A stretch of 45,805 bases of DNA from Armatimonadota bacterium (GTDB lineage: Bacteria > Armatimonadota > Armatimonadia > Armatimonadales > Armatimonadaceae): assembly GCA_026392155.1 (NCBI GenBank), contig JAPLCP010000071.1, positions 1 through 45,805 of the forward strand, read 5' to 3'. Both the position numbers and the translations under genes were made by a program. A model generated the notes under the pieces. It made no database searches. It was not told the origin of the DNA and saw only the letters and a list, made by a program, of their open reading frames with translations. Of this stretch, positions 1 through 45,805 are shown piece after piece. Numbering within the stretch: the first letter of the stretch is position 1; every line of letters begins with the position of its first letter.

Positions 1-581
1 CTAACTGTTCGAGAAGTTGGTTCTAAGACCATAGATGCAAAAGGTGACCGGGAAAGAGTAAATGAAGCAGGCGGGTTTTTCTTCGTCATAATCTTACCAC
101 CACCTCCACCATGCGATTTGTTGAAACCAATAATATTCTGATATGAAGGATCAAAAATATTTGCAAAGTTTAAATAGCTAGGAAAAAGAACAGGGTTGGA
201 GTACACTGTACCATCTCCTGGCAGAGGCTGAACAGTAATTCCAGCATGTGCTGTTATTTGTTCAAATATGAATATCTGTGAGGGTACAGGGCCACTCCCA
301 ACCCAATCATACTGAAATTCAATTTCTCCAGAAATATAAGCAGAATATTTTCCAGGCCATGTAGCAGACCCTGGCACATAACCGACATGCCCTCCGGATA
401 AAGGCGAACTTCCATTCATAACATTACCATTAGGCAAGGTCACACTCGTATAAACGATTGGAGATTTTGTCCGAGTGATTTTCCAACCATGATCATTCTC
501 TGAAAGGACGTATCCTTGACCAAATGCACAGTCTACTAGAGCTAAAGGTATCACTAAAGATACAAAATTCCTAATTTTCAT
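1..581 (-). CDS. Partial AT-rich secreted protein of unknown function
   Basis: The gene runs leftward and is open at the window edge; 193 codons are visible. The start is the ATG at 581-579, with a good ribosome site (GAGG, seven bases upstream). Residues 1-21 look like a signal peptide (short basic start, hydrophobic stretch, then CAFGQ as a likely cleavage region). The rest is rich in Gly, Ser, Pro and aromatic residues and includes a run of five glycines. I recognise no domain. Codon use is AT-rich, unlike the GC-rich core to the right, and resembles the genes at 43432 and 45556. An exported or surface protein is inferred only from the leader. Confidence 0.7.
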   Translation of the reverse strand, partial: MKIRNFVSLVIPLALVDCAFGQGYVLSENDHGWKITRTKSPIVYTSVTLPNGNVMNGSSPLSGGHVGYVPGSATWPGKYSAYISGEIEFQYDWVGSGPVPSQIFIFEQITAHAGITVQPLPGDGTVYSNPVLFPSYLNFANIFDPSYQNIIGFNKSHGGGGGKIMTKKNPPASFTLSRSPFASMVLEPTSRTV

Positions 582-617
582 ATAAAAACCTCATTATTTC
601 TCATTTCAGATCATAGT

Positions 618-671
618 GGAATTTCACCCGGAAGTCGTGGGATTTCACCCGGAAGTCGTGGGATTTCACCC
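618..671. repeat. 21-bp tandem repeat, 2.6 copies
   Basis: Units occupy 618-638 and 639-659, with a partial third at 660-671. The first two differ by one base (618-620 GGA against 639-641 GGG). Read on the plus strand, the unit cut after CACCC contains GTGGGATTTCACCC. The array lies 37 bp upstream of the minus-strand gene that starts at 581, so it is in its promoter or leader. Degenerate units of the same length and similar core occur at 43060-43164. Confidence 0.85.
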
Positions 672-854
672 ACTCCTGACACACCAACAGTTCCTATCTT
701 AGAATCCTTGAGTCAGTGAGAGCATAATTGCTCCCGAAAAAAAGTCTATCACATGAATAACATTCAATGCAATACTTAATCTTAAAAAATTTAGACTTTT
801 TTGTGATAGTTCTTTGACACTATCTACCCAACCGTATGGGGACAAACTTTGGGG

Positions 855-870
855 TACAATGCGGCTTATG
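855..870 (+). promoter_or_regulatory. Leaderless promoter of the ABC transporter operon
   Basis: A -10 box TACAAT (855-860) is followed by exactly seven bases and then the ATG at 868. This spacing puts the predicted transcript start on the start codon. A TTGACA at 814-819 is too far upstream to pair with it. Confidence 0.6.
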
Positions 871-3276
871 AAGCCTCTATTTCGCGTCGGTGCTGCGCTG
901 CTTGCGGCGCTGATACTCACCCTCCCCACCCTGGCTCAGAACAAGATCAAGCTTGTGGTATGGGGCTTACAGTCTGGCAAGGAAACCGCTGGACTGGATG
1001 CGCAGATCGCAGAGTTTGAGAAGCGCAACCCTGGCATCACGGTCTCCAACCTCTCAATGGGCGCGGGTACCATGAACCCCCAGAAGCTCATGACGGCCAT
1101 CGTCGGCGGCGTCCCCCCAGATGTTATCAACCAGGATCGCTTCACCATTGGTGACTGGGCGAGCCGGGGGACCTTTACACCTCTGGATAGCTTCCTCGCA
1201 ACAGAGAGCGGCCCTGATGCTGTCAAAGCGGACGACTACTACCCGGCCGCCTGGAACGAGGCACTCTACCAGGGCAAGGTCTACGCCATTCCGACAGGGA
1301 TTGATGACCGGATGCTGATGTACAACCGTAAGCTCTTCCGGGAGGCAGGCCTCGATCCCAATAAGCCGCCTAAGACCTGGGACGAGCTGCGGGACTACGC
1401 CAAAAAACTCACCAAGTACAACGCCGACAAGACCTACGCCAGTATCGGCTTTATCCCAAACTTTGGCAACTCCTGGTTCTACATCTACTCCTGGATGAAC
1501 GGTGGGAGCTTCATGAGCCCAGATGGCAAGACGTGCACCCTAGCCGCGCCTGAGAACATCGTGGCCATGACCTTTATGAAGCAGCTCTATGACGATCTGG
1601 GGGGCTACGATAAAGTCAGTGTCTACCAGTCCGGCTTCCAAGGCGGTGAGCTCGACCCATTTTTCACTGGCAAAGTGGCCATGGTGATTAACGGCGACTG
1701 GATGGTGGGCAACGTGGCCCGCTACGCCCCCGATCTGGACTTTGCCATCGCTCCCCCACCCTCACCCAAAGAGCGCATCGCCCGCAGGGGGCGTTTCGCA
1801 AATGAAAAAGATGAGCACATTACCTGGACGGGTGGCTTCTCTCTGGCAATTCCCAAGGGCACCAAGCACCCTAAGGAGGCCTGGAAGTTTATTCAGTTCC
1901 TCTCTAGTGAGGAAGGCAACCGTATCTACAACAAGGCTCAGAAAGCCTACAATGAGAAGATCGGGCGGCCCTATGTCTTCCGGCTCGCCGCCAACAAAAA
2001 TGTCAATGTGATGCTCTTTCGGGAGTTCTCCCCCGCCAATGAGCGGCTCGCGGGGGCACTCAAGGCCTACATTGACATGCTCCCCCACGCCCGCTACCGC
2101 CCCGTCACGTTTATTGGACAGAAGCTCTGGGATGCTCATGTGCGTGCCTTTGAGCGTGCTTGTCAGGGAGCGCAGACTTCTGAGGCCGCGCTTCAGGAGC
2201 AGCAAGCGCTCGTACAAAAAGAGCTTGACAAGGCCTTCGCTCGCGAGAGCCTGCCACTCTTCAACTGGACACCGCCCGTGCTGGTGTGTGCGGTTCTCGG
2301 ACTGCTCGGGGTGGGCTACGGCGCGTGGCGTGGGCAGAAACTCGTCGGCAAGAGCCGCATGGCCCGTCAAGAGGCGCTGGCGGGCTGGCTCATGGCTGCA
2401 CCGTGGATCATGGGATTCTTGGTCTTTACCCTCGGCCCCATCCTCACCTCGCTCATGCTGGCCTTCACCGACTACGATGTTCTCCACCCCGCACGTGCCG
2501 TCGGGCTGGGCAACTTCAAGGAGCTCCTCACCGACGACCGCGAGCTGATCACCAAGGCGATTGGCAACGCGACCTATCTCTCTGTGTTTGGCATCCCACT
2601 TGGGATGGTGACTGGCCTCTCGATTGCACTGCTACTCAACCAAAAAGTCAAGGGGATGAACTTCTACCGCACGGCGTTCTATATCCCCAGCATCGTCCCG
2701 GCGATTGCCAGCGCGGTGCTCTGGGTGTGGCTACTAGCAGGCGATCCCAACAAGGGCCTGGTCAATGCTCTCTGGAAAGAGACCTTCACGGCCTGGTTTG
2801 GCTGGACTCCTCCCGGCTGGTTTGGCGTCCCTGAGTGGGCAAAACCAGGTCTGATTGTCCAGGGCCTGTGGGGAGCAGGCGGCGGGATGATCCTCTGGCT
2901 GGCGGGCTTGCAAGGTGTGCCCCAGAGCCTCACCGAGGCTGCGCTAATTGACGGAGCCAATGTCTGGCAGCGCTTCCGCAACGTCACCTTGCCGCTGCTC
3001 TCGCCCTATATCTTCTTCAACCTGATCATGGGCACGATCGGTGCCCTGCAAGAGTTCGATAGAGTCTACGTCATCGGGGGCGGCGATGGTGGCACCGGCC
3101 CGCTGGACTCGCTACTGGTTCCCGTGCTCTATCTATTTAACAACGCGTTTCGCTACTTCAAGATGGGCTACGCCAGCGCCATTGCCTGGGTAATCTTCAT
3201 CATCATTCTGGGCCTGACCCTGGTTCAGTGGCGCTTGCAAAAACACTGGGTGCACTACGAGGTAGACAAGAAATGA
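868..3276 (+). CDS. Sugar-binding protein fused to MalF-type ABC permease
   Basis: Residues 1-24 form a signal peptide (MKPLFRVGAALLAALIL...LAQ). Residues about 25-455 resemble a family 1 extracellular solute-binding protein of sugar ABC transporters. A transmembrane segment at about 470-490 and a basic cytoplasmic stretch lead into a MalF-like permease (about 503-802) with the ATPase-contact EAA loop near residue 686 (SLTEAALIDGAN). Import of a sugar or oligosaccharide is inferred from the families. Binding protein and permease are normally separate genes; here they form one continuous frame of 802 codons. The start is placed at 868 because the leader begins there and the -10 box fits; 859 is an alternative ATG. 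The partner permease follows at 3464. No ATPase gene is nearby, so a shared MalK/MsmX-like ATPase elsewhere is likely. Confidence 0.88.
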   Translation: MKPLFRVGAALLAALILTLPTLAQNKIKLVVWGLQSGKETAGLDAQIAEFEKRNPGITVSNLSMGAGTMNPQKLMTAIVGGVPPDVINQDRFTIGDWASRGTFTPLDSFLATESGPDAVKADDYYPAAWNEALYQGKVYAIPTGIDDRMLMYNRKLFREAGLDPNKPPKTWDELRDYAKKLTKYNADKTYASIGFIPNFGNSWFYIYSWMNGGSFMSPDGKTCTLAAPENIVAMTFMKQLYDDLGGYDKVSVYQSGFQGGELDPFFTGKVAMVINGDWMVGNVARYAPDLDFAIAPPPSPKERIARRGRFANEKDEHITWTGGFSLAIPKGTKHPKEAWKFIQFLSSEEGNRIYNKAQKAYNEKIGRPYVFRLAANKNVNVMLFREFSPANERLAGALKAYIDMLPHARYRPVTFIGQKLWDAHVRAFERACQGAQTSEAALQEQQALVQKELDKAFARESLPLFNWTPPVLVCAVLGLLGVGYGAWRGQKLVGKSRMARQEALAGWLMAAPWIMGFLVFTLGPILTSLMLAFTDYDVLHPARAVGLGNFKELLTDDRELITKAIGNATYLSVFGIPLGMVTGLSIALLLNQKVKGMNFYRTAFYIPSIVPAIASAVLWVWLLAGDPNKGLVNALWKETFTAWFGWTPPGWFGVPEWAKPGLIVQGLWGAGGGMILWLAGLQGVPQSLTEAALIDGANVWQRFRNVTLPLLSPYIFFNLIMGTIGALQEFDRVYVIGGGDGGTGPLDSLLVPVLYLFNNAFRYFKMGYASAIAWVIFIIILGLTLVQWRLQKHWVHYEVDKK

Positions 3277-3295
3277 TCCTAGCACTTTCTTTTTT

Positions 3296-3450
3296 GAACC
3301 CATCCCCCCGGCCCCCTTCCCGCTACGAAGGAAAGGGGAGAGGAAAAGGGGGAGCACCGAGAGGGTTTTCTCCCCTCCCTGCCCTGAGGGAGGGTGGCGT
3401 AGCGAGGAACGAGCGAAGCCGGGTGGGTTCGAGCCGGGTGGGTTTGGAAC
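3296..3450. repeat. C-rich/G-rich palindromic intergenic repeat
   Basis: This sequence separates the two permease genes. It starts GAACCCATCCCCCCGG, continues with a C-rich arm, and pairs with GAAGGAAAGGGG. A second inverted repeat is CCCTCCCT/AGGGAGGG near 3395-3415. The tail carries the direct repeat GCCGGGTGGGTT twice. The first half closely matches, in reverse orientation, the sequence at 16617-16680 inside a coding region; looser relatives are at 30758-30826 and 35101-35207. Confidence 0.7.
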
Positions 3451-3463
3451 GGGTGAATTTACA

Positions 3464-4774
3464 ATGAACGCATTTATTTGGCTTCTCGCGATTATCGCGA
3501 TCATCACCGCGCTGATCTACGGCGTCAGTGTGATTGTTGCAGCGGTACGGGTTCGTAATCTGGCGGCAGCGACGGTCACGGCGGCAGTGCTGGCGGGAAT
3601 GCTCGCCCTCACGCTCTTGGTGCGCTTTGCCCCAGTGAGCCTTGCTCTAGGTATCGTCGTGGCACTGGGGAGTGCGCGCTGGCTTCGGGCACTGACGCGC
3701 AATGCCTCCCATGCCAGTGAGATCACGCGGCTCTCAGCGACGCATCTAGCGCTTTTAGTGGGCTCGTTTATGTTCATGGTGCCCTTTGCATGGCTCCTCT
3801 CGACCTCCCTCAAGGCCGATGACGAGCAGGCGGTCTTTCCTCCCGTCTGGATTCCCACGCAGCACCGGACTACCGACCTCCTCAAGATGAAAGATGGCAA
3901 GCCTGCCCGGCTCTCACAAGCAACGGCAGGCGACTATGCCGGAATGCTCGTTGCTGAGATTGAGGAGCTGCCCGATGGCAAGATCCTGGTCAAGCCCATG
4001 ATCAACGAGAACGCGGTCCAAGGCATGGCCCCTCCCAGGCCCATGATGCGCAGCGAGCTCACGAAGCTTCGCCATGTCGCCCCAAAGTGGGATAACTACT
4101 CCGAGGCGCTGGCGTATCTGCCGCCGGACACGCACTACGGCCTGACGTTTTTAGGCAACACGCTCTTTCTGACGCTCATGAGCGTGCTCGGAACGCTGCT
4201 GGCCTCCTCGATGGTCGCCTACTCGTTTGCGCGGCTCTCCTGGCCAGGCCGAAATCTGCTCTTTGGGATCTTGCTCGCCACGATGATGGTGCCGGGTGCC
4301 GTGACCCTCATGCCGCAGTTCTTGATCTTCCGGAGCCTCGGCTGGATCGACACGCTCAAGCCACTCTGGGTACCCGCATTCTTTGGGTCAGCGTTTAATA
4401 TCTTCATGCTGCGCCAGTTCTTTCTCAGCATCCCCGGCGAGCTGGAAGACGCGGCAAAGATAGACGGCTGCGGCCCGTTTGGGGTCTACTGGCGCGTGAT
4501 GCTGCCGCAAGTAAAGCCCGCGCTGGCGGCGATTGCGATCATGGCCGTGATGGGCGCGTGGAACAACTTCCAGGGACCGCTGATCTATCTCAGCTCCTCG
4601 GAGCACATGCCACTTGCCTACGGGCTCCAGCTCTACCAGCAGCAACACGGCGGCGAGCCTGGCCTGCTCATGGCCGCCTCGACCATGGTCGTGATGCCGA
4701 TCATCCTTCTCTTCTTCTTCACTCAGCGCTACTTTATCGAAGGCGTCAGCCTCACAGGACTCGGGGGACGTTAA
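3464..4774 (+). CDS. MalG-type sugar ABC transporter permease
   Basis: This 436-residue protein is the second permease of the transporter that starts at 868. The EAA loop is clear (ELEDAAKIDGCGPFGVYWR, in the last third) and six core membrane segments can be placed. Two features are unusual. The N-terminus has about 95 extra residues with two or three additional membrane segments. A polar insert of about 75-80 residues lies between PPVWIPT and KWDNYSEAL, where related permeases join these motifs almost directly; it should lie outside the membrane after the first core segment. The start ATG follows the palindromic repeat directly, with only a weak GGTGA upstream, so it may be translated from the transcript of the preceding gene. 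Confidence 0.85.
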   Translation: MNAFIWLLAIIAIITALIYGVSVIVAAVRVRNLAAATVTAAVLAGMLALTLLVRFAPVSLALGIVVALGSARWLRALTRNASHASEITRLSATHLALLVGSFMFMVPFAWLLSTSLKADDEQAVFPPVWIPTQHRTTDLLKMKDGKPARLSQATAGDYAGMLVAEIEELPDGKILVKPMINENAVQGMAPPRPMMRSELTKLRHVAPKWDNYSEALAYLPPDTHYGLTFLGNTLFLTLMSVLGTLLASSMVAYSFARLSWPGRNLLFGILLATMMVPGAVTLMPQFLIFRSLGWIDTLKPLWVPAFFGSAFNIFMLRQFFLSIPGELEDAAKIDGCGPFGVYWRVMLPQVKPALAAIAIMAVMGAWNNFQGPLIYLSSSEHMPLAYGLQLYQQQHGGEPGLLMAASTMVVMPIILLFFFTQRYFIEGVSLTGLGGR

Positions 4775-4826
4775 AAAGAATAACATACTTCTCCTAAATT
4801 TATCCACTTTGTCCGAAAGAGTAAGT

Positions 4827-7169
4827 ATGAAGACACTTTTTGGGACAAGACAGGGCTGGGTGGGGATCTCCACGGTGCTCATGCTGGCGGCGCTGATCAC
4901 GGAGCGCCTAGCGCATCCGCTGGCCGCGACGCTCTTTGATGTGGCATCGGACTTCTTTAGCTTACTCGGCGTGCTCTTGCTGACGATCACGCCGCTTGCG
5001 CTGGAGGTACTGATCCATCGTGGGAAAAGTGAGGAGCTCGTGCGTTGGGGCCGAGCCTTGGGCGGTGTGGCGCTGTGCTTTGCATGGCTGCTGCACCTGA
5101 TGATGTGGCCCATCTACTGCATCGCCTGGGGTGGCCTGATCGCCGGGCCGATTATGACCCTTCAGAGCCTAACCAGCATCCCACAACATACCAAGCTTGG
5201 CGAGTCGCTCCAAGTTTGGCTCTATGGCTTTCTGGCCTACGCGCCGCTTGTCACCACGATCGTTCTGCTCTGCCAGCAAGCGTTTCTTAAGACCCTCAGC
5301 GATAGTCTTGCTCGCTCGCGGCGGATCTACTGGCTCTCCCTCACGGCGGCGGCGGTGGTATTTTTGTTGCGCCCCGCGGTGATGGGCTACCATGTGCGGC
5401 AGGCCCTGAGCACCAAGAGCGATGCCCAGCGCGAGAAATCGCTCACCCTACTGCGGCTCTTTGGCGCGGAGTACGACCTGCGAGTGCGTGCGTTCCGACG
5501 TCCGCCCACCTACCCAATGTTTCTGGCGGGTGGCGGCATCTTCACCAGTGAGATCTTTGGACAACGCGGGGAGACGCCCGACGAGGCGCGAAAGGTCTAC
5601 TTCCTGATGACGGGAACGCCGTTTAGCAAGGCCCCGACGCCGCCTGCCCAAAAGAGCCTGCTGGACCAGAACGACCAGATGCAGATCGAGGAGACGGGCG
5701 GTGAGCGGGTTGGCTCCACCATAGACGGCCTCAAGCTGGCCCTCTCGGAGCGCGAGGTGCGCTACTCCCCCAGCACCCAGACGGCGCAGACACACTGGAC
5801 GCTCGCTTTTGAGAACACCACCAGCGAGTCGCAAGAGGCCCGTGCCACGATCACGCTTCCCGAAGGTGCGGTCGTCAGCGATGCCTGGCTCTGGATCAAC
5901 GGGGAGCAGCGCCCGGCGGCCTTTGGCGGAAAAGCCCAAGTCCGTGCCGCCTACCAGGAAGTCGCCGTCGTCCAGCGCCGCGACCCGCTCCTCGTCACCT
6001 GCACCGACCCGCGCCGTGTGCTCCTCCAGTGCTTCCCCGTACTCCCCAAGAAGTCCATGCAGATCCGCCTGCAGATCACACAAACAGCGTTTGTTGGCAA
6101 GCTGACTCCTGCGCAGCTCACCGAGGTGAACTTTGAGCAGCCTAGGACGACGATCGAGCACACCAAGGTCAATGGTAAGCCCTGGAGCGGCGAAGCACTT
6201 GCCGTCGCGCCACTTGCCCTGCCCGCCGGACTCGTGCAGAAAGCGGCTCCCAATGTTGGCCCAAGCGATGTGATCGTCGCCGTGGACACGTCGGCGAGTG
6301 TCGGAGAGAAGATCGAGATCACCAAGTTAATCACCGCGCTCAAGACACTGCCAAGCGGCTCGCGGGTGAAGTTTGTCAACACCCGCATCGAAAAAGGTGA
6401 CGAGAGTGGCTGGAGCGACGCGGCGCAGGTGTCAGAGAGTTTCTTGCGCGCACAGCACTTTGTCGGTGGCGTGGACGCGGTTCCCGCCCTCAAGCGCCTG
6501 AGCCAACTTACGGAGCGCCCGACGACGATACTCTGGCTACACGGCCCCGTCCCGCAAGAGGCCGTCTCCCCCCAGCCACTCTTGGAGGCGCGGAGCCTGC
6601 ATAACAACACGCCATCGCTGGTAGGGCTCTTAGTCGCGCCGGGCCAAGATGTGGTCATGGACGCGCTGGCCACCGACAAGCGCATCCACACTCTAGAGGG
6701 CACCGACTGGCCCGCCGCCGTTCAGCGAGCCGCACAAGCCGCAGCCCGTACATTGGCTCCCCCAGGATTGGGGGCGGGGGGGGAATCCAGTGTACGGGAA
6801 GCTGTCCCACTGGGCGGACGGGAGCCTGCGCTCGGGGGCATCTATATCGCCCCCAACACGGATGCCGATAGCCAGACCGACTGGGCACGGCTTGCCGCCA
6901 CGAGCCGGGTGCTCCGCGCCTGGTACACTGGCTACGACCAAGATGCCCTCGCAAAAGCCGCTGCCCGCCGACGTCTCATCACGCCCCTCTCGGGTGCTGT
7001 CGTGCTGGAGAGTATCGAGCAGTACAAGCGTCATGGTCTTGATCCCAACAGCGGCCAGCCCCAGTCCGGTGCCCCCGATGTCGCCAGTGCCAGCGTCCCT
7101 GAACCCGGAACACTCGCCTTCGTGAGCCTTGGCGGCTTGATCTTTCTAGCACGTCGCCGAAGAAGATAG
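4827..7169 (+). CDS. Membrane VIT/vWA-like protein with PEP-CTERM tail
   Basis: The ATG at 4827 is preferred over a TTG at 4809 because GAAAGAG precedes it; this gives 780 residues. The first 190 residues hold about five membrane segments. Residues about 300-430 resemble a VIT domain (vault / inter-alpha-trypsin type), and about 478-600 a von Willebrand A-like fold (DVIVAVDTSASVGEK). The C-terminus is a PEP-CTERM sorting signal: VPEPGT, a hydrophobic helix, then six basic residues. Known VIT proteins of the MSEP-CTERM/exosortase type have a similar layout, so surface anchoring by an exosortase is inferred; none is encoded here. Residues about 638-672 are low-complexity and encoded by palindromic DNA, probably a repeat insertion. 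Confidence 0.78.
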   Translation: MKTLFGTRQGWVGISTVLMLAALITERLAHPLAATLFDVASDFFSLLGVLLLTITPLALEVLIHRGKSEELVRWGRALGGVALCFAWLLHLMMWPIYCIAWGGLIAGPIMTLQSLTSIPQHTKLGESLQVWLYGFLAYAPLVTTIVLLCQQAFLKTLSDSLARSRRIYWLSLTAAAVVFLLRPAVMGYHVRQALSTKSDAQREKSLTLLRLFGAEYDLRVRAFRRPPTYPMFLAGGGIFTSEIFGQRGETPDEARKVYFLMTGTPFSKAPTPPAQKSLLDQNDQMQIEETGGERVGSTIDGLKLALSEREVRYSPSTQTAQTHWTLAFENTTSESQEARATITLPEGAVVSDAWLWINGEQRPAAFGGKAQVRAAYQEVAVVQRRDPLLVTCTDPRRVLLQCFPVLPKKSMQIRLQITQTAFVGKLTPAQLTEVNFEQPRTTIEHTKVNGKPWSGEALAVAPLALPAGLVQKAAPNVGPSDVIVAVDTSASVGEKIEITKLITALKTLPSGSRVKFVNTRIEKGDESGWSDAAQVSESFLRAQHFVGGVDAVPALKRLSQLTERPTTILWLHGPVPQEAVSPQPLLEARSLHNNTPSLVGLLVAPGQDVVMDALATDKRIHTLEGTDWPAAVQRAAQAAARTLAPPGLGAGGESSVREAVPLGGREPALGGIYIAPNTDADSQTDWARLAATSRVLRAWYTGYDQDALAKAAARRRLITPLSGAVVLESIEQYKRHGLDPNSGQPQSGAPDVASASVPEPGTLAFVSLGGLIFLARRRRR
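6745..6798. repeat. Palindromic G-rich insertion inside the VIT protein gene
   Basis: CCCGTACA at 6745-6752 pairs with TGTACGGG at 6791-6798. Between them, CCCCCA and TGGGGG form an inner hairpin, followed by a run of eight G. A related G-rich palindrome (CCGCCCC/GGGGCGG) lies just after this gene at 7179-7204. The stretch encodes a Gly/Pro-rich segment and keeps the frame. Confidence 0.6.
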
Positions 7170-7174
7170 GAAAG

Positions 7175-7204
7175 CCCTCCGCCCCCGATTGGGAGGAGGG
7201 GCGG
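7175..7204. terminator. GC-rich inverted repeats between convergent genes
   Basis: CCCTCC (7175-7180) can pair with GGGAGG (7191-7196), and CCGCCCC (7179-7185) with GGGGCGG (7198-7204). The site lies between the stops of two convergent genes (7169 and 7216), where a two-way terminator is expected. There is no T run. Confidence 0.45.
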
Positions 7205-7215
7205 GGAGGAAGGTG

Positions 7216-8058
7216 CTACTTCGTCGGCGCGGGCACAAAGACGAGCCAGTCGGCTTCGGCCTTGAGCTCGGCAGGATTAGCGGTTCGGACATTGGCCACG
7301 GGAACGACTTTCACCAGCGCGATCTTAGTTCCGAGCGGGCGCTTGAAGTGCGTCCGCGCCGCCGTTCCCATTCCCCCATCGGAGTGGAAACTTCCGTTCA
7401 CATGGTAGACCACGTGGCCTTTGTCCAGCGCTTTGACAATCGTCTCTGCCATCGTGTCATCGCGGAGGCACTGTGCTTCGTAGATGCTGCGGAGCCGCGC
7501 CTCGCTCATGGCGGGGCCGTGGCTGGCTCCCATCCCGGTCATCGTGGCGTAGAACTTTGTCTGGTAGGCATCTCCCAGCGGAGCGGTGATGGCGGCGGCG
7601 ATAAGAGGCTTCTCGACAGGCATGAGGCCCTCTAGCCCGGCAAGCCCTTTTTGTCCAACAAGCCGGACGTATTTATTGGGCGCATTGGAGCCAAACACGG
7701 CGAGCTTGTTGGCTTTGGCGTACTCCACCATCGCGCGGTAGTCCGTCGGATAGGTCTTCCAGAGCGTCACGGCTTTTGCAAACGCCGCCTCGTCGATCTT
7801 GCCTGAGAGATAGTCGTCTAGGCCGGGCTGACCGTCGCGCTCGATCATCTCCATCGCGAGCGCTAATTTCGGCCCGATTTTTTTGTGCAGCTCCGCAAAA
7901 AGCCGCGCTTCGAGCTTGTGCGTCTCGGGATCGTCGTGCTGCTCGCCCAGAAAAATCGCATTGGCCTGAGCCAGCCGCCCCGCTAAATCCCGCCAGCGCA
8001 GAGTACGCCCCGTCGTTGCTTCAACCACTCGCCAGTTCTCTGTCTCATCTCGCATCAT
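7216..8058 (-). CDS. ChaN-like (Tiki/DUF399 superfamily) protein
   Basis: This 280-residue protein has the two hallmark motifs of ChaN-type proteins: FLGEQHDDPETH near residues 36-47, and NGSFHSDGGMGTAAR in the C-terminal third. Characterised relatives are iron-regulated, haem-binding lipoproteins, and wider relatives include metal-dependent proteases of the Tiki/TraB group. I see no signal peptide or lipobox here, so the location is uncertain. Two adjacent ATG codons open the frame; either is possible. It begins two bases after the stop of the gene ending at 8061 and is probably last in a run that starts at 9437. Confidence 0.75.
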   Translation of the reverse strand: MMRDETENWRVVEATTGRTLRWRDLAGRLAQANAIFLGEQHDDPETHKLEARLFAELHKKIGPKLALAMEMIERDGQPGLDDYLSGKIDEAAFAKAVTLWKTYPTDYRAMVEYAKANKLAVFGSNAPNKYVRLVGQKGLAGLEGLMPVEKPLIAAAITAPLGDAYQTKFYATMTGMGASHGPAMSEARLRSIYEAQCLRDDTMAETIVKALDKGHVVYHVNGSFHSDGGMGTAARTHFKRPLGTKIALVKVVPVANVRTANPAELKAEADWLVFVPAPTK

Positions 8059-8060
8059 GG

Positions 8061-8468
8061 TCAGATGATACCTGAAAGGGCTTGCCTAAAGCGCTCTGCC
8101 CACTCCCAGCTCTCAAAGCCGGTGATCGGAGCCACGGTCACACATGCTCCCGGCTCACAAAGCGGCTCTAGCTCAGCCATGATGGCTTGGGTGTGCTCAA
8201 TAAAGCGTGGGTAGGCGGCGGCGGCGAAGTCTTCATCGCCCAAAGTTGCCATGAGATCGGCATGGCCTATGGAGAGGTGAACTTGGGACGCTTTGACTCC
8301 CATCTCTTTCCACTGCGGGATCTGGACGTAGCGCACGGCGGCGATAGTCGCCTCGGGGCGGGCCAGAGGAATGATGCGCAGGCCGTCGGGGGTTTCCCGC
8401 ATGTGGCGCGTATCGCCCAGCGTGACCAGATAGTGTGGCCTATTGGCCATATTCAGGCTCAGTCGCAT
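8061..8468 (-). CDS. Conserved-looking protein of unknown function
   Basis: A 135-residue soluble protein starting at the ATG at 8468, which overlaps the last eight bases of the upstream DUF192 gene (ATGCGACTGA). The frame extends further upstream but would then overlap that gene deeply. Visible features are several His residues, a charged central part and no membrane segment or signal peptide. I do not recognise a family. Tight coupling to the genes on both sides suggests translation from the same mRNA. Confidence 0.65.
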   Translation of the reverse strand: MRLSLNMANRPHYLVTLGDTRHMRETPDGLRIIPLARPEATIAAVRYVQIPQWKEMGVKASQVHLSIGHADLMATLGDEDFAAAAYPRFIEHTQAIMAELEPLCEPGACVTVAPITGFESWEWAERFRQALSGII

Positions 8469-8818
8469 TGAAGCGTCTCCCCCACCATGACGGTGATTCC
8501 CTCGCGCTTGCCCGCCACCCACTCCCAGGCAACAACGGCTCCAGCGACGGCAGGTGCGATGCGAAACGGGGGGAGCGTGAGAGTGTGCAGCACTTTTCCG
8601 GAGGCATCACAGTAGGCAATCTCCAGCGGGAAGCGCACCCCGATGGAGTGGAGCCGCTCGCCTTCGGTCAGCGGAATGGCTAAGGCGAGGTTGGGATCGG
8701 GACTGCGAAACAGCCAGCCACGGCCTCGCTCGACAAAACTTGCCAGCCACCGTGCGTCACTCGCCACAGCTCTCCCCGAGTCGGTGCGGAGGCTAAAATG
8801 AGTGCGGAGGCTAGACAC
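8459..8818 (-). CDS. DUF192 family protein
   Basis: The sequence from RGWLFRSPDPNL through SIGVRFPLEIAYCDASGKVL to GITVMVGETLQC follows the pattern of the DUF192 (COG1430) family: a small beta-rich domain with an aromatic FPLDI-like core strand. Biochemical function of the family is not established. I place the start at the GTG at 8818, which overlaps the stop of the regulator gene (GTGTCTAG) and gives 119 residues. An upstream ATG at 8866 would overlap that gene by 56 bp. Unlike many family members it has no signal peptide. Confidence 0.65.
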   Translation of the reverse strand: MSSLRTHFSLRTDSGRAVASDARWLASFVERGRGWLFRSPDPNLALAIPLTEGERLHSIGVRFPLEIAYCDASGKVLHTLTLPPFRIAPAVAGAVVAWEWVAGKREGITVMVGETLQCD

Positions 8819-9437
8819 GGGTGCGCTGCTGTTTGGCGGCGCGCTTGTCCAGAAATGCCATGACATCCGAGAGCTTGAAGCGGCGCTGCTGCCCCAGGGT
8901 GCGGTGGTGGACTAAGTGCCCCCGGTTGGCGTAGCGCCGCACCGTGGCGGGACAGACATCAAGCAGCTTGCCGGTCTCTTCGAGCGTCAAGATAGGGTCA
9001 AGGAGGCGAATGATGAGCTGCTCACGGGTCTCTTCAAACGTCCGCGACGGTGGAATTGCCTCAGGGGCCATGGACGAGAGGATCTGCACATGGCGCGGAA
9101 GTCCTTCCCAGAGCGCAGCCCCCTCCGCATCGGTACTAGGGTTCTGCGGCGGCAGTGGCGGGATGAGGAGCGACTCCGTGACCTGTTTAGGGTTGGGAAT
9201 CTTAAAGGCAGAGCGCACCATCACGCGCGGCACAACAGGCACGAGCTCCAGCTCAAGAGTCGCTTGACCAAGCTCCGCGTCCTCAGGCCCACGGACGAGT
9301 GTGATCCCTCCCTTGATCTCGTAATCTGCGCTGATCATCTCCGCTGAGCCCGGTTCGGGGACAGGGAGCCGCTCGGCGGGAGTTAGATCCTGCTTGGGAC
9401 GGTTAACAAACTGTTCGTACTTCTTGAGACCCGACAT
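8811..9437 (-). CDS. Helix-turn-helix DNA-binding protein (MerR/BldC-like)
   Basis: The last 60 of 208 residues hold a winged helix-turn-helix of the excisionase/BldC/MerR type: LTLEETGKLLDVCPATVRRY is followed by a wing region and then FKLSDVMAFLDKR. The first 140 residues are proline-rich with no recognised domain. A DNA-binding regulatory role is inferred from the C-terminus. Its promoter box overlaps the stop codon of queA, so the gene can be transcribed separately while still being in line with queA and ndk. The next gene overlaps its stop by eight bases. Confidence 0.75.
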   Translation of the reverse strand: MSGLKKYEQFVNRPKQDLTPAERLPVPEPGSAEMISADYEIKGGITLVRGPEDAELGQATLELELVPVVPRVMVRSAFKIPNPKQVTESLLIPPLPPQNPSTDAEGAALWEGLPRHVQILSSMAPEAIPPSRTFEETREQLIIRLLDPILTLEETGKLLDVCPATVRRYANRGHLVHHRTLGQQRRFKLSDVMAFLDKRAAKQQRTRV

Positions 9438-9454
9438 ATGTAAACGGCATTATA
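9437..9454 (-). promoter_or_regulatory. Promoter of the HTH gene overlapping the queA stop
   Basis: On the minus strand TATAAT (9454-9449) lies 11 bases before the ATG at 9437, giving a very short leader of about four bases. The TAA stop of queA (9452-9450) is part of the same TATAAT. Confidence 0.6.
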
Positions 9455-10490
9455 CCGTAAGCATGGCATCACCGAAGCTTAAAAATCGATAGCTTTTTTC
9501 GAGAGCTTCTTCATACGCACTTCGCATACTGTCATAGCCCATAAACGCCGCGACTAATAAAAGCAGGGTCGAGCGCGGCTGGTGAAAGTTGGTGATGAGC
9601 CCGTCTATGGCGCGGAAGGTATAGCCCGGTGTGATAAAGATCCCCGTCTCGCCCTCAATCGCAACCACACGCTGCCCACTCTGCTGTGCCTGCGCAACCT
9701 GACCCGCTGACTCTAGCGCTCGGAGCGCCGTGGTGCCAACCGCGATCACACGCCCCGTACAAGCATTGACCGCCGCCGCTGTCTCGTCGGAGATCGCGTA
9801 GGTCTCGGTATGCATGACATGCTCGGCGATGTTCTCGGTCTTGATGGGGCGAAACGTCCCGATTCCCACATCGAGCCGTAGCCGCGCCATACCAACCCCG
9901 TGCTCTTGGAGCTTTGCCAGCAGCTCGGGCGTGAAGTGCAGCCCCGCCGTGGGAGCCGCCGCAGAGCCCGGCGTTTTTGCGTAGACGGTCTGGTAGCGCT
10001 CTTTGTTTTCCAGCGGTGCCGTGATATAGGGTGGCAGCGGGGTTTTCCCGATCGCGTCGAGCTTCTCTAAGATATCCTCGCCGTGAAAGCGTAGCAGTCG
10101 CCCCCCATTGTCGAGCGTCGCCAGCGCCTCGGCCTCGAGCTCTACTTCGGGAAAGCGGACGCGTTGCCCTGGAAGCAGCTTCTTGCCAGGCCGTACCAGA
10201 GCGTCAAAAACCCCCTCGCCATGCTCAATCGCAGGACGCAGGAGAAAGACTTCGATCTGTCCGCCCGTGCCAGGTCGCTCGCCAAAGAGCCGCAGCGCGG
10301 AGACGCGGGTCTCGTTGAGCACGAGGAGATCGCCAGGATTTAGAAGCTCGGGAAGCTCCCGAAAGATCCGGTGCGAGCGTGCGCCACTTGCTCGATCCAC
10401 GCAAAGAAGCCGCGAGGAATCTCGCGGCTCCAGTGGGGTCTGCGCAATGCGCTCATCGGGCAGGTTGTAGTCAAAATCCGAGAGCTGCAC
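9450..10490 (-). CDS. queA: S-adenosylmethionine:tRNA ribosyltransferase-isomerase
   Basis: QueA transfers and isomerises the ribose of S-adenosylmethionine onto preQ1 in tRNA, giving epoxyqueuosine. Family signatures are present along the length: SDFDYNLPDERIAQTPLEPR at the N-terminus, PGDLLVLNETRVSALRLFG, a GTTALRALES block, ITNFHQPRSTLLLLVAAFMG, and the C-terminal YRFLSFGDAML. The GTG at 10490 gives 346 residues, the usual family length, and lies four bases after the ndk stop; an upstream ATG at 10556 would add a 22-residue extension inside ndk. Transcription is probably shared with ndk. Confidence 0.95.
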   Translation of the reverse strand: MQLSDFDYNLPDERIAQTPLEPRDSSRLLCVDRASGARSHRIFRELPELLNPGDLLVLNETRVSALRLFGERPGTGGQIEVFLLRPAIEHGEGVFDALVRPGKKLLPGQRVRFPEVELEAEALATLDNGGRLLRFHGEDILEKLDAIGKTPLPPYITAPLENKERYQTVYAKTPGSAAAPTAGLHFTPELLAKLQEHGVGMARLRLDVGIGTFRPIKTENIAEHVMHTETYAISDETAAAVNACTGRVIAVGTTALRALESAGQVAQAQQSGQRVVAIEGETGIFITPGYTFRAIDGLITNFHQPRSTLLLLVAAFMGYDSMRSAYEEALEKSYRFLSFGDAMLTV

Positions 10491-10494
10491 GGAG

Positions 10495-10908
10495 CTAGAG
10501 AAGCTCCTCGGGCTTGAACCAGAGAGCGATCTCATCGGCAGCGGTCTCGGGGGCATCGGAGCCGTGGATTAAGTTCAGCATCATGTCCGACGTGTAGTCG
10601 CCACGGATCGTGCCCGATGTGGCATTGACGGGCTTGGTAGCGCCGATCATGTTGCGGCAGATCTGAATCGCATCGGAGCCTTCCCAGACCATCGCGACCA
10701 CGGGGCCACTGGTGACAAAGTCTACCAGCTCACCAAAAAAAGGACGCTCGGCATGAACGGCGTAGTGGGCCTCGGCGGTGGCGCGGCTGGGGACGAGCTG
10801 CTTGAGCCCGACAAGCTTCAGTCCACGGTTCTCAAAGCGGCCAATGATCTCTCCCACCAGACGGCGCTGGACACCGTCGGGCTTGACCATGATGTAGGTT
10901 CGTTCCAT
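10495..10908 (-). CDS. ndk: Nucleoside diphosphate kinase
   Basis: Ndk moves the terminal phosphate between nucleoside triphosphates and diphosphates through a phospho-histidine. The 137-residue length is typical. Signatures are MVKPDGVQR at the N-terminus and [10 protein letters not shown], which contains the catalytic His115. The gene heads an apparent two-gene unit with queA. The upstream minus-strand sequence GGATATAGATAAATACG before the ATG is A/T-rich and probably holds the -10 element. Confidence 0.96.
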
Positions 10909-11001
10909 CGTATTTATCTATATCCTGACACAGAGTTAGGGCGCACTGCACGCAGTGCGCCCACCAAGGAGCTATTCTACCATCTTCCACTCCGATTGGA
11001 A

Positions 11002-11139
11002 GTCCCCTCGATCAGAACGAGGGGACTAAAGAGCTAAAGCTACGAAGGCCGTTCCGGCCATACAGAATATTTGGGTTTATGGGCGGCACGCCCTTTGTAG
11101 CCGTAGGCTCTCTAGTCCCGCCGCTCTAACCGGCGGGAC
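11002..11139. repeat. Three-part palindromic element, copy A
   Basis: The first stem is GTCCCCTCG (11002-11010) with CGAGGGGAC (11018-11026). The second is a 23-bp inverted pair (11040-11062 and 11078-11100) beginning CTACGAAGG and ending CCTTTGTAG, and each arm can also fold alone (GGCCG-TTC-CGGCC and GGGCG-GCA-CGCCC). The third is GTCCCGCCG (11115-11123) with CGGCGGGAC (11131-11139). The element lies directly after the stop of the caspase-like gene. Copy B is at 13588-13738. Confidence 0.8.
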
Positions 11140-11140
11140 G

Positions 11141-12610
11141 TTACCGCAACGGGTTCTGAGATTCCAGCTTGCGGAGCGCCTCTAGCTGCTTGAGGCGCGC
11201 TTTATCGCCGGACTTGCGCAGGCGCTGCTCCAGAACCACGGACTTGGCGATTCGTATAAACCGAAACCAGCGGGCATCTTCGATGTCTTTGGCATAGCTG
11301 CTCTTGCTGGCTCCCTCGATCTGCTGGCGGACTTGGGCAAGCTCCGCAAGCTGGGTGGGACGCTCTTCGAGATAGGCCATTGCCTGCACCACGGCCTCTT
11401 TCCACTCATCGGTGGTGGCGCGGCGGTTTCCGAGTGCAGGGAAGCGCTGGTTGAGGTCTTGCCGGGCCGTATTATAGCTCTTCTGGGCCTCAGGCGTGAG
11501 CCGAATTCCGGTAGAGCTACTGGGGCGCAGGTCCCGTGCCACGAGCTTGCGGAACTGGTCGTAGGCGACTTTGACCCGATCCTCGCCCTGCGCGGTTGTG
11601 CCAAGTTTTTCACTCAGCCCTTCGAGCGCGGCCCGCTGCGACGGTGACGCGGCGTTTTTCAGGTCGTTCCAGGACGTTCCCGTAATCTCTTCATCGCTCT
11701 CAATCGGCACAAAGCGGCGCAGAAAGACATCGCTGGTGGCCACGGGGACATCAATAGACTCCTCGTTGATCTGGGTCCAGGCGAAGGCTTCGTCCATGCC
11801 CACTTTGCCGTCTTTGTTGTAGTCCGGCTGGACGGACTTACGGCCCAGGCGGTCTTTTCCCGTGAGCGCGGCAAAGAAGTAGCTGGTGAAGTCATGGTAC
11901 TCTTCCTCCTCGACCTCTGGGGTGCAGCCCGCCGCCTCACGCTCTTTGACGGTGGCGAAGAAGCCGCAAAAGGGCCGATCTACCAGCTCACCGTCGGGCT
12001 GGCCACCGGTAAAGAGCAGGTTCCCAAAGGCTCCCGAGAAGCACTGCACCATCACGACGGTCACGGGGCGCTTCTTGGGAAGCTTGGTGAGATGCTCAGA
12101 GAGGGCGGTTGTCGTCAGAGCCCCATTGCCCCAGAGATCGTAGCGGTTGTTGTCGTAGGGGTTCTTGCCCTGCGCCGCCTGCCGCCCCGGTGAGCCATGA
12201 CCGGTGAAGTAGAGCAAGAGCGGGGTCTTGTCGCCTTCGGTGGCAAGCTTGTCAAAGACTCCAGTGATCGTGTCCGCGTTGGTGGAGCCATCGCGACGGG
12301 GCACATCGCTGGTTCGGTACTGTAAAAACGGTGCGCCTTTCGCGGGACGCGGCCCATCGCCAAACAACGTCCGGATGCCTTTCTGCGCCTCGGTCTTGGT
12401 CGCAAGAAACTGCACGGTCGGGGTATCGGTCAGGCCATCGGCGAAGAGTACCGTGGAGCTGACCTGAATGGGAAGTAGCCCATAGACATAGCGCACATTG
12501 CTCTCAATGGCGACCTGGTTGTACTCCGGCGACGGCCCACCACCAAAGATCACACAGCGTAGCGGTGCGGGGGCGAGCAGAAGAGGGGCGAGGAAGATCG
12601 GTGCAATCAT
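11141..12610 (-). CDS. Caspase-like (clan CD) peptidase with EF-hand motif
   Basis: This 489-residue protein starts with a hydrophobic leader (IAPIFLAPLLLAPAP) that suggests export. A His-Cys dyad of the caspase/legumain fold is visible: LLLYFTGHGSPG with His138 and VTVVMVQCFSGA with Cys190, each after a hydrophobic strand. A calcium-binding EF-hand loop follows at 263-274 (DYNKDGKVGMDE). The C-terminal 150 residues are charged and helical, perhaps a coiled coil. Cleavage of a secreted or surface substrate, possibly calcium-controlled, is inferred. The closest named group could be C13/C14-type bacterial peptidases; the exact family is uncertain. A TAAAAT box five bases before the ATG suggests a leaderless mRNA. 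Confidence 0.75.
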   Translation of the reverse strand: MIAPIFLAPLLLAPAPLRCVIFGGGPSPEYNQVAIESNVRYVYGLLPIQVSSTVLFADGLTDTPTVQFLATKTEAQKGIRTLFGDGPRPAKGAPFLQYRTSDVPRRDGSTNADTITGVFDKLATEGDKTPLLLYFTGHGSPGRQAAQGKNPYDNNRYDLWGNGALTTTALSEHLTKLPKKRPVTVVMVQCFSGAFGNLLFTGGQPDGELVDRPFCGFFATVKEREAAGCTPEVEEEEYHDFTSYFFAALTGKDRLGRKSVQPDYNKDGKVGMDEAFAWTQINEESIDVPVATSDVFLRRFVPIESDEEITGTSWNDLKNAASPSQRAALEGLSEKLGTTAQGEDRVKVAYDQFRKLVARDLRPSSSTGIRLTPEAQKSYNTARQDLNQRFPALGNRRATTDEWKEAVVQAMAYLEERPTQLAELAQVRQQIEGASKSSYAKDIEDARWFRFIRIAKSVVLEQRLRKSGDKARLKQLEALRKLESQNPLR

Positions 12611-12621
12611 TGCCTATTTTA
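12608..12621 (-). promoter_or_regulatory. Leaderless-type promoter of the caspase-like gene
   Basis: On the minus strand, TAAAAT (12621-12616), preceded by GG, is followed by five bases and the ATG at 12610. Confidence 0.55.
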
Positions 12622-12628
12622 CCGCGTT

Positions 12629-13564
12629 TTAGAGAGACGGTATCCGCCCACCGGGCAGTACAAATTTAATGCCTAGCGTTCGTAGATACGTTTGCAACCC
12701 CGCGTCCTGCATGGGAAGAAGATGCGCCTCGCGGCCCGACTCGTTGAAGTGAGCGTGCCAGTAGCCGGGCGGGGTGATAAACGAGGCGAACGGCTTCCAG
12801 TCCACGCGTACGGGGTCGAGGATCTCACCTTTCTCGTTGATCTTGGTGCCGACTAGGGTGTAGCAGCCAGGGTCGCAGTCCAAGATCAGGTCCAGCGCGA
12901 TCGACTCGTGGCGGTGCGGGAGCTGGATGGCATTGACGGGAAGCACGCCCAGCATCGCCCAGAGGGTGTGGGTAATGGTGAGGGTCTGATCCATGGCTTT
13001 ATTGGCGAGCAAGACACTGATGCGGCTTCTATTGATCGCATCCCCCTCGCTCTTGGCCTGCGCCAGCGCGGCGAGCGAGTCCTCGGCGGTGAAGAGAGTC
13101 GGGGCAAAGCGCGGGGTGTCGGCGGTCGCGCCCAGATAGCGCAGCAGGGGCTCGTCGTGGACAAGATAGAGCGCGGCGTCTTGCTCGGCGCTGTGGTGGG
13201 TCTCTTTGCCTGTCGGTAGCACCACAAAGTCGCCGGTCTTCCAGGGGATTTCCAGGCCGTCAAAGCGCGTACTGCCCTTGCCGCGCATGACGTAGTAGAG
13301 CTGGGAGGTCGCGTTGAAGCGGAGCGTAAGGCTCTCGCCGGGCAGGATATGCACAAAGTTAGCACACAGCGCCGGGCTGGTCGCGGGGCCGTCGCACCGC
13401 AGCGCCGCGCTCACATCGAGGGGAATGAGCTGTGTCGGGCCGCTCTCGTGGAGGCTACTGGGAAAGTCGGCGTAGGGAATCTGGGAGATCGTCCCCGACC
13501 CAATCGGATCGGCGGCCTTGGTGTACTCGAAGTAGAGACCGTTCTCGGTCAGGCAGGTTGGCAT
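12629..13564 (-). CDS. Bicupin protein, gentisate dioxygenase-like
   Basis: Two cupin folds are visible in 311 residues. The first has QLYYVMRGKGSTRFDG and WKTGDFVVLP, with HH near the metal site. The second has QLPHRHESIALDLIL, and later ITPPGYWHAHFNESG, which supplies further His ligands. Two-domain cupins of this length include gentisate 1,2-dioxygenase and related ring-cleaving enzymes, but the substrate cannot be read from sequence. The gene ends 18 bases upstream of the caspase-like gene and has its own promoter box. Palindromic element B begins 24 bases upstream of its start. Confidence 0.75.
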   Translation of the reverse strand: MPTCLTENGLYFEYTKAADPIGSGTISQIPYADFPSSLHESGPTQLIPLDVSAALRCDGPATSPALCANFVHILPGESLTLRFNATSQLYYVMRGKGSTRFDGLEIPWKTGDFVVLPTGKETHHSAEQDAALYLVHDEPLLRYLGATADTPRFAPTLFTAEDSLAALAQAKSEGDAINRSRISVLLANKAMDQTLTITHTLWAMLGVLPVNAIQLPHRHESIALDLILDCDPGCYTLVGTKINEKGEILDPVRVDWKPFASFITPPGYWHAHFNESGREAHLLPMQDAGLQTYLRTLGIKFVLPGGRIPSL

Positions 13565-13579
13565 GGTAGGGCTATTTTA
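13562..13579 (-). promoter_or_regulatory. Promoter of the bicupin gene
   Basis: On the minus strand, TAAAAT (13579-13574), preceded by GG, lies nine bases before the ATG at 13564, giving a leader of about two bases. Confidence 0.55.
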
Positions 13580-13587
13580 CCTGTTGC

Positions 13588-13738
13588 GTCCCCCCGGTTG
13601 GAGCGGGGGGACTGGAGAGCGCCGCGCTACGAAGGACGTGCCGTCCATAAAATTCCGAGTTCGGTATGGCCGGAACGGCCTTTGTAGCCGAAGGCTCGTT
13701 AGTACCGCCCCTCTAACGGGCGGTAGCTCCAGTCCCCC
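13588..13738. repeat. Three-part palindromic element, copy B
   Basis: The first stem is GTCCCCCCG (13588-13596) with CGGGGGGAC (13604-13612). The 23-bp inverted pair is 13627-13649 and 13665-13687, again CTACGAAGG to CCTTTGTAG, with arms that fold alone (GGACG-TGC-CGTCC and GGCCG-GAA-CGGCC). The third stem is ACCGCCC (13704-13710) with GGGCGGT (13718-13724). An outer stem, GGGGGACTGGAG near 13606 with CTCCAGTCCCCC (13727-13738), encloses the inner parts. The right end runs into the coding region that stops at 13699. Confidence 0.8.
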
Positions 13739-13971
13739 ACTGCACCTTCCAGCCAGCCTCGACGAAAAACTGTTGAAGCGCCTAACGACTCTACCCAAGC
13801 ATCGAATGCATGATGCTCATTGGGGCCGTTCGACCCCTCCCACCACTGAAAAATGTAGTAGCCACCCGTTTCATCGGGGTCGTCATGAACCAGAATCGTC
13901 ATCTCAGGGATGCCCTCAACCTCAAGTGAATTGAGAACAATACCCTCGACCTCAAAAGGAATGTCAATCAT
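13699..13971 (-). CDS. Small acidic protein of unknown function
   Basis: The frame encodes 90 residues, rich in Asp, Glu and Trp (YYIFQWWEGSNGP in the middle), with no signal peptide or membrane segment. A strong ribosome site (GGAGG about nine bases before the ATG) supports real translation. It follows the DUF512-type gene by 26 bases on the same strand. The last 13 codons and the stop come from palindromic element B, so the original C-terminus may have been replaced. I do not recognise a family; small acidic proteins of this kind include immunity proteins, but nothing else here supports that. Confidence 0.65.
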   Translation of the reverse strand: MIDIPFEVEGIVLNSLEVEGIPEMTILVHDDPDETGGYYIFQWWEGSNGPNEHHAFDAWVESLGASTVFRRGWLEGAVGDWSYRPLEGRY

Positions 13972-13997
13972 CGAGATTCAACCTCCTGCAAAACGGG

Positions 13998-15389
13998 CTA
14001 CCGATCTAGCAGAAACGCCGCCGCGGCGGCGGGGGTGCGGTCTATGGCGACCACGGGGCGTCCGAGTTCTTCGTTCACTTGGGTCAGGGTCATCTCGTCC
14101 AAAAAGACCTCGGTGCCGTCGCGGAGCATGACATTGGGGATGAGGATTTCGTCGCCCAAATCGGGGAAGGCTTTGAGCGCATCTACTAAGTCCCGCCCGA
14201 CAATCAGGCCGGCAATATTGATATTTCCCTCGAAAAATTTATTGTGGATCGCGCAGACATTGATCTCTAGGCCCTCGACTTTATTGAAGATCTCGGCGAG
14301 CTGCGTTAAAAGCGGCCCGGCGATCTCGCCGGTGGCGAATGTCACTTTGCGCGGGCGTGGGGCGCGCTTGGGCAGATCGCGCTTGAGTTTTTCACATTCG
14401 TCTAAAAAGAGGCGCACGAGGCCGATACCGTCTTCGAGCTGCGGGAAGCCCTCGTACTGGGAGCGCGATGGAATCGGGAGGCCGCCGCCGAGATAAAACT
14501 CGTCGGAGAGGTAGACAAAGCGCGTGCCCAGCTCTTTAAAGTACCAGGTGCGGAGCGGCTCCAGCTCGTGCACCCACCAGGCTTTCTGCTCGCCGTTCCA
14601 GGTCTCAACCGGCGCGAGGCGCTCTCGAAACTGCGTGATGCCAATTGGGACAACCGCCACAGAGATAATCCCACCGAACGCGCCGCGCTTCTTCGGGTGG
14701 AGATTGGCGAGATCGGTGATCGTCTGGAAGAACACGTCGCCGTCGTTGTAGTGCGGCACCAGCACCACTTGCGCGTGGATCTGAATCCGGGCCTCGACCA
14801 GCCGCTCCAAGATCGGCAGGATCGGCTCGGGGCCACGGCGACCCAGAATCTTACCACGCGCCTCCGGGTCGGTGGCGTGAACCGAGACATAGAGCGGCGA
14901 GAGGCGCTGCTCACAGATGCGGTCTAGCTCGCCGGGCTTGAGGTTGGTCAGCGTGACGTAGTTGCTGTGCAGAAACGAGAGCCGGAAGTCGTCGTCTTTC
15001 ACGTAGAGGCTGGGGCGCAGGCCCTTGGGCTGCTGGTAGAGAAAGCAAAAGACGCACTTGTTCTTGCAGATGTGCATCCGGTCGAAAAGATCCTCGGAGA
15101 ACGTGATTCCGAGAGGCTGGTCGAAGCCTTTCTCGATGAAAACATTCAGCAGGTCGTCGCCGCGCTTGATCGCCAGAGTCACTTCCTCAGCAGCGGAGTA
15201 GAAGCGCCAGTCCACGACATCGGTGAGTGGGTGGCCATTGACCGAGAGCACCACATCCCCGACTTGCAGCCCTGCCTCTTCGGCGATACTGCCCGCATCA
15301 AGCGCCTCGATTGCATTGCGAGGCAGTGGCGAGCGGCGCTCAAGATGCTCAAGACGCTCATGGGTCGCGACGGGAAGGGTTAGGGCCAT
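13998..15389 (-). CDS. DUF512/PDZ iron-sulfur protein, radical-SAM-like
   Basis: The 463-residue protein opens with a PDZ-like domain (about 25-85: SIAEEAGLQVGDVVLSVNGH), followed by a cysteine cluster CKNKCVFCF (CX3CX2C) that in this family ligates a 4Fe-4S cluster. The C-terminal half is the DUF512 domain, with motifs such as VPIGITQFRERL, FATGEIAGPLL and GLIVGRDL. Members are widespread in anaerobic and deep-branching bacteria and their substrate is unknown. The length matches the family. The start is eight bases after a TACAAT box. The gene is divergent from the R3H ATPase gene at 15452. Confidence 0.88.
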   Translation of the reverse strand: MALTLPVATHERLEHLERRSPLPRNAIEALDAGSIAEEAGLQVGDVVLSVNGHPLTDVVDWRFYSAAEEVTLAIKRGDDLLNVFIEKGFDQPLGITFSEDLFDRMHICKNKCVFCFLYQQPKGLRPSLYVKDDDFRLSFLHSNYVTLTNLKPGELDRICEQRLSPLYVSVHATDPEARGKILGRRGPEPILPILERLVEARIQIHAQVVLVPHYNDGDVFFQTITDLANLHPKKRGAFGGIISVAVVPIGITQFRERLAPVETWNGEQKAWWVHELEPLRTWYFKELGTRFVYLSDEFYLGGGLPIPSRSQYEGFPQLEDGIGLVRLFLDECEKLKRDLPKRAPRPRKVTFATGEIAGPLLTQLAEIFNKVEGLEINVCAIHNKFFEGNINIAGLIVGRDLVDALKAFPDLGDEILIPNVMLRDGTEVFLDEMTLTQVNEELGRPVVAIDRTPAAAAAFLLDR

Positions 15390-15403
15390 AGGGATTCATT
15401 GTA
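15387..15403 (-). promoter_or_regulatory. Leaderless promoter of the DUF512 gene
   Basis: TACAAT on the minus strand (15403-15398) is eight bases before the ATG at 15389. It lies about 40 bp from the divergent TATAAT of the ATPase gene. Confidence 0.6.
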
Positions 15404-15442
15404 TCGTGCAACAAAGTTTAACAAACAGGGGGTGGGCGGCGG

Positions 15443-15454
15443 TATAATGTTGTG
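15443..15454 (+). promoter_or_regulatory. TATAAT three bases before a GTG start
   Basis: TATAAT at 15443-15448 is followed by GTT and then GTG at 15452. The gap is shorter than usual for a leaderless start, so either transcription begins inside the first codons or the box is spaced unusually. Confidence 0.5.
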
Positions 15455-17242
15455 ACTACTGAAAGAGGCCAGGTCTCGCCCTCAAAAGAGATCGAAATAG
15501 AATTGCACGAAAATATTGTTCTCGCCAAGCGAGAGATCACAGACAACCTGGATCAAATCCTCGCCGTCTTACCGGAGCGGGTGCTCGCCGCTCTGGCGCC
15601 GCACTTAGAGGAACACTCCGATCTTTTGGAGCTGGTGCTTGACCTAGGTCGCCCTGCGGAGGCGCGCTTTGGCAACAACCTCCAGATCGAGCTCCTGCCT
15701 GCCAGTGACGATCCCCTAGATCCGGCCAACGAGGTGACCCTGGACGATATTGCCCATATCACCAGCCGTATCTCGGACTTTGGCTTCGACAACCGCGCCG
15801 GGATCGAGCGCACGCTCCACCGCATCTCCTGCATCCGCAACCGTGGCGATCATGTGATCGGGCTGACGCTGCGTATTGGCCGCGCGGTCTATGGCACCGT
15901 GGACATTATCCGGGACATTGTCGAGAGCGGGAAGTCTATTCTCATGCTGGGCCGCCCCGGTGTGGGCAAGACCACCAAGCTGCGCGAAGTGGCCCGTATT
16001 CTCTCCGCAGAGTTTCGCAAGCGCGTCGTGATCGTGGACACGTCCAATGAGATCGCGGGTGATGGTGACATCCCGCACCCAGCGATTGGTCGCTCGCGGC
16101 GCATGCAGGTCAAGCGGCCTGAGGAGCAGCATGCGGTGATGATCGAAGCCGTCGAGAACCACATGCCACAGGTGATCGTGATAGACGAGATCGGCACTGA
16201 GCAGGAAGCCTTCGCCGCCCGCACGATCGCGGAGCGAGGCGTCCAGCTTGTAGGAACAGCGCACGGCAATACCCTGGAGAACTTGCTGCTCAACCCGACC
16301 CTCTCAGACTTAGTTGGTGGTATCCAGACCGTGACCCTGGGCGATGAAGAGGCCAAGCGGCGTGGCTCCCAGAAAACGGTGCTGGAGCGCAAAGCCCCTC
16401 CGACTTTCGAGGTGATTATCGAGATCCTGGAAGTGGATAAGCTCGCCATCCACCACGATGTTGCCAAAGTGGTGGACAAGATGCTCCGTGGCCAGCTCCC
16501 GCGCCCCGAGATTCGCGTCCGCAACACGGGTGGCATTGTCGAGGTCGTGCAGAAAGCCGAGCTCCCCCCGGACCGTCCGGGGGAACAGACCGGCGGCACG
16601 TATGGAATGACCTTTGACCCAGAACCTACCCCTTACTCCCCTTCCTTGGAACAGGGAAGGGGCCGGGGGATGGGCTCTGGGATGGGCTCTGGGATGGGCT
16701 CTGGGATGGGCTCTGGGATGGGTTCAGAGCGTGGGACGGGTACGGAGCGCAAAAGCTTCCGTCAGGAGGGTAAAACCGTTCACCTGTTCCCCTACGGCGT
16801 CTCCCGCTCCCGCCTAGAGCGGGCGATGGTCAATCTTCGCGTGCCAGGAGTCGTGGCTAGGGACATGAAAGATGCGGATCTGATTGTCGCGCTCAAGGCC
16901 ACGTCGCGCCGGGAGCCCGCCAAGCTCCACGAGGCACGGGGCAAGAACATCCCGACCTATATCGTCCGTAGCAACACCTACATCCAGATCGAGAGTGCGC
17001 TTCGTGAGGTCTTCGGCCTCCAGCCCACCGTGCTCCCCACCGATGAAGAGGCCGCGATCTCCGAAGCCTCAGATGCCATTGAGCATGTGCAAGCCACCGG
17101 TGAGGCCGTCGAGCTTGCACCACAAAATGCGTATGTCCGGCGCTTGCAACATCAATTAGTGGAACGCGCCGAGCTGGGCAGCGAGTCCATCGGCGTCGAA
17201 CCACGGCGGCGTCTGAAGATCTTGCCCAGCATAGCCGTTTAA
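15452..17242 (+). CDS. AAA ATPase with R3H domain (SpoIIIAA/Ycf45-like)
   Basis: The ATPase domain is SpoIIIAA/Ycf45-like: Walker A GRPGVGKTTK near residue 167 and Walker B QVIVIDEIGTEQEA near 240. A DADLIVALKATSR to IPTYIVRSNTYIQIE block follows in the C-terminal third, and an R3H single-stranded nucleic-acid-binding motif ends the protein (AYVRRLQHQLVER...GVEPRRRLKI). Such proteins are thought to act on nucleic acids; the precise role is unknown. Residues about 369-430 are a low-complexity linker encoded by palindromes and a 12-bp tandem repeat giving MGSG units. The only good start is GTG at 15452, next to a TATAAT. At 596 residues it is longer than typical relatives mainly because of this linker. 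Confidence 0.88.
   Translation: MTTERGQVSPSKEIEIELHENIVLAKREITDNLDQILAVLPERVLAALAPHLEEHSDLLELVLDLGRPAEARFGNNLQIELLPASDDPLDPANEVTLDDIAHITSRISDFGFDNRAGIERTLHRISCIRNRGDHVIGLTLRIGRAVYGTVDIIRDIVESGKSILMLGRPGVGKTTKLREVARILSAEFRKRVVIVDTSNEIAGDGDIPHPAIGRSRRMQVKRPEEQHAVMIEAVENHMPQVIVIDEIGTEQEAFAARTIAERGVQLVGTAHGNTLENLLLNPTLSDLVGGIQTVTLGDEEAKRRGSQKTVLERKAPPTFEVIIEILEVDKLAIHHDVAKVVDKMLRGQLPRPEIRVRNTGGIVEVVQKAELPPDRPGEQTGGTYGMTFDPEPTPYSPSLEQGRGRGMGSGMGSGMGSGMGSGMGSERGTGTERKSFRQEGKTVHLFPYGVSRSRLERAMVNLRVPGVVARDMKDADLIVALKATSRREPAKLHEARGKNIPTYIVRSNTYIQIESALREVFGLQPTVLPTDEEAAISEASDAIEHVQATGEAVELAPQNAYVRRLQHQLVERAELGSESIGVEPRRRLKILPSIAV
16565..16726. repeat. Palindromes and 12-bp tandem repeat inside the ATPase gene
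   Basis: CCCCCGGAC (16565-16573) and GTCCGGGGG (16575-16583) form a near-perfect palindrome. Positions 16617-16680 are the reverse of the family repeat at 3296 (C-rich arm ending CCTTCC, then GGAAGG, then CCGGGGGATGGG). From 16667 the unit GGGATGGGCTCT occurs four times exactly and once with changes, to 16726. All of it stays in frame. Confidence 0.8.
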
Positions 17243-17252
17243 AATATGAAGG

Positions 17253-17270
17253 CTCACGGGAACCCGTGAG
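17253..17270 (+). terminator. Hairpin after the ATPase gene
   Basis: CTCACGGG (17253-17260) pairs exactly with CCCGTGAG (17263-17270) across a two-base loop, ten bases after the stop codon. No T run follows, so termination is plausible but not proven. The following 100 bases contain a second possible stem, CAGCC with GGCTG. Confidence 0.5.
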
Positions 17271-17371
17271 TCTCATCAGCCCTGGAAGAGCGGCTGGGTC
17301 GCAAAGCCTTTGTCGGGCTGGGATGCGGCCTTTACTTTTCGGTTTGCCTTCGGCTCTAATAACCCATCCTG

Positions 17372-17386
17372 TATAATGCGTCTGTG
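17372..17386 (+). promoter_or_regulatory. Leaderless promoter of the DUF6785-type gene
   Basis: TATAAT (17372-17377) is followed by six bases and then the GTG at 17384. No clear -35 box is seen 17 bases upstream. Confidence 0.6.
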
Positions 17387-19336
17387 AACCAACGTGCTGT
17401 GACGCCGCGTGCTCTCTTTATTGGGATCGCTTTTGCTTTGTTCTTTGCAGCGGTGACGCCCTACAACGACTTCAAGGTAGCGGCGACCTACATTGCGGGA
17501 ACGCAGTTTCCCATTGGGGCGCTCTTTATTCTGTTTGTCTTTGCCTTCGCCATCAATGCCTTACTGCGCACGGTCGCGCCCAAGGCCGTGTTCCAGCGCG
17601 GGGAGCTTCTGACGATCTGGACACTGATTCTCGTGGCATCGGGGATACCGTCGTCGGGGATGATGCGCTACTTTATCCCCGAGATCGTCGCCCACAAAGC
17701 CTTCGCCGACGACACGAACAACTGGGAGCAGAAGTTTCTAAACCAGCTTCCCAAGTGGACTCAGTTTCAGGACAAAGCCGCCGCCGATGCGTTTTTCAAC
17801 GGCTACCACAAGGGCGAGGAGCGGATTCCCTGGGAGGCGTGGCGCGGACCGCTCTTTTTCTGGGGAATGCTAGCGATGCTCTTTCTGCTGGCCACTTTTG
17901 CGAGCTGCTCTCTCCTGCGCCGCCAGTGGGTGGAGAATGAGAAGTTCTCCTTTCCTCTCGTCACCCTCCCTCTCATGATCGCCGAGGACCCGGAGCCGGG
18001 GCGGAAAGTGAATGCCTTTTTCCGTAACCCGGTGCTCTGGGGTGGGGTGCTCTTTAGTACCATCATCCACACAATCAAGGGCCTGCACCTGCTCTACCCC
18101 TCGATCCCCGATATTAACTTAGAGTGGTCCTTCAATGACTTTCTCACCGTGCGCCCATGGAACCTGATTGGCTGGTTTCCGGCACGAATTCTTCTTATGG
18201 TGGTAGGAATCGCCTACTTGCTCCCTGCTGAGGTCTGCTTCTCGCTCTGGTTCTTCTTTTTGGTCTTCAAGGCGCAGGTGATGCTCTGTGGGTTCTACAA
18301 CTGGCTCATGCCGGGGCCACAGGGCTACAGCGATACCAACTTCTCCGCACTCCAAGCCTACGGCGGCGGGATTGCTCTGGTGCTCTGGACTCTCTGGACG
18401 GGGCGGCGGCACTTTAGTGATATTGTGGAAAAAGCGCTGGGTGGCCCCCGTGCCAAGGACATTGACGACTCGGGGGAGCTGCTCTCCTACCGCACGGCAC
18501 TGATCTGTCTGTTTATCGCCTACGGGGGAATTGCTCTCTGGCTGACCATGGCCGGTGTCTCGATCCTACTGACCCTGGTCTCGCTGGTCACCATGACACT
18601 AGGGCTGATCACGATCTCCTGGGCGGTCTGTCAGGCGGGCCTTGTGTTCATGGCCCAGCCCTATGGCTCCATTGACATCTTCTCGTTTCTCTTTGGCACC
18701 GCGCCGTTTAAGACCAGCGAGCTTTTCACGATGACCCGCTGGGAGACCATGTTCCTCTTCGACCCCCGCGAGATGCTCGCGCCCTCCGTGATGATGGGTG
18801 CCAAGACCACCGAGGTTGCCCCTAAAAACACACGCCCTCTGATGACAGCCATGATCGTGACGGTTCTCCTGGCGTTCGCCGTCTCACTCTACGCCAGCCT
18901 GGCACTGCCCTACTACAACGGCGGTGGCAACTCGCTCAACAATCTCTTTACCTACAAGTGGAGCCCCGAGAAGCCGCTAAACTTCCTCGGTGGCGCGGCC
19001 TCTGTCCCGTTTAAGGGCGATCTCAGCAATGGCCTGCACCTGCTCACGGGCTTTGTGGTCTTTCTGGGGCTGCTGATCCTGCGGGCGCAGTTCAACTTCG
19101 GCGTCCACCCCATCGGGATTCTCTGCGCGGGTGTCTGGGCGATCAAGATGCTCTGGCTCTCGCTCTTTATCGGCTGGTTTGCCAAAAGTATCATCCAGCG
19201 CTACGGCGGCATGAAAGGCTACCAGTTCTTTCTGCCATTTTTCCTGGGCCTCGTTCTGGGCGATGTTATCAACTCCGCCATCTGGGTCGGCCTCGGCTAC
19301 GCCACCAATGTCGGCTACATGGTCATGCCCAACTAA
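17384..19336 (+). CDS. Large polytopic membrane protein, DUF6785-like
   Basis: The 650-residue protein has about 14 hydrophobic segments spread along its length. It resembles the DUF6785/DUF6784 membrane proteins known mainly from Planctomycetes, Verrucomicrobia and Armatimonadota. Typical parts are an early VAPKAVFQRGELLTIW segment, ENEKFSFPLVTLPLMIAED after the fourth helix, and a late NFGVHPIGILCAG segment. Those proteins recall oligopeptide-type transporters, but no substrate is known. A loop of about 60 residues at 100-160 is rich in Trp and charged residues. It starts with GTG at a leaderless promoter and is probably transcribed alone, because a new promoter follows at 19356. Confidence 0.7.
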   Translation: MNQRAVTPRALFIGIAFALFFAAVTPYNDFKVAATYIAGTQFPIGALFILFVFAFAINALLRTVAPKAVFQRGELLTIWTLILVASGIPSSGMMRYFIPEIVAHKAFADDTNNWEQKFLNQLPKWTQFQDKAAADAFFNGYHKGEERIPWEAWRGPLFFWGMLAMLFLLATFASCSLLRRQWVENEKFSFPLVTLPLMIAEDPEPGRKVNAFFRNPVLWGGVLFSTIIHTIKGLHLLYPSIPDINLEWSFNDFLTVRPWNLIGWFPARILLMVVGIAYLLPAEVCFSLWFFFLVFKAQVMLCGFYNWLMPGPQGYSDTNFSALQAYGGGIALVLWTLWTGRRHFSDIVEKALGGPRAKDIDDSGELLSYRTALICLFIAYGGIALWLTMAGVSILLTLVSLVTMTLGLITISWAVCQAGLVFMAQPYGSIDIFSFLFGTAPFKTSELFTMTRWETMFLFDPREMLAPSVMMGAKTTEVAPKNTRPLMTAMIVTVLLAFAVSLYASLALPYYNGGGNSLNNLFTYKWSPEKPLNFLGGAASVPFKGDLSNGLHLLTGFVVFLGLLILRAQFNFGVHPIGILCAGVWAIKMLWLSLFIGWFAKSIIQRYGGMKGYQFFLPFFLGLVLGDVINSAIWVGLGYATNVGYMVMPN

Positions 19337-19353
19337 CGTTTTTGGGAACTCAA

Positions 19354-19420
19354 GCGGGTAAAATAGAGTCGTTCAAACAGGGCTTCGTGCCCAAAACCTA
19401 TAAGGATAGTTTTTAACATG
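19354..19420 (+). promoter_or_regulatory. Promoter and leader of the peroxiredoxin run
   Basis: GGTAAAAT near 19354-19361 is the likely -10 box. The leader of about 50 bases contains GGGC-TTCGT-GCCC (19380-19392), and the ribosome site AAGGAT lies about ten bases before the ATG at 19418. Unlike many genes here, this one has a real leader. Confidence 0.5.
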
Positions 19421-19969
19421 CTCGTTGGTAAACCCGCACCTGACTTTACCGCACCCGCCGCTTTTCCGGGCGATGGCGCTGCTGACCCGATCAAGAATAT
19501 CTCCCTCTCGGACTACCGAGGCAAGTGGCTGGTCTTTTTCTGGTACCCGCTCGACTTTACGTTTATCTGCCCGACCGAGATTCTAGCGCTCGCGGATCGC
19601 CTGGAAGAGTTCCAAGACGTGGACTGCGAGATTCTCGGCGCTTCGACGGACTCTGTCTACTCCCACCGCGCTTGGGTGCGCACGCCCCGCGACCAGAATG
19701 GAATTGCGGGAACGAACTACCCGATTATCGCCGACATGACGCGCGAGATCGCGGCCAGCTACGGCGTGCTGATCGAGGAGGCTGGGCACTCGCTCCGTGG
19801 TCTGTTTATCATTGACCCCAATGGCGTGGTGCAGCACTCCACGATCAACGCCAACAACGTGGGGCGCAACGTGGACGAAGTTCTGCGTACGCTTCAGGCG
19901 TTCCAGTCCGGTGGGCTCTGCGCCGCTAACTGGAAGCCAGGTGTCAAGAACCTGACGCCGGGAAGCTAA
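19418..19969 (+). CDS. Typical 2-Cys peroxiredoxin (AhpC/Prx1 type)
   Basis: This protein should reduce hydrogen peroxide and organic peroxides in the cytoplasm. The peroxidatic Cys51 lies in DFTFICPTEIL and the likely resolving Cys168 in GGLCAANWKPG near the C-terminus, as in typical 2-Cys enzymes. The length of 183 residues is normal. A redoxin with a CXXC motif follows six bases later and may act in the same redox system. It opens a run of five closely spaced genes to 23229. Confidence 0.93.
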   Translation: MLVGKPAPDFTAPAAFPGDGAADPIKNISLSDYRGKWLVFFWYPLDFTFICPTEILALADRLEEFQDVDCEILGASTDSVYSHRAWVRTPRDQNGIAGTNYPIIADMTREIAASYGVLIEEAGHSLRGLFIIDPNGVVQHSTINANNVGRNVDEVLRTLQAFQSGGLCAANWKPGVKNLTPGS

Positions 19970-19975
19970 GTTTCT

Positions 19976-20428
19976 ATGCCCCTGCGAACCGGTTCCCCGC
20001 TGCCGGAGCTTACCGGCGCGACCGAGTGGCGCAATGGCGACGTGAGCCGAGAGTCTCTTCTCGGCTCGCCCGTCTTGATCCATTTCTGGTCGCTCTCTTG
20101 CTATATTTGTAAAGGCAATCTCCCGCGCCTGAAAGAGTGGAAAGAGACGTATGGTCCACAAGGACTGAAAGTCATCGCCGTTCACATGCCGCGCGAGGAA
20201 GATGAGACCGATATTTCAAAAGTCGAGGCCGCACTGGAGCAGTTCTCCATCACCGAGCCCTGCGCCATAGACAATGAGCACAAGCTCACTGAGGCATTTG
20301 GCAACGACCAAGCCTGGGTGCCCTACTACTTTCTCTTCGACGCCGACGGCAACCTTAAGAGCCGCGGCGCTGGCCAAGCCGCCGCCGATGTGCTCGCGGG
20401 CGCACTGGCGCGCCTGTTTCCTCAGTAA
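19976..20428 (+). CDS. TlpA-like thioredoxin-fold redoxin
   Basis: A 150-residue thioredoxin-fold protein. LIHFWSLSCYICKGNLPRLK carries the redox pair Cys42 and Cys45 (CYIC), followed by the typical LKVIAVHMPREEDE strand-helix and the cis-proline region WVPYYFLFDADGN. There is no signal peptide, so it is probably cytoplasmic. It may help recycle the peroxiredoxin encoded just upstream; this is inferred from position only. Confidence 0.82.
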   Translation: MPLRTGSPLPELTGATEWRNGDVSRESLLGSPVLIHFWSLSCYICKGNLPRLKEWKETYGPQGLKVIAVHMPREEDETDISKVEAALEQFSITEPCAIDNEHKLTEAFGNDQAWVPYYFLFDADGNLKSRGAGQAAADVLAGALARLFPQ

Positions 20429-20434
20429 CGACCT

Positions 20435-21199
20435 ATGAAAAAACTGAAATCAACTCGTGATGAGCACCTGCTCACACCCCAGCGCCCACACCGTGGCGAG
20501 GCCTGGCCGACCGATTCGTGGCGTGTCCTGCGTATCCAGAGCGAGTTTGTCCAGGGCTTCGATGCCCTCGGCGACCTTGGCCCTGCCGTCACCATCTTTG
20601 GCTCGGCGCGCACCAAGCCCGATGATCCGCAGTATCTTGCGACGGTTGACACGGCACGGCTTCTGGGCGAGGCGGGTTTTAATATTATTACCGGGGGCGG
20701 GCCTGGGATCATGGAGGCGGGCAACAAAGGCGCAAGCGAGGCCAATGTCGAGAGCGTCGGGCTCAATATCGAGCTTCCCTTTGAGCAGCACATCAACCCC
20801 TACTGCACCGAGACGATTGACTTCCACTACTTCTTTGTACGAAAGACCATGCTGGTGCGCTACGCCCAAGCCTTTGTGATCTTCCCTGGTGGCTTTGGCA
20901 CACTAGACGAGCTGATGGAATCCCTCACGCTTATCCAAACGGGCAAGATCCACAACTTCCCCGTGATTCTGGTAGGCACTGCGTTCTGGGGCGGCTTGGT
21001 CGAGTGGCTACGAAACACGGTACTGGTAGATGGAAAGATTAGCCCTAATGATATGAACTTGTTCTACCTGGTAGACTCCCCCGAAGAAGTGCGCGATATT
21101 ATCGTCCACGCGGTTCGGGGGGAGTCGGATCAGGAAGAGCGCGAGGAAAAAGCACGGCAGGAGACCGCAAAGGTCTACGCGCCCTACCCGTTCTCCTAA
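20435..21199 (+). CDS. LOG family (TIGR00730-type) Rossmann-fold protein
   Basis: LOG proteins are nucleoside 5-prime-monophosphate phosphoribohydrolases, first known from cytokinin activation. The nucleotide-binding motif GGGPGIMEAGNKGA and the signature PGGFGTLDELME are both present. The 254-residue length matches the longer bacterial form. The gene lies six bases after the redoxin gene. Its true substrate in bacteria is uncertain; purine ribonucleotides are the usual proposal. Confidence 0.9.
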   Translation: MKKLKSTRDEHLLTPQRPHRGEAWPTDSWRVLRIQSEFVQGFDALGDLGPAVTIFGSARTKPDDPQYLATVDTARLLGEAGFNIITGGGPGIMEAGNKGASEANVESVGLNIELPFEQHINPYCTETIDFHYFFVRKTMLVRYAQAFVIFPGGFGTLDELMESLTLIQTGKIHNFPVILVGTAFWGGLVEWLRNTVLVDGKISPNDMNLFYLVDSPEEVRDIIVHAVRGESDQEEREEKARQETAKVYAPYPFS

Positions 21200-21202
21200 G
21201 CC

Positions 21203-22180
21203 ATGCCCACTCCTCTACGATTTGCACTACTCGACCATATCGAAGCCCCACAGGAGCGTCCCTCGGCGGAGGTCTACGAGGAGGTGGCGGGCTACGTGCG
21301 CCTCGCCGACACACTGGGCTTTGACTACTACTGGTTCAGCGAGCACCACCGCTATGTGCACTATGGCCATCTCCCATGGCCGATGCTCCTGGCGCTGCAT
21401 CTGGCATCACAGACAAAACAGATTCAGCTTGGGACGGCGATTATCTGCCTGAATCTTCACCATCCGCTGGCTATCGCGGAGCAGAGTGTGGTCGCGGATC
21501 TACTCATGCGGGAGAGGCTCGCGCCCGGCTTTGGCAGTGGCAGCTCTCCTACGGAGTCCGTGCTCTTTGGTAAAGAGCTCGTGTCTGAACAAGAGCGCCA
21601 CGCCCACTTTGCCGAGGCGCTGGGGCAGATTCTGGCGAGCTGGCATGATTCGGAGAGCCTGCCGAAAGCAAGTCCAACGCTCCACGCCCGGAGCTGGCAG
21701 GCGGTCAATAGTGTCGGGAGTGCGCAGAACGCCGGAAGGCTCGGGGTGAACATGATGTACTCTCATCTGCGCACCCCCGAGCAGTATAAACAGTACCGTC
21801 AGGCGTATTTAGACGCGGGTGGCACGGGCCTGATTGCGGCCAACCGCCCCGTCTATGTTGGTGTTGACGATGCCACGGCAATCGCGGAGCTAGAGCCCGC
21901 ACTTCGGACGCTCTGGCGGCGCTTTCGTAGCGAGGGCAAGATTCCCGCGGAGACACCTGAGCCAGGCGACCCGTACGCTCTCTGCGGACATCCGATTAAC
22001 TTTCTGGTCGGTGGCCCGGAGAGCGTGGCGAGGCAGATCGCGACGCTCCGCGCCGAGACGGACTTCGATGTGATCAACCTAGAGCCGAGCTGGGCGGGCC
22101 TCACGCCAGAACAGATTCGTCGCACGATCTGCCATCTCGCAGAGGCAGTACGCCCCGCACTGGGTACACTCTCACCGTGA
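21203..22180 (+). CDS. LLM-class flavin-dependent oxidoreductase
   Basis: The 325-residue protein has the TIM-barrel pattern of bacterial luciferase-like monooxygenases: YYWFSEHHR near residue 43, IQLGTAIICLNLHHPLAIAE, and a C-terminal FLVGGPESVARQI. Family members use reduced FMN or F420 to oxidise organic substrates. It lies three bases after the LOG gene and shares four bases with the next gene, which encodes an acyl-CoA dehydrogenase-like protein. The pair recalls two-enzyme flavin monooxygenase systems such as DszA/DszC, but the substrate is unknown. Confidence 0.85.
   Translation: MPTPLRFALLDHIEAPQERPSAEVYEEVAGYVRLADTLGFDYYWFSEHHRYVHYGHLPWPMLLALHLASQTKQIQLGTAIICLNLHHPLAIAEQSVVADLLMRERLAPGFGSGSSPTESVLFGKELVSEQERHAHFAEALGQILASWHDSESLPKASPTLHARSWQAVNSVGSAQNAGRLGVNMMYSHLRTPEQYKQYRQAYLDAGGTGLIAANRPVYVGVDDATAIAELEPALRTLWRRFRSEGKIPAETPEPGDPYALCGHPINFLVGGPESVARQIATLRAETDFDVINLEPSWAGLTPEQIRRTICHLAEAVRPALGTLSP
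22165..22179 (+). promoter_or_regulatory. Internal leaderless promoter before 22177
   Basis: GGGTACACT, with TACACT at 22165-22170, lies six bases before the GTG at 22177, inside the end of the LLM gene. It could give separate expression of the downstream gene. Confidence 0.5.
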
Positions 22181-23229
22181 CAGAGCAAGAGACTTCCCGC
22201 CTTTCCGAGGCCCGGCGGATTTGTGACACGCTTTTGGAGCCCAACGCCGAGCGCGTGGACCGGAGTGGGCAGGTGCCACGTGAGAACTTAGAGGCGCTCG
22301 CCGCCGCTGGGCTTGCCGATGGGACGTTTGGCAGCGATGCCTTTCGTCGGGCTTTTGTGGAGCTGCTCTGCGCGGCGTGTGGGACGACGTATTTTATCCT
22401 GACACAGCATCTAGGCTCGTGCGGACAGATCGCCAGCAGCAGTAACACAGCCCTGCGGGAGCGCTTTCTGGCGGAGATGATCATGGGAAAGCACTATGTC
22501 GGGGTAGGGTTTGGCCACCTGCGCCGCCCTCAGCCGATGCTCCGGGCCACACCAGTTCCCGGTGGCTGGCTTCTTAGTGGCGTCGCGCCGTGGGTCACGG
22601 GCTGGCCTACTCTTTCGGCGACGATCTACGGGGCACACCTGCCCGACGGACGGCATATCTATCTCTACGTCCCAGCGCGTGAAGACAAGCATCAGCAAGT
22701 CTCCACGCCTCTGCCTCTCTGCGCGATGGGGGCTACAGAGACTGTCGAGGCCACCCTCACCGATCTCTTTGTCCCCACGTCCGACTGGGTGCGCGACGGC
22801 TCACCCGAGCAGCTCGCCGCCAGCGACACGGCCAATTTATGCAGCAATGTCGCCCCGATGCTAGGCGTTACACGAGGCAGTATTGCCCTTCTCAGACAGC
22901 TTGCCACAAAGAAGCCCTTCCCCGTGCTCTCCCAAGCTGCCGATGCCCTCCAGACCGAGCTTGAGCAGTGCCGCGAGCGTTGTTTTACGCTCAGTGGTAG
23001 CGATAAGTCCGCACCCGAGTGGCGCGAACACGCCCTTCAGGCACGCACTTGGGCCATCGAGCTAGGCGTCCGCGCAGCCCACACGGGAGTGGCAGCGGCA
23101 TCGGGTGGGGCCAACAGCCTGGATCACCCCGCCCAGCGCCGGATGCGCGAGGCAATGTTCTACACACTTTTTCAGCAAACCAGCGAGATTCTGCAAGGCA
23201 CCGTCACAAGGCTAGCACGACTGTCCTAG
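22177..23229 (+). CDS. Acyl-CoA dehydrogenase-like flavoprotein
   Basis: The 350-residue protein has the helical N-terminus, central beta domain (GGWLLSGVAPWVTGWP) and C-terminal four-helix region of the acyl-CoA dehydrogenase superfamily. Conserved residues for acyl-CoA oxidation are not clear, so it may belong to the DszC/HpaB-like monooxygenase branch or another oxidoreductase group. The start GTG overlaps the upstream TGA (GTGA). Its stop TAG shares a CTAG with the stop of the opposite gene at 23226. It closes the run that began at 19418. Confidence 0.75.
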   Translation: MTEQETSRLSEARRICDTLLEPNAERVDRSGQVPRENLEALAAAGLADGTFGSDAFRRAFVELLCAACGTTYFILTQHLGSCGQIASSSNTALRERFLAEMIMGKHYVGVGFGHLRRPQPMLRATPVPGGWLLSGVAPWVTGWPTLSATIYGAHLPDGRHIYLYVPAREDKHQQVSTPLPLCAMGATETVEATLTDLFVPTSDWVRDGSPEQLAASDTANLCSNVAPMLGVTRGSIALLRQLATKKPFPVLSQAADALQTELEQCRERCFTLSGSDKSAPEWREHALQARTWAIELGVRAAHTGVAAASGGANSLDHPAQRRMREAMFYTLFQQTSEILQGTVTRLARLS

Positions 23230-23720
23230 AACTCGTCGGTGCCGAGCAGCTCTTTTTCCATATTGTCAGCGGCTTCGGCGGCAATGCGAATGGCCTGACG
23301 GATATAGGCGGAAGAGGCGTTGCCGGGGATGTCCACGCGGTAGTAGGCGCTCCAAGCTCCGCCCTCACCCTTCTCGACTTGAAACGCACCGAACTTGTAG
23401 TGCTTGGTGAGCAGCTTCTCTAGTACCTCCGCGCTAGGCCGTTCCTTGCCTTTCCAGCACACCGACCAGACTTCACGCGTCGCCACTTCCGTGGTCATAG
23501 GCTCCGTAATTTTCTCAACCGCTCCCCGAATAAAGATCAGCTGCGAGCGCTTCTCATCGTCCCACTGAATCTCAACACTGTAATCGCCATCTTTATCAAG
23601 TTTGTAGGCATACTTCGTCGCCTTGATCGTCGCCTCAAACGGATCAGCTTTTGGTTTAGAGACAGCAGGGTCTTGTGAAGAGCTTAACGCTAGAAGCGCA
23701 AGGTAGGGTGCAAAAAACAT
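23226..23720 (-). CDS. Small exported protein of unknown function
   Basis: The 164-residue protein begins with a short hydrophobic leader (FFAPYLALLALSSS) suggesting export, then a Lys/Asp-rich domain of alternating strands and helices. The pattern of WSVCWKGKERPSAEVLEKLL and the C-terminal amphipathic helix is loosely YbjN-like, but I am not sure. It lies 48 bases downstream of the fucosidase gene on the same strand, with GAGAGG before the start. The stop overlaps the convergent gene. Confidence 0.6.
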   Translation of the reverse strand: MFFAPYLALLALSSSQDPAVSKPKADPFEATIKATKYAYKLDKDGDYSVEIQWDDEKRSQLIFIRGAVEKITEPMTTEVATREVWSVCWKGKERPSAEVLEKLLTKHYKFGAFQVEKGEGGAWSAYYRVDIPGNASSAYIRQAIRIAAEAADNMEKELLGTDEF

Positions 23721-23768
23721 GGGATTAGATTCCTCTCAGTTCAATAGAAACAGTAGAGCCTGCCTGCG

Positions 23769-25211
23769 TTATGGGAGCGCTACAGAGCTTATTTTCGCGC
23801 TCCAAGCGGGCATGGGCGGTTCTATAAATAGCCCAAAGTCTGAGAGCGCCGGGCAGGCGGCTGCTTTTGTCACGCGGATCCGCACTTTGTCGGTCGTGGT
23901 GGTTGGGATGCGCCAGAGCCTACAGGAGCCGATGGACTGGGCTTTGGCAACTTCCACCCAGCTATCATCTTGCCAAATGTCAATCGCGGCTTCGTCTATG
24001 CGCTGGCCGAGTGCAATCGCTTCACGGAGCCGGATGATATTGAATGTTTTCGGGCGGCCTAGCTCAAGCGTGAGCTCTGGCGTGAGCACGGGGTCATCTG
24101 TGTACCAGGCTGTCTCCCTGCTCCCATCCAGTAGGTGCTTGGGATCCGAGCCATGGCGCGTGTTCGATGCCGTAACCTTTGCACCGATAGCGAGGTTCTT
24201 CGTAAACGTCTTCTTGAGATGCTCCCCAAAGATTTTCAGGCTGCTAGCGTCTAGCTCGTGCACCAGGCCGCGACGATCTGGCGGGATATTCAGCAACATC
24301 GAGGCACCACGCCCGACCGACTCCAGATAGTGCGTCATGAGCTGCGCCGGGCTCTTGACCAACTTATTCTGCGCCTCGTGCCAGAACCAGCCGGGCCGTA
24401 TCGAAAAATCTACTTCGGCGGGAATCCAGGACTTGCCATTGCGCTCGCCCGAGAGCAATTTTTTCTCATCCATCTGCCCGACGCCATCTTTGGGGCCAAT
24501 GGTGATCGTGTGCCAGCATGGGTCGCCCGCGAACCCGCGCTCGGTTCCGACCCAGCGGGCGTCCCAGCCGATGTCGCTCCAGACACAGGCATCGGGCTGG
24601 AGCTCCCGGATGAGCTGCCACGTGGTGGGCCAGTCGTAGTAGGTTGTCCGATCAATCTGCCGGGACTCACGCTTGCCACCGTAGTAGCCATCGCCGCCGT
24701 TGGCACCATCGTGCCAGGTCTCAAAGATCGGTCCGTACCAAGTCAGAAGCTCACGGAGCTGCTCTCGATAGATCTTCGTGACATAGTCTGAGCTGCCATA
24801 GAGCGCGTTGTTGCGATCCCAAGGCGAGAGGTAGACCCCAAACTTCAGCCCTTGCTTCTGACACTCCCGCGCCAGCTCCCCGACAATATCGCCCTTGCCA
24901 TTTCTGTAGGGGCTGGCGCTGATGTTGTGCTTGGTAGTCTTGGTCGGCCAGAGACAAAAGCCATCATGGTGCTTGCACGTCAGGATCGCCGCCTTCAGTC
25001 CGGCGGCTTTAAGGGAGCTGATAATCTGCTTGGCACTAAACTGCGTGGGATTGAAGATACTCGGGCTCTCGTCGCCATAGCCCCACTCTTTATCCGTGAA
25101 GGTATTGGTCGTAAAGTGCAGAAACGCATAGGTCTCCAGCGTATGCCACTTAAGCTGACGGGGACTGGGTGTAGGGCCATACGGAGCAGGCAGGTCGTTA
25201 TGGGTACTCAT
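23769..25211 (-). CDS. GH29 alpha-L-fucosidase with F5/8 C-type domain
   Basis: The enzyme should remove alpha-L-fucose from glycans. The catalytic barrel (about 1-345) has the family motifs FLHFTTNTFTDKEWGYGDE, ILTCKHHDGFCLWP, FGVYLSPWDRN and FETWHDGANG, whose Asp is the likely nucleophile. A C-terminal beta-sandwich of about 130 residues (VTASNTRHGSDPKHLLDG, then ELTLELGRPKTFNIIRLRE) is an F5/8 type C / CBM32-like module that probably binds sugar. No signal peptide is seen, so it may act on imported oligosaccharides. The ATG at 25211 is chosen because a TATCGT box lies seven bases upstream; a GTG at 25220 overlaps that box. Confidence 0.92.
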   Translation of the reverse strand: MSTHNDLPAPYGPTPSPRQLKWHTLETYAFLHFTTNTFTDKEWGYGDESPSIFNPTQFSAKQIISSLKAAGLKAAILTCKHHDGFCLWPTKTTKHNISASPYRNGKGDIVGELARECQKQGLKFGVYLSPWDRNNALYGSSDYVTKIYREQLRELLTWYGPIFETWHDGANGGDGYYGGKRESRQIDRTTYYDWPTTWQLIRELQPDACVWSDIGWDARWVGTERGFAGDPCWHTITIGPKDGVGQMDEKKLLSGERNGKSWIPAEVDFSIRPGWFWHEAQNKLVKSPAQLMTHYLESVGRGASMLLNIPPDRRGLVHELDASSLKIFGEHLKKTFTKNLAIGAKVTASNTRHGSDPKHLLDGSRETAWYTDDPVLTPELTLELGRPKTFNIIRLREAIALGQRIDEAAIDIWQDDSWVEVAKAQSIGSCRLWRIPTTTTDKVRIRVTKAAACPALSDFGLFIEPPMPAWSAKISSVALP

Positions 25212-25224
25212 GAAAGACACGATA
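25209..25224 (-). promoter_or_regulatory. Leaderless-type promoter of the fucosidase gene
   Basis: TATCGT on the minus strand (25224-25219) is followed by seven bases and the ATG at 25211. The box is weaker than the TATAAT-type sites elsewhere. Confidence 0.4.
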
Positions 25225-25304
25225 CATCAAATTTGATCTAAGTTGCAATAGAGAAAAACCCAATATTTATATCAGGTAGCTCTGTTGCCTAGAAAGTAGA
25301 ACTG

Positions 25305-26150
25305 ATGTCTCGTCTTTTTAAAAAGCAAGGAGCGGTGTCTCGGCTTACAGCACTCACTTGCAGCCTCGTTCTAATCGCTTCAAGTGCGCACGCCACTTTC
25401 ACCATCACGCTCAACTTCAATCCCAGTGTCACAGCTCCCCAGCAGGCAGTTTTCAATACTGCCAAAGCCACCTGGGAGAGCCTTGTCACGGGCTACCAAC
25501 CCGGCATTTCTCTCACGGGAATCACCATTGATGCCTCCATCCCATTTATAGATGGCGCAGGGGGAGTTCTCGGCCAAGCAGGCCCCACAGCGGGAGTCAT
25601 TCAGGGAGGCTTCACGTTAACGACAACAGGCATTATGGAGTTCGATTCCGCCGATGTTGGCAGTATGAGCACAGAGACATTTAATGCTGTTATCTTGCAT
25701 GAGATGGCGCACGTCATGGGGCTGGGAACCTGGTGGACGAATAATGGGGTCTATGTGAATGGCACGGGTCAGTACACGGGAGCCAATGCCTTAGCTGCCT
25801 ACCAGTCAGAGTTTGATGCGGGGGCTACCTTTGTTCCTATTGAGCTCGGTGGCGGCGGGGGCACTGCAAATGGACACTGGAACGAAGTAGACGGCGGTGC
25901 GGGGCCGACAGGGATTGTGGGAATCAACCCCAATATTGCCAACTCCTATGGAAAAGACTTTCGCGATGAGCTGATGACAGGCTGGCTCAATAGTAACTCT
26001 TTTATCAGCAATACCACCGTCATGTCTTTTCGAGATATTGGCTTCACCACCGTCAATCTTGCCGTCGTCCCTGAACCTGCCAGCCTGAGCTTGCTTGCTC
26101 TGGGTCTTGCGGGCCTCATCACACGCCGTCGCCGACACCAGCCTCAATAA
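25305..26150 (+). CDS. PEP-CTERM leishmanolysin-like metalloprotease
   Basis: A signal peptide covers residues 1-30. The zinc site [10 protein letters not shown] at 132-141 matches HEXXHXXGXX, and a downstream NGHWNE with His191 could be the third ligand, as in leishmanolysin-like peptidases. The C-terminus is a PEP-CTERM signal: VPEPAS, a hydrophobic helix, then RRRR. A secreted, surface-sorted protease is therefore inferred. No obvious pro-region is visible. The stop overlaps the opposite P-type ATPase gene by seven bases. Confidence 0.85.
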
Positions 26151-28000
26151 TCCGAGAGTACCTTGGGCGGGAGGGCGGCGCGGAGGGCGTTGAGAACCGC
26201 AAGGACATCTATGATTTCTTGTGCAACAGCGCCCGTGACGGGTGTGAGAAGCCCAGCGGCTCCGAGGAGCATGCCAATGATACTGAGTACCATGCCGCCG
26301 ACCGCACTTTGCAGCGCAATGCGTCGCATGCGCTGGCCGATGTGCATGAGAACGTCCACTTTTTCCAGCGAGCTGTCTAAGATCACGGCATCGGCGGCCT
26401 CGCCTGTGATCTCAGAGTTATTGCCAAAGGCGATCCCCACCGTGGCGGCCGTGAGTGCGGGCGCATCGTTGATCCCATCGCCCATGAAGACAGTCGGGGC
26501 TTTCTTGGTCTCGGAGCGGACGAGCTCTAGCTTTTGCTCCGGGCTCTGGCTGGCGAAGACCTCGGTGATCCCGACACGCTCGGCGAGGTAGGCAACTTCG
26601 CTCAGACGATCCCCAGAGACGAGTAGCACGCGCTTGATCCCATGCCGGGGCTCGAGGTGCTGGATAAAGTGCGCTCCCTCAGGCCTGGGCTCGTCGCGGA
26701 AGCGTAGCGCCCCCGCGTAGAGATTATCCACAAGGACGACGCACTCCATTCCGGCGACGGCCTCGGGGAGGGCGGCGGCCTGCTCGGGGTAGAGTGCAGC
26801 GAGCTTCTTGCGGCTCGTGACATGGACACTGCGCCCAGAAATTTCTGCTCGGAGCCCATCGCCCGGCAGCTCCCGCACCTCGCTGGCGTCCCGAAGCGTG
26901 AGCTTCTTCTCGTCGGCGGCCTCCAGAATGGCACCAGAGAGCGGGTGCTTGGAGTAGCGCTCCAGGCTTGCAACTAAGATCAGTAGCTCGTCTTTGTCAA
27001 AGCCCGGCGCGGTCAATAACTCCGTAAGTTTGGGCTTGCCGTAGGTGAGCGTACCCGTCTTGTCGAAGAGCGCGATCTTGCACGTGCTCAGGTTCTCCAG
27101 CACCGACGGGTCCTTGATGATAATCCCCTTGCGTGCTGCCAGCGAGATCGAGCCGATGATGGCGATGGGGATGGCGATCAGCAGCGGGCACGGCGTGGCG
27201 ATCACCATCACGGCGAGAAAGCGCAGGGGATCGTGGGTGAGGAGCCAGGCGATGAGCGCGATCCCCACGGCGAGTGGCGTGTACCAGGCTCCGAGCTTGT
27301 CGGCGATCCGGCGCAGGTGTGGGCGGTTCTGCTCGGAGCTGCGCATCACCTGCATGATCCGGGCGTAGCGCGAGTCTTGGGCAGGTTTATCGCAGCGGAT
27401 GGTGAGCGCGCTCTCGCCATTGATCGCCCCAGAGAGCACCGTGGTTCCAGGCGCCTTAGAGACCTGGTACGGCTCGCCCGTTAGATACGACTCGTCCATT
27501 GCCCCATGCCCATCGAGCACCGTGCCATCGACCGGACAAAGGGCATGGGGGAACACGACCAGCGTGTCCCCCACCACAACCTCCGCCAGCGGCACCTCGG
27601 TGAGCTTCTCCCCCACTTTGCGCTGCGCCATCGTGGGCATGCGCTTGGCGAGGGCTTGCAGCACCGACGACGCACTCTTCGTCGCATAGGCTTCCAGCGC
27701 CTCGCCGCCCGAGAGCATCAGCACGACCAAGGCTCCGGCTAAGTACTCACCTAGTAGCACAGAAGTGACAATCGAGATTCCCGCCAGCAAGTCCGAGCCA
27801 AACTCGCGCTTGATGAGCTTTTTCAAGAGCTCCCAGACTAAGGGAGTCCCGCCGAGCGCCAGCACCATAAAGAGCGGCAGGTTGGTTGGGAGCTTGGCGG
27901 CGTGGAATCCGAAGCGCAGGCCCAAGTGGAGCGCAATCCCTGTCAGTGCCAGCACGGCAATTCCCAGCTGCGCCCGATTGAGCCTCTCTTGCTCTGTCAT
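26144..28000 (-). CDS. P1B-type heavy-metal-transporting ATPase (TPC type)
   Basis: The 618-residue pump has TGEP (174-177), the phosphorylated Asp in DKTGT (313-317), the KHPL motif of metal pumps, and [11 protein letters not shown] in the C-terminal third. The membrane metal motif is TPC (269-271, in IATPCPLL) instead of the usual CPC, which resembles the less-studied P1B-5 group linked to nickel and iron. No N-terminal metal-binding domain or C-terminal hemerythrin domain is present. Its ATG directly follows the stop of the His-tailed Rieske gene, so the two are co-translated. Metal choice cannot be read with confidence. Confidence 0.92.
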
Positions 28001-28558
28001 TTAGTCGTCGTCCTTCGTGTGTCGCTTCTTGCCTTCGTGCTCCCGCTCGCCCTCATGCTCATCGTCCTCTTCATGGCCCTTGCCCTTCTCGTGGCCCTTG
28101 CCCTTTGTCGGCATGGCACTCCTAGAGACTCTAGAGGTATCTAGCTGGACTGTGGTTCCCTTGAGCTGTACGGGAAAGCTCGCCAGCGGGGTGCGTGCCG
28201 CGCCGCGTGGATCCTTGCCCGTTACGGCAAAGCTCGCCCCGTGGAGGGGGCAGACAAAGCGCTTCTGGGTTGCGTTCCAGCGTACCTCGCCGCCTTCGTG
28301 GGTGCAGCGAGCCGAAAGGGCGAGCCAGTGGGTGCTGTCTTGGCGCGTCACAAAGACTACCTGGCCTTTGGGGAGCGTGATACGGCGCGGCACGCCCATC
28401 TTGAACTGCGCGACACTTCCCACTTTCTCCCAGGTCGCGGCCTCAGACTCTCCGCCACCGATGGCGGTCGCGACCAGAACAAAGCCGCCTTGTACCAGCA
28501 CTTGCAGAGCATGGCGGCGAGAGAGATCGCAGCCTGTTTTTTCGTGATTCGTTTTCAT
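28001..28558 (-). CDS. Rieske 2Fe-2S protein with His-rich acidic tail
   Basis: A twin-arginine-like leader (LSRRHALQVLVQGGFVLVA) suggests Tat export of the folded protein. The Rieske cluster ligands are Cys85, His87, Cys103 and His106 in CTHEGG and CPLHGASF. After residue 150 an unusual tail rich in His, Glu, Asp, Lys and Gly (GHEKGKGHEEDDEHEGE) could bind metal ions. The gene abuts a metal-transporting ATPase gene with no gap. Electron transfer linked to metal handling is an inference. The start has a GAGGAG ribosome site seven bases upstream. Confidence 0.88.
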   Translation of the reverse strand: MKTNHEKTGCDLSRRHALQVLVQGGFVLVATAIGGGESEAATWEKVGSVAQFKMGVPRRITLPKGQVVFVTRQDSTHWLALSARCTHEGGEVRWNATQKRFVCPLHGASFAVTGKDPRGAARTPLASFPVQLKGTTVQLDTSRVSRSAMPTKGKGHEKGKGHEEDDEHEGEREHEGKKRHTKDDD

Positions 28559-28569
28559 AATTTTCTCCT

Positions 28570-28599
28570 CGTCTCACAACGCAAAAGACCCGTGAGACG
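28570..28599 (-). promoter_or_regulatory. Hairpin next to the Rieske ribosome site
   Basis: On the minus strand CGTCTCAC (28599-28592) pairs with GTGAGACG (28577-28570). The GAGGAG ribosome site begins inside or directly after the second arm, so folding could affect translation. Confidence 0.5.
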
Positions 28600-28624
28600 T
28601 AACGATATAGTCGTCAGTCCCACA

Positions 28625-28670
28625 GGGCTTAGTTTCCTGTTGCCTCTCCGTAGTTGCTAAGGAGAAGCCC
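28625..28670 (-). other. Possible structured leader of the Rieske/ATPase operon
   Basis: Read on the minus strand, GGGCTT (28670-28665) pairs with AAGCCC (28630-28625). CTCC (28664-28661) pairs with GGAG (28649-28646) directly above it, leaving an 11-base loop and a one-sided 15-base bulge. I do not recognise a riboswitch class. Confidence 0.35.
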
Positions 28671-28677
28671 GGCTGCA

Positions 28678-28698
28678 CTTGCGGGAGCTACCCGCAAG
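28678..28698 (-). terminator. Hairpin downstream of dxs
   Basis: CTTGCGGG (28678-28685) and CCCGCAAG (28691-28698) form a perfect eight-base stem with a five-base loop, 20 bases after the dxs stop. No clear T run follows. Confidence 0.55.
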
Positions 28699-28718
28699 CC
28701 GCCTGATCTGTCAAGATT

Positions 28719-30632
28719 TTATCCGAGCACTCGCTCCGTTGCCATCCCCCGAACGGCAGAGTTTGCCAGGAGCGCCTCAGCGGCTTTGACAATCGCGGCG
28801 GCGTCCATTCCGACGAGCTCGCGGAGCTTGGGGATGGGGCCGTGCTCGACGAAGTGATCTGGGAGGCCGATTCGGGTGACTTGCACGTCGGTGAGGCCAC
28901 GGTCGGTGAGGAGCTCGACAATCGCGCTGCCAAAGCCTCCGGCGAGAATGCCGTCCTCTACCGTGATGATTCGCTTCGTGCGGCGGGCGAGCGCAAGAAT
29001 CGCCACTTCATCGAGCGGCTTGACCCAGCGGGCATTGAGCACTTCGACCGTGTGGCCTTGGGTCTCCAGTGTATTGGCCGCGATGAGCGCCTCGCTCACA
29101 ATCGGGCCAAGGGTGATAATGCCGATATCGTCCCCGCGCCGCAGGGTCTCAGACTGCCCGAGCTGGATCGGGGCGCACGTATCCGTGAGGTTCTCGCTGC
29201 CGCCGCGTGGGTAGCGCAGGGCGATGGGGCCTTTGCGATAGGCGAGGGCGAACTTGGTCATCTCGCGCAGCTCCTGCGGGTCTTTGGGCGAGAGCATCAC
29301 CAAGTTCGGAATCGAGCGCAGGTAGGCGATATCCATGGTTCCGTGGTGCGTCGCGCCGTCATCCCCGACAAGCCCCGCACGGTCAATCGCAAAGACCACG
29401 GGCAGGTTCTGGATACAGACATCGTGGACAATCTGGTCGTAGGCGCGCTGCAAGAACGTCGAGTAGATCGCGCAGACGGGCGTGAAGCCCTCTGCGGCAA
29501 GCCCTGCGGCAAAAGTGACCGCGTGCTGCTCCGCGATCCCGACATCGAAGAAGCGCTTGGGGAACTTGTCGGCGAACTTGGCCAGGCCCGTGCCATCGGG
29601 CATGGCGGCGGTGATGGCGACCACTTTGTCATTGTTGACGGCGACTTCATTCAGGCTCTCGACAAAGGCCTGGGTGTAGGTGACGCCACTGGACTTCTTC
29701 TCCATCTTGCCGTCTTCGATCGAGAAGCCCGTGGTCGCGTGCCAGGTGCGCTGGTCTTTCTCGGCGGGCTCGTAGCCCTTGCCCTTGGTGGTCAGGACAT
29801 GGAGCAGAACGGGGCCATCGAGGTGCTTGGCATGCTCGAACACCTGAACCAGAAAGTCTGTGTCGTGACCGTCAATGGGGCCAATGTACTGAAAGCCTAG
29901 CTCCTCGAAGAACAGGCCGGTGTTGGCAGGCGACGTAAAGTGGGTCGCGGCATGCTTGGCACCTGCGGCGGTGCGGTAGAGAAGGCCGTCTTTGTTGAGC
30001 GATTTCTTGACCGTGCTCTCCACTTTCTGGTAGGTGGGCATCAGCCGCAGCTTCGCCAGATAGGTCGCCAGCGCCCCGACATTCTCGGCGATACTCATCT
30101 CGTTGTCGTTGAGAACCACCAGCATCTTGGTCTTCTGGTCGCCTATATTGAGCAGGGCCTCCAGCGCCATCCCGCCCGTGAGCGAGCCATCGCCGATAAT
30201 GCCGATCACGCTCTCTTTCGAGCCACGCAGGTCGCGCGCCTTGGCAAACCCCAGTGCGGCGGAGAGAGACGTGCTGGCGTGGCCTGCGCCGAATAAGTCG
30301 TACTCGCTCTCGTCGCGGCGCAGAAACCCCGAGATTCCCTGGTACTGCTTGATCGTGTGGAGCTGCTTCCAGCGCCCGGTGAGCATCTTGTGTGGGTAGC
30401 ACTGGTGCCCCACGTCCCAGATGACTTTGTCCTTGGGCAGCTCAAAGACTTTATAGAGCGCCACGGTCAGCTCGACCACGCCCAGATTCGGTGCAAAGTG
30501 CCCTCCGACGCGCGAGATGGTCTGGATGAGCCCCTGGCGCACCTCGTTGCAGAGCGCTTTTAACTGGGCGGAGTCCATGCTCTTAAGGTCGGCGGGGCCG
30601 GTGAGCTGATCGAGAATCGGAAATGAGTCCAT
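28719..30632 (-). CDS. dxs: 1-deoxy-D-xylulose-5-phosphate synthase
   Basis: Dxs condenses pyruvate with glyceraldehyde 3-phosphate, the first step of the MEP isoprenoid pathway, using thiamine diphosphate. Diagnostic parts are DVGHQCYPHKMLTGR, the cofactor motif GDGSLTGGMALEALLN ending in LNDNEMSI, DVGIAEQHAVTFAAGLA and DRAGLVGDDGATHHG. The ATG at 30632 gives 637 residues; a GTG three codons upstream is an alternative. It has its own strong promoter at 30675-30703 and a hairpin after the stop, so it is probably a single-gene unit. Confidence 0.97.
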   Translation of the reverse strand: MDSFPILDQLTGPADLKSMDSAQLKALCNEVRQGLIQTISRVGGHFAPNLGVVELTVALYKVFELPKDKVIWDVGHQCYPHKMLTGRWKQLHTIKQYQGISGFLRRDESEYDLFGAGHASTSLSAALGFAKARDLRGSKESVIGIIGDGSLTGGMALEALLNIGDQKTKMLVVLNDNEMSIAENVGALATYLAKLRLMPTYQKVESTVKKSLNKDGLLYRTAAGAKHAATHFTSPANTGLFFEELGFQYIGPIDGHDTDFLVQVFEHAKHLDGPVLLHVLTTKGKGYEPAEKDQRTWHATTGFSIEDGKMEKKSSGVTYTQAFVESLNEVAVNNDKVVAITAAMPDGTGLAKFADKFPKRFFDVGIAEQHAVTFAAGLAAEGFTPVCAIYSTFLQRAYDQIVHDVCIQNLPVVFAIDRAGLVGDDGATHHGTMDIAYLRSIPNLVMLSPKDPQELREMTKFALAYRKGPIALRYPRGGSENLTDTCAPIQLGQSETLRRGDDIGIITLGPIVSEALIAANTLETQGHTVEVLNARWVKPLDEVAILALARRTKRIITVEDGILAGGFGSAIVELLTDRGLTDVQVTRIGLPDHFVEHGPIPKLRELVGMDAAAIVKAAEALLANSAVRGMATERVLG

Positions 30633-30674
30633 AATTTTCACTTTTTACTTTGCCAAGCAAAGTTCTTCGCAAGC

Positions 30675-30703
30675 ATACTACCGCAGCACTGCGGCGCTGT
30701 CAA
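30675..30703 (-). promoter_or_regulatory. Sigma-70-type promoter of dxs with palindromic spacer
   Basis: On the minus strand TTGACA (30703-30698), a 17-bp spacer and TAGTAT (30680-30675) form a near-consensus promoter. The spacer holds CCGCAG-TG-CTGCGG, an inverted repeat that could be an operator. Confidence 0.7.
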
Positions 30704-30757
30704 ACACGTCTAAGAAATTCTAACATAGATACTTGGTTTTACGTTCCCAAGATTATG

Positions 30758-30826
30758 CCATCTCCCCACTCGCACCGCTCGTGACCCTCTTCCCCCGGTC
30801 GCTCCTTCGTCGCTAGGAAGAGGGAC
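30758..30826. repeat. C-rich palindromic intergenic repeat
   Basis: CCATCTCCCC at the left is followed by CCCTCTTCC (30785-30793), which pairs with GGAAGAGGG (30816-30824). It resembles the copies at 3296 and 35101. It lies between the divergent dxs and HEAT-like genes. Confidence 0.65.
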
Positions 30827-30836
30827 TATTGGTCGG

Positions 30837-30851
30837 TATACTCGGAGTATG
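30837..30851 (+). promoter_or_regulatory. Leaderless promoter of the HEAT-like gene
   Basis: GGTATACT, with TATACT at 30837-30842, is followed by six bases and the ATG at 30849. Confidence 0.6.
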
Positions 30852-31490
30852 CACCGCATTTCGTCACATGAGAGCCTCCTCGCTCAGATATGTTACCCAC
30901 ACTTAACGACGACTGCTCTGCTTGCCCAGGCGCTTGAGGTGGTTCGGCAGGATCGAGAGAGTGGCCAGTACATCCCCAATCCCGCACTTCTGACCTTGCA
31001 GCGGCGTGTGACCGAAGAGGTCTTTGCAGCAGCAAGTGCGCTCTGCATGCGCCCCGACCCTGCCGAGCGCCAACTCGGTGTGCTGATTCTACGCGAGTTT
31101 CCGGTTCAGGGGTCCACCATGCCGTTTGCGGTTCGCGCACTCCCCGTCCTAGAGCGCCTCGTGGAATGCGAAACCGACGAGCAAGTGCTGCTCTTTGGGG
31201 TCTGTGCGATTGGTTGGCAGCAGCACCCGCTGGCCCGGCCGCTTCTCCTGCGCTTTCTCCACCACCCCGACGCCGCGCTGCGCCAGCTTATCGCCAGCAA
31301 TCTCACCAACTGCGACCTTACCAATCCCCTGCCCCCCGAGCCCATCCGCGCCTACGAGCACCTCTGCCAGGACCCGGACTCCGACGTCCGCTGGGACGCC
31401 TACGCCACTCTCAAGAAGCTTGTGGACGACGATGTCATCCTACCCTCCGAGCAAAAAACAGCGCTTACCCGCTTGCTTGCCGAGGATTAA
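30849..31490 (+). CDS. HEAT-repeat-like helical protein
   Basis: The 213-residue protein is almost entirely helical, with repeated pairs of helices of HEAT type (RQLGVLILREFP; ARPLLLRFLHHPDAALRQLIASNL; CQDPDSDVRWDAYATLKKL). Such folds bind other proteins; no catalytic motif is seen. There is no signal peptide. It is transcribed from its own leaderless promoter and ends 16 bases from the convergent S9 peptidase gene. Confidence 0.7.
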   Translation: MHRISSHESLLAQICYPHLTTTALLAQALEVVRQDRESGQYIPNPALLTLQRRVTEEVFAAASALCMRPDPAERQLGVLILREFPVQGSTMPFAVRALPVLERLVECETDEQVLLFGVCAIGWQQHPLARPLLLRFLHHPDAALRQLIASNLTNCDLTNPLPPEPIRAYEHLCQDPDSDVRWDAYATLKKLVDDDVILPSEQKTALTRLLAED

Positions 31491-31506
31491 AAGTCCCGGC
31501 AGAGGG

Positions 31507-33339
31507 TCACGAAGACACGCCCAATGAAAATGCCGTCGTGAGAAACGCAAGGGTGTGTTCCATAAAACCAATCGCCTGATCGGTGTTGCCCACGCCGTGC
31601 CCGGCATCAAACCAGAGGACTTCGATGTCTTTGCCCAGCTCTCTGAGGTGGGCTTCGTAGGCCTCCATCTGTCGGCGGGGGCAGCGGGTGTCGTTGAGGC
31701 CCTGGATCACCAAAATCGGGGCGGTGATGTTTGCGGCATAAGTGTGGGGTGAGCTGCGCTCCCAGAGCTCGGGGTTGTCCGTGGGCGTGCCGCCAAAGCT
31801 GGCCTTCATGATGCCCTGGAGCAAGGGCGAGGAGTCTTCGTAGGTGAGCGGGTTGTTGGCAATCGCGACAATCGCCACCCCTGCCACCCACAAGTCCGGG
31901 CACTTTCCCAGGGCGAGCAATGTCAAGTAGCCGCCGTACGAGCCCCCCGTGATGGCGATGCGCTTCGGGTCGGCGATGTTCTCTCGGACAAGGAAGGCAT
32001 GCGCGGCGATAATGTCTTCCAGCTCCCAGTGGCCCACATCGCCCCAGATTTTCTGCAAAAACTCCCGCCCAAATGTCGTCGAGCCGCGGTAGTTGACGGA
32101 GAGATAGGCATAGCCATTTTCTAGGTAAGGCGCCCCCATGCCAAAGCTCTGGTTGGTGACCCCATGCGGCCCCCCGTGGACTTCAATGACCGTCGGGAAC
32201 GGCCCTGTGCCCTCGGGAGTCGCCAGCCAGCCCTGCACGGGCACGCCATCCGACGAAGGAAACGTGACCGAGCGAACCGTCGTGCCTTGTGGAGCCTCGC
32301 CGCCTGAGAGCAAGACTTTTGGCTCGCCTGTTGCCGAGAACGCCATGAGCTGGCGCGGCGTTTGGGAGCGGGAGAAAAGCACCGATGCCACGCCGTCGTT
32401 GCTAAGTGTCGCACCAAGCCCACCAAAGTACGTGATCGTGCCTGTGGGATGCTGCAAACGTGTCAGCTTCCCCGCTTCCCAGATTCCCAGCTCGTGCGCG
32501 GCATCAAGGCTCCGACAAAGCAAAATGCCCTTGGCGCTCGGCGACCAACACAACGGCACGACCTCACCGGGAAGCGTTTCCTCGGTGATAAGAAGCTCGG
32601 ACTCTGCCTGCGCCACATCCCAGAGCATGGGGCGCTTTACGCCAGACTCATCGGTGGTGCAGAGCAGGCGATAGTCACCAGGAATTGGGGAAAAGGCAGT
32701 CGTCTCCAAGCTCGTCGCCCCACCGCCCTTCCAGCGTGCCAGCTCGTCACCGCCCGAGTCAAGAGCCAGCAAGTCGTACTGCTGCTTGCCGGTGCGCTCG
32801 TTGGTGCAGACCACGCAGACCGCGCCATCGGCGGAGAGGACGGGGCCACGGAGTAGCGCCTTGCCTTCGTGCAGAATCTTAGGAGCGCCTAAACGGCCAT
32901 CGGCGGCGATATCAACACTGCACAAGTGGTAGCCATCGCTGTCCACAAAGATAAACGCGATGCGATTTCCTGAAGCGCTCAGTGAGACAATTGGCAGCGG
33001 AAACGGGGTCAGCGACGACGAATACGGCGCAAAATCTGGTGTCAGGCTCTCTAGCTCGCCCGTTCCATCGTAACGGAAACGAACGTAGTGGCCCTTCTCG
33101 TTGCCCTTGGTATCTTTGAAAAAATAAAACCACTCGCCATCGGGTGAGAGCAGGCCAAACCCACTGCCGACGCCCTCGGGCAGAAGCCGCCGCGTCTCGC
33201 CCGTCTGTGGGCTCCACGCAAGCGCCCCTCGCTGGCTGTGAAACGCCACGCCCCGCTCAGGCCGATTCGCCGCCACCTGCGGCCACACCACCGATCCCGT
33301 CCGCGCAATTTGTTTCCAAAGTTCTGTCTGCTCGTTCAT
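31507..33339 (-). CDS. S9 family prolyl oligopeptidase-like serine peptidase
   Basis: An N-terminal beta-propeller of about 360 residues (repeated LSPDGEWFYF and LSADGAVCVV strands) precedes an alpha/beta-hydrolase domain. The catalytic Ser lies in GGSYGGY near residue 465, the Asp in QGLNDTRCP and the His in DAGHGVG. These enzymes cleave short peptides, here probably in the cytoplasm because no leader is seen. The ATG at 33339 is chosen because TATCAT lies exactly seven bases upstream; an ATG at 33348 overlaps that box. Confidence 0.92.
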   Translation of the reverse strand: MNEQTELWKQIARTGSVVWPQVAANRPERGVAFHSQRGALAWSPQTGETRRLLPEGVGSGFGLLSPDGEWFYFFKDTKGNEKGHYVRFRYDGTGELESLTPDFAPYSSSLTPFPLPIVSLSASGNRIAFIFVDSDGYHLCSVDIAADGRLGAPKILHEGKALLRGPVLSADGAVCVVCTNERTGKQQYDLLALDSGGDELARWKGGGATSLETTAFSPIPGDYRLLCTTDESGVKRPMLWDVAQAESELLITEETLPGEVVPLCWSPSAKGILLCRSLDAAHELGIWEAGKLTRLQHPTGTITYFGGLGATLSNDGVASVLFSRSQTPRQLMAFSATGEPKVLLSGGEAPQGTTVRSVTFPSSDGVPVQGWLATPEGTGPFPTVIEVHGGPHGVTNQSFGMGAPYLENGYAYLSVNYRGSTTFGREFLQKIWGDVGHWELEDIIAAHAFLVRENIADPKRIAITGGSYGGYLTLLALGKCPDLWVAGVAIVAIANNPLTYEDSSPLLQGIMKASFGGTPTDNPELWERSSPHTYAANITAPILVIQGLNDTRCPRRQMEAYEAHLRELGKDIEVLWFDAGHGVGNTDQAIGFMEHTLAFLTTAFSLGVSS

Positions 33340-33352
33340 AGCATTCATGATA
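33337..33352 (-). promoter_or_regulatory. Leaderless promoter of the S9 peptidase gene
   Basis: TATCAT on the minus strand (33352-33347) is followed by seven bases and the ATG at 33339. It lies 10 bp from the left arm of the toxin-antitoxin operator. Confidence 0.55.
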
Positions 33353-33362
33353 CCTGGCTTAC

Positions 33363-33385
33363 AGATTAGCGTAGTTAGCTAATCT
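33363..33385 (+). promoter_or_regulatory. Probable operator of the Phd/VapC pair
   Basis: AGATTAGC (33363-33370) and GCTAATCT (33378-33385) form a perfect eight-base inverted repeat with a seven-base spacer. It ends five bases before the TATACT box (33390-33395), which is itself six bases before the antitoxin ATG. Self-repression by antitoxin binding is typical of such pairs. Confidence 0.65.
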
Positions 33386-33401
33386 TTGATATACTTAGTC
33401 C

Positions 33402-33638
33402 ATGACCGTCAACATGCACGAAGCCAAGACACATCTCTCTCGCCTTGTCGCCGCCGCTCTGGCCGGTGAGGAGGTTATTCTGGCACGAGGAGGCAAAGAG
33501 CTGGTTCGTCTCGTCGCACTGGAGAGTCCTACTCTTGTGCGCAAGGCAGGCTGTCATCCTATCGTGGAAGGGCCAGATTTTGTGGAGCGTAGCATGGCTC
33601 CGCTCACTGAGGAAGATCTTAAGGACTGGGGGCTATGA
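33402..33638 (+). CDS. Phd/YefM-type antitoxin
   Basis: The 78-residue protein has the N-terminal DNA-binding fold of the Phd/YefM family: VNMHEAKTHLSRLVAAALAGEEVILARGGKE in outline, followed by an unstructured C-terminal tail (PLTEEDLKDWGL) that in this family wraps the toxin. It overlaps the toxin gene by four bases (ATGA). Binding to the inverted repeat upstream is inferred. Confidence 0.9.
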   Translation: MTVNMHEAKTHLSRLVAAALAGEEVILARGGKELVRLVALESPTLVRKAGCHPIVEGPDFVERSMAPLTEEDLKDWGL

Positions 33639-34027
33639 GCGGCTATCTCCTCGACACACACACGCTTCTCTGGTTCGATGGTAGCCCTGCGCGGCTGACA
33701 AACTCTACCCGGGCACTTCTTGAGACGACAAACGAAATTGTTTATATCTCGGCAATGAGCCTATGGGAGATGGGAATCAAGTATCGGGCAGGAAAGTTTC
33801 CCGAAGCGGCAGATATGGTAGAACGCTGGTTTGAGCGCACCGCGCAGCTTCACCTTAAAGAGCTTGCCCTCACGAGCCTGCACGCTCGCGAGGCAGCGCT
33901 GCTGGAGTGGGAGCATAAAGACCCGTTTGACCGGGCGCTTGCCGCGCAGTCACGAGTCGAGCACCTCACGCTTGTCACCGCCGATCAGGCTTTCTCTACG
34001 CTCTCCTCCCTCAAAACTCTTTGGTGA
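33635..34027 (+). CDS. VapC-type PIN-domain toxin ribonuclease
   Basis: The 130-residue PIN domain has acidic metal-site residues in the usual places: Asp7 (LLDTHTLLW), Glu45 (SLWEMGIKY), Asp96/Asp99 (HKDPFDRALAAQ) and Asp117 (LVTADQAF). VapC toxins cut specific RNAs until bound by their antitoxin. It is translationally coupled to the antitoxin gene by ATGA. The set looks complete and likely active. Confidence 0.9.
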   Translation: MSGYLLDTHTLLWFDGSPARLTNSTRALLETTNEIVYISAMSLWEMGIKYRAGKFPEAADMVERWFERTAQLHLKELALTSLHAREAALLEWEHKDPFDRALAAQSRVEHLTLVTADQAFSTLSSLKTLW

Positions 34028-34033
34028 ATGCGG

Positions 34034-34047
34034 TACACTAGCCCATG
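34034..34047 (+). promoter_or_regulatory. Leaderless promoter of the gene at 34045
   Basis: GGTACACT, with TACACT at 34034-34039, is followed by five bases and the ATG at 34045. The box starts seven bases after the vapC stop. Confidence 0.55.
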
Positions 34048-34308
34048 CCTAAGTTTCGGATTACGTACCACACAGCGGGCGGTGGCTTTCGCCGCGAGCT
34101 GGAAGCCCCCGATGCCGCACAAGCGGAGGCGGCGGCCTGGGCGACACTCGCCGTAGACCCCATTCGCTACGAGAGTGAGCATACCTCGAACCCCAGTGAG
34201 AAAATCTCGTTTCTGATTCGTCCTGCCTATGTCGCCGCGATCTCCGTGGAGAACGAGCCCGTTAAAGAAACCGATGGGCGCAAAGCGGGTTTGCTAGGTA
34301 GTCGCTGA
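34045..34308 (+). CDS. Small protein of unknown function
   Basis: An 87-residue soluble protein, starting with a beta strand (PKFRITYHTAGGGFRREL) and an alanine-rich helix (APDAAQAEAAAWATLAV). No family is recognised. One base separates its stop from the esterase start, so the two genes are probably co-transcribed from the leaderless promoter at 34034. Confidence 0.65.
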   Translation: MPKFRITYHTAGGGFRRELEAPDAAQAEAAAWATLAVDPIRYESEHTSNPSEKISFLIRPAYVAAISVENEPVKETDGRKAGLLGSR

Positions 34309-34309
34309 G

Positions 34310-35098
34310 ATGGCCCAGGAGCTCCCGGAGCGCCACACGCGAACGGGTCTCTTTCGCATCCACACCGACGTCGCCTCGCAGCACCTCAAGCCGCGTCGCA
34401 AGGTCTTGGTTTACCTACCACCGGGCTACTACGACAGCCCCGAGCGGCGCTACCCGGTGCTCTACCTCCACGATGGCCAGAACCTCTTTGATGGCAACAC
34501 CTCGTTTATCCACGGCCAGGAGTGGCGGGTGGACGAGACGGCGGAGCGGCTGATCCGGGCAGGTAAGATCGAGCCGCTGATTATCGTCGGGATCTACAAC
34601 ACGGGCGCAGATCGCCTGCCAGAGTACACCCCGACGCGGGATAAGCGTGGCCGTGGCGGCAGTGGCGAGCTCTACAGCAAGTTCCTGACTGATGAGCTAA
34701 AGCCGTTTATGGATCGCACCTACCGCACCCGCACGGATGCCGCCAATACGGCTCTCGGCGGCTCGTCGCTGGGGGGCCTTATCTCGCTCTGGGTCGGCCT
34801 CAAGCGCTCCGATGTCTTTGGGAAGCTCGCCCTTCTCTCGCCGTCAGTATGGTGGGATGAGAAGGCGATTCTCAAAGCCATTGCCAAGAAACTGCCCCTC
34901 AAGCTCTGGGTAGACATTGGCACCTCCGAGGGGGATAGCGCCCTCCCCGATGCCCGTCTTCTGCGCGATGCACTCAAGGAAAGAGGCTGGAAAGAGGGCA
35001 CTGACCTCGCCTACCACGAGTTCGAGGGAGCCGGACACAACGAGGCATCGTGGGCAGCCCGCTTCGACCAGGTTCTGCTCTTTCTGTTTCCCCGATAG
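34310..35098 (+). CDS. Esterase of the IroE/Fes (esterase D-like) family
   Basis: A 262-residue alpha/beta hydrolase. The nucleophile Ser153 is in GGSSLGGLISL, a likely acid residue lies in VDIGTSEGD, and the catalytic His is in EGAGHNEASW. YPVLYLHDGQNLF is the usual early motif. Relatives hydrolyse siderophore esters or acetylated sugars; substrate here is unknown. No signal peptide is present, so the enzyme is probably cytoplasmic. Confidence 0.85.
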   Translation: MAQELPERHTRTGLFRIHTDVASQHLKPRRKVLVYLPPGYYDSPERRYPVLYLHDGQNLFDGNTSFIHGQEWRVDETAERLIRAGKIEPLIIVGIYNTGADRLPEYTPTRDKRGRGGSGELYSKFLTDELKPFMDRTYRTRTDAANTALGGSSLGGLISLWVGLKRSDVFGKLALLSPSVWWDEKAILKAIAKKLPLKLWVDIGTSEGDSALPDARLLRDALKERGWKEGTDLAYHEFEGAGHNEASWAARFDQVLLFLFPR

Positions 35099-35100
35099 AG

Positions 35101-35207
35101 CCATCTCCCCCTACCCCCTCTTCCCCTGTTTGCTCCTTCGTCGCAGGAAGAGGGGCACCAAAAAGCCTCTCTTCCCGGTGAGGAACGAGCCATCAGGGGA
35201 AGAGAGG
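35101..35207. terminator. Double palindromic repeat between convergent genes
   Basis: CCCCTCTTCC (35115-35124) pairs with GGAAGAGGGG (35146-35155). CCTCTCTTCCC (35166-35176) pairs with GGGAAGAGAGG (35197-35207). The element fills the gap between convergent stops at 35098 and 35217, so a two-way terminator role is likely. It belongs to the same repeat family as 3296 and 30758. Confidence 0.65.
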
Positions 35208-35216
35208 TGGCGAGCC

Positions 35217-36086
35217 CTAGCGAGCCGGAGAGATGGCGCTCTTCTTGGCCTGCCGCGCTTTGTAGATCTCGATGAGGTTTGCCGCAGGCCCCATGAGAGT
35301 CAGGGCAAAGTAGGGCGCGTGGCTGGCGATATGCACGTTCCAGTTCTTGCCATACTGCCGCAGCAAAAACTCCATCGCCGCCACGAGAAACGCGACCAGC
35401 ATCTGGCCCTTCTTGGAGTGCACCGTGGTCTTAGGGTCGGTGATCATGAAGAAGATAAAGAGCTGGTACATCGGGCCGGTGATCGGGGCGATCTCGAACT
35501 TAAAGGCATTGGCCAGTGTCATGTCGTGGTTGAGCAGGGCTCGGAGCAGCGCGAAGCCAAAGAAGCAGAGAATGTATGTGGCGCAGATATGGAAGCGCTT
35601 GAGCCGGTAGATGATCACCGAGCCCAGAATCCAGACCACGATTCCCGCCCAGACATGGTTGCCAAACTGGAACGAGAGGGTGTACATGGACTGCGGTGCG
35701 AGGAGCAACAAGAGCACGATTGCGAGGTTCGACGGGTTCCAGAGATGGCGGCCATCGACACGGATCACGTACTTGCTAATCACCGAGAGCGCCGGGGCCA
35801 CGATAAAGGGCCACCACTCGGCGGAGCGCACCAGGATGCCACAGGAGATCCCGGAGACATAGGCACTTGCCAGGTGCGGCATTTTCTTGGTCGTGATGTA
35901 GCCAAAGATAGCCTCGGTGAGGATGCTCACGATAATGCAGACGGCGGTTTTTTGCCAGTCGGCGAGCATTCCGGTGGTGAAGTGCCCCACGAGCAAGATG
36001 CAGCTAATTAAAATCGGGGCGACGTACTTGCTGTCTATTTGAAAGCTGCGCTTCGCGGGTGCGTTTGCAGTAAGAGCAGGTGTCAT
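35217..36086 (-). CDS. RnfD/NqrB-like membrane protein
   Basis: The 289-residue protein has eight or nine membrane segments and motifs of the NqrB/RnfD/RnfE family (RVDGRHLWNPSNLAIVLLLLL and MITDPKTTVHSKKGQ). In classical Rnf and Nqr complexes this subunit carries covalent FMN, but no other complex subunits are encoded here. It follows the CRTAC1 gene by three bases. Stand-alone RnfD-like genes next to CRTAC1 genes are a pattern I recall from Planctomycetes and Acidobacteria, so a joint function is possible. Confidence 0.8.
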   Translation of the reverse strand: MTPALTANAPAKRSFQIDSKYVAPILISCILLVGHFTTGMLADWQKTAVCIIVSILTEAIFGYITTKKMPHLASAYVSGISCGILVRSAEWWPFIVAPALSVISKYVIRVDGRHLWNPSNLAIVLLLLLAPQSMYTLSFQFGNHVWAGIVVWILGSVIIYRLKRFHICATYILCFFGFALLRALLNHDMTLANAFKFEIAPITGPMYQLFIFFMITDPKTTVHSKKGQMLVAFLVAAMEFLLRQYGKNWNVHIASHAPYFALTLMGPAANLIEIYKARQAKKSAISPAR

Positions 36087-36089
36087 TTT

Positions 36090-37901
36090 CTAGGTATTGC
36101 CTTCTTTAACAATAAGAATCTCATCGGCTTTCGGCGCCGTGATGGTCTGTATTTTACCGCCTGGCCAGCGGATTTCCACTTTCTCCACTGCGGATTCCGT
36201 GCCAAGGCCAAAGTGAACGCGCGAGTCGTTCTGGGAGCAGAAGCCAACACCACCGGTGACCACTTGACGCTGCTTCATGCCCTTCCAGTAGCACGTAACA
36301 CTCGCCCCGATCCCGGCGTTCCCATTTTCCAGTTTGACTTTCAGCCAGTGGTGCTTCGGATCGGCCTGGGTCTTGTAGATCAGCAAGGGGCCACGCTGGT
36401 TGGCCACTAAGATATCCAGCGTCCCGTTGTTGTCAATATCGGCGAGCGCCACGGCGCGGCCATCGTAGAGATCGGTTGCCCCCACGGCTTGAGCCACTTC
36501 GTTGAAGCGCCCCGCGCCGTCGTTGAGCCAGACGCGTTTCTGCTGGTAGCCCGAGAGGCTACGGCCCTTGAGCGGTGGCCAGTTCGCCACATCATCAATA
36601 ATCACCGCGCCGCCACCGGTGAGCGTGGCGTAGTCGTACCAGTAGGTCTGATTTTTATCGGCGGAGATGTAGCCATTGGTGAGATAGATATCCTGGAAGC
36701 CGTCGTTGTTGAGGTCGCCAAACTGCGCCCCAAAGCTCCAGCCGCCCTTCTCCACCCCCACGGCGTCGGCGAGGTTCTCGTACTCCAGCACGCCCTTCGG
36801 GGCATCCTCTTTGGGCACCCAGAGGTTGTTGCCCTGCATCACCTGACCGTCTTCCCAGATATTGGAGATATAGACTGAGAGCCGACCGTCGTTGTAGATA
36901 TCGCCAAAGGCCGCGTTCATCCCGCTCTTGGCCTGCTTGGCAACTCCGGCAGCCTTCCCCACTTCGGTGAACTTCTTTCCGCCGTCGTTGAGCCAGAGCT
37001 CGGGGACGCCGTAGTCCGACGCGAGGAAGAGATCGGGAAAGCCGGTGCCACGCAGGTCAGCCGCAATCGCCGCTAGGAGCCAAGACTTATTGGTCATGCC
37101 CATCTCTTGCGTCACGTCTTTAAACGCAAAGCCGCCCTCGTTGTGGAGCAAGTGCTTGGCCGCGCCGTTATGGGCGAAGTTAAGCGCATCGGGCATGATC
37201 TTGGTGGTCTTGAGGTGCCACATGTCATGCTGCTCGTCGAAGTAGCCACAGAGCAGGATATCGAGCTTGCCGTCTTGGTCGTAGTCAAAGAGCGTCGCGG
37301 CATTGGCGTTCATCCACTTGGGAAGATTGGCTTTCTCCGTTACATCTGTGAAGCCCTTGCCCGCGTTGTTCTGGAAAAGCCGCGCCTGGCCCCACTTGTA
37401 GACCAGCAGATCCGGGTAGCCATCGCCTTCGAAGTCGCCCCAGAGCGCCCCTTGGCTCGTGCCGGTGCCATCTTTGTTGAGATCCGCCACGCCTAGCTTC
37501 TCCGCGACTTCCTCGAACGTGCCGTCGCCCTTGTTGTGGTAGAGCGCGTTCTTGCTGTTCTCGCCAGAGTTGGTGACGTAAAAATCCACCCAGCCGTCTT
37601 TATCAAAGTCACAGACCGCGATCCCCGCGCCCATATCCGCGATGCGCGGTAGAATCGGCTCCAGCTTCGGGTCGAGCTTTGGCGCGGTGTGCGTAAAGTC
37701 CACCCCCAGCGCCTTCGCACTCTCCGTGAGCGTCACGCCATACCGAGAAAGCGCATCCGGCTGCGCAGTCTTGATGAAGCCATCCCCCGCCGACGGTGGC
37801 ACGGTGACATTTTTCTTATTGAGCCACCACGTCGCTCCTAAAATCCCCATAAAAGCAAGGAGCGCCACTACCTTCGGCACCCCGGCATTGTTCGTTGCCA
37901 T
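36090..37901 (-). CDS. CRTAC1 family FG-GAP repeat protein with ASPIC/UnbV domain
   Basis: An N-terminal membrane anchor or signal segment (VVALLAFMGILGATWWL) is followed by a beta-propeller of FG-GAP/VCBS repeats with calcium-binding loops (DFDKDGWVDFYVTN, DYDQDGKLDILLCG, DLNNDGFQDIYLTN, DIDNNGTLDILVAN). The last 70 residues form the ASPIC/UnbV domain (VEIRWPGGKIQTI). An extracytoplasmic, ligand-binding protein is expected; its specific partner is unknown, though the co-transcribed RnfD-like membrane protein is a candidate. A TACAAT box lies six bases before the ATG. Confidence 0.9.
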   Translation of the reverse strand: MATNNAGVPKVVALLAFMGILGATWWLNKKNVTVPPSAGDGFIKTAQPDALSRYGVTLTESAKALGVDFTHTAPKLDPKLEPILPRIADMGAGIAVCDFDKDGWVDFYVTNSGENSKNALYHNKGDGTFEEVAEKLGVADLNKDGTGTSQGALWGDFEGDGYPDLLVYKWGQARLFQNNAGKGFTDVTEKANLPKWMNANAATLFDYDQDGKLDILLCGYFDEQHDMWHLKTTKIMPDALNFAHNGAAKHLLHNEGGFAFKDVTQEMGMTNKSWLLAAIAADLRGTGFPDLFLASDYGVPELWLNDGGKKFTEVGKAAGVAKQAKSGMNAAFGDIYNDGRLSVYISNIWEDGQVMQGNNLWVPKEDAPKGVLEYENLADAVGVEKGGWSFGAQFGDLNNDGFQDIYLTNGYISADKNQTYWYDYATLTGGGAVIIDDVANWPPLKGRSLSGYQQKRVWLNDGAGRFNEVAQAVGATDLYDGRAVALADIDNNGTLDILVANQRGPLLIYKTQADPKHHWLKVKLENGNAGIGASVTCYWKGMKQRQVVTGGVGFCSQNDSRVHFGLGTESAVEKVEIRWPGGKIQTITAPKADEILIVKEGNT

Positions 37902-37913
37902 GACAATATTGTA
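37899..37913 (-). promoter_or_regulatory. Leaderless promoter of the CRTAC1 gene
   Basis: GGTACAAT on the minus strand, with TACAAT at 37913-37908, is followed by six bases and the ATG at 37901. Confidence 0.6.
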
Positions 37914-37919
37914 CCGTCC

Positions 37920-38279
37920 CTAAGGGAGCCAACTATAGCGCGATGACCAACGCGAAATGACCATCACTTCCTCATATCCTTGCGGCATCGCAGAGTTTTG
38001 ATGAATATAGGTCGCCGTCCCTTTCCTACGACAAACCACTCCTACAGATCCTTTCACCCAATCGGGCAGCGAATCACGACGTCCATAAAACGCCTTCCCT
38101 TGAGCATATGCCTGATTCATACAGACTTCCGCATCAGGAACACGGTAATCCGAGCAGTCAATCGCCCCAGGCCCCGCTAGCGCCTTCATGCGACGCTCCA
38201 GGCGATCTGGCAATAAACGCCACCCTACCCCGATTAAAAGAGCAAAGATAAACAAGGCCATAAGAACACGACGATGCAT
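37920..38279 (-). CDS. Small membrane-anchored protein of unknown function
   Basis: The 119-residue protein has an N-terminal hydrophobic segment (VLMALFIFALLIGVGW) and then a domain with three Cys residues (CSDYRVPDAEVC and VVCRRKG), which could form disulfides outside the membrane. I do not recognise a family. The start ATG lies five bases after a TAGAAT box, and the gene is divergent from the unknown gene at 38348. Confidence 0.65.
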   Translation of the reverse strand: MHRRVLMALFIFALLIGVGWRLLPDRLERRMKALAGPGAIDCSDYRVPDAEVCMNQAYAQGKAFYGRRDSLPDWVKGSVGVVCRRKGTATYIHQNSAMPQGYEEVMVISRWSSRYSWLP

Positions 38280-38290
38280 AGCCCATTCTA
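38277..38290 (-). promoter_or_regulatory. Leaderless promoter of the gene at 38279
   Basis: GGTAGAAT on the minus strand, with TAGAAT at 38290-38285, is followed by five bases and the ATG at 38279. Confidence 0.55.
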
Positions 38291-38334
38291 CCTAGCAACG
38301 GTCGGAATGCTCACTTTCAGTGGGCTGTCTCGTG

Positions 38335-38350
38335 TACAATCGGGGCAATG
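38335..38350 (+). promoter_or_regulatory. Leaderless promoter of the gene at 38348
   Basis: TACAAT at 38335-38340 is followed by seven bases and the ATG at 38348. Confidence 0.6.
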
Positions 38351-39931
38351 AAAAAAACGACGAAGACGCAAGGGCTGGTGAGCGGGCAGAATGAGTATCT
38401 GGCGGGCTACCTGATCTTGCCTATTGATAAAGTCGAGCCCAGCTACAACGCGGGCTTTTCGATGTATATCGCCGCGTGGCCGCTGCTTGCGAACTATCCA
38501 GGGCACCAATTCCAGACAGGACTTCCTAGCACGTGGATGTTTGCGCAGTGGGATGGCACCAAACCTAAAGATCTATACTCCGATGTGGAGGGCGGCCTTG
38601 GCTGGTGGAGAGACACGCGCTTTCCCACGCCAACGCCTAAGTTCATCATGGGGGGGGTTGCGCCGAATTTCTCCGAGATCGCCAATGGCCCCGCGCACGG
38701 CTGGGGCACGTGGGAGGAGCCGCGTGGGCTCTACGGCGTGGCGCAGCTCAGTCCGTGGCTCTTATTTCCCATCGACGGCATTAACCTGAAGCAAGGCACC
38801 TGCGGCGAGCTCTTTGGCTACGGCTACTTCTCGCTGCCCTTCACCGATCCCAAGCCCACGACCAACGGAAAGCCGGTGCCGACGGGCAACCAGTGCTGGA
38901 CGCTGTTCTTCAACTCGGGCAACTTCAAGGGGCCGGTGGCGTTCTTCCTGCCGTACTTCTGGTCGCACTCCACCGAGAAAGATCCGAAGCTGGCGGGCTT
39001 GCTGCTAGACACACGCCCCGTAGACCCGAACCGTAGCGTGCAGATGGAGACACAGTACATTCCCTGCCGCATGGCGACCGACGCCAAGGGCAGCTCCTAT
39101 GCACGCATCGCCCCGACGTCGTTTCCCCGGAGCGCGGAGGGCCGCTCTGTGCTGGTGCACCAGGACACGGTCTACAATAGATCGGCTCTTCAAGACTCCG
39201 TGACGGCGTGGTTTTCTGGAGGTGCCCCCAGCAGTGGCAAGGTCAGCCCACAGGGTGGTTTTGTGCGTACGTTTGGCAGCGGAGGCCGTGCCACCTGGCA
39301 GATTCACTCCCGAAAAGACGACAAGACGGAGAAGAAGGTCAATATCGCCTGGAACGCCTTCGCGACTCCGAAGCTCGCGGATGAGCACTCCTACGGCTAC
39401 CAGTGGAGCGCGGAGCTGACCAAGAGCTCGCGTAAGCTGATCACCCTCCCCGAGTACTTTATGCTGGAGAACGGCGAGGACGAGAAAAAAGCACGCTGGG
39501 TGCCGATTGCCGCCGACAAAGTCCCGGTGGAGACGGGCCTGCACAAGCTGACCTGGGAGACTCCCAAAGAGAGCCCTGAGCCGCCCTACGACACGCCCGA
39601 AGCCCCGAAAAGCACCTGGAAGAAGCCAGGACCCGCTGCGGGGCCCTTCAAGGCGTTTCTGGGCGACGGCAGCGTCGTGACCTACTACTGGTACCGCTTC
39701 GCCGACCAGCCCGCGCTTCTCAACGCCGATTTAACCGATGCCGAGCGGGAGAAGATGCAAGTCAAAGTCGAGAAGCTGCACCGTAGCTGGACCAAGAACC
39801 GCGAGTACCTCCCGCCTCCCAAGACCGGCACGCTCGCCGATCTCGACCCCGCGCAGCTCGTCAAGCCGCCTAAGGGTCTCGAGATCGGCTATGTCCCCAT
39901 CGCTACCCGGCAAGAGCTAGCCAAGCGCTAA
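38348..39931 (+). CDS. Large protein of unknown function
   Basis: The 527-residue protein has no signal peptide or membrane segment. It is rich in Trp, Tyr, Gly and Pro and has the look of a beta-sandwich or propeller protein (WPLLANYPGHQF, GWGTWEEPRGLYGVAQL, GPVAFFLPYFWS). The middle half contains GGFVRTFGSGGRATWQIHS. The C-terminal 70 residues are helical and charged. I do not recognise any domain. Codon use matches the core genome. Its stop overlaps the end of the HAD remnant on the other strand by 15 bases. Confidence 0.75.
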   Translation: MKKTTKTQGLVSGQNEYLAGYLILPIDKVEPSYNAGFSMYIAAWPLLANYPGHQFQTGLPSTWMFAQWDGTKPKDLYSDVEGGLGWWRDTRFPTPTPKFIMGGVAPNFSEIANGPAHGWGTWEEPRGLYGVAQLSPWLLFPIDGINLKQGTCGELFGYGYFSLPFTDPKPTTNGKPVPTGNQCWTLFFNSGNFKGPVAFFLPYFWSHSTEKDPKLAGLLLDTRPVDPNRSVQMETQYIPCRMATDAKGSSYARIAPTSFPRSAEGRSVLVHQDTVYNRSALQDSVTAWFSGGAPSSGKVSPQGGFVRTFGSGGRATWQIHSRKDDKTEKKVNIAWNAFATPKLADEHSYGYQWSAELTKSSRKLITLPEYFMLENGEDEKKARWVPIAADKVPVETGLHKLTWETPKESPEPPYDTPEAPKSTWKKPGPAAGPFKAFLGDGSVVTYYWYRFADQPALLNADLTDAEREKMQVKVEKLHRSWTKNREYLPPPKTGTLADLDPAQLVKPPKGLEIGYVPIATRQELAKR

Positions 39932-40093
39932 AGATTCCGGCCCGTGAAGGTCGTGGACGGAGTCGCCGAGATAGGCGCACTTCTCGGGGGCGATGCAGAA
40001 GCGCTGCATGGTCTGCTGTTAGCAGTGAACAATCAGGCTGATCGAATCCGTAAGTGTGCCATCAAGATCAAAGAGAATCGCGGCAAAAGGCAT
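39917..40093 (-). pseudogene. HAD phosphatase remnant with large internal deletion
   Basis: Reading leftward from the ATG at 40093, the frame encodes MPFAAILFDLDGTLTDS, the DXDGT motif I that opens HAD phosphatases of the PpaX/Gph type. After 24 codons it meets TAA at about 40021. The same frame resumes as IAPEKCAYLGDSVHDL, the GDSXXD motif IV near the C-terminal end of such enzymes, and stops at 39917. Roughly 140 residues between the two motifs are missing. A TAGAAT box (40105-40100) six bases before the ATG is intact. Confidence 0.85.
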
Positions 40094-40099
40094 GCTCCC

Positions 40100-40132
40100 A
40101 TTCTATCCTGTGCTATCATGTACCCTGAGATG
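40100..40132. promoter_or_regulatory. Divergent promoters: HAD remnant and KDPG aldolase
   Basis: On the minus strand TAGAAT (40105-40100) faces the remnant. On the plus strand TATCAT (40114-40119) is ten bases before the aldolase ATG at 40130. The two boxes are only eight bases apart. Confidence 0.5.
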
Positions 40133-40774
40133 AGCAAGTACGATACTATCGAGCGAATGCTGAATCCTGGAGTGGTGGCCGTGATCCGCGCGGACTCCAG
40201 CGAGCAGCTAATGGACGTGGCAAAGGCCCTGGCAGCGGGCGGCGTGACGGCGATGGAGGTGACGATGACGACTCCTAACGCGCTCCAAGTCATCACGGAT
40301 GTCCGTAAAGAGCTAGGCGATGCGATCTTAATGGGAGTCGGCACGGTCTTAGACGCGGAGACAACGCGCATGGCGATTCTGGCTGGGGCGCAGTTTGCGG
40401 TCTCGCCCGTGATGAAGACCGAGATTATCGCGATGTGCCGCCGCTACAACGTCCCAATTGTCTGTGGAGCCTACACCCCCACCGAGGCGCTCACGGCTCA
40501 TGAGGCGGGCGCGGACTTTATCAAGATCTTCCCCGCCGATGGCCTTGGCCCCAACTACATCAAGGCGCTCAAAGCCCCTCTGCCCCAGCTCCAGATCATC
40601 CCCACTGGCGGCGTGGATCTCAACACCGCCGGAGACTTTATCAAAGCGGGCTGCGCCGCCGTGGCAGCGGGCTCGTCATTGGTCAGCAAAGATGTGCTGA
40701 AAAGCAAAGACTGGGCCGCCCTCACTGAGACGGCAAAAGCCTTCGTCGCCGCGGTCGCCAAGGCCCGCGCCTAG
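40130..40774 (+). CDS. eda: KDPG / 4-hydroxy-2-oxoglutarate aldolase
   Basis: This class I aldolase splits 2-keto-3-deoxy-6-phosphogluconate into pyruvate and glyceraldehyde 3-phosphate. The Schiff-base Lys132 is in DFIKIFPAD and the general acid/base Glu43 in AMEVTMTTPNA; GVGTVLD and PTGGVDL complete the barrel. The ATG at 40130 gives 214 residues, the usual size; an ATG at 40118 overlaps the -10 box. It is followed two bases later by an enolase-superfamily gene, and together with the aldose epimerase they form a sugar or sugar-acid operon. Confidence 0.93.
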   Translation: MSKYDTIERMLNPGVVAVIRADSSEQLMDVAKALAAGGVTAMEVTMTTPNALQVITDVRKELGDAILMGVGTVLDAETTRMAILAGAQFAVSPVMKTEIIAMCRRYNVPIVCGAYTPTEALTAHEAGADFIKIFPADGLGPNYIKALKAPLPQLQIIPTGGVDLNTAGDFIKAGCAAVAAGSSLVSKDVLKSKDWAALTETAKAFVAAVAKARA

Positions 40775-40776
40775 CC

Positions 40777-41904
40777 ATGATCCGTGAAGTCCATGCGTTC
40801 CCGCTCCGTGCGCCTCTTTCCGAGTCCTACGGCTGGGCACGAGGGAAGGCGAGCGTAAGAGAAGCACTTCTCGTGCAGCTTATCGCCGACGATGGCACGG
40901 AGGGCTGGGGCGAGTGCGCTGGGCCGCCTTCGGTGCTGGCTCCCACAATCACCGAGTTCTTCGGCCCCCTTCTGCTTGGGCAAGACCCGCTGGCCACCGA
41001 TCCACTCTGGGATCGGCTCTGGCAGGCGGCACTTCCTCATGGTCGGCGTGGTGTGCTGATTGGGGCGCTGAGTGGCATTGACATGGCGCTCTGGGATCTT
41101 AAGGGCAAGCTACTGGGACAGTCCGTGAGTGCGCTCCTGGGCGGCAAGACCCGCGAGCGCATTCCCTGCTACACCACCGGGCTCTACTTCCGCGAAGGCC
41201 CCGAGAGCGAGCGGATTCCCCAGATGCTAACCGAGGCACGCCGTGCGATTGAGGGCGGTGCACGGGCACTCTTAGTACAGGTCGGTCGCAGCCTTGCCGC
41301 CGATGCGGCGCTCGCACGAGCGCTACGCAAAGAGTTCCCCGATATTCCGTTTGCCGCTGAGGCACATGGCTCCTACGATGTCCCGGAGGCTGCGATTATC
41401 TGCCGCGCCCTCGCTGAGCAAGGCTTCACCGCGCTTACCGATCCGCTGGCCACAGAGCCCGTCACGGCGTGGTCGCGCCTGGCCGCACAGACACCACTTG
41501 CGCTCTCGGCAGGGCGCTACGAGCAGACCCGCTGGGCTTTTGAAGCGCTGCTAGCCACCCAGGCCATCGGCACGTTCCAAGTAAATCCCGCCTGGTGCGG
41601 TGGCTTAAGCGAGGCTCAGAAAATCCGTACCGTGGCATCGGCGCATGGGGTCAATGTGGTTCCACGGTCTATGGGAACGCAGCTAAATCTTGCCGCCTCC
41701 CTGCACTTTCTGGCCTCCGATATTCGGCATCCGGGCAGAGTTGAGCTGCGTCCGCCGCTCTTAGAGACCGACAGTCTCGACGACCCGTTTCGTGTGGCTT
41801 TTACAGAGCGCATCGAGCTCGAAGATGGTTTGGCAACGGTTCCCAGCACACCGGGACTGGGCGTGGCAGTGAGTGTAGCTTTATTGGAAAAATTTAGAGT
41901 ATGA
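40777..41904 (+). CDS. Enolase-superfamily protein lacking usual catalytic residues
   Basis: The 375-residue protein has the capping domain and barrel of the mandelate racemase/muconate lactonizing enzyme group (GIDMALWDLKGKLLGQSVSALLGG, CGGLSEAQKI). By eye, key positions differ: the KXK of strand two appears as LVQVG, the first metal Asp as Glu (AAEAHGSY), the third metal ligand as Arg (SAGRYEQ), and the late His region as VVPRSMG. A dehydratase or racemase of sugar acids would fit the neighbours, but normal chemistry is doubtful. It overlaps the aldose epimerase gene by four bases. Confidence 0.8.
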   Translation: MIREVHAFPLRAPLSESYGWARGKASVREALLVQLIADDGTEGWGECAGPPSVLAPTITEFFGPLLLGQDPLATDPLWDRLWQAALPHGRRGVLIGALSGIDMALWDLKGKLLGQSVSALLGGKTRERIPCYTTGLYFREGPESERIPQMLTEARRAIEGGARALLVQVGRSLAADAALARALRKEFPDIPFAAEAHGSYDVPEAAIICRALAEQGFTALTDPLATEPVTAWSRLAAQTPLALSAGRYEQTRWAFEALLATQAIGTFQVNPAWCGGLSEAQKIRTVASAHGVNVVPRSMGTQLNLAASLHFLASDIRHPGRVELRPPLLETDSLDDPFRVAFTERIELEDGLATVPSTPGLGVAVSVALLEKFRV

Positions 41905-42797
41905 ACGAAGATATTGAGATAGTTCTGCGCTGTGGCGCATGGGAAGCGGTGGTGGCAGCGTGTGGTGCGTCGCTGCGGGGCGTGACACAAAACGGCGAGC
42001 CGGTGGCGACGGGCTACAGAGGGAAAGCCAATAAGCAAGGCGGACAGGGCGATGTGCTGATCCCTTTTCCGGGGCGAGTTGGCGGGGCGACCTACACCTG
42101 GGACGGAGAAACCTACCACCTGCCCCAGACCGATAAAGACGGCCCCAATGCAATTCATGGCTTTGTCCGTACCATGGATTGGATAGTTGCCGAGCAGAGT
42201 GAGAGCGCCGTGCGCTTCACGCTCGGATTTACGGGAGCGCAGGGCTACCCGTTTCCGCTCGACTTAGAGATAACCTATACCCTGAGCGACACGGGCCTGG
42301 AGTGCGCCTTTGCCATCACCAACACGGGCACCGTGGCTGCCCCAGTGGCGGCGGGTTTCCATCCCTACTTCACGGTCGGTTCGGAGCTTGTCAATGACGA
42401 CACGCTGACGCTGCCCTTCGACTCGGTGCTGGAGATGAAGCAGTTTATCCCCACGGGCACCATCTTCCCGGTAGCTGAGGTGGGGCTGGACTACCAACAG
42501 CCAAGCACGATCGGCGCTACTGTCTTCAACCACTGTTTTCTCAGCCCTCAACGCGACGATTCCGGGCGGGCCAGCGTCGTGCTGGCGGGCCAGGGGAAGA
42601 CCGTCACAGTGTGGATGGACGAGGCATTTGACTTTGTGGTGCTCTACACCGGCGAGAACATGCCCCCCGAACACCAGCGCCGAAGCCTGGCCATCGAGCC
42701 CATGACCTGCGGTAGCGACGGCTTCAACCACCCCGAGTGGGGCCTGCGGCGCTTAGAACCCGGCGCGACGTTCACCGGAAGCTGGGGCGTGGGATAA
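41901..42797 (+). CDS. Aldose 1-epimerase (galactose mutarotase-like)
   Basis: The 298-residue protein interconverts the alpha and beta forms of hexoses or related sugars. Family motifs include IPFPGRVGGATYTWDG, NAIHGFVR with one catalytic His, AGFHPYFTVG with the second, and a late LAIEPMTCGSDGF carrying the likely catalytic Glu. It is the last gene of the KDPG aldolase operon and starts inside the upstream stop (ATGA). No signal peptide is present. Confidence 0.9.
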   Translation: MNEDIEIVLRCGAWEAVVAACGASLRGVTQNGEPVATGYRGKANKQGGQGDVLIPFPGRVGGATYTWDGETYHLPQTDKDGPNAIHGFVRTMDWIVAEQSESAVRFTLGFTGAQGYPFPLDLEITYTLSDTGLECAFAITNTGTVAAPVAAGFHPYFTVGSELVNDDTLTLPFDSVLEMKQFIPTGTIFPVAEVGLDYQQPSTIGATVFNHCFLSPQRDDSGRASVVLAGQGKTVTVWMDEAFDFVVLYTGENMPPEHQRRSLAIEPMTCGSDGFNHPEWGLRRLEPGATFTGSWGVG

Positions 42798-42820
42798 GCA
42801 CCTTGGCCCCCTGTGATTGA

Positions 42821-42913
42821 GGGATAGTCTTCAGGATCGGGCATTGACCCGGCCGGGGCGCTGGTGACGGGCGTAACCGAGAGCATATTTCCTACCGCCC
42901 GATCCTGCATCCC
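42821..42913. other. Long GC-rich inverted repeat, possible terminator or RNA
   Basis: CAGGATCGGGC (42832-42842) pairs perfectly with GCCCGATCCTG (42897-42907). Outside it GGGAT (42821-42825) pairs with ATCCC (42909-42913). The 54-base interior includes GGTGACGGGCGTAACC, which can fold further. It lies 24 bases after the epimerase stop. It could end that operon, but the loop is large for a terminator; a small structured RNA is possible. The boundary to the AT-rich island is directly to the right. Confidence 0.45.
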
Positions 42914-42924
42914 ATCAGGCGCTG

Positions 42925-43291
42925 ATTCTAGTGAATAAATGTTCGATTCAAAACCGACAGGTTATTATATTTTTAATTGACGGCATAGCAGCCTCCTTCC
43001 GAGTTGTAGTATATTCCTATCGCACAAGGTAACTGTACATTGCCTCCCGATCTCCTTTGACTCCCATGTAATGCATTCCCTTCGATATGTGAAGAAAACC
43101 CAATGTGTTGTGATACTCACCCTATTGCATGTAGTGCTCACCCGATGACATGTGGTAAAAGTACAGGACTCTGTAATACCGATTAAGCAGTACATAACAA
43201 TTTATATTCACTCCATGACTTCTTTCATTCCTCATTTTACTTTAGTATCACCATTATTCCCAGCCCTTTTTTCTCTTTACTAAAACTTAAT
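42925..43291. other. AT-rich stretch without a recognised gene
   Basis: I see no convincing coding region in these 367 bases. A minus-strand open frame of 76 codons (42965-43195) is mostly translation of the 21-bp repeats and has no ribosome site. The stretch contains the five degenerate repeats at 43060-43164 and then a T-rich run up to the promoter at 43292. Confidence 0.55.
43060..43164. repeat. Five degenerate 21-bp repeats
   Basis: Units are 43060-43080, 43081-43101, 43102-43122, 43123-43143 and 43144-43164. From base eight of each unit the pattern is roughly TGTRRTNNTNACCC, e.g. TGTAGTGCTCACCC and TGTGATACTCACCC; the last unit is the weakest. Phase and length match the repeat at 618-671 (GTGGGATTTCACCC). 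Twenty-one bp equals two helical turns. Confidence 0.6.
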
Positions 43292-43321
43292 TTGACAAGA
43301 AGTCCTACTCCTGGGTATACT
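43292..43321 (+). promoter_or_regulatory. Promoter cassette, copy 1
   Basis: TTGACA (43292-43297), an 18-bp spacer containing TCCTACTCC, and TATACT (43316-43321). The spacer and the sequence beyond it are shared with the cassette at 45494, including the motif TATAAAGT downstream of the 17-bp repeats. Confidence 0.75.
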
Positions 43322-43325
43322 CTTC

Positions 43326-43410
43326 ATCAGCGGAGCCGCAGTATCAGCGGAGCCGCAGTATCAGCGGAGCCGCAGTATCAGCGGAGCCGCAGTATCAGCG
43401 GAGCCGCAGT
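43326..43410. repeat. 17-bp tandem repeat, five exact copies
   Basis: The unit ATCAGCGGAGCCGCAGT occurs five times in a row, 85 bp in all. It begins five bases after the -10 box, so the array makes up most of the 5-prime leader of the gene at 43432. Each unit contains GCGG-AG-CCGC. Confidence 0.95.
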
Positions 43411-43431
43411 CGTATAAAGTGAGGTGTTGCC

Positions 43432-44622
43432 ATGCGGTTGGTTTCGACCCTGATGAAAAGTCTGTTTCTTCTCCTACACATCGCTATCGTGCTCTGTGTA
43501 AAGCCCGCTCTGGCCCAAGGTGGCCCCGCAGGAGGTGGTACAAGTGGAAATGCCTATCCGTGCCTCGCGAATGTAACTATAGAAAATGGATACCGATGTG
43601 CCAACAACCAAGGGGTTGCTTACAACTATCCTCAAGTCTACAAGACACATCTCGATGCATCGAACAACAGCATTGTAGACCACCAAGACCCGATGGCGGC
43701 AAAGATAGGAACGACACTTAATGTCACCTTAAATGTAACACGATCCACACTAGCACAGAATAATTTTACAGGCACCCTAACAATCACTGCCGAGTATTTT
43801 ACTAATGGAGGTATGGTTTCAGTTTCCTGTAGCAATATCACACCGATCTCTAACTTAATGCCTGGTCACTCTACCAATGTCACATTTTCACTAGGAGCAC
43901 TTCCAAACTATGTCACAAAAGGTGATTTAGTCATTTTCTTTAATGGAGATGGTTATATTGATGGAATGTACGAGGAAAAATTATATCTTCTAAAAGATCA
44001 ACCCATTAACTGCATGGCTATCCCTTGGGTGGGCGTCCTAGAAGATTCATGCACTTGGGCATCGGGGGAATCAGATCCCTTAGGAGTCATAACTAAGATT
44101 TCGCACGGACTCTATACAAGCCAAACTTTTTTTTATGATAGTACACAGACCCTTGCGCTAGCAACTATTCCTGCGAACATATTTGATTTAGTTCAGTTTT
44201 TATGTGTTAGTGATGGCGGCGGCAGACCTATCCGAGGTCAATGCTATGACGCAAGTGACTATGCAGCGATATGTCTTTACTCACAAGGTAGAGGGGCGTA
44301 TATACAGTACAGAGCAGGAGATGTACCAGGTAGACAACCGAACGATCCTTACGGAACGTTCCTTACGAACCTAGGCGTGTTGATTGGACATAACATATTG
44401 TCACAATTAGAATGGGCAAATCATCAACTGGTAATACTTCTCAATCAAAATATATCTGACCCAACTATTGGCCTATTTGTTCCTTATGCTGTCTCACCCG
44501 CAGTAAATGTAACCCAAACAAATTACTGGGCACCGTCATCATCTAGCCTAGTAGCTCCATATGAGTTAACACCTGTACAACAAGGAAGCAATATCCAAGT
44601 TACAGTTCTTGGATTCCCATAA
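43432..44622 (+). CDS. AT-rich secreted protein of unknown function
   Basis: The 396-residue protein has a clear signal peptide (basic start, LFLLLHIAIVLCVKPALA, cleavage near ALAQG). The mature part is rich in Asn, Thr, Gly and Tyr, with many NXT/NXS patterns and eight or so Cys residues, including YPCLANVTIENGYRC near the start; disulfide-bonded beta structure is likely. No domain is recognised. The ribosome site GAGG lies seven bases before the ATG. The promoter with five repeat units points to special control. Base composition differs sharply from the epimerase operon to the left. Confidence 0.75.
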   Translation: MRLVSTLMKSLFLLLHIAIVLCVKPALAQGGPAGGGTSGNAYPCLANVTIENGYRCANNQGVAYNYPQVYKTHLDASNNSIVDHQDPMAAKIGTTLNVTLNVTRSTLAQNNFTGTLTITAEYFTNGGMVSVSCSNITPISNLMPGHSTNVTFSLGALPNYVTKGDLVIFFNGDGYIDGMYEEKLYLLKDQPINCMAIPWVGVLEDSCTWASGESDPLGVITKISHGLYTSQTFFYDSTQTLALATIPANIFDLVQFLCVSDGGGRPIRGQCYDASDYAAICLYSQGRGAYIQYRAGDVPGRQPNDPYGTFLTNLGVLIGHNILSQLEWANHQLVILLNQNISDPTIGLFVPYAVSPAVNVTQTNYWAPSSSSLVAPYELTPVQQGSNIQVTVLGFP

Positions 44623-44648
44623 ATTAACACTCTCAAAAAGGTAAAATA

Positions 44649-44882
44649 ATGCTTACTATCATAAACCCAGCCATCATGCAGGAGCAACAGCCCTCTCTTA
44701 CATTCCGAGATCCAGAGTCAATAAAAGTAAAACCAGGCCCGACGATTTCGCGTGCCGACTTTGACTTAATTATCCCAGAACAGAATGAATTATCGGAATT
44801 CAAACTTGTTACTAGATTATTTCATAAATCTGACAATCCTCCCCAGCCCCATCGCCCCCTGACTCAAGTATTGAACTACTAA
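44649..44882 (+). CDS. Small AT-rich protein of unknown function
   Basis: A 77-residue protein without signal peptide or membrane segment, rich in Pro, Gln and charged residues. AAAAAGG seven bases before the ATG is a fair ribosome site; TAAAAT (44642-44647) in the same place could be a separate -10 box, but would leave only one base before the start. It follows the secreted protein gene by 26 bases and is probably on the same transcript. No family is recognised. Confidence 0.5.
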   Translation: MLTIINPAIMQEQQPSLTFRDPESIKVKPGPTISRADFDLIIPEQNELSEFKLVTRLFHKSDNPPQPHRPLTQVLNY

Positions 44883-44920
44883 AAAATAGTAGATTCTATT
44901 CTTTTTATACTATTAGTTAT

Positions 44921-45340
44921 ATGCGAGATTCAGATAAACTGTTTTTATCAATTGACATAGCTATTTCACTCAATCCAGATGATGCAGGATTAGCTTCAAT
45001 AATTTCACCTTCGAGTGCTCCTAGAGATACCTCAAAGAAAAGTTCATTTACAGGGAAGCCAATTGGTAAATATGCTTGGTCGCATCCCAGTTCACTTATT
45101 GTGGCTGACCACTGGGTTCTCATGAAGCTACAATTCAGATCTAAACCGATCAAAAATCCTGATGGGAGTTTTACTTTTCCTCCTATCTCGGATGGAGATA
45201 AGGCTTGGGCTGAGGAAATGGGACGGAAGATTCTGGATCGGGCTACGGTTCTGGGATTGACGAGTCGGCCTGCGGAGAGTGCTCCTCTTTGGGCGAAGGA
45301 GCAAGTGGCGAAGCGGCGGGCAGAGCAGAAGAGGCAGTAG
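44921..45340 (+). CDS. Unknown protein with AT-rich front and GC-richer end
   Basis: A 139-residue, probably soluble protein. The front half is encoded by AT-rich DNA; from about 45180 the coding sequence becomes GC-richer and the protein turns helical and charged (DGDKAWAEEMGRKILDRA; EQVAKRRAEQKRQ). A box TACTAT (44908-44913) lies seven bases before the ATG, fitting the leaderless pattern of the window. A longer minus-strand frame over the same region looks like a shadow. The change in composition suggests a junction between island and core DNA. Confidence 0.55.
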   Translation: MRDSDKLFLSIDIAISLNPDDAGLASIISPSSAPRDTSKKSSFTGKPIGKYAWSHPSSLIVADHWVLMKLQFRSKPIKNPDGSFTFPPISDGDKAWAEEMGRKILDRATVLGLTSRPAESAPLWAKEQVAKRRAEQKRQ

Positions 45341-45383
45341 CGCTTCATGGGAGAGAGGATCGCTCGTCGGGTACACTTTGCCT

Positions 45384-45446
45384 GTGGGCATCCTCTCTTC
45401 TGCGCCTCACCCGGCCCTGCGGTGGCTCTGGATCGGGGCGAGATAA
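45384..45446 (+). pseudogene. Possible truncated gene start behind a leaderless promoter
   Basis: GGGTACACT (TACACT 45372-45377) lies six bases before a GTG at 45384, the same layout as functional genes in this window. The frame encodes only 20 residues (GILSSAPHPALRWLWIGA) before TAA at 45446, where the sequence turns AT-rich. It may be the surviving front of a core gene cut by the island. The protein is too short to name. Confidence 0.3.
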
Positions 45447-45493
45447 TAGGTAGGATCGGTGAAAGACAGGGTTCCCTAATCCCTAAACCATGC

Positions 45494-45552
45494 TTGACAA
45501 GGAATCCTACTCCCCGGTACACTCTGAGTCAGCGCAGCCGCAGTAGTATAAA
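45494..45552 (+). promoter_or_regulatory. Promoter cassette, copy 2, with one repeat unit
   Basis: TTGACA (45494-45499), an 18-bp spacer and TACACT (45518-45523), then a single variant of the 17-bp unit (GTCAGCGCAGCCGCAGT) and GTATAAAGT ending at about 45554. Over some 50 positions it matches copy 1 with few differences. Confidence 0.7.
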
Positions 45553-45555
45553 GTA

Positions 45556-45805
45556 ATGAATATTTATAAAAATAATATATTAATTACTTTATTATCACTA
45601 TTAATCTTAGATTCAAATAAGACAGCTAGATCACAAGAGGTTATTGAAAATGCAGATGTAATTTTACCCCGTCCTGAAGAGTATATTGGCTTCAAAATCA
45701 GACTAATCCGAGGAAATTTAAAATTTCCAAAAGAAGAAAATGCTGGCAACATTCATAATTTTGAAATAAAAAACGAATCAACAGGATGCAATATAGGTAT
45801 AAATT
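45556..45805 (+). CDS. Partial AT-rich secreted protein of unknown function
   Basis: 83 codons are visible before the window ends. The start ATG follows TATAAAGTA directly. A hydrophobic N-terminus (ILITLLSLLILDS) ending near TARSQ suggests export. The mature part begins EVIENADVILPRPEEYIGF and is Asn/Lys/Glu-rich. No domain is recognised. The gene shares its upstream cassette with the gene at 43432, although the visible protein sequences are not obviously similar. Confidence 0.65.
   Translation, partial: MNIYKNNILITLLSLLILDSNKTARSQEVIENADVILPRPEEYIGFKIRLIRGNLKFPKEENAGNIHNFEIKNESTGCNIGIN

Follow-up and report, generated by a model that had tools for sequence, protein, structure and literature searches.

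Two palindromic elements in a 45,805-nucleotide stretch of an Armatimonadota bacterium genome, the whole of which we call the window, raised the question of what kind of sequence changes the letters of its hairpin stems and yet keeps them paired. A first-pass annotation had offered non-autonomous transposable elements, REP-like sequences moved by a TnpA, or a repeated RNA as possible answers. It had placed element A at 11002-11139, as we find from the sequence as well, and element B at 13588-13738, of which the start holds but the end lies too far out: B occupies 13588-13726, and the surplus includes a few bases of a probable, degenerate extra arm of the outer hairpin. The three-stem layout ascribed to both elements is an undercount: a copy consists of two half-units in inverted orientation, each with three hairpins, hpA, hpB and hpC, giving six per element. 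By eye, a small central hairpin is sometimes present in addition to the six.

As read from the sequence, the left half of A (+ strand) comprises the outer hairpin hpA (11002-11026; 9-bp stem, loop ATCAGAA), hpB (11032-11041; AGC-TAAA-GCT, seen also in alignment A1, described below) and hpC (11047-11059; GGCCG-TTC-CGGCC, seen also in pair counts). Its right half (- strand) comprises hpC (11081-11093; GGGCG-TGC-CGCCC as read on that strand), hpB (11099-11109; AGCC-TAC-GGCT) and the outer hairpin hpA (11115-11139; loop GTTAGAG), and an ORF at 11141-12610 (-) in the ORF list has its stop codon 1 bp from this right end. The left half of B (+) contains hpA (13588-13612; loop GTTGGAG), hpB (13618-13628; AGCG-CCG-CGCT) and hpC (13634-13646; GGACG-TGC-CGTCC), and its right half, read on the - strand, hpC (13668-13680; GGCCG-TTC-CGGCC), hpB (13686-13696; AGCC-TTC-GGCT) and hpA (13702-13726; loop GTTAGAG), the last with its outermost pair broken. 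Beside B, the bases at 13727-13745 (- strand, GGGGGACTGGAG), read by eye, are probably what is left of an additional outer hpA arm; tandem hpA modules, which bear on this extra arm, are present in other copies of the family. The four inner arms read GGCCG-TTC-CGGCC, GGGCG-GCA-CGCCC, GGACG-TGC-CGTCC and GGCCG-GAA-CGGCC, with C-G, G-C, A-T and C-G as the variable pairs, just as had been described. A half-unit search (R1) recovered the left and right halves of A at 10999-11061 (78.3 bits) and 11079-11142 (84.4 bits), and those of B at 13585-13648 (77.5 bits) and 13666-13729 (73.8 bits).

A and B belong to a large family. The pattern TGGAGAGC-N(3-14)-GCTACRAAGG gave 41 matches in the 4.77-Mb own genome (228 contigs, 96.6% complete) and its reversed control gave 0, so that the pattern is not a product of chance. 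With R1, which scored 150 candidates per genome and thus yields lower bounds on copy number, we found at least 136 half-unit matches in the own genome (150 of 3593 candidates scored), and among the matches above 37 bits in the regions fetched we counted at least 45 elements with both halves and, besides, 10 single halves; five of the 105 matches there were weak (<31 bits) and were left out when halves were paired into elements. The ends of the short elements are 1-51 bp apart, mostly 8-22. Among 21 genomes, R1 matched the own genome and that of a sister species, G001 (20 contigs), with a similar number of half-units, and weakly G014 (a single contig) and G018. The many copies of the family occupy different loci, and a search of plasmids and phages with element A gave no match. 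Hybrids between repeat families occur too, L188 and many others in G001 being examples. Copies beyond the genus were considered on the basis of a 23-base pattern with few free positions, and rejected, its matches to 13 genome contigs from several phyla and one viral contig being about the chance expectation in 257 Gb. In the sister species both A and B are absent from the orthologous places compared, with one orthologous flank each, and two other sites are taken up in the sister by another version or by a different repeat; the comparison gave no clean empty site in which both flanks were intact. We infer that the A/B family transposes.

The compensatory changes noticed in four arms proved to be real and to extend over the family. 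The annotation had named a lack of further copies and of covariation in a larger alignment as its refutation; further copies and covariation were both found. Alignment A1 was built from 60 half-units of the own and sister genomes by omitting seven (six whose hpB or hpC was long and, needlessly, a half-unit of L011) and adding B's left half, absent from the pattern matches. In the resulting 54 rows, 94.9% of cells were paired compared with 80.9% after shuffling, and 97 two-sided changes were counted compared with 27.7 in shuffles and 6-19 in slid controls. In a larger set of 104 distinct own-genome half-unit matches, whose alignment was fitted to the structure and is hence biased towards pairing, covariation was again present, with 200 two-sided changes against 58.0 in shuffles and 8-38 in slid controls. 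One-sided changes in the 104 matches numbered just 10, all of G·U type, and the outermost pair of hpA was broken in 47 of the 104 rows. The agreement of G·G or A·A at both ends of the hpA loop (87/88) was discarded as a sign of structural constraint, as two linked haplotypes would explain it, and a likeness of the hairpin loops to the core sites of integron attC was not retained either.

The same half-units also enclose a gene. At locus L142 of the sister genome, inverted R1 matches of 79.4 and 81.9 bits flank a 162-amino-acid Y1 ORF with the motifs PDHVH and, as its one tyrosine motif, Y---Q--HH. This protein and two other Y1 proteins score 69.4, 69.2 and 82.3 bits against an NCBIfam IS200/IS605 cut-off of 55, and 30.5, 32.3 and 35.1 bits against the RAYT cut-off of 80. 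The eight solved sequences that were matched are all labelled transposases, the ISHp608 transposase among them. The Y---Q--HH motif was readable in 13 of 36 Y1 rows, from 12 distinct loci (L069 and L143 being the same gene), while the script pattern gave no motif in 22; a TIR scan detected flanking inverted repeats at 22 of the 36 loci, including all 12. In gene-bearing copies the ends lie about 450-600 bp apart, and at 6 of the 22 loci they are identical, in a scan that favours like ends. Of the two genomes, only that of the sister yielded the cognate transposase gene; in the own genome, at its 96.6% completeness, there are three different Y1 loci, one of which appears as two matches. The proposal of REP-like sequences moved by a TnpA is supported in that mobile REP-like DNA is tied to a TnpA, with family half-units around the gene at L142 and copies at many loci, but a RAYT as the mover would not be exact, as the enzyme scores as IS200/IS605 type and below the RAYT cut-off. 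Judging by sequence, A and B are probably non-autonomous elements of a Y1 (HUH) single-strand transposase of the IS200/IS605 type, as the first of the three proposals had it, and most likely of the REP/TIR kind, close to the published TIRtrons. The autonomous form would read [hpA-hpB-hpC]-transposase gene-[hpC'-hpB'-hpA'], and the short form would be its two ends drawn together to 1-51 bp.

We observed, apparently for the first time, that the two halves of one element are almost never alike although their small hairpins stay paired. For the allele tests two of the 45 elements resisted parsing, leaving 43, and two more had neither A nor G at base R of ACRAA, leaving 41; the ten single halves were not used. 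Pair 4 of hpB differed between the halves in 41/43 elements (alike in 2, compared with 14.0 expected) and pair 3 of hpC in 34/43 (alike in 9, compared with 21.0 expected), neither value being reached in any of 20,000 shuffles, while base R was the same in 13/41 (20.9 expected, P 0.012); the copies are kin to one another and these shuffle values are not strict probabilities. Identity of the halves within an element was 0.700, compared with 0.737 in re-paired halves, none of 2000 re-pairings being as low. In hpA there was little or no discordance, its outermost base agreeing in 22/43 elements against 15.0 expected. Moreover, the best fold exceeded the best local fold by 9.1 kcal/mol in the 45 real elements and by 14.4 kcal/mol in re-paired ones (sd of means 1.1; 0 of 60 as low), so that random re-pairing favours the long hairpin by 5 kcal/mol more; when one half is doubled, the computed advantage rises to 55.8 kcal/mol. 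A left-right complementary run of at least 16 remains in 9/45 elements. The data thus support the view that the long palindrome is avoided while the local hairpins are kept.

This rule was replicated in part in other genomes. In the sister genome, where 13 of 40 fetched loci had both halves at 45 bits or more, pairs 2 and 3 of hpC were jointly alike in none of the 13 elements (4.2 expected, P 0.005), whereas single positions were not significant: hpB pair 4 was alike in 3/13 (P 0.09), R in 3/13 (P 0.10), and hpC pair 3 in 4/13 (6.9 expected, P 0.12), pair 2 being alike in 7/13. In a second family, studied at the fetched loci of the own genome with one element on two contigs counted once (10 of 11), the first core base of hpB was alike in 0/10 elements (2.63 expected, P 0.042), and the full hpB core was also alike in 0/10, yet here the expectation is 0.95 (P 0.34); hpC of its two halves was often alike. 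In G014 all 23 of 23 elements differed between the halves in at least one hairpin, as counted by eye in 30 fetched loci of 56 matches, with the exact hpC pattern required in one half.

By analogy with IS200/IS605 and REP biology, the transposase would recognize folded hairpins of one strand through structure, loop and unpaired bases and cut beside them, and the element would move as single-stranded DNA at replication forks, the target not being duplicated. If so, the stem sequence would be free to change, as only pairing would matter. Like halves at short spacing would fold together into a single hairpin of about 60 bp. Its formation would be at the expense of the small hairpins on which recognition depends, and palindromes of this kind tend to be deleted by bacteria; the two halves would therefore have to differ. 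Local pairing kept and long-range pairing avoided would together yield covarying yet mismatched halves. We tentatively propose an obligate-heterodimer rule, which we hold to be a serious possibility somewhat short of probable: the clover of small hairpins would be the active single-strand form, elements with like halves would collapse into the long hairpin and be lost or immobile, and the stems of half-units would thereby be kept polymorphic.

Covariation could also arise without selection, if template switching in imperfect palindromes perfected the hairpins and the discordance were left over from the fusion of unrelated half-units. Quasi-palindrome correction is a known mutational process, it would change both sides of a pair at once, leaving few G·U intermediates, and hybrids between families such as L188 and the many in G001 accord with fusion. 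However, random fusion predicts the re-paired values, below which the real elements lie, and correction, working on the long palindrome too, would make the two halves converge, contrary to what is observed; we regard this explanation as improbable. Similarly improbable is that the two ends simply differ in kind, being fixed as left and right as in IS200/IS605, with no mutual avoidance. One sub-family of G014 seems by eye to have such a constant difference between its hpC ends, but in the A/B family hpB, hpC and base R show no linkage of their alleles within a half (p 0.18-0.80), which argues against two fixed end types; the identical ends at 6/22 gene-bearing loci do so too, although the scan favours like ends.

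An assembly artefact, in which identical halves break short-read assemblies and only elements with unlike halves remain visible, is in our judgement quite unlikely. The own genome is indeed in 228 contigs, a few R1 matches fall at the ends of contigs (C38, C71, C72 and C167), and replication in the sister genome, with its 20 contigs, reached significance only in part. Against this, hpC pairs 2-3 were the same in both halves of 0/13 sister-genome elements, all 23 elements counted by eye in the single-contig G014 differ in at least one hairpin, and just 2 of the 10 single halves have a contig end within 100 bp.

The third of the original proposals, a repeated functional RNA transcribed as the 3' end of genes and acting as stabilizer, terminator or regulator, found no support and is very unlikely. 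Besides the strong base-pair covariation, its appeal lies in the gene context: copies closely follow stop codons (median gap 3 bp, n=47) and would often be transcribed. On the other hand, 8/42 copies sit between divergent ORFs, the same ends bracket a transposase gene, an Rfam scan of the window gave no match at gathering score for A or B (a NiCo riboswitch, far away, was the only one), and none of the four terminator-like sites at 10800-14000 of the window falls in A or B (shuffles give 2.6). RNA helices are usually rich in G·U steps, and the 200 two-sided changes compared with 10 one-sided ones, all of G·U type, favour DNA over RNA. Least credible of all is an origin of the elements as MITEs, derived from a DDE (cut-and-paste) transposon bounded by terminal inverted repeats. 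Although they are short and numerous with two inverted ends, no target-site duplication was found (in 45 elements no direct left-right flank match exceeded z 2.8), such ends enclose a Y1 transposase gene, and the ends vary freely with compensation, which the binding sites of double-strand DNA transposases do not.

The reading of A and B as elements of a Y1 transposase can be set against known systems, among them those of a 2011 REPIN paper, whose authors we take to be Bertels and Rainey, and of a 2018 TnpA-Y1 paper, presumably with Quentin as first author. IS200/IS605 elements have unlike subterminal hairpins as ends, without terminal inverted repeats; the A/B family shares with them the NCBIfam transposase family and the lack of target duplication but ends in inverted repeats of three hairpins. 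A close likeness is to the TIRtrons or TIRYTs, described by Di Nocera, De Gregorio and Rocco (2013, PMC3733652) as a Y1 gene between terminal inverted repeats, some self-complementary, which are also dispersed alone, many as dimers and in moderate numbers, which share a GGGGWSAS motif in some but not all cases, and whose genes are linked to RAYTs. The A/B family likewise has Y1 genes flanked by inverted repeats (L142 and others, 22/36 loci) and ends dispersed as dimers (45 two-half elements in the own genome), but its ends are three hairpins in fixed order, GGGGWSAS occurs in just 3/90 halves, and its transposase carries Y---Q--HH and scores below the RAYT cut-off. REPINs and BIMEs of RAYTs (class 2 TnpA-REP, whose model cut-off the A/B-type enzyme does not reach) are similarly extragenic inverted palindrome doublets in many copies, linked to Y1 genes; in the A/B family a kept ORF overlaps 9/45 elements under a crude ORF rule. 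REPs of RAYTs have an unpaired GTAG or GGAG foot 5' of the palindrome; the outer foot of hpA reads GTAG in 10/90 ends and GGAG in 4/90, to which border stop codons may contribute. The 2011 paper (PMC3116915) contrasts a long-hairpin fold with a 'clover' fold, as hypotheses, and reports that REPINs retain the long hairpin with compensatory changes across it, whereas in the A/B family the long hairpin is weakened and the local ones are kept. Heterodimers of two inverted palindromes of unlike types are also described for REPs (PMC3733652; E. coli y-z1 and y-z2 BIMEs in PMC8266576), and protection against the clearance of large hairpins was suggested there; the 2013 text calls the preference without obvious explanation. 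In the A/B family the rule was tested against re-pairing, holds at two hairpins with alleles unlinked in a half, and is compared with gene-bearing copies. Finally, in the 2018 paper (PMC6006769), TnpA-Y1 subclass 1.2 has the Y---Q--HH signature and generally lacks typical terminal structures and high copy number, and class 3 genes are flanked by several unusual hairpins with many genomic copies. The proteins found here that bear the subclass 1.2 signature come with three-hairpin ends and many non-autonomous copies, and resemble class 3 in the several hairpins around the gene and the many copies.

The Y---Q--HH type of transposase thus gains ends of three hairpins as well as non-autonomous copies. 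Repeats of the REP type are common across bacterial genomes, and on the fold that their transposases use the A/B family offers a natural experiment: dozens of copies whose alleles are unlinked within halves, in which pairing is retained locally and avoided over long range, and gene-bearing copies that serve as a control. If the obligate-heterodimer rule is true, selection against self-complementarity would maintain stem diversity within one genome, somewhat as in self-incompatibility alleles, and would explain why REP-type dimers are so often heterodimers.

Elements A (11002-11139) and B (13588-13726) were inspected in the sequence and found at the places where the first-pass annotation had put them, each made of two half-units, about 61 bases long, that lie in inverted orientation with a gap of 17 bases between them. 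From the outside in, the half-unit runs hpA, linker, hpB, ACRAA, hpC and AT, where hpA has a 9-bp stem and a 7-base loop (RTYRGAR in most), the linker is TGGAG as a rule, hpB encloses a variable core between AGC and GCT, and the most frequent forms of hpC read GGNCG-TNC-CGNCC; the four inner arms described in the annotation are the four hpC hairpins of A and B. At several loci (L123, L125, L137 and others) tandem extra hpA modules, each followed by a TGGAG-like linker, lie just outside hpA, and elements may possibly grow through such added outer hairpins. Elsewhere in the window, a G+C-rich, repeat-like stretch at 3321-3480 bears GCTACGAAGG without the element hairpins, and a NiCo riboswitch aptamer at 28613-28720 (minus strand) exceeds its gathering score.

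The pattern TGGAGAGC-N(3-14)-GCTACRAAGG gave 41 exact matches in the own genome and its reversed control none. A covariance model of the half-unit, R1, built on 54 half-units, gave at least 136 matches there and at least 135 in a sister species from its genus, and across the 21 genomes searched it gave 4 in G014, 1 in G018 and none in the other 17, with 150 candidates scored in each genome. Keeping scores above 37 bits in the fetched own-genome regions left 45 elements with two halves, plus 10 single halves; an identical half-unit at two contig ends (L113, C38:12-88, and L114, C167:5161-5237) is likely an assembly break within one element. The compensatory stem changes claimed for A and B were borne out by this genome-wide search, which the annotation had proposed. 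Among 104 distinct R1 matches, in an alignment biased towards its own model, 94.7% of cells were paired against 79.8% when shuffled, and two-sided changes filled 200 cells against 58.0 shuffled and 8-38 with slid structures, one-sided changes filling only 10; the outermost hpA pair was disrupted in 47 of the 104 rows. A MAFFT alignment of the 54 half-units agreed (94.9% paired, 97 two-sided and 3 one-sided changes). The annotation had considered a repeated RNA as well as mobile DNA. Helices kept as RNA usually have plentiful G·U steps, and in DNA a G·T on one strand is an A·C on the other; since G·U steps are nearly absent here, DNA is favoured over RNA.

The other proposal, REP-like DNA mobilized by a TnpA, gained support from the sister-genome locus L142, where an ORF of 162 aa for a Y1 (HUH-type) transposase lies between two inverted R1 matches, scoring 79.4 and 81.9 bits, the second of which overlaps the final bases of the ORF. 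L142 is likely the window's own family in its autonomous form. Its protein matched 8 solved sequences, all labelled transposases and including ISHp608, and is 48-51% identical to the proteins of L046 and L047, whose Y1 genes, like those of L147, L144 and L082, are flanked by more divergent units. At L046:1310-2071, the Y1 gene lies between two short elements, both complete and both from its own family. Pfam Y1 matches were present in 16 of the 21 genomes, the own genome having 4 at 3 loci. An inverted-repeat scan found inverted repeats around Y1 genes at 22 of 36 loci; in a different set of 36 rows, two of which repeat others, a script read Y---Q--HH in 13 (12 distinct loci), Y---Q in 1 and no motif in 22, and all 12 distinct Y---Q--HH loci fall within the 22 having inverted repeats. 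By eye, the three-hairpin order is common to several families distant in sequence from that of the window (for example L084, L080, L066 and L047). All three proteins tested were IS200/IS605 by NCBIfam (69-82 bits, cut-off 55), and their RAYT scores were 30-35 bits against a cut-off of 80. TnpA-Y1 subclass 1.2 has been described as having Y---Q--HH and generally lacking typical ends (2018, PMC6006769), and TIRtrons as Y1 genes between terminal inverted repeats, which in some cases are self-complementary and which also have dispersed copies (Di Nocera et al. 2013, PMC3733652). Our literature search found no paper on such repeats in Armatimonadetes/Armatimonadota. We place the A/B family firmly with the IS200-type repeats of the REP/TIR kind, as apparently mobile DNA.

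With neighbouring genes assigned by a simple ORF rule, which left three elements without two neighbours, the gap from element to 3' gene end had a median of 3 bp (n = 47) and lay between -1 and +1 bp in 18 of 47, the stop codon overlapping the element by one base in 9 of these; the gap to the 5' gene end had a median of 23 bp (n = 37). Flanking genes were tandem in 21, convergent in 13 and divergent in 8 cases, and no direct repeats were found in the element flanks. Among the empty sites in relatives, suggested earlier as a sign of mobile DNA, no clean two-sided case was found; A and B are both absent beside orthologous genes in the sister species (one comparable flank each, proteins 78% and 96% identical, with a single 10.4-bit R1 match, within a gene). 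One other own-genome site is occupied in the sister by a palindromic repeat of a different sort, starting at most 3 bases off, after TAA, and a further site carries elements in both species, differently made; the sites therefore vary between species, some being seemingly reused. The different repeat, of about 85 bp (CCCCCTAACCCCCGCCCGGCGGGGG...CCCCCGCCGGGCGGGGG; L124:130-215 and G001:C2:884772-884864), occurs at more than 20 further sister-genome places among 40 candidates scored, also between stop and start codons.

The two halves of one element differ in their hairpin alleles, a heterodimer regularity that is new; it holds strongly in the own genome and recurs in part in other data. Among 43 parsed elements, hpB pair 4 was alike between halves in 2 (expected 14.0; 0 of 20,000 shuffles re-pairing random halves were as low) and hpC pair 3 in 9 (expected 21.0; no shuffle as low), and base R agreed between halves in 13 of 41 elements (expected 20.9, P 0.012). 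Clear discordance was absent from the hpA positions of the 43 elements (lowest P 0.034), and at the outermost hpA base the halves agreed above expectation (22 of 43 versus 15.0). No linkage of hpB, hpC and R was detected within halves (p 0.80, 0.18 and 0.23), which speaks against two fixed end types. Mean half-to-half identity was 0.700 in real elements versus 0.737 (sd 0.008) in re-paired ones, and none of 2000 shuffles fell that low. Using DNA energy parameters, the advantage of the best fold over the best purely local fold was 9.1 kcal/mol for the 45 real elements, 14.4 kcal/mol for re-paired halves (sd of means 1.1; 0 of 60 as low as real) and 55.8 kcal/mol with one half doubled, indicating that the long fold is weakened, still not abolished. 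The longest left-right complementary run averaged 10.6 versus 13.0 (P 0.0006), and runs of at least 16 persist in 9 of 45 elements (P 0.08).

The generality of the rule is only partly shown. Thirteen sister-genome elements reached 45 bits or more in each half. In none of them were hpC pairs 2 and 3 jointly alike (expected 4.2, P 0.005); taken singly, the counts of elements with like halves were 4 for hpC pair 3 (P 0.12), 7 for hpC pair 2 (P 0.48), 3 for hpB pair 4 (P 0.09) and 3 for R (P 0.10). Many more elements there combine halves from two families, and the hybrid L188 (G001:C1:399100-400100) joins a window-family half to one from the L046-transposase family. In a second own-genome family, with 75 matches to its hpC pattern, the first hpB core base was alike in none of 10 elements (expected 2.63, P 0.042), nor was the whole hpB core in any of the 10 (expected 0.95, P 0.34), hpC being frequently alike in both halves. 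In the single-contig genome G014, all 23 elements read by eye, from two sub-families, were discordant in at least one hairpin, hpB in 11 of 11 and 8 of 12, respectively.

Di Nocera et al. (2013, PMC3733652) report a preference for REP heterodimers in most families, for which they see 'no obvious explanation', the heterodimers perhaps being shielded from clearance; the 2011 REPIN paper (PMC3116915) notes that changes in the predicted REPIN hairpin are compensated across it, and one of its supplementary legends juxtaposes a long hairpin and a clover fold; and Corneloup et al. (2021, PMC8266576) assayed the needs of TnpA-REP for loops, mismatches and foot bases, a stem mismatch seriously reducing cleavage for two enzymes. 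No statement of such a rule with a test behind it was found in a search lying mostly outside subscription journals. The mechanism that we propose behind the regularity is our best reading, not proven. In gene-bearing copies the ends lie about 450-600 bp apart and are identical at 6 of the 22 loci (57/57, 59/59 and 79/79 among them), end identity being 59/68 in L142 and 69/85 in L144. Because the inverted-repeat scan favours like ends, this contrast with the short elements is suggestive only; it would fit like halves being costly only at close spacing.

Follow-up and report, generated by a model that had tools for sequence, protein, structure and literature searches.

The window, the whole stretch of 45,805 nucleotides analyzed here, is contig C141 of its own assembly (4.77 Mb, 228 contigs), and the region of interest lies at its 3' end. 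Three genes are found there on the forward strand. Gene A (43432..44622) codes for a secreted two-domain protein, gene B (44648..45340) is its partner, and gene X (45556..45805) is an AT-rich ORF whose translation has a signal-peptide-like start and is cut by the contig end. Genes A and X are each preceded by a copy of the same predicted promoter. The G+C content of the contig end (42750-45805) falls from about 60% to 38-52%, as in recently acquired or mobile DNA.

The gene A product, of 396 aa, comprises a signal peptide, a β-sandwich N-domain and a transglutaminase-fold core. An AlphaFold2 model made from an input of 28 family members reached a pTM of 0.73, and its best Foldseek matches are the transglutaminases TG2, TG3 and factor XIII, with E down to 1e-8 and whole-chain TM-scores of about 0.4. 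The core contains a Cys-His-Asp triad that is near-invariant in the family alignment (C271 in 31/31, H331 and D343 each in 30/31). The predicted fold, with its N-terminal β-sandwich and core, and the triad are common to gene A and the transglutaminase superfamily, which includes the three enzymes named above and the bacterial transglutaminase-like cysteine peptidases; unlike that superfamily, gene A has no usable match in Pfam or NCBIfam, nor one in PADLOC, and shows about 12% identity to solved structures. No curated Pfam/NCBIfam transglutaminase model matches several tested family members, defence-system models gave no match, and a sequence-profile search of solved structures returned nothing convincing. 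Gene A would specify an exported transglutaminase-fold enzyme with putative catalytic activity.

Of 291 genomes of the phylum, 33 proved in a protein search to contain relatives of gene A, often two to five each. In a peptide-pattern search of 84,980 species no relative was confirmed, and all family data therefore come from the phylum search. Within the genome of the window itself, a profile search for further members gave marginal matches only. Matches of an N-domain profile in 15 genomes were mostly the known family genes with the transglutaminase core, along with short fragments and a few weak matches; an N-domain joined to another type of C-terminal domain was not found among them. On one contig of genome G211 (C598, L045), three enzyme-partner units are arrayed in tandem within 9 kb, and the enzyme gene of the third has a stop codon.

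Gene B was recognized through partner homology. Its 3' part (44921-45340) is homologous to the partner genes that lie beside relatives of gene A, and a phmmer search against a small set relates it to the G211 partners (34 bits). Its frame is broken around 44840-44880, which may be an assembly error or a real lesion. Across the family, a partner gene with a product of 180-360 aa lies within about 70 bp downstream in about 34 of the 39 genes, and 31 of the 39 downstream ORFs have a hydrophobic start. By sequence, the partner proteins form three large clusters, with a few singletons left over. Their predicted architecture is an N-terminal α/β domain, followed in many members by a tail weakly like the copper amine oxidase N-terminal domain (Pfam E 0.04). 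A partner model with a pTM of 0.66 has weak matches only, mainly to TiME and the PknH sensor domain (E 0.006, prob 0.97).

The two promoter copies of the window had been singled out in a preliminary description, made from the sequence alone, as a shared cassette in front of unrelated-looking secreted-protein genes. Both sites indeed have the same order of elements: TTGACA, an 18-bp spacer with TCCTACTCC, TAYACT, CAGCGSAGCCGCAGT and TATAAAGT. In an ungapped alignment from TTGACA through TATAAAGT, the sequences at 43292 and 45494 agree in 51 of 61 bases. The next-best unrelated site in the 45.8-kb window reaches 32/61 and the reverse strand 30/61, the one exception being a shifted register of the repeat described below (38). 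The likeness of the two copies ends a few bases 5' of the gene X ATG. Copy 1 is a predicted sigma-70-type promoter, TTGACA-N18-TATACT (43292..43321, forward strand), and copy 2 reads TTGACA-N18-TACACT (45494..45523, forward strand). Their hexamers score 11/12 and 10/12. The number of promoter-like sites in the sequence is not above that in shuffled controls, and the element is, by its hexamers, a putative promoter.

The dissimilarity of the proteins behind the two promoters also holds: a BLASTP comparison gave E = 10, with gene X known for 83 residues only, up to the contig end. No relative of gene X was found in the phylum. A reading of gene X as a second partner gene was rejected, the likeness seen by eye failing and the profile score lying below shuffled controls.

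A search of the assembly showed the whole front a third time, on contig C97, so that the genome has three copies of the promoter. Among 290 other genomes of the phylum the pattern occurs only with two to three mismatches, nothing closer than ordinary promoters, and exact matches number zero in the 84,980 species genomes and viral contigs, a collection in which records of the genome studied here may be absent. The second of the two available genomes of the genus has neither the promoter nor gene A. A widespread promoter cassette with many copies, as first envisaged, is rejected on these searches. Nor does the locus present the case for which simple duplication had been set as the explanation, namely two copies only, followed by ordinary paralogues over their full length: the third copy exists, and the catalytic domains behind the fronts have diverged.

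In the leader of gene A, downstream of the -10 box and ahead of the ribosome-binding site, a repeat scan detected the 17-bp unit ATCAGCGGAGCCGCAGT five times in perfect tandem (43326..43410, forward strand). The C97 leader has about eight units, spaced at 17 and 18 bp, while gene X is preceded by one diverged unit (45528..45544, forward strand, from the repeat scan and genome search) and then by TATAAAGT at 45547-45554. With at most one mismatch, the unit occurs nowhere in the 4.77-Mb assembly outside these three fronts. Tandem repeats between promoter and start codon, varying in number among copies (here 5, 8 and 1), are a trait of repeat-controlled, phase-variable loci. An RNA model predicts that neighboring units pair with each other and that a unit can also pair with the start-codon region AUGCGGUU. 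Over the range of 0-10 units, the model leaves the AUG mostly open when their number is even and mostly paired when it is odd (accessibility about 0.62 versus 0.12), an alternation equaled by one of 60 shuffled units. For the natural leaders, the modeled AUG accessibility is 0.13 with five units and 0.36 with eight, the last of which is mutated. The repeats may tune expression; the switch is a lead only, because accessibility averaged across the whole ribosome-binding window barely moves (0.33-0.41). In Haemophilus influenzae, more 7-bp repeats at hmw1A lower expression, and swapping of binding domains has been discussed for hmw1A/hmw2A (PMC8262952). Those loci resemble ours in having paralogous exported proteins and promoter-region tandem repeats of varying number; their repeats are 7-bp with a measured effect, whereas here they are 17/18-bp and the effect is modeled.

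It could be argued from these leaders that the front is an expression device and nothing more, a promoter with a repeat-counted leader forming a contingency locus for a few envelope genes, with the mosaicism described below being incidental. The variable repeat number, the pairing of the unit with the start-codon region with its odd/even alternation, and the presence of the promoter module before the unrelated gene X all agree with this. Against it stand the restriction of the front to three copies in one genome, the nearly constant mean accessibility of the ribosome-binding window and the homologues in other genomes, upstream of which no comparable leader array was found and which nevertheless display the same protein mosaic. 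We consider this explanation unlikely.

The informative pair is gene A and its C97 paralogue, whose likeness is graded. Upstream lies duplicated DNA common to both contigs (42848..43214, no strand assigned), with 81-85% identity in the best part of the pairwise alignment (42966-43165). It includes the decayed start of a divergent gene, of which the window keeps a remnant and C97 a longer version (ORF 1683-2234). A non-similar stretch separates this DNA from the promoter. The homogenized front (43284..43530, forward strand), comprising the promoter, leader and signal-peptide codons, is near-identical except for the repeat number: 1 of 56 positions has changed in the promoter block, and 99 of 100 agree in the signal-peptide block. 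Both flanks of this tract are far more diverged than the tract itself. Codons 1-32 have no changes at 26 synonymous sites, as against 48 changes at 109 sites in codons 33-186 (dS 0.67, dN 0.08; Fisher p 4e-6). After the near-identical front, DNA identity is 77-88%, and the likeness fades from about 43990. There the variable part of gene A begins (43990..44622, forward strand, residue 187 onward, delimited by the change point); it includes the core with all three triad residues. In the amino-acid sequence, the change point falls at residue 187, with 133 of 154 residues equal before it (from residue 33) and 41 of 118 after it. Identical residues are encoded by the same codon in 89/130 cases before and 13/40 after this point (p 8e-5). 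Hence, synonymous sites too change state at the domain junction. Overall, the N-domains are about 85-86% identical and the catalytic cores about 33-35%.

The proposal of a fixed front with differing coding parts is accordingly borne out by the C141/C97 pair and by other genomes of the phylum, not by the A/X pair on which it was first based. The expectation that identity ends at the start codon fails, as the fixed part of the C141/C97 pair reaches the domain junction near residue 187. In the genes for the vsp/vpma variable lipoproteins of mycoplasmas, too, a constant 5' untranslated region and signal-peptide code precede coding parts that are dissimilar (PMC2268961). That system uses site-specific inversion to a single promoter (PMC2268961), whereas the copies described here have their own promoters, lie on separate contigs and code for predicted enzymes. 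Reading the window ORFs by eye, we noticed no recombinase, and 42800-45805, a region cut by contig ends, contains one imperfect inverted repeat.

The C97 core is nearer to G211 proteins (47-48%) than to the window core (33%). A sister grouping of the window and C97 cores was not rejected in AU tests (p 0.45, 0.47). The C97 gene is truncated by a mobile element, which we take to be IS5-like; its protein ends before the histidine, making it a broken copy, and no partner gene is present there for comparison. The unrejected sister grouping of the cores, the cut and partnerless state of C97 and the broken frame of gene B all count against a modular reading of this locus. Since the sister grouping was not rejected, the window and C97 genes may possibly be an old pair that diverged fast and had its front converted later.

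The family at large could likewise be explained by ordinary old duplication, with a catalytic domain evolving fast under relaxed or positive selection, recent conversion of the front only, and no exchange of cassettes. The near-identical tract with diverged DNA on both sides, the unrejected sister grouping of the window-pair cores and the upstream homology to C97, which indicates a segmental duplication, are as this explanation would have them. The comparisons within other genomes speak against it. For paralogue pairs picked from genomes with several copies, paralogue numbers per genome being small, we measured the share of identical residues that have the identical codon, before and after the break. 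This share drops from 105/110 (0.95) to 19/82 (0.23) in G183, from 136/144 (0.94) to 33/85 (0.39) in G070, from 157/168 (0.93) to 79/147 (0.54) in G211, from 173/196 (0.88) to 39/85 (0.46) in G141, from 125/167 (0.75) to 34/114 (0.30) in G118 and from 58/60 (0.97) to 62/166 (0.37) in G138, with p for the break from 4e-13 to 3e-27 across these six; the drop in G125 is weaker (p 0.003). By these codon counts, paralogues in at least six other genomes have a synonymously conserved front followed by a saturated, divergent catalytic domain.

Most breaks fall at residues equivalent to 174-228 of gene A, several of them at 192-201, the passage from N-domain to core. The break in G138 is earlier, its fixed part being the promoter, the signal peptide and a short stretch, and 355 bp across the upstream DNA and gene start are 96% identical. 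The three N-domains of G183 form one clade (100/99), and a single clade for the corresponding three cores was rejected (AU p 0.015, to be taken with caution given the long branches). In the same genome, two units (L048/L049) are 99% identical over 189 bp of upstream DNA; in one of them, the open frame extends much further ahead of the common signal peptide. Saturated synonymous sites in the cores next to little-changed ones in the N-domains of several pairs, independent genomes breaking at one domain junction and the rejected sister cores of G183 all weigh against old duplication, as do the partner genes.

Comparison of paralogues shows the partners to be as saturated as the cores along most of their sequence. 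Codon identity is regained in their last part: 31/34 and 9/10 in G211, 26/35 and 26/39 in G118, 22/30 in G070, 30/33 in G183 and 14/20 in G125. Downstream blastn blocks are also present between paralogue loci in G118, G141, G211, G125 and G070. As the partner is saturated like the core and its tail regains homology, the variable segment consists of the core and most of the partner, set between constant flanks. We regard old duplication as a rather unlikely account of the family.

We therefore favor, as probably correct, the reading that the window end is one unit of a modular two-gene family, in which recombination keeps the flanks alike while the core and most of the partner vary. The products of genes A and B would be, respectively, an exported transglutaminase-fold enzyme and its likewise exported partner. 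Homologous recombination would keep the gene A front, made up of promoter, leader, signal peptide and N-domain, alike among paralogues, and in several genomes it would do the same for the gene B tail, with the middle differing strongly. Either the flanks would undergo gene conversion or the middle would be replaced, and the data favor neither route. The repeated promoter would then be the outermost piece of the gene A front, and a further copy of this promoter precedes gene X.

As to the function of the pair, the gene B product might bind and restrain the gene A protein in the manner of an immunity factor or inhibitor, and antagonism might select for diversity of the enzyme-partner pair. We prefer this role for the partner tentatively, as a possibility that falls short of even odds, and for the family as a whole, conflict or immunity is the putative function that we rank first. 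Transglutaminase folds crosslink or deamidate proteins. Gene B could instead be a substrate, chaperone or maturation factor of the enzyme, for instance a crosslinked matrix protein, the pair diversifying with surface chemistry and not through conflict. The adjacency of the two genes, the predicted export of both products, that chemistry and the α/β domain with its tail weakly like copper amine oxidase would suit such a role. The strong joint divergence of gene B and the core would be more usual for antagonistically coevolving binding partners, and we hold the substrate or chaperone role to be doubtful.

The closest parallels to the preferred reading, with a putative immunity partner, are the polymorphic toxins, in which a single recombination event delivers a new toxin end and the matching immunity gene at once, and among whose known toxin types are transglutaminase and papain-like domains (Zhang et al. 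2012, PMC3482391). As in those systems, gene A has a constant 5' body and a 3' catalytic end probably varied by recombination behind the conserved N-terminus, and the adjacent gene changes too (PMC3482391). Polymorphic toxins carry many unrelated C-terminal domains, whereas all gene A variants keep one transglutaminase fold; furthermore, the N-domain does not correspond to any trafficking domain described, and the partner tail regains homology. The toxin likeness is known here from sequences, with a linked, co-diverging partner present whose immunity role is putative. In Vibrio cholerae, T6SS effector-immunity modules need no specific integration sites, as their exchange proceeds by homologous recombination (PMC5361080), and we propose module exchange by homologous recombination here as well. 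Unlike in that system (PMC5361080), no secretion apparatus is linked to genes A and B in the stretches examined. A bolder version of the conflict reading, which we think improbable, would see an undescribed conflict system of the phylum, with exported effectors and cognate exported immunity partners, the pair exchanged as one cassette between fixed flanks, and odd or even leader repeats masking or exposing the start codon as a translational switch.

The gene family, for which Pfam and NCBIfam hold no usable match, is one in which an enzyme core and its neighboring partner vary jointly while their flanks stay constant. Should the partner prove to be an immunity factor, the family would amount to an effector-immunity repertoire built on one fold, with natural pairs at hand in G183, G070, G118 and G211. 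If it is not, nature would still have provided in this family a clean example of domains exchanged across two genes at a defined junction.

The IS5-like terminal sequence that cuts the C97 gene (L023, 1-140) is also found on contigs C116 and C145. On C116 (L087), the element spans about 4433-5590, has a transposase ORF of 320 aa and disrupts a further secreted gene, of thioredoxin/DsbA-like type (L087:3916-4479); two tandem copies of the element's outer end are found there. Elsewhere in the window, an 820-aa ORF (814-3276) reads as an unusual-looking fusion of a sugar-binding protein to an ABC permease and is followed by a second permease ORF. At 16667-16722, a perfect 12-bp tandem repeat of 4.7 copies within an ATPase-like ORF gives rise to a GMGS repeat in the protein.
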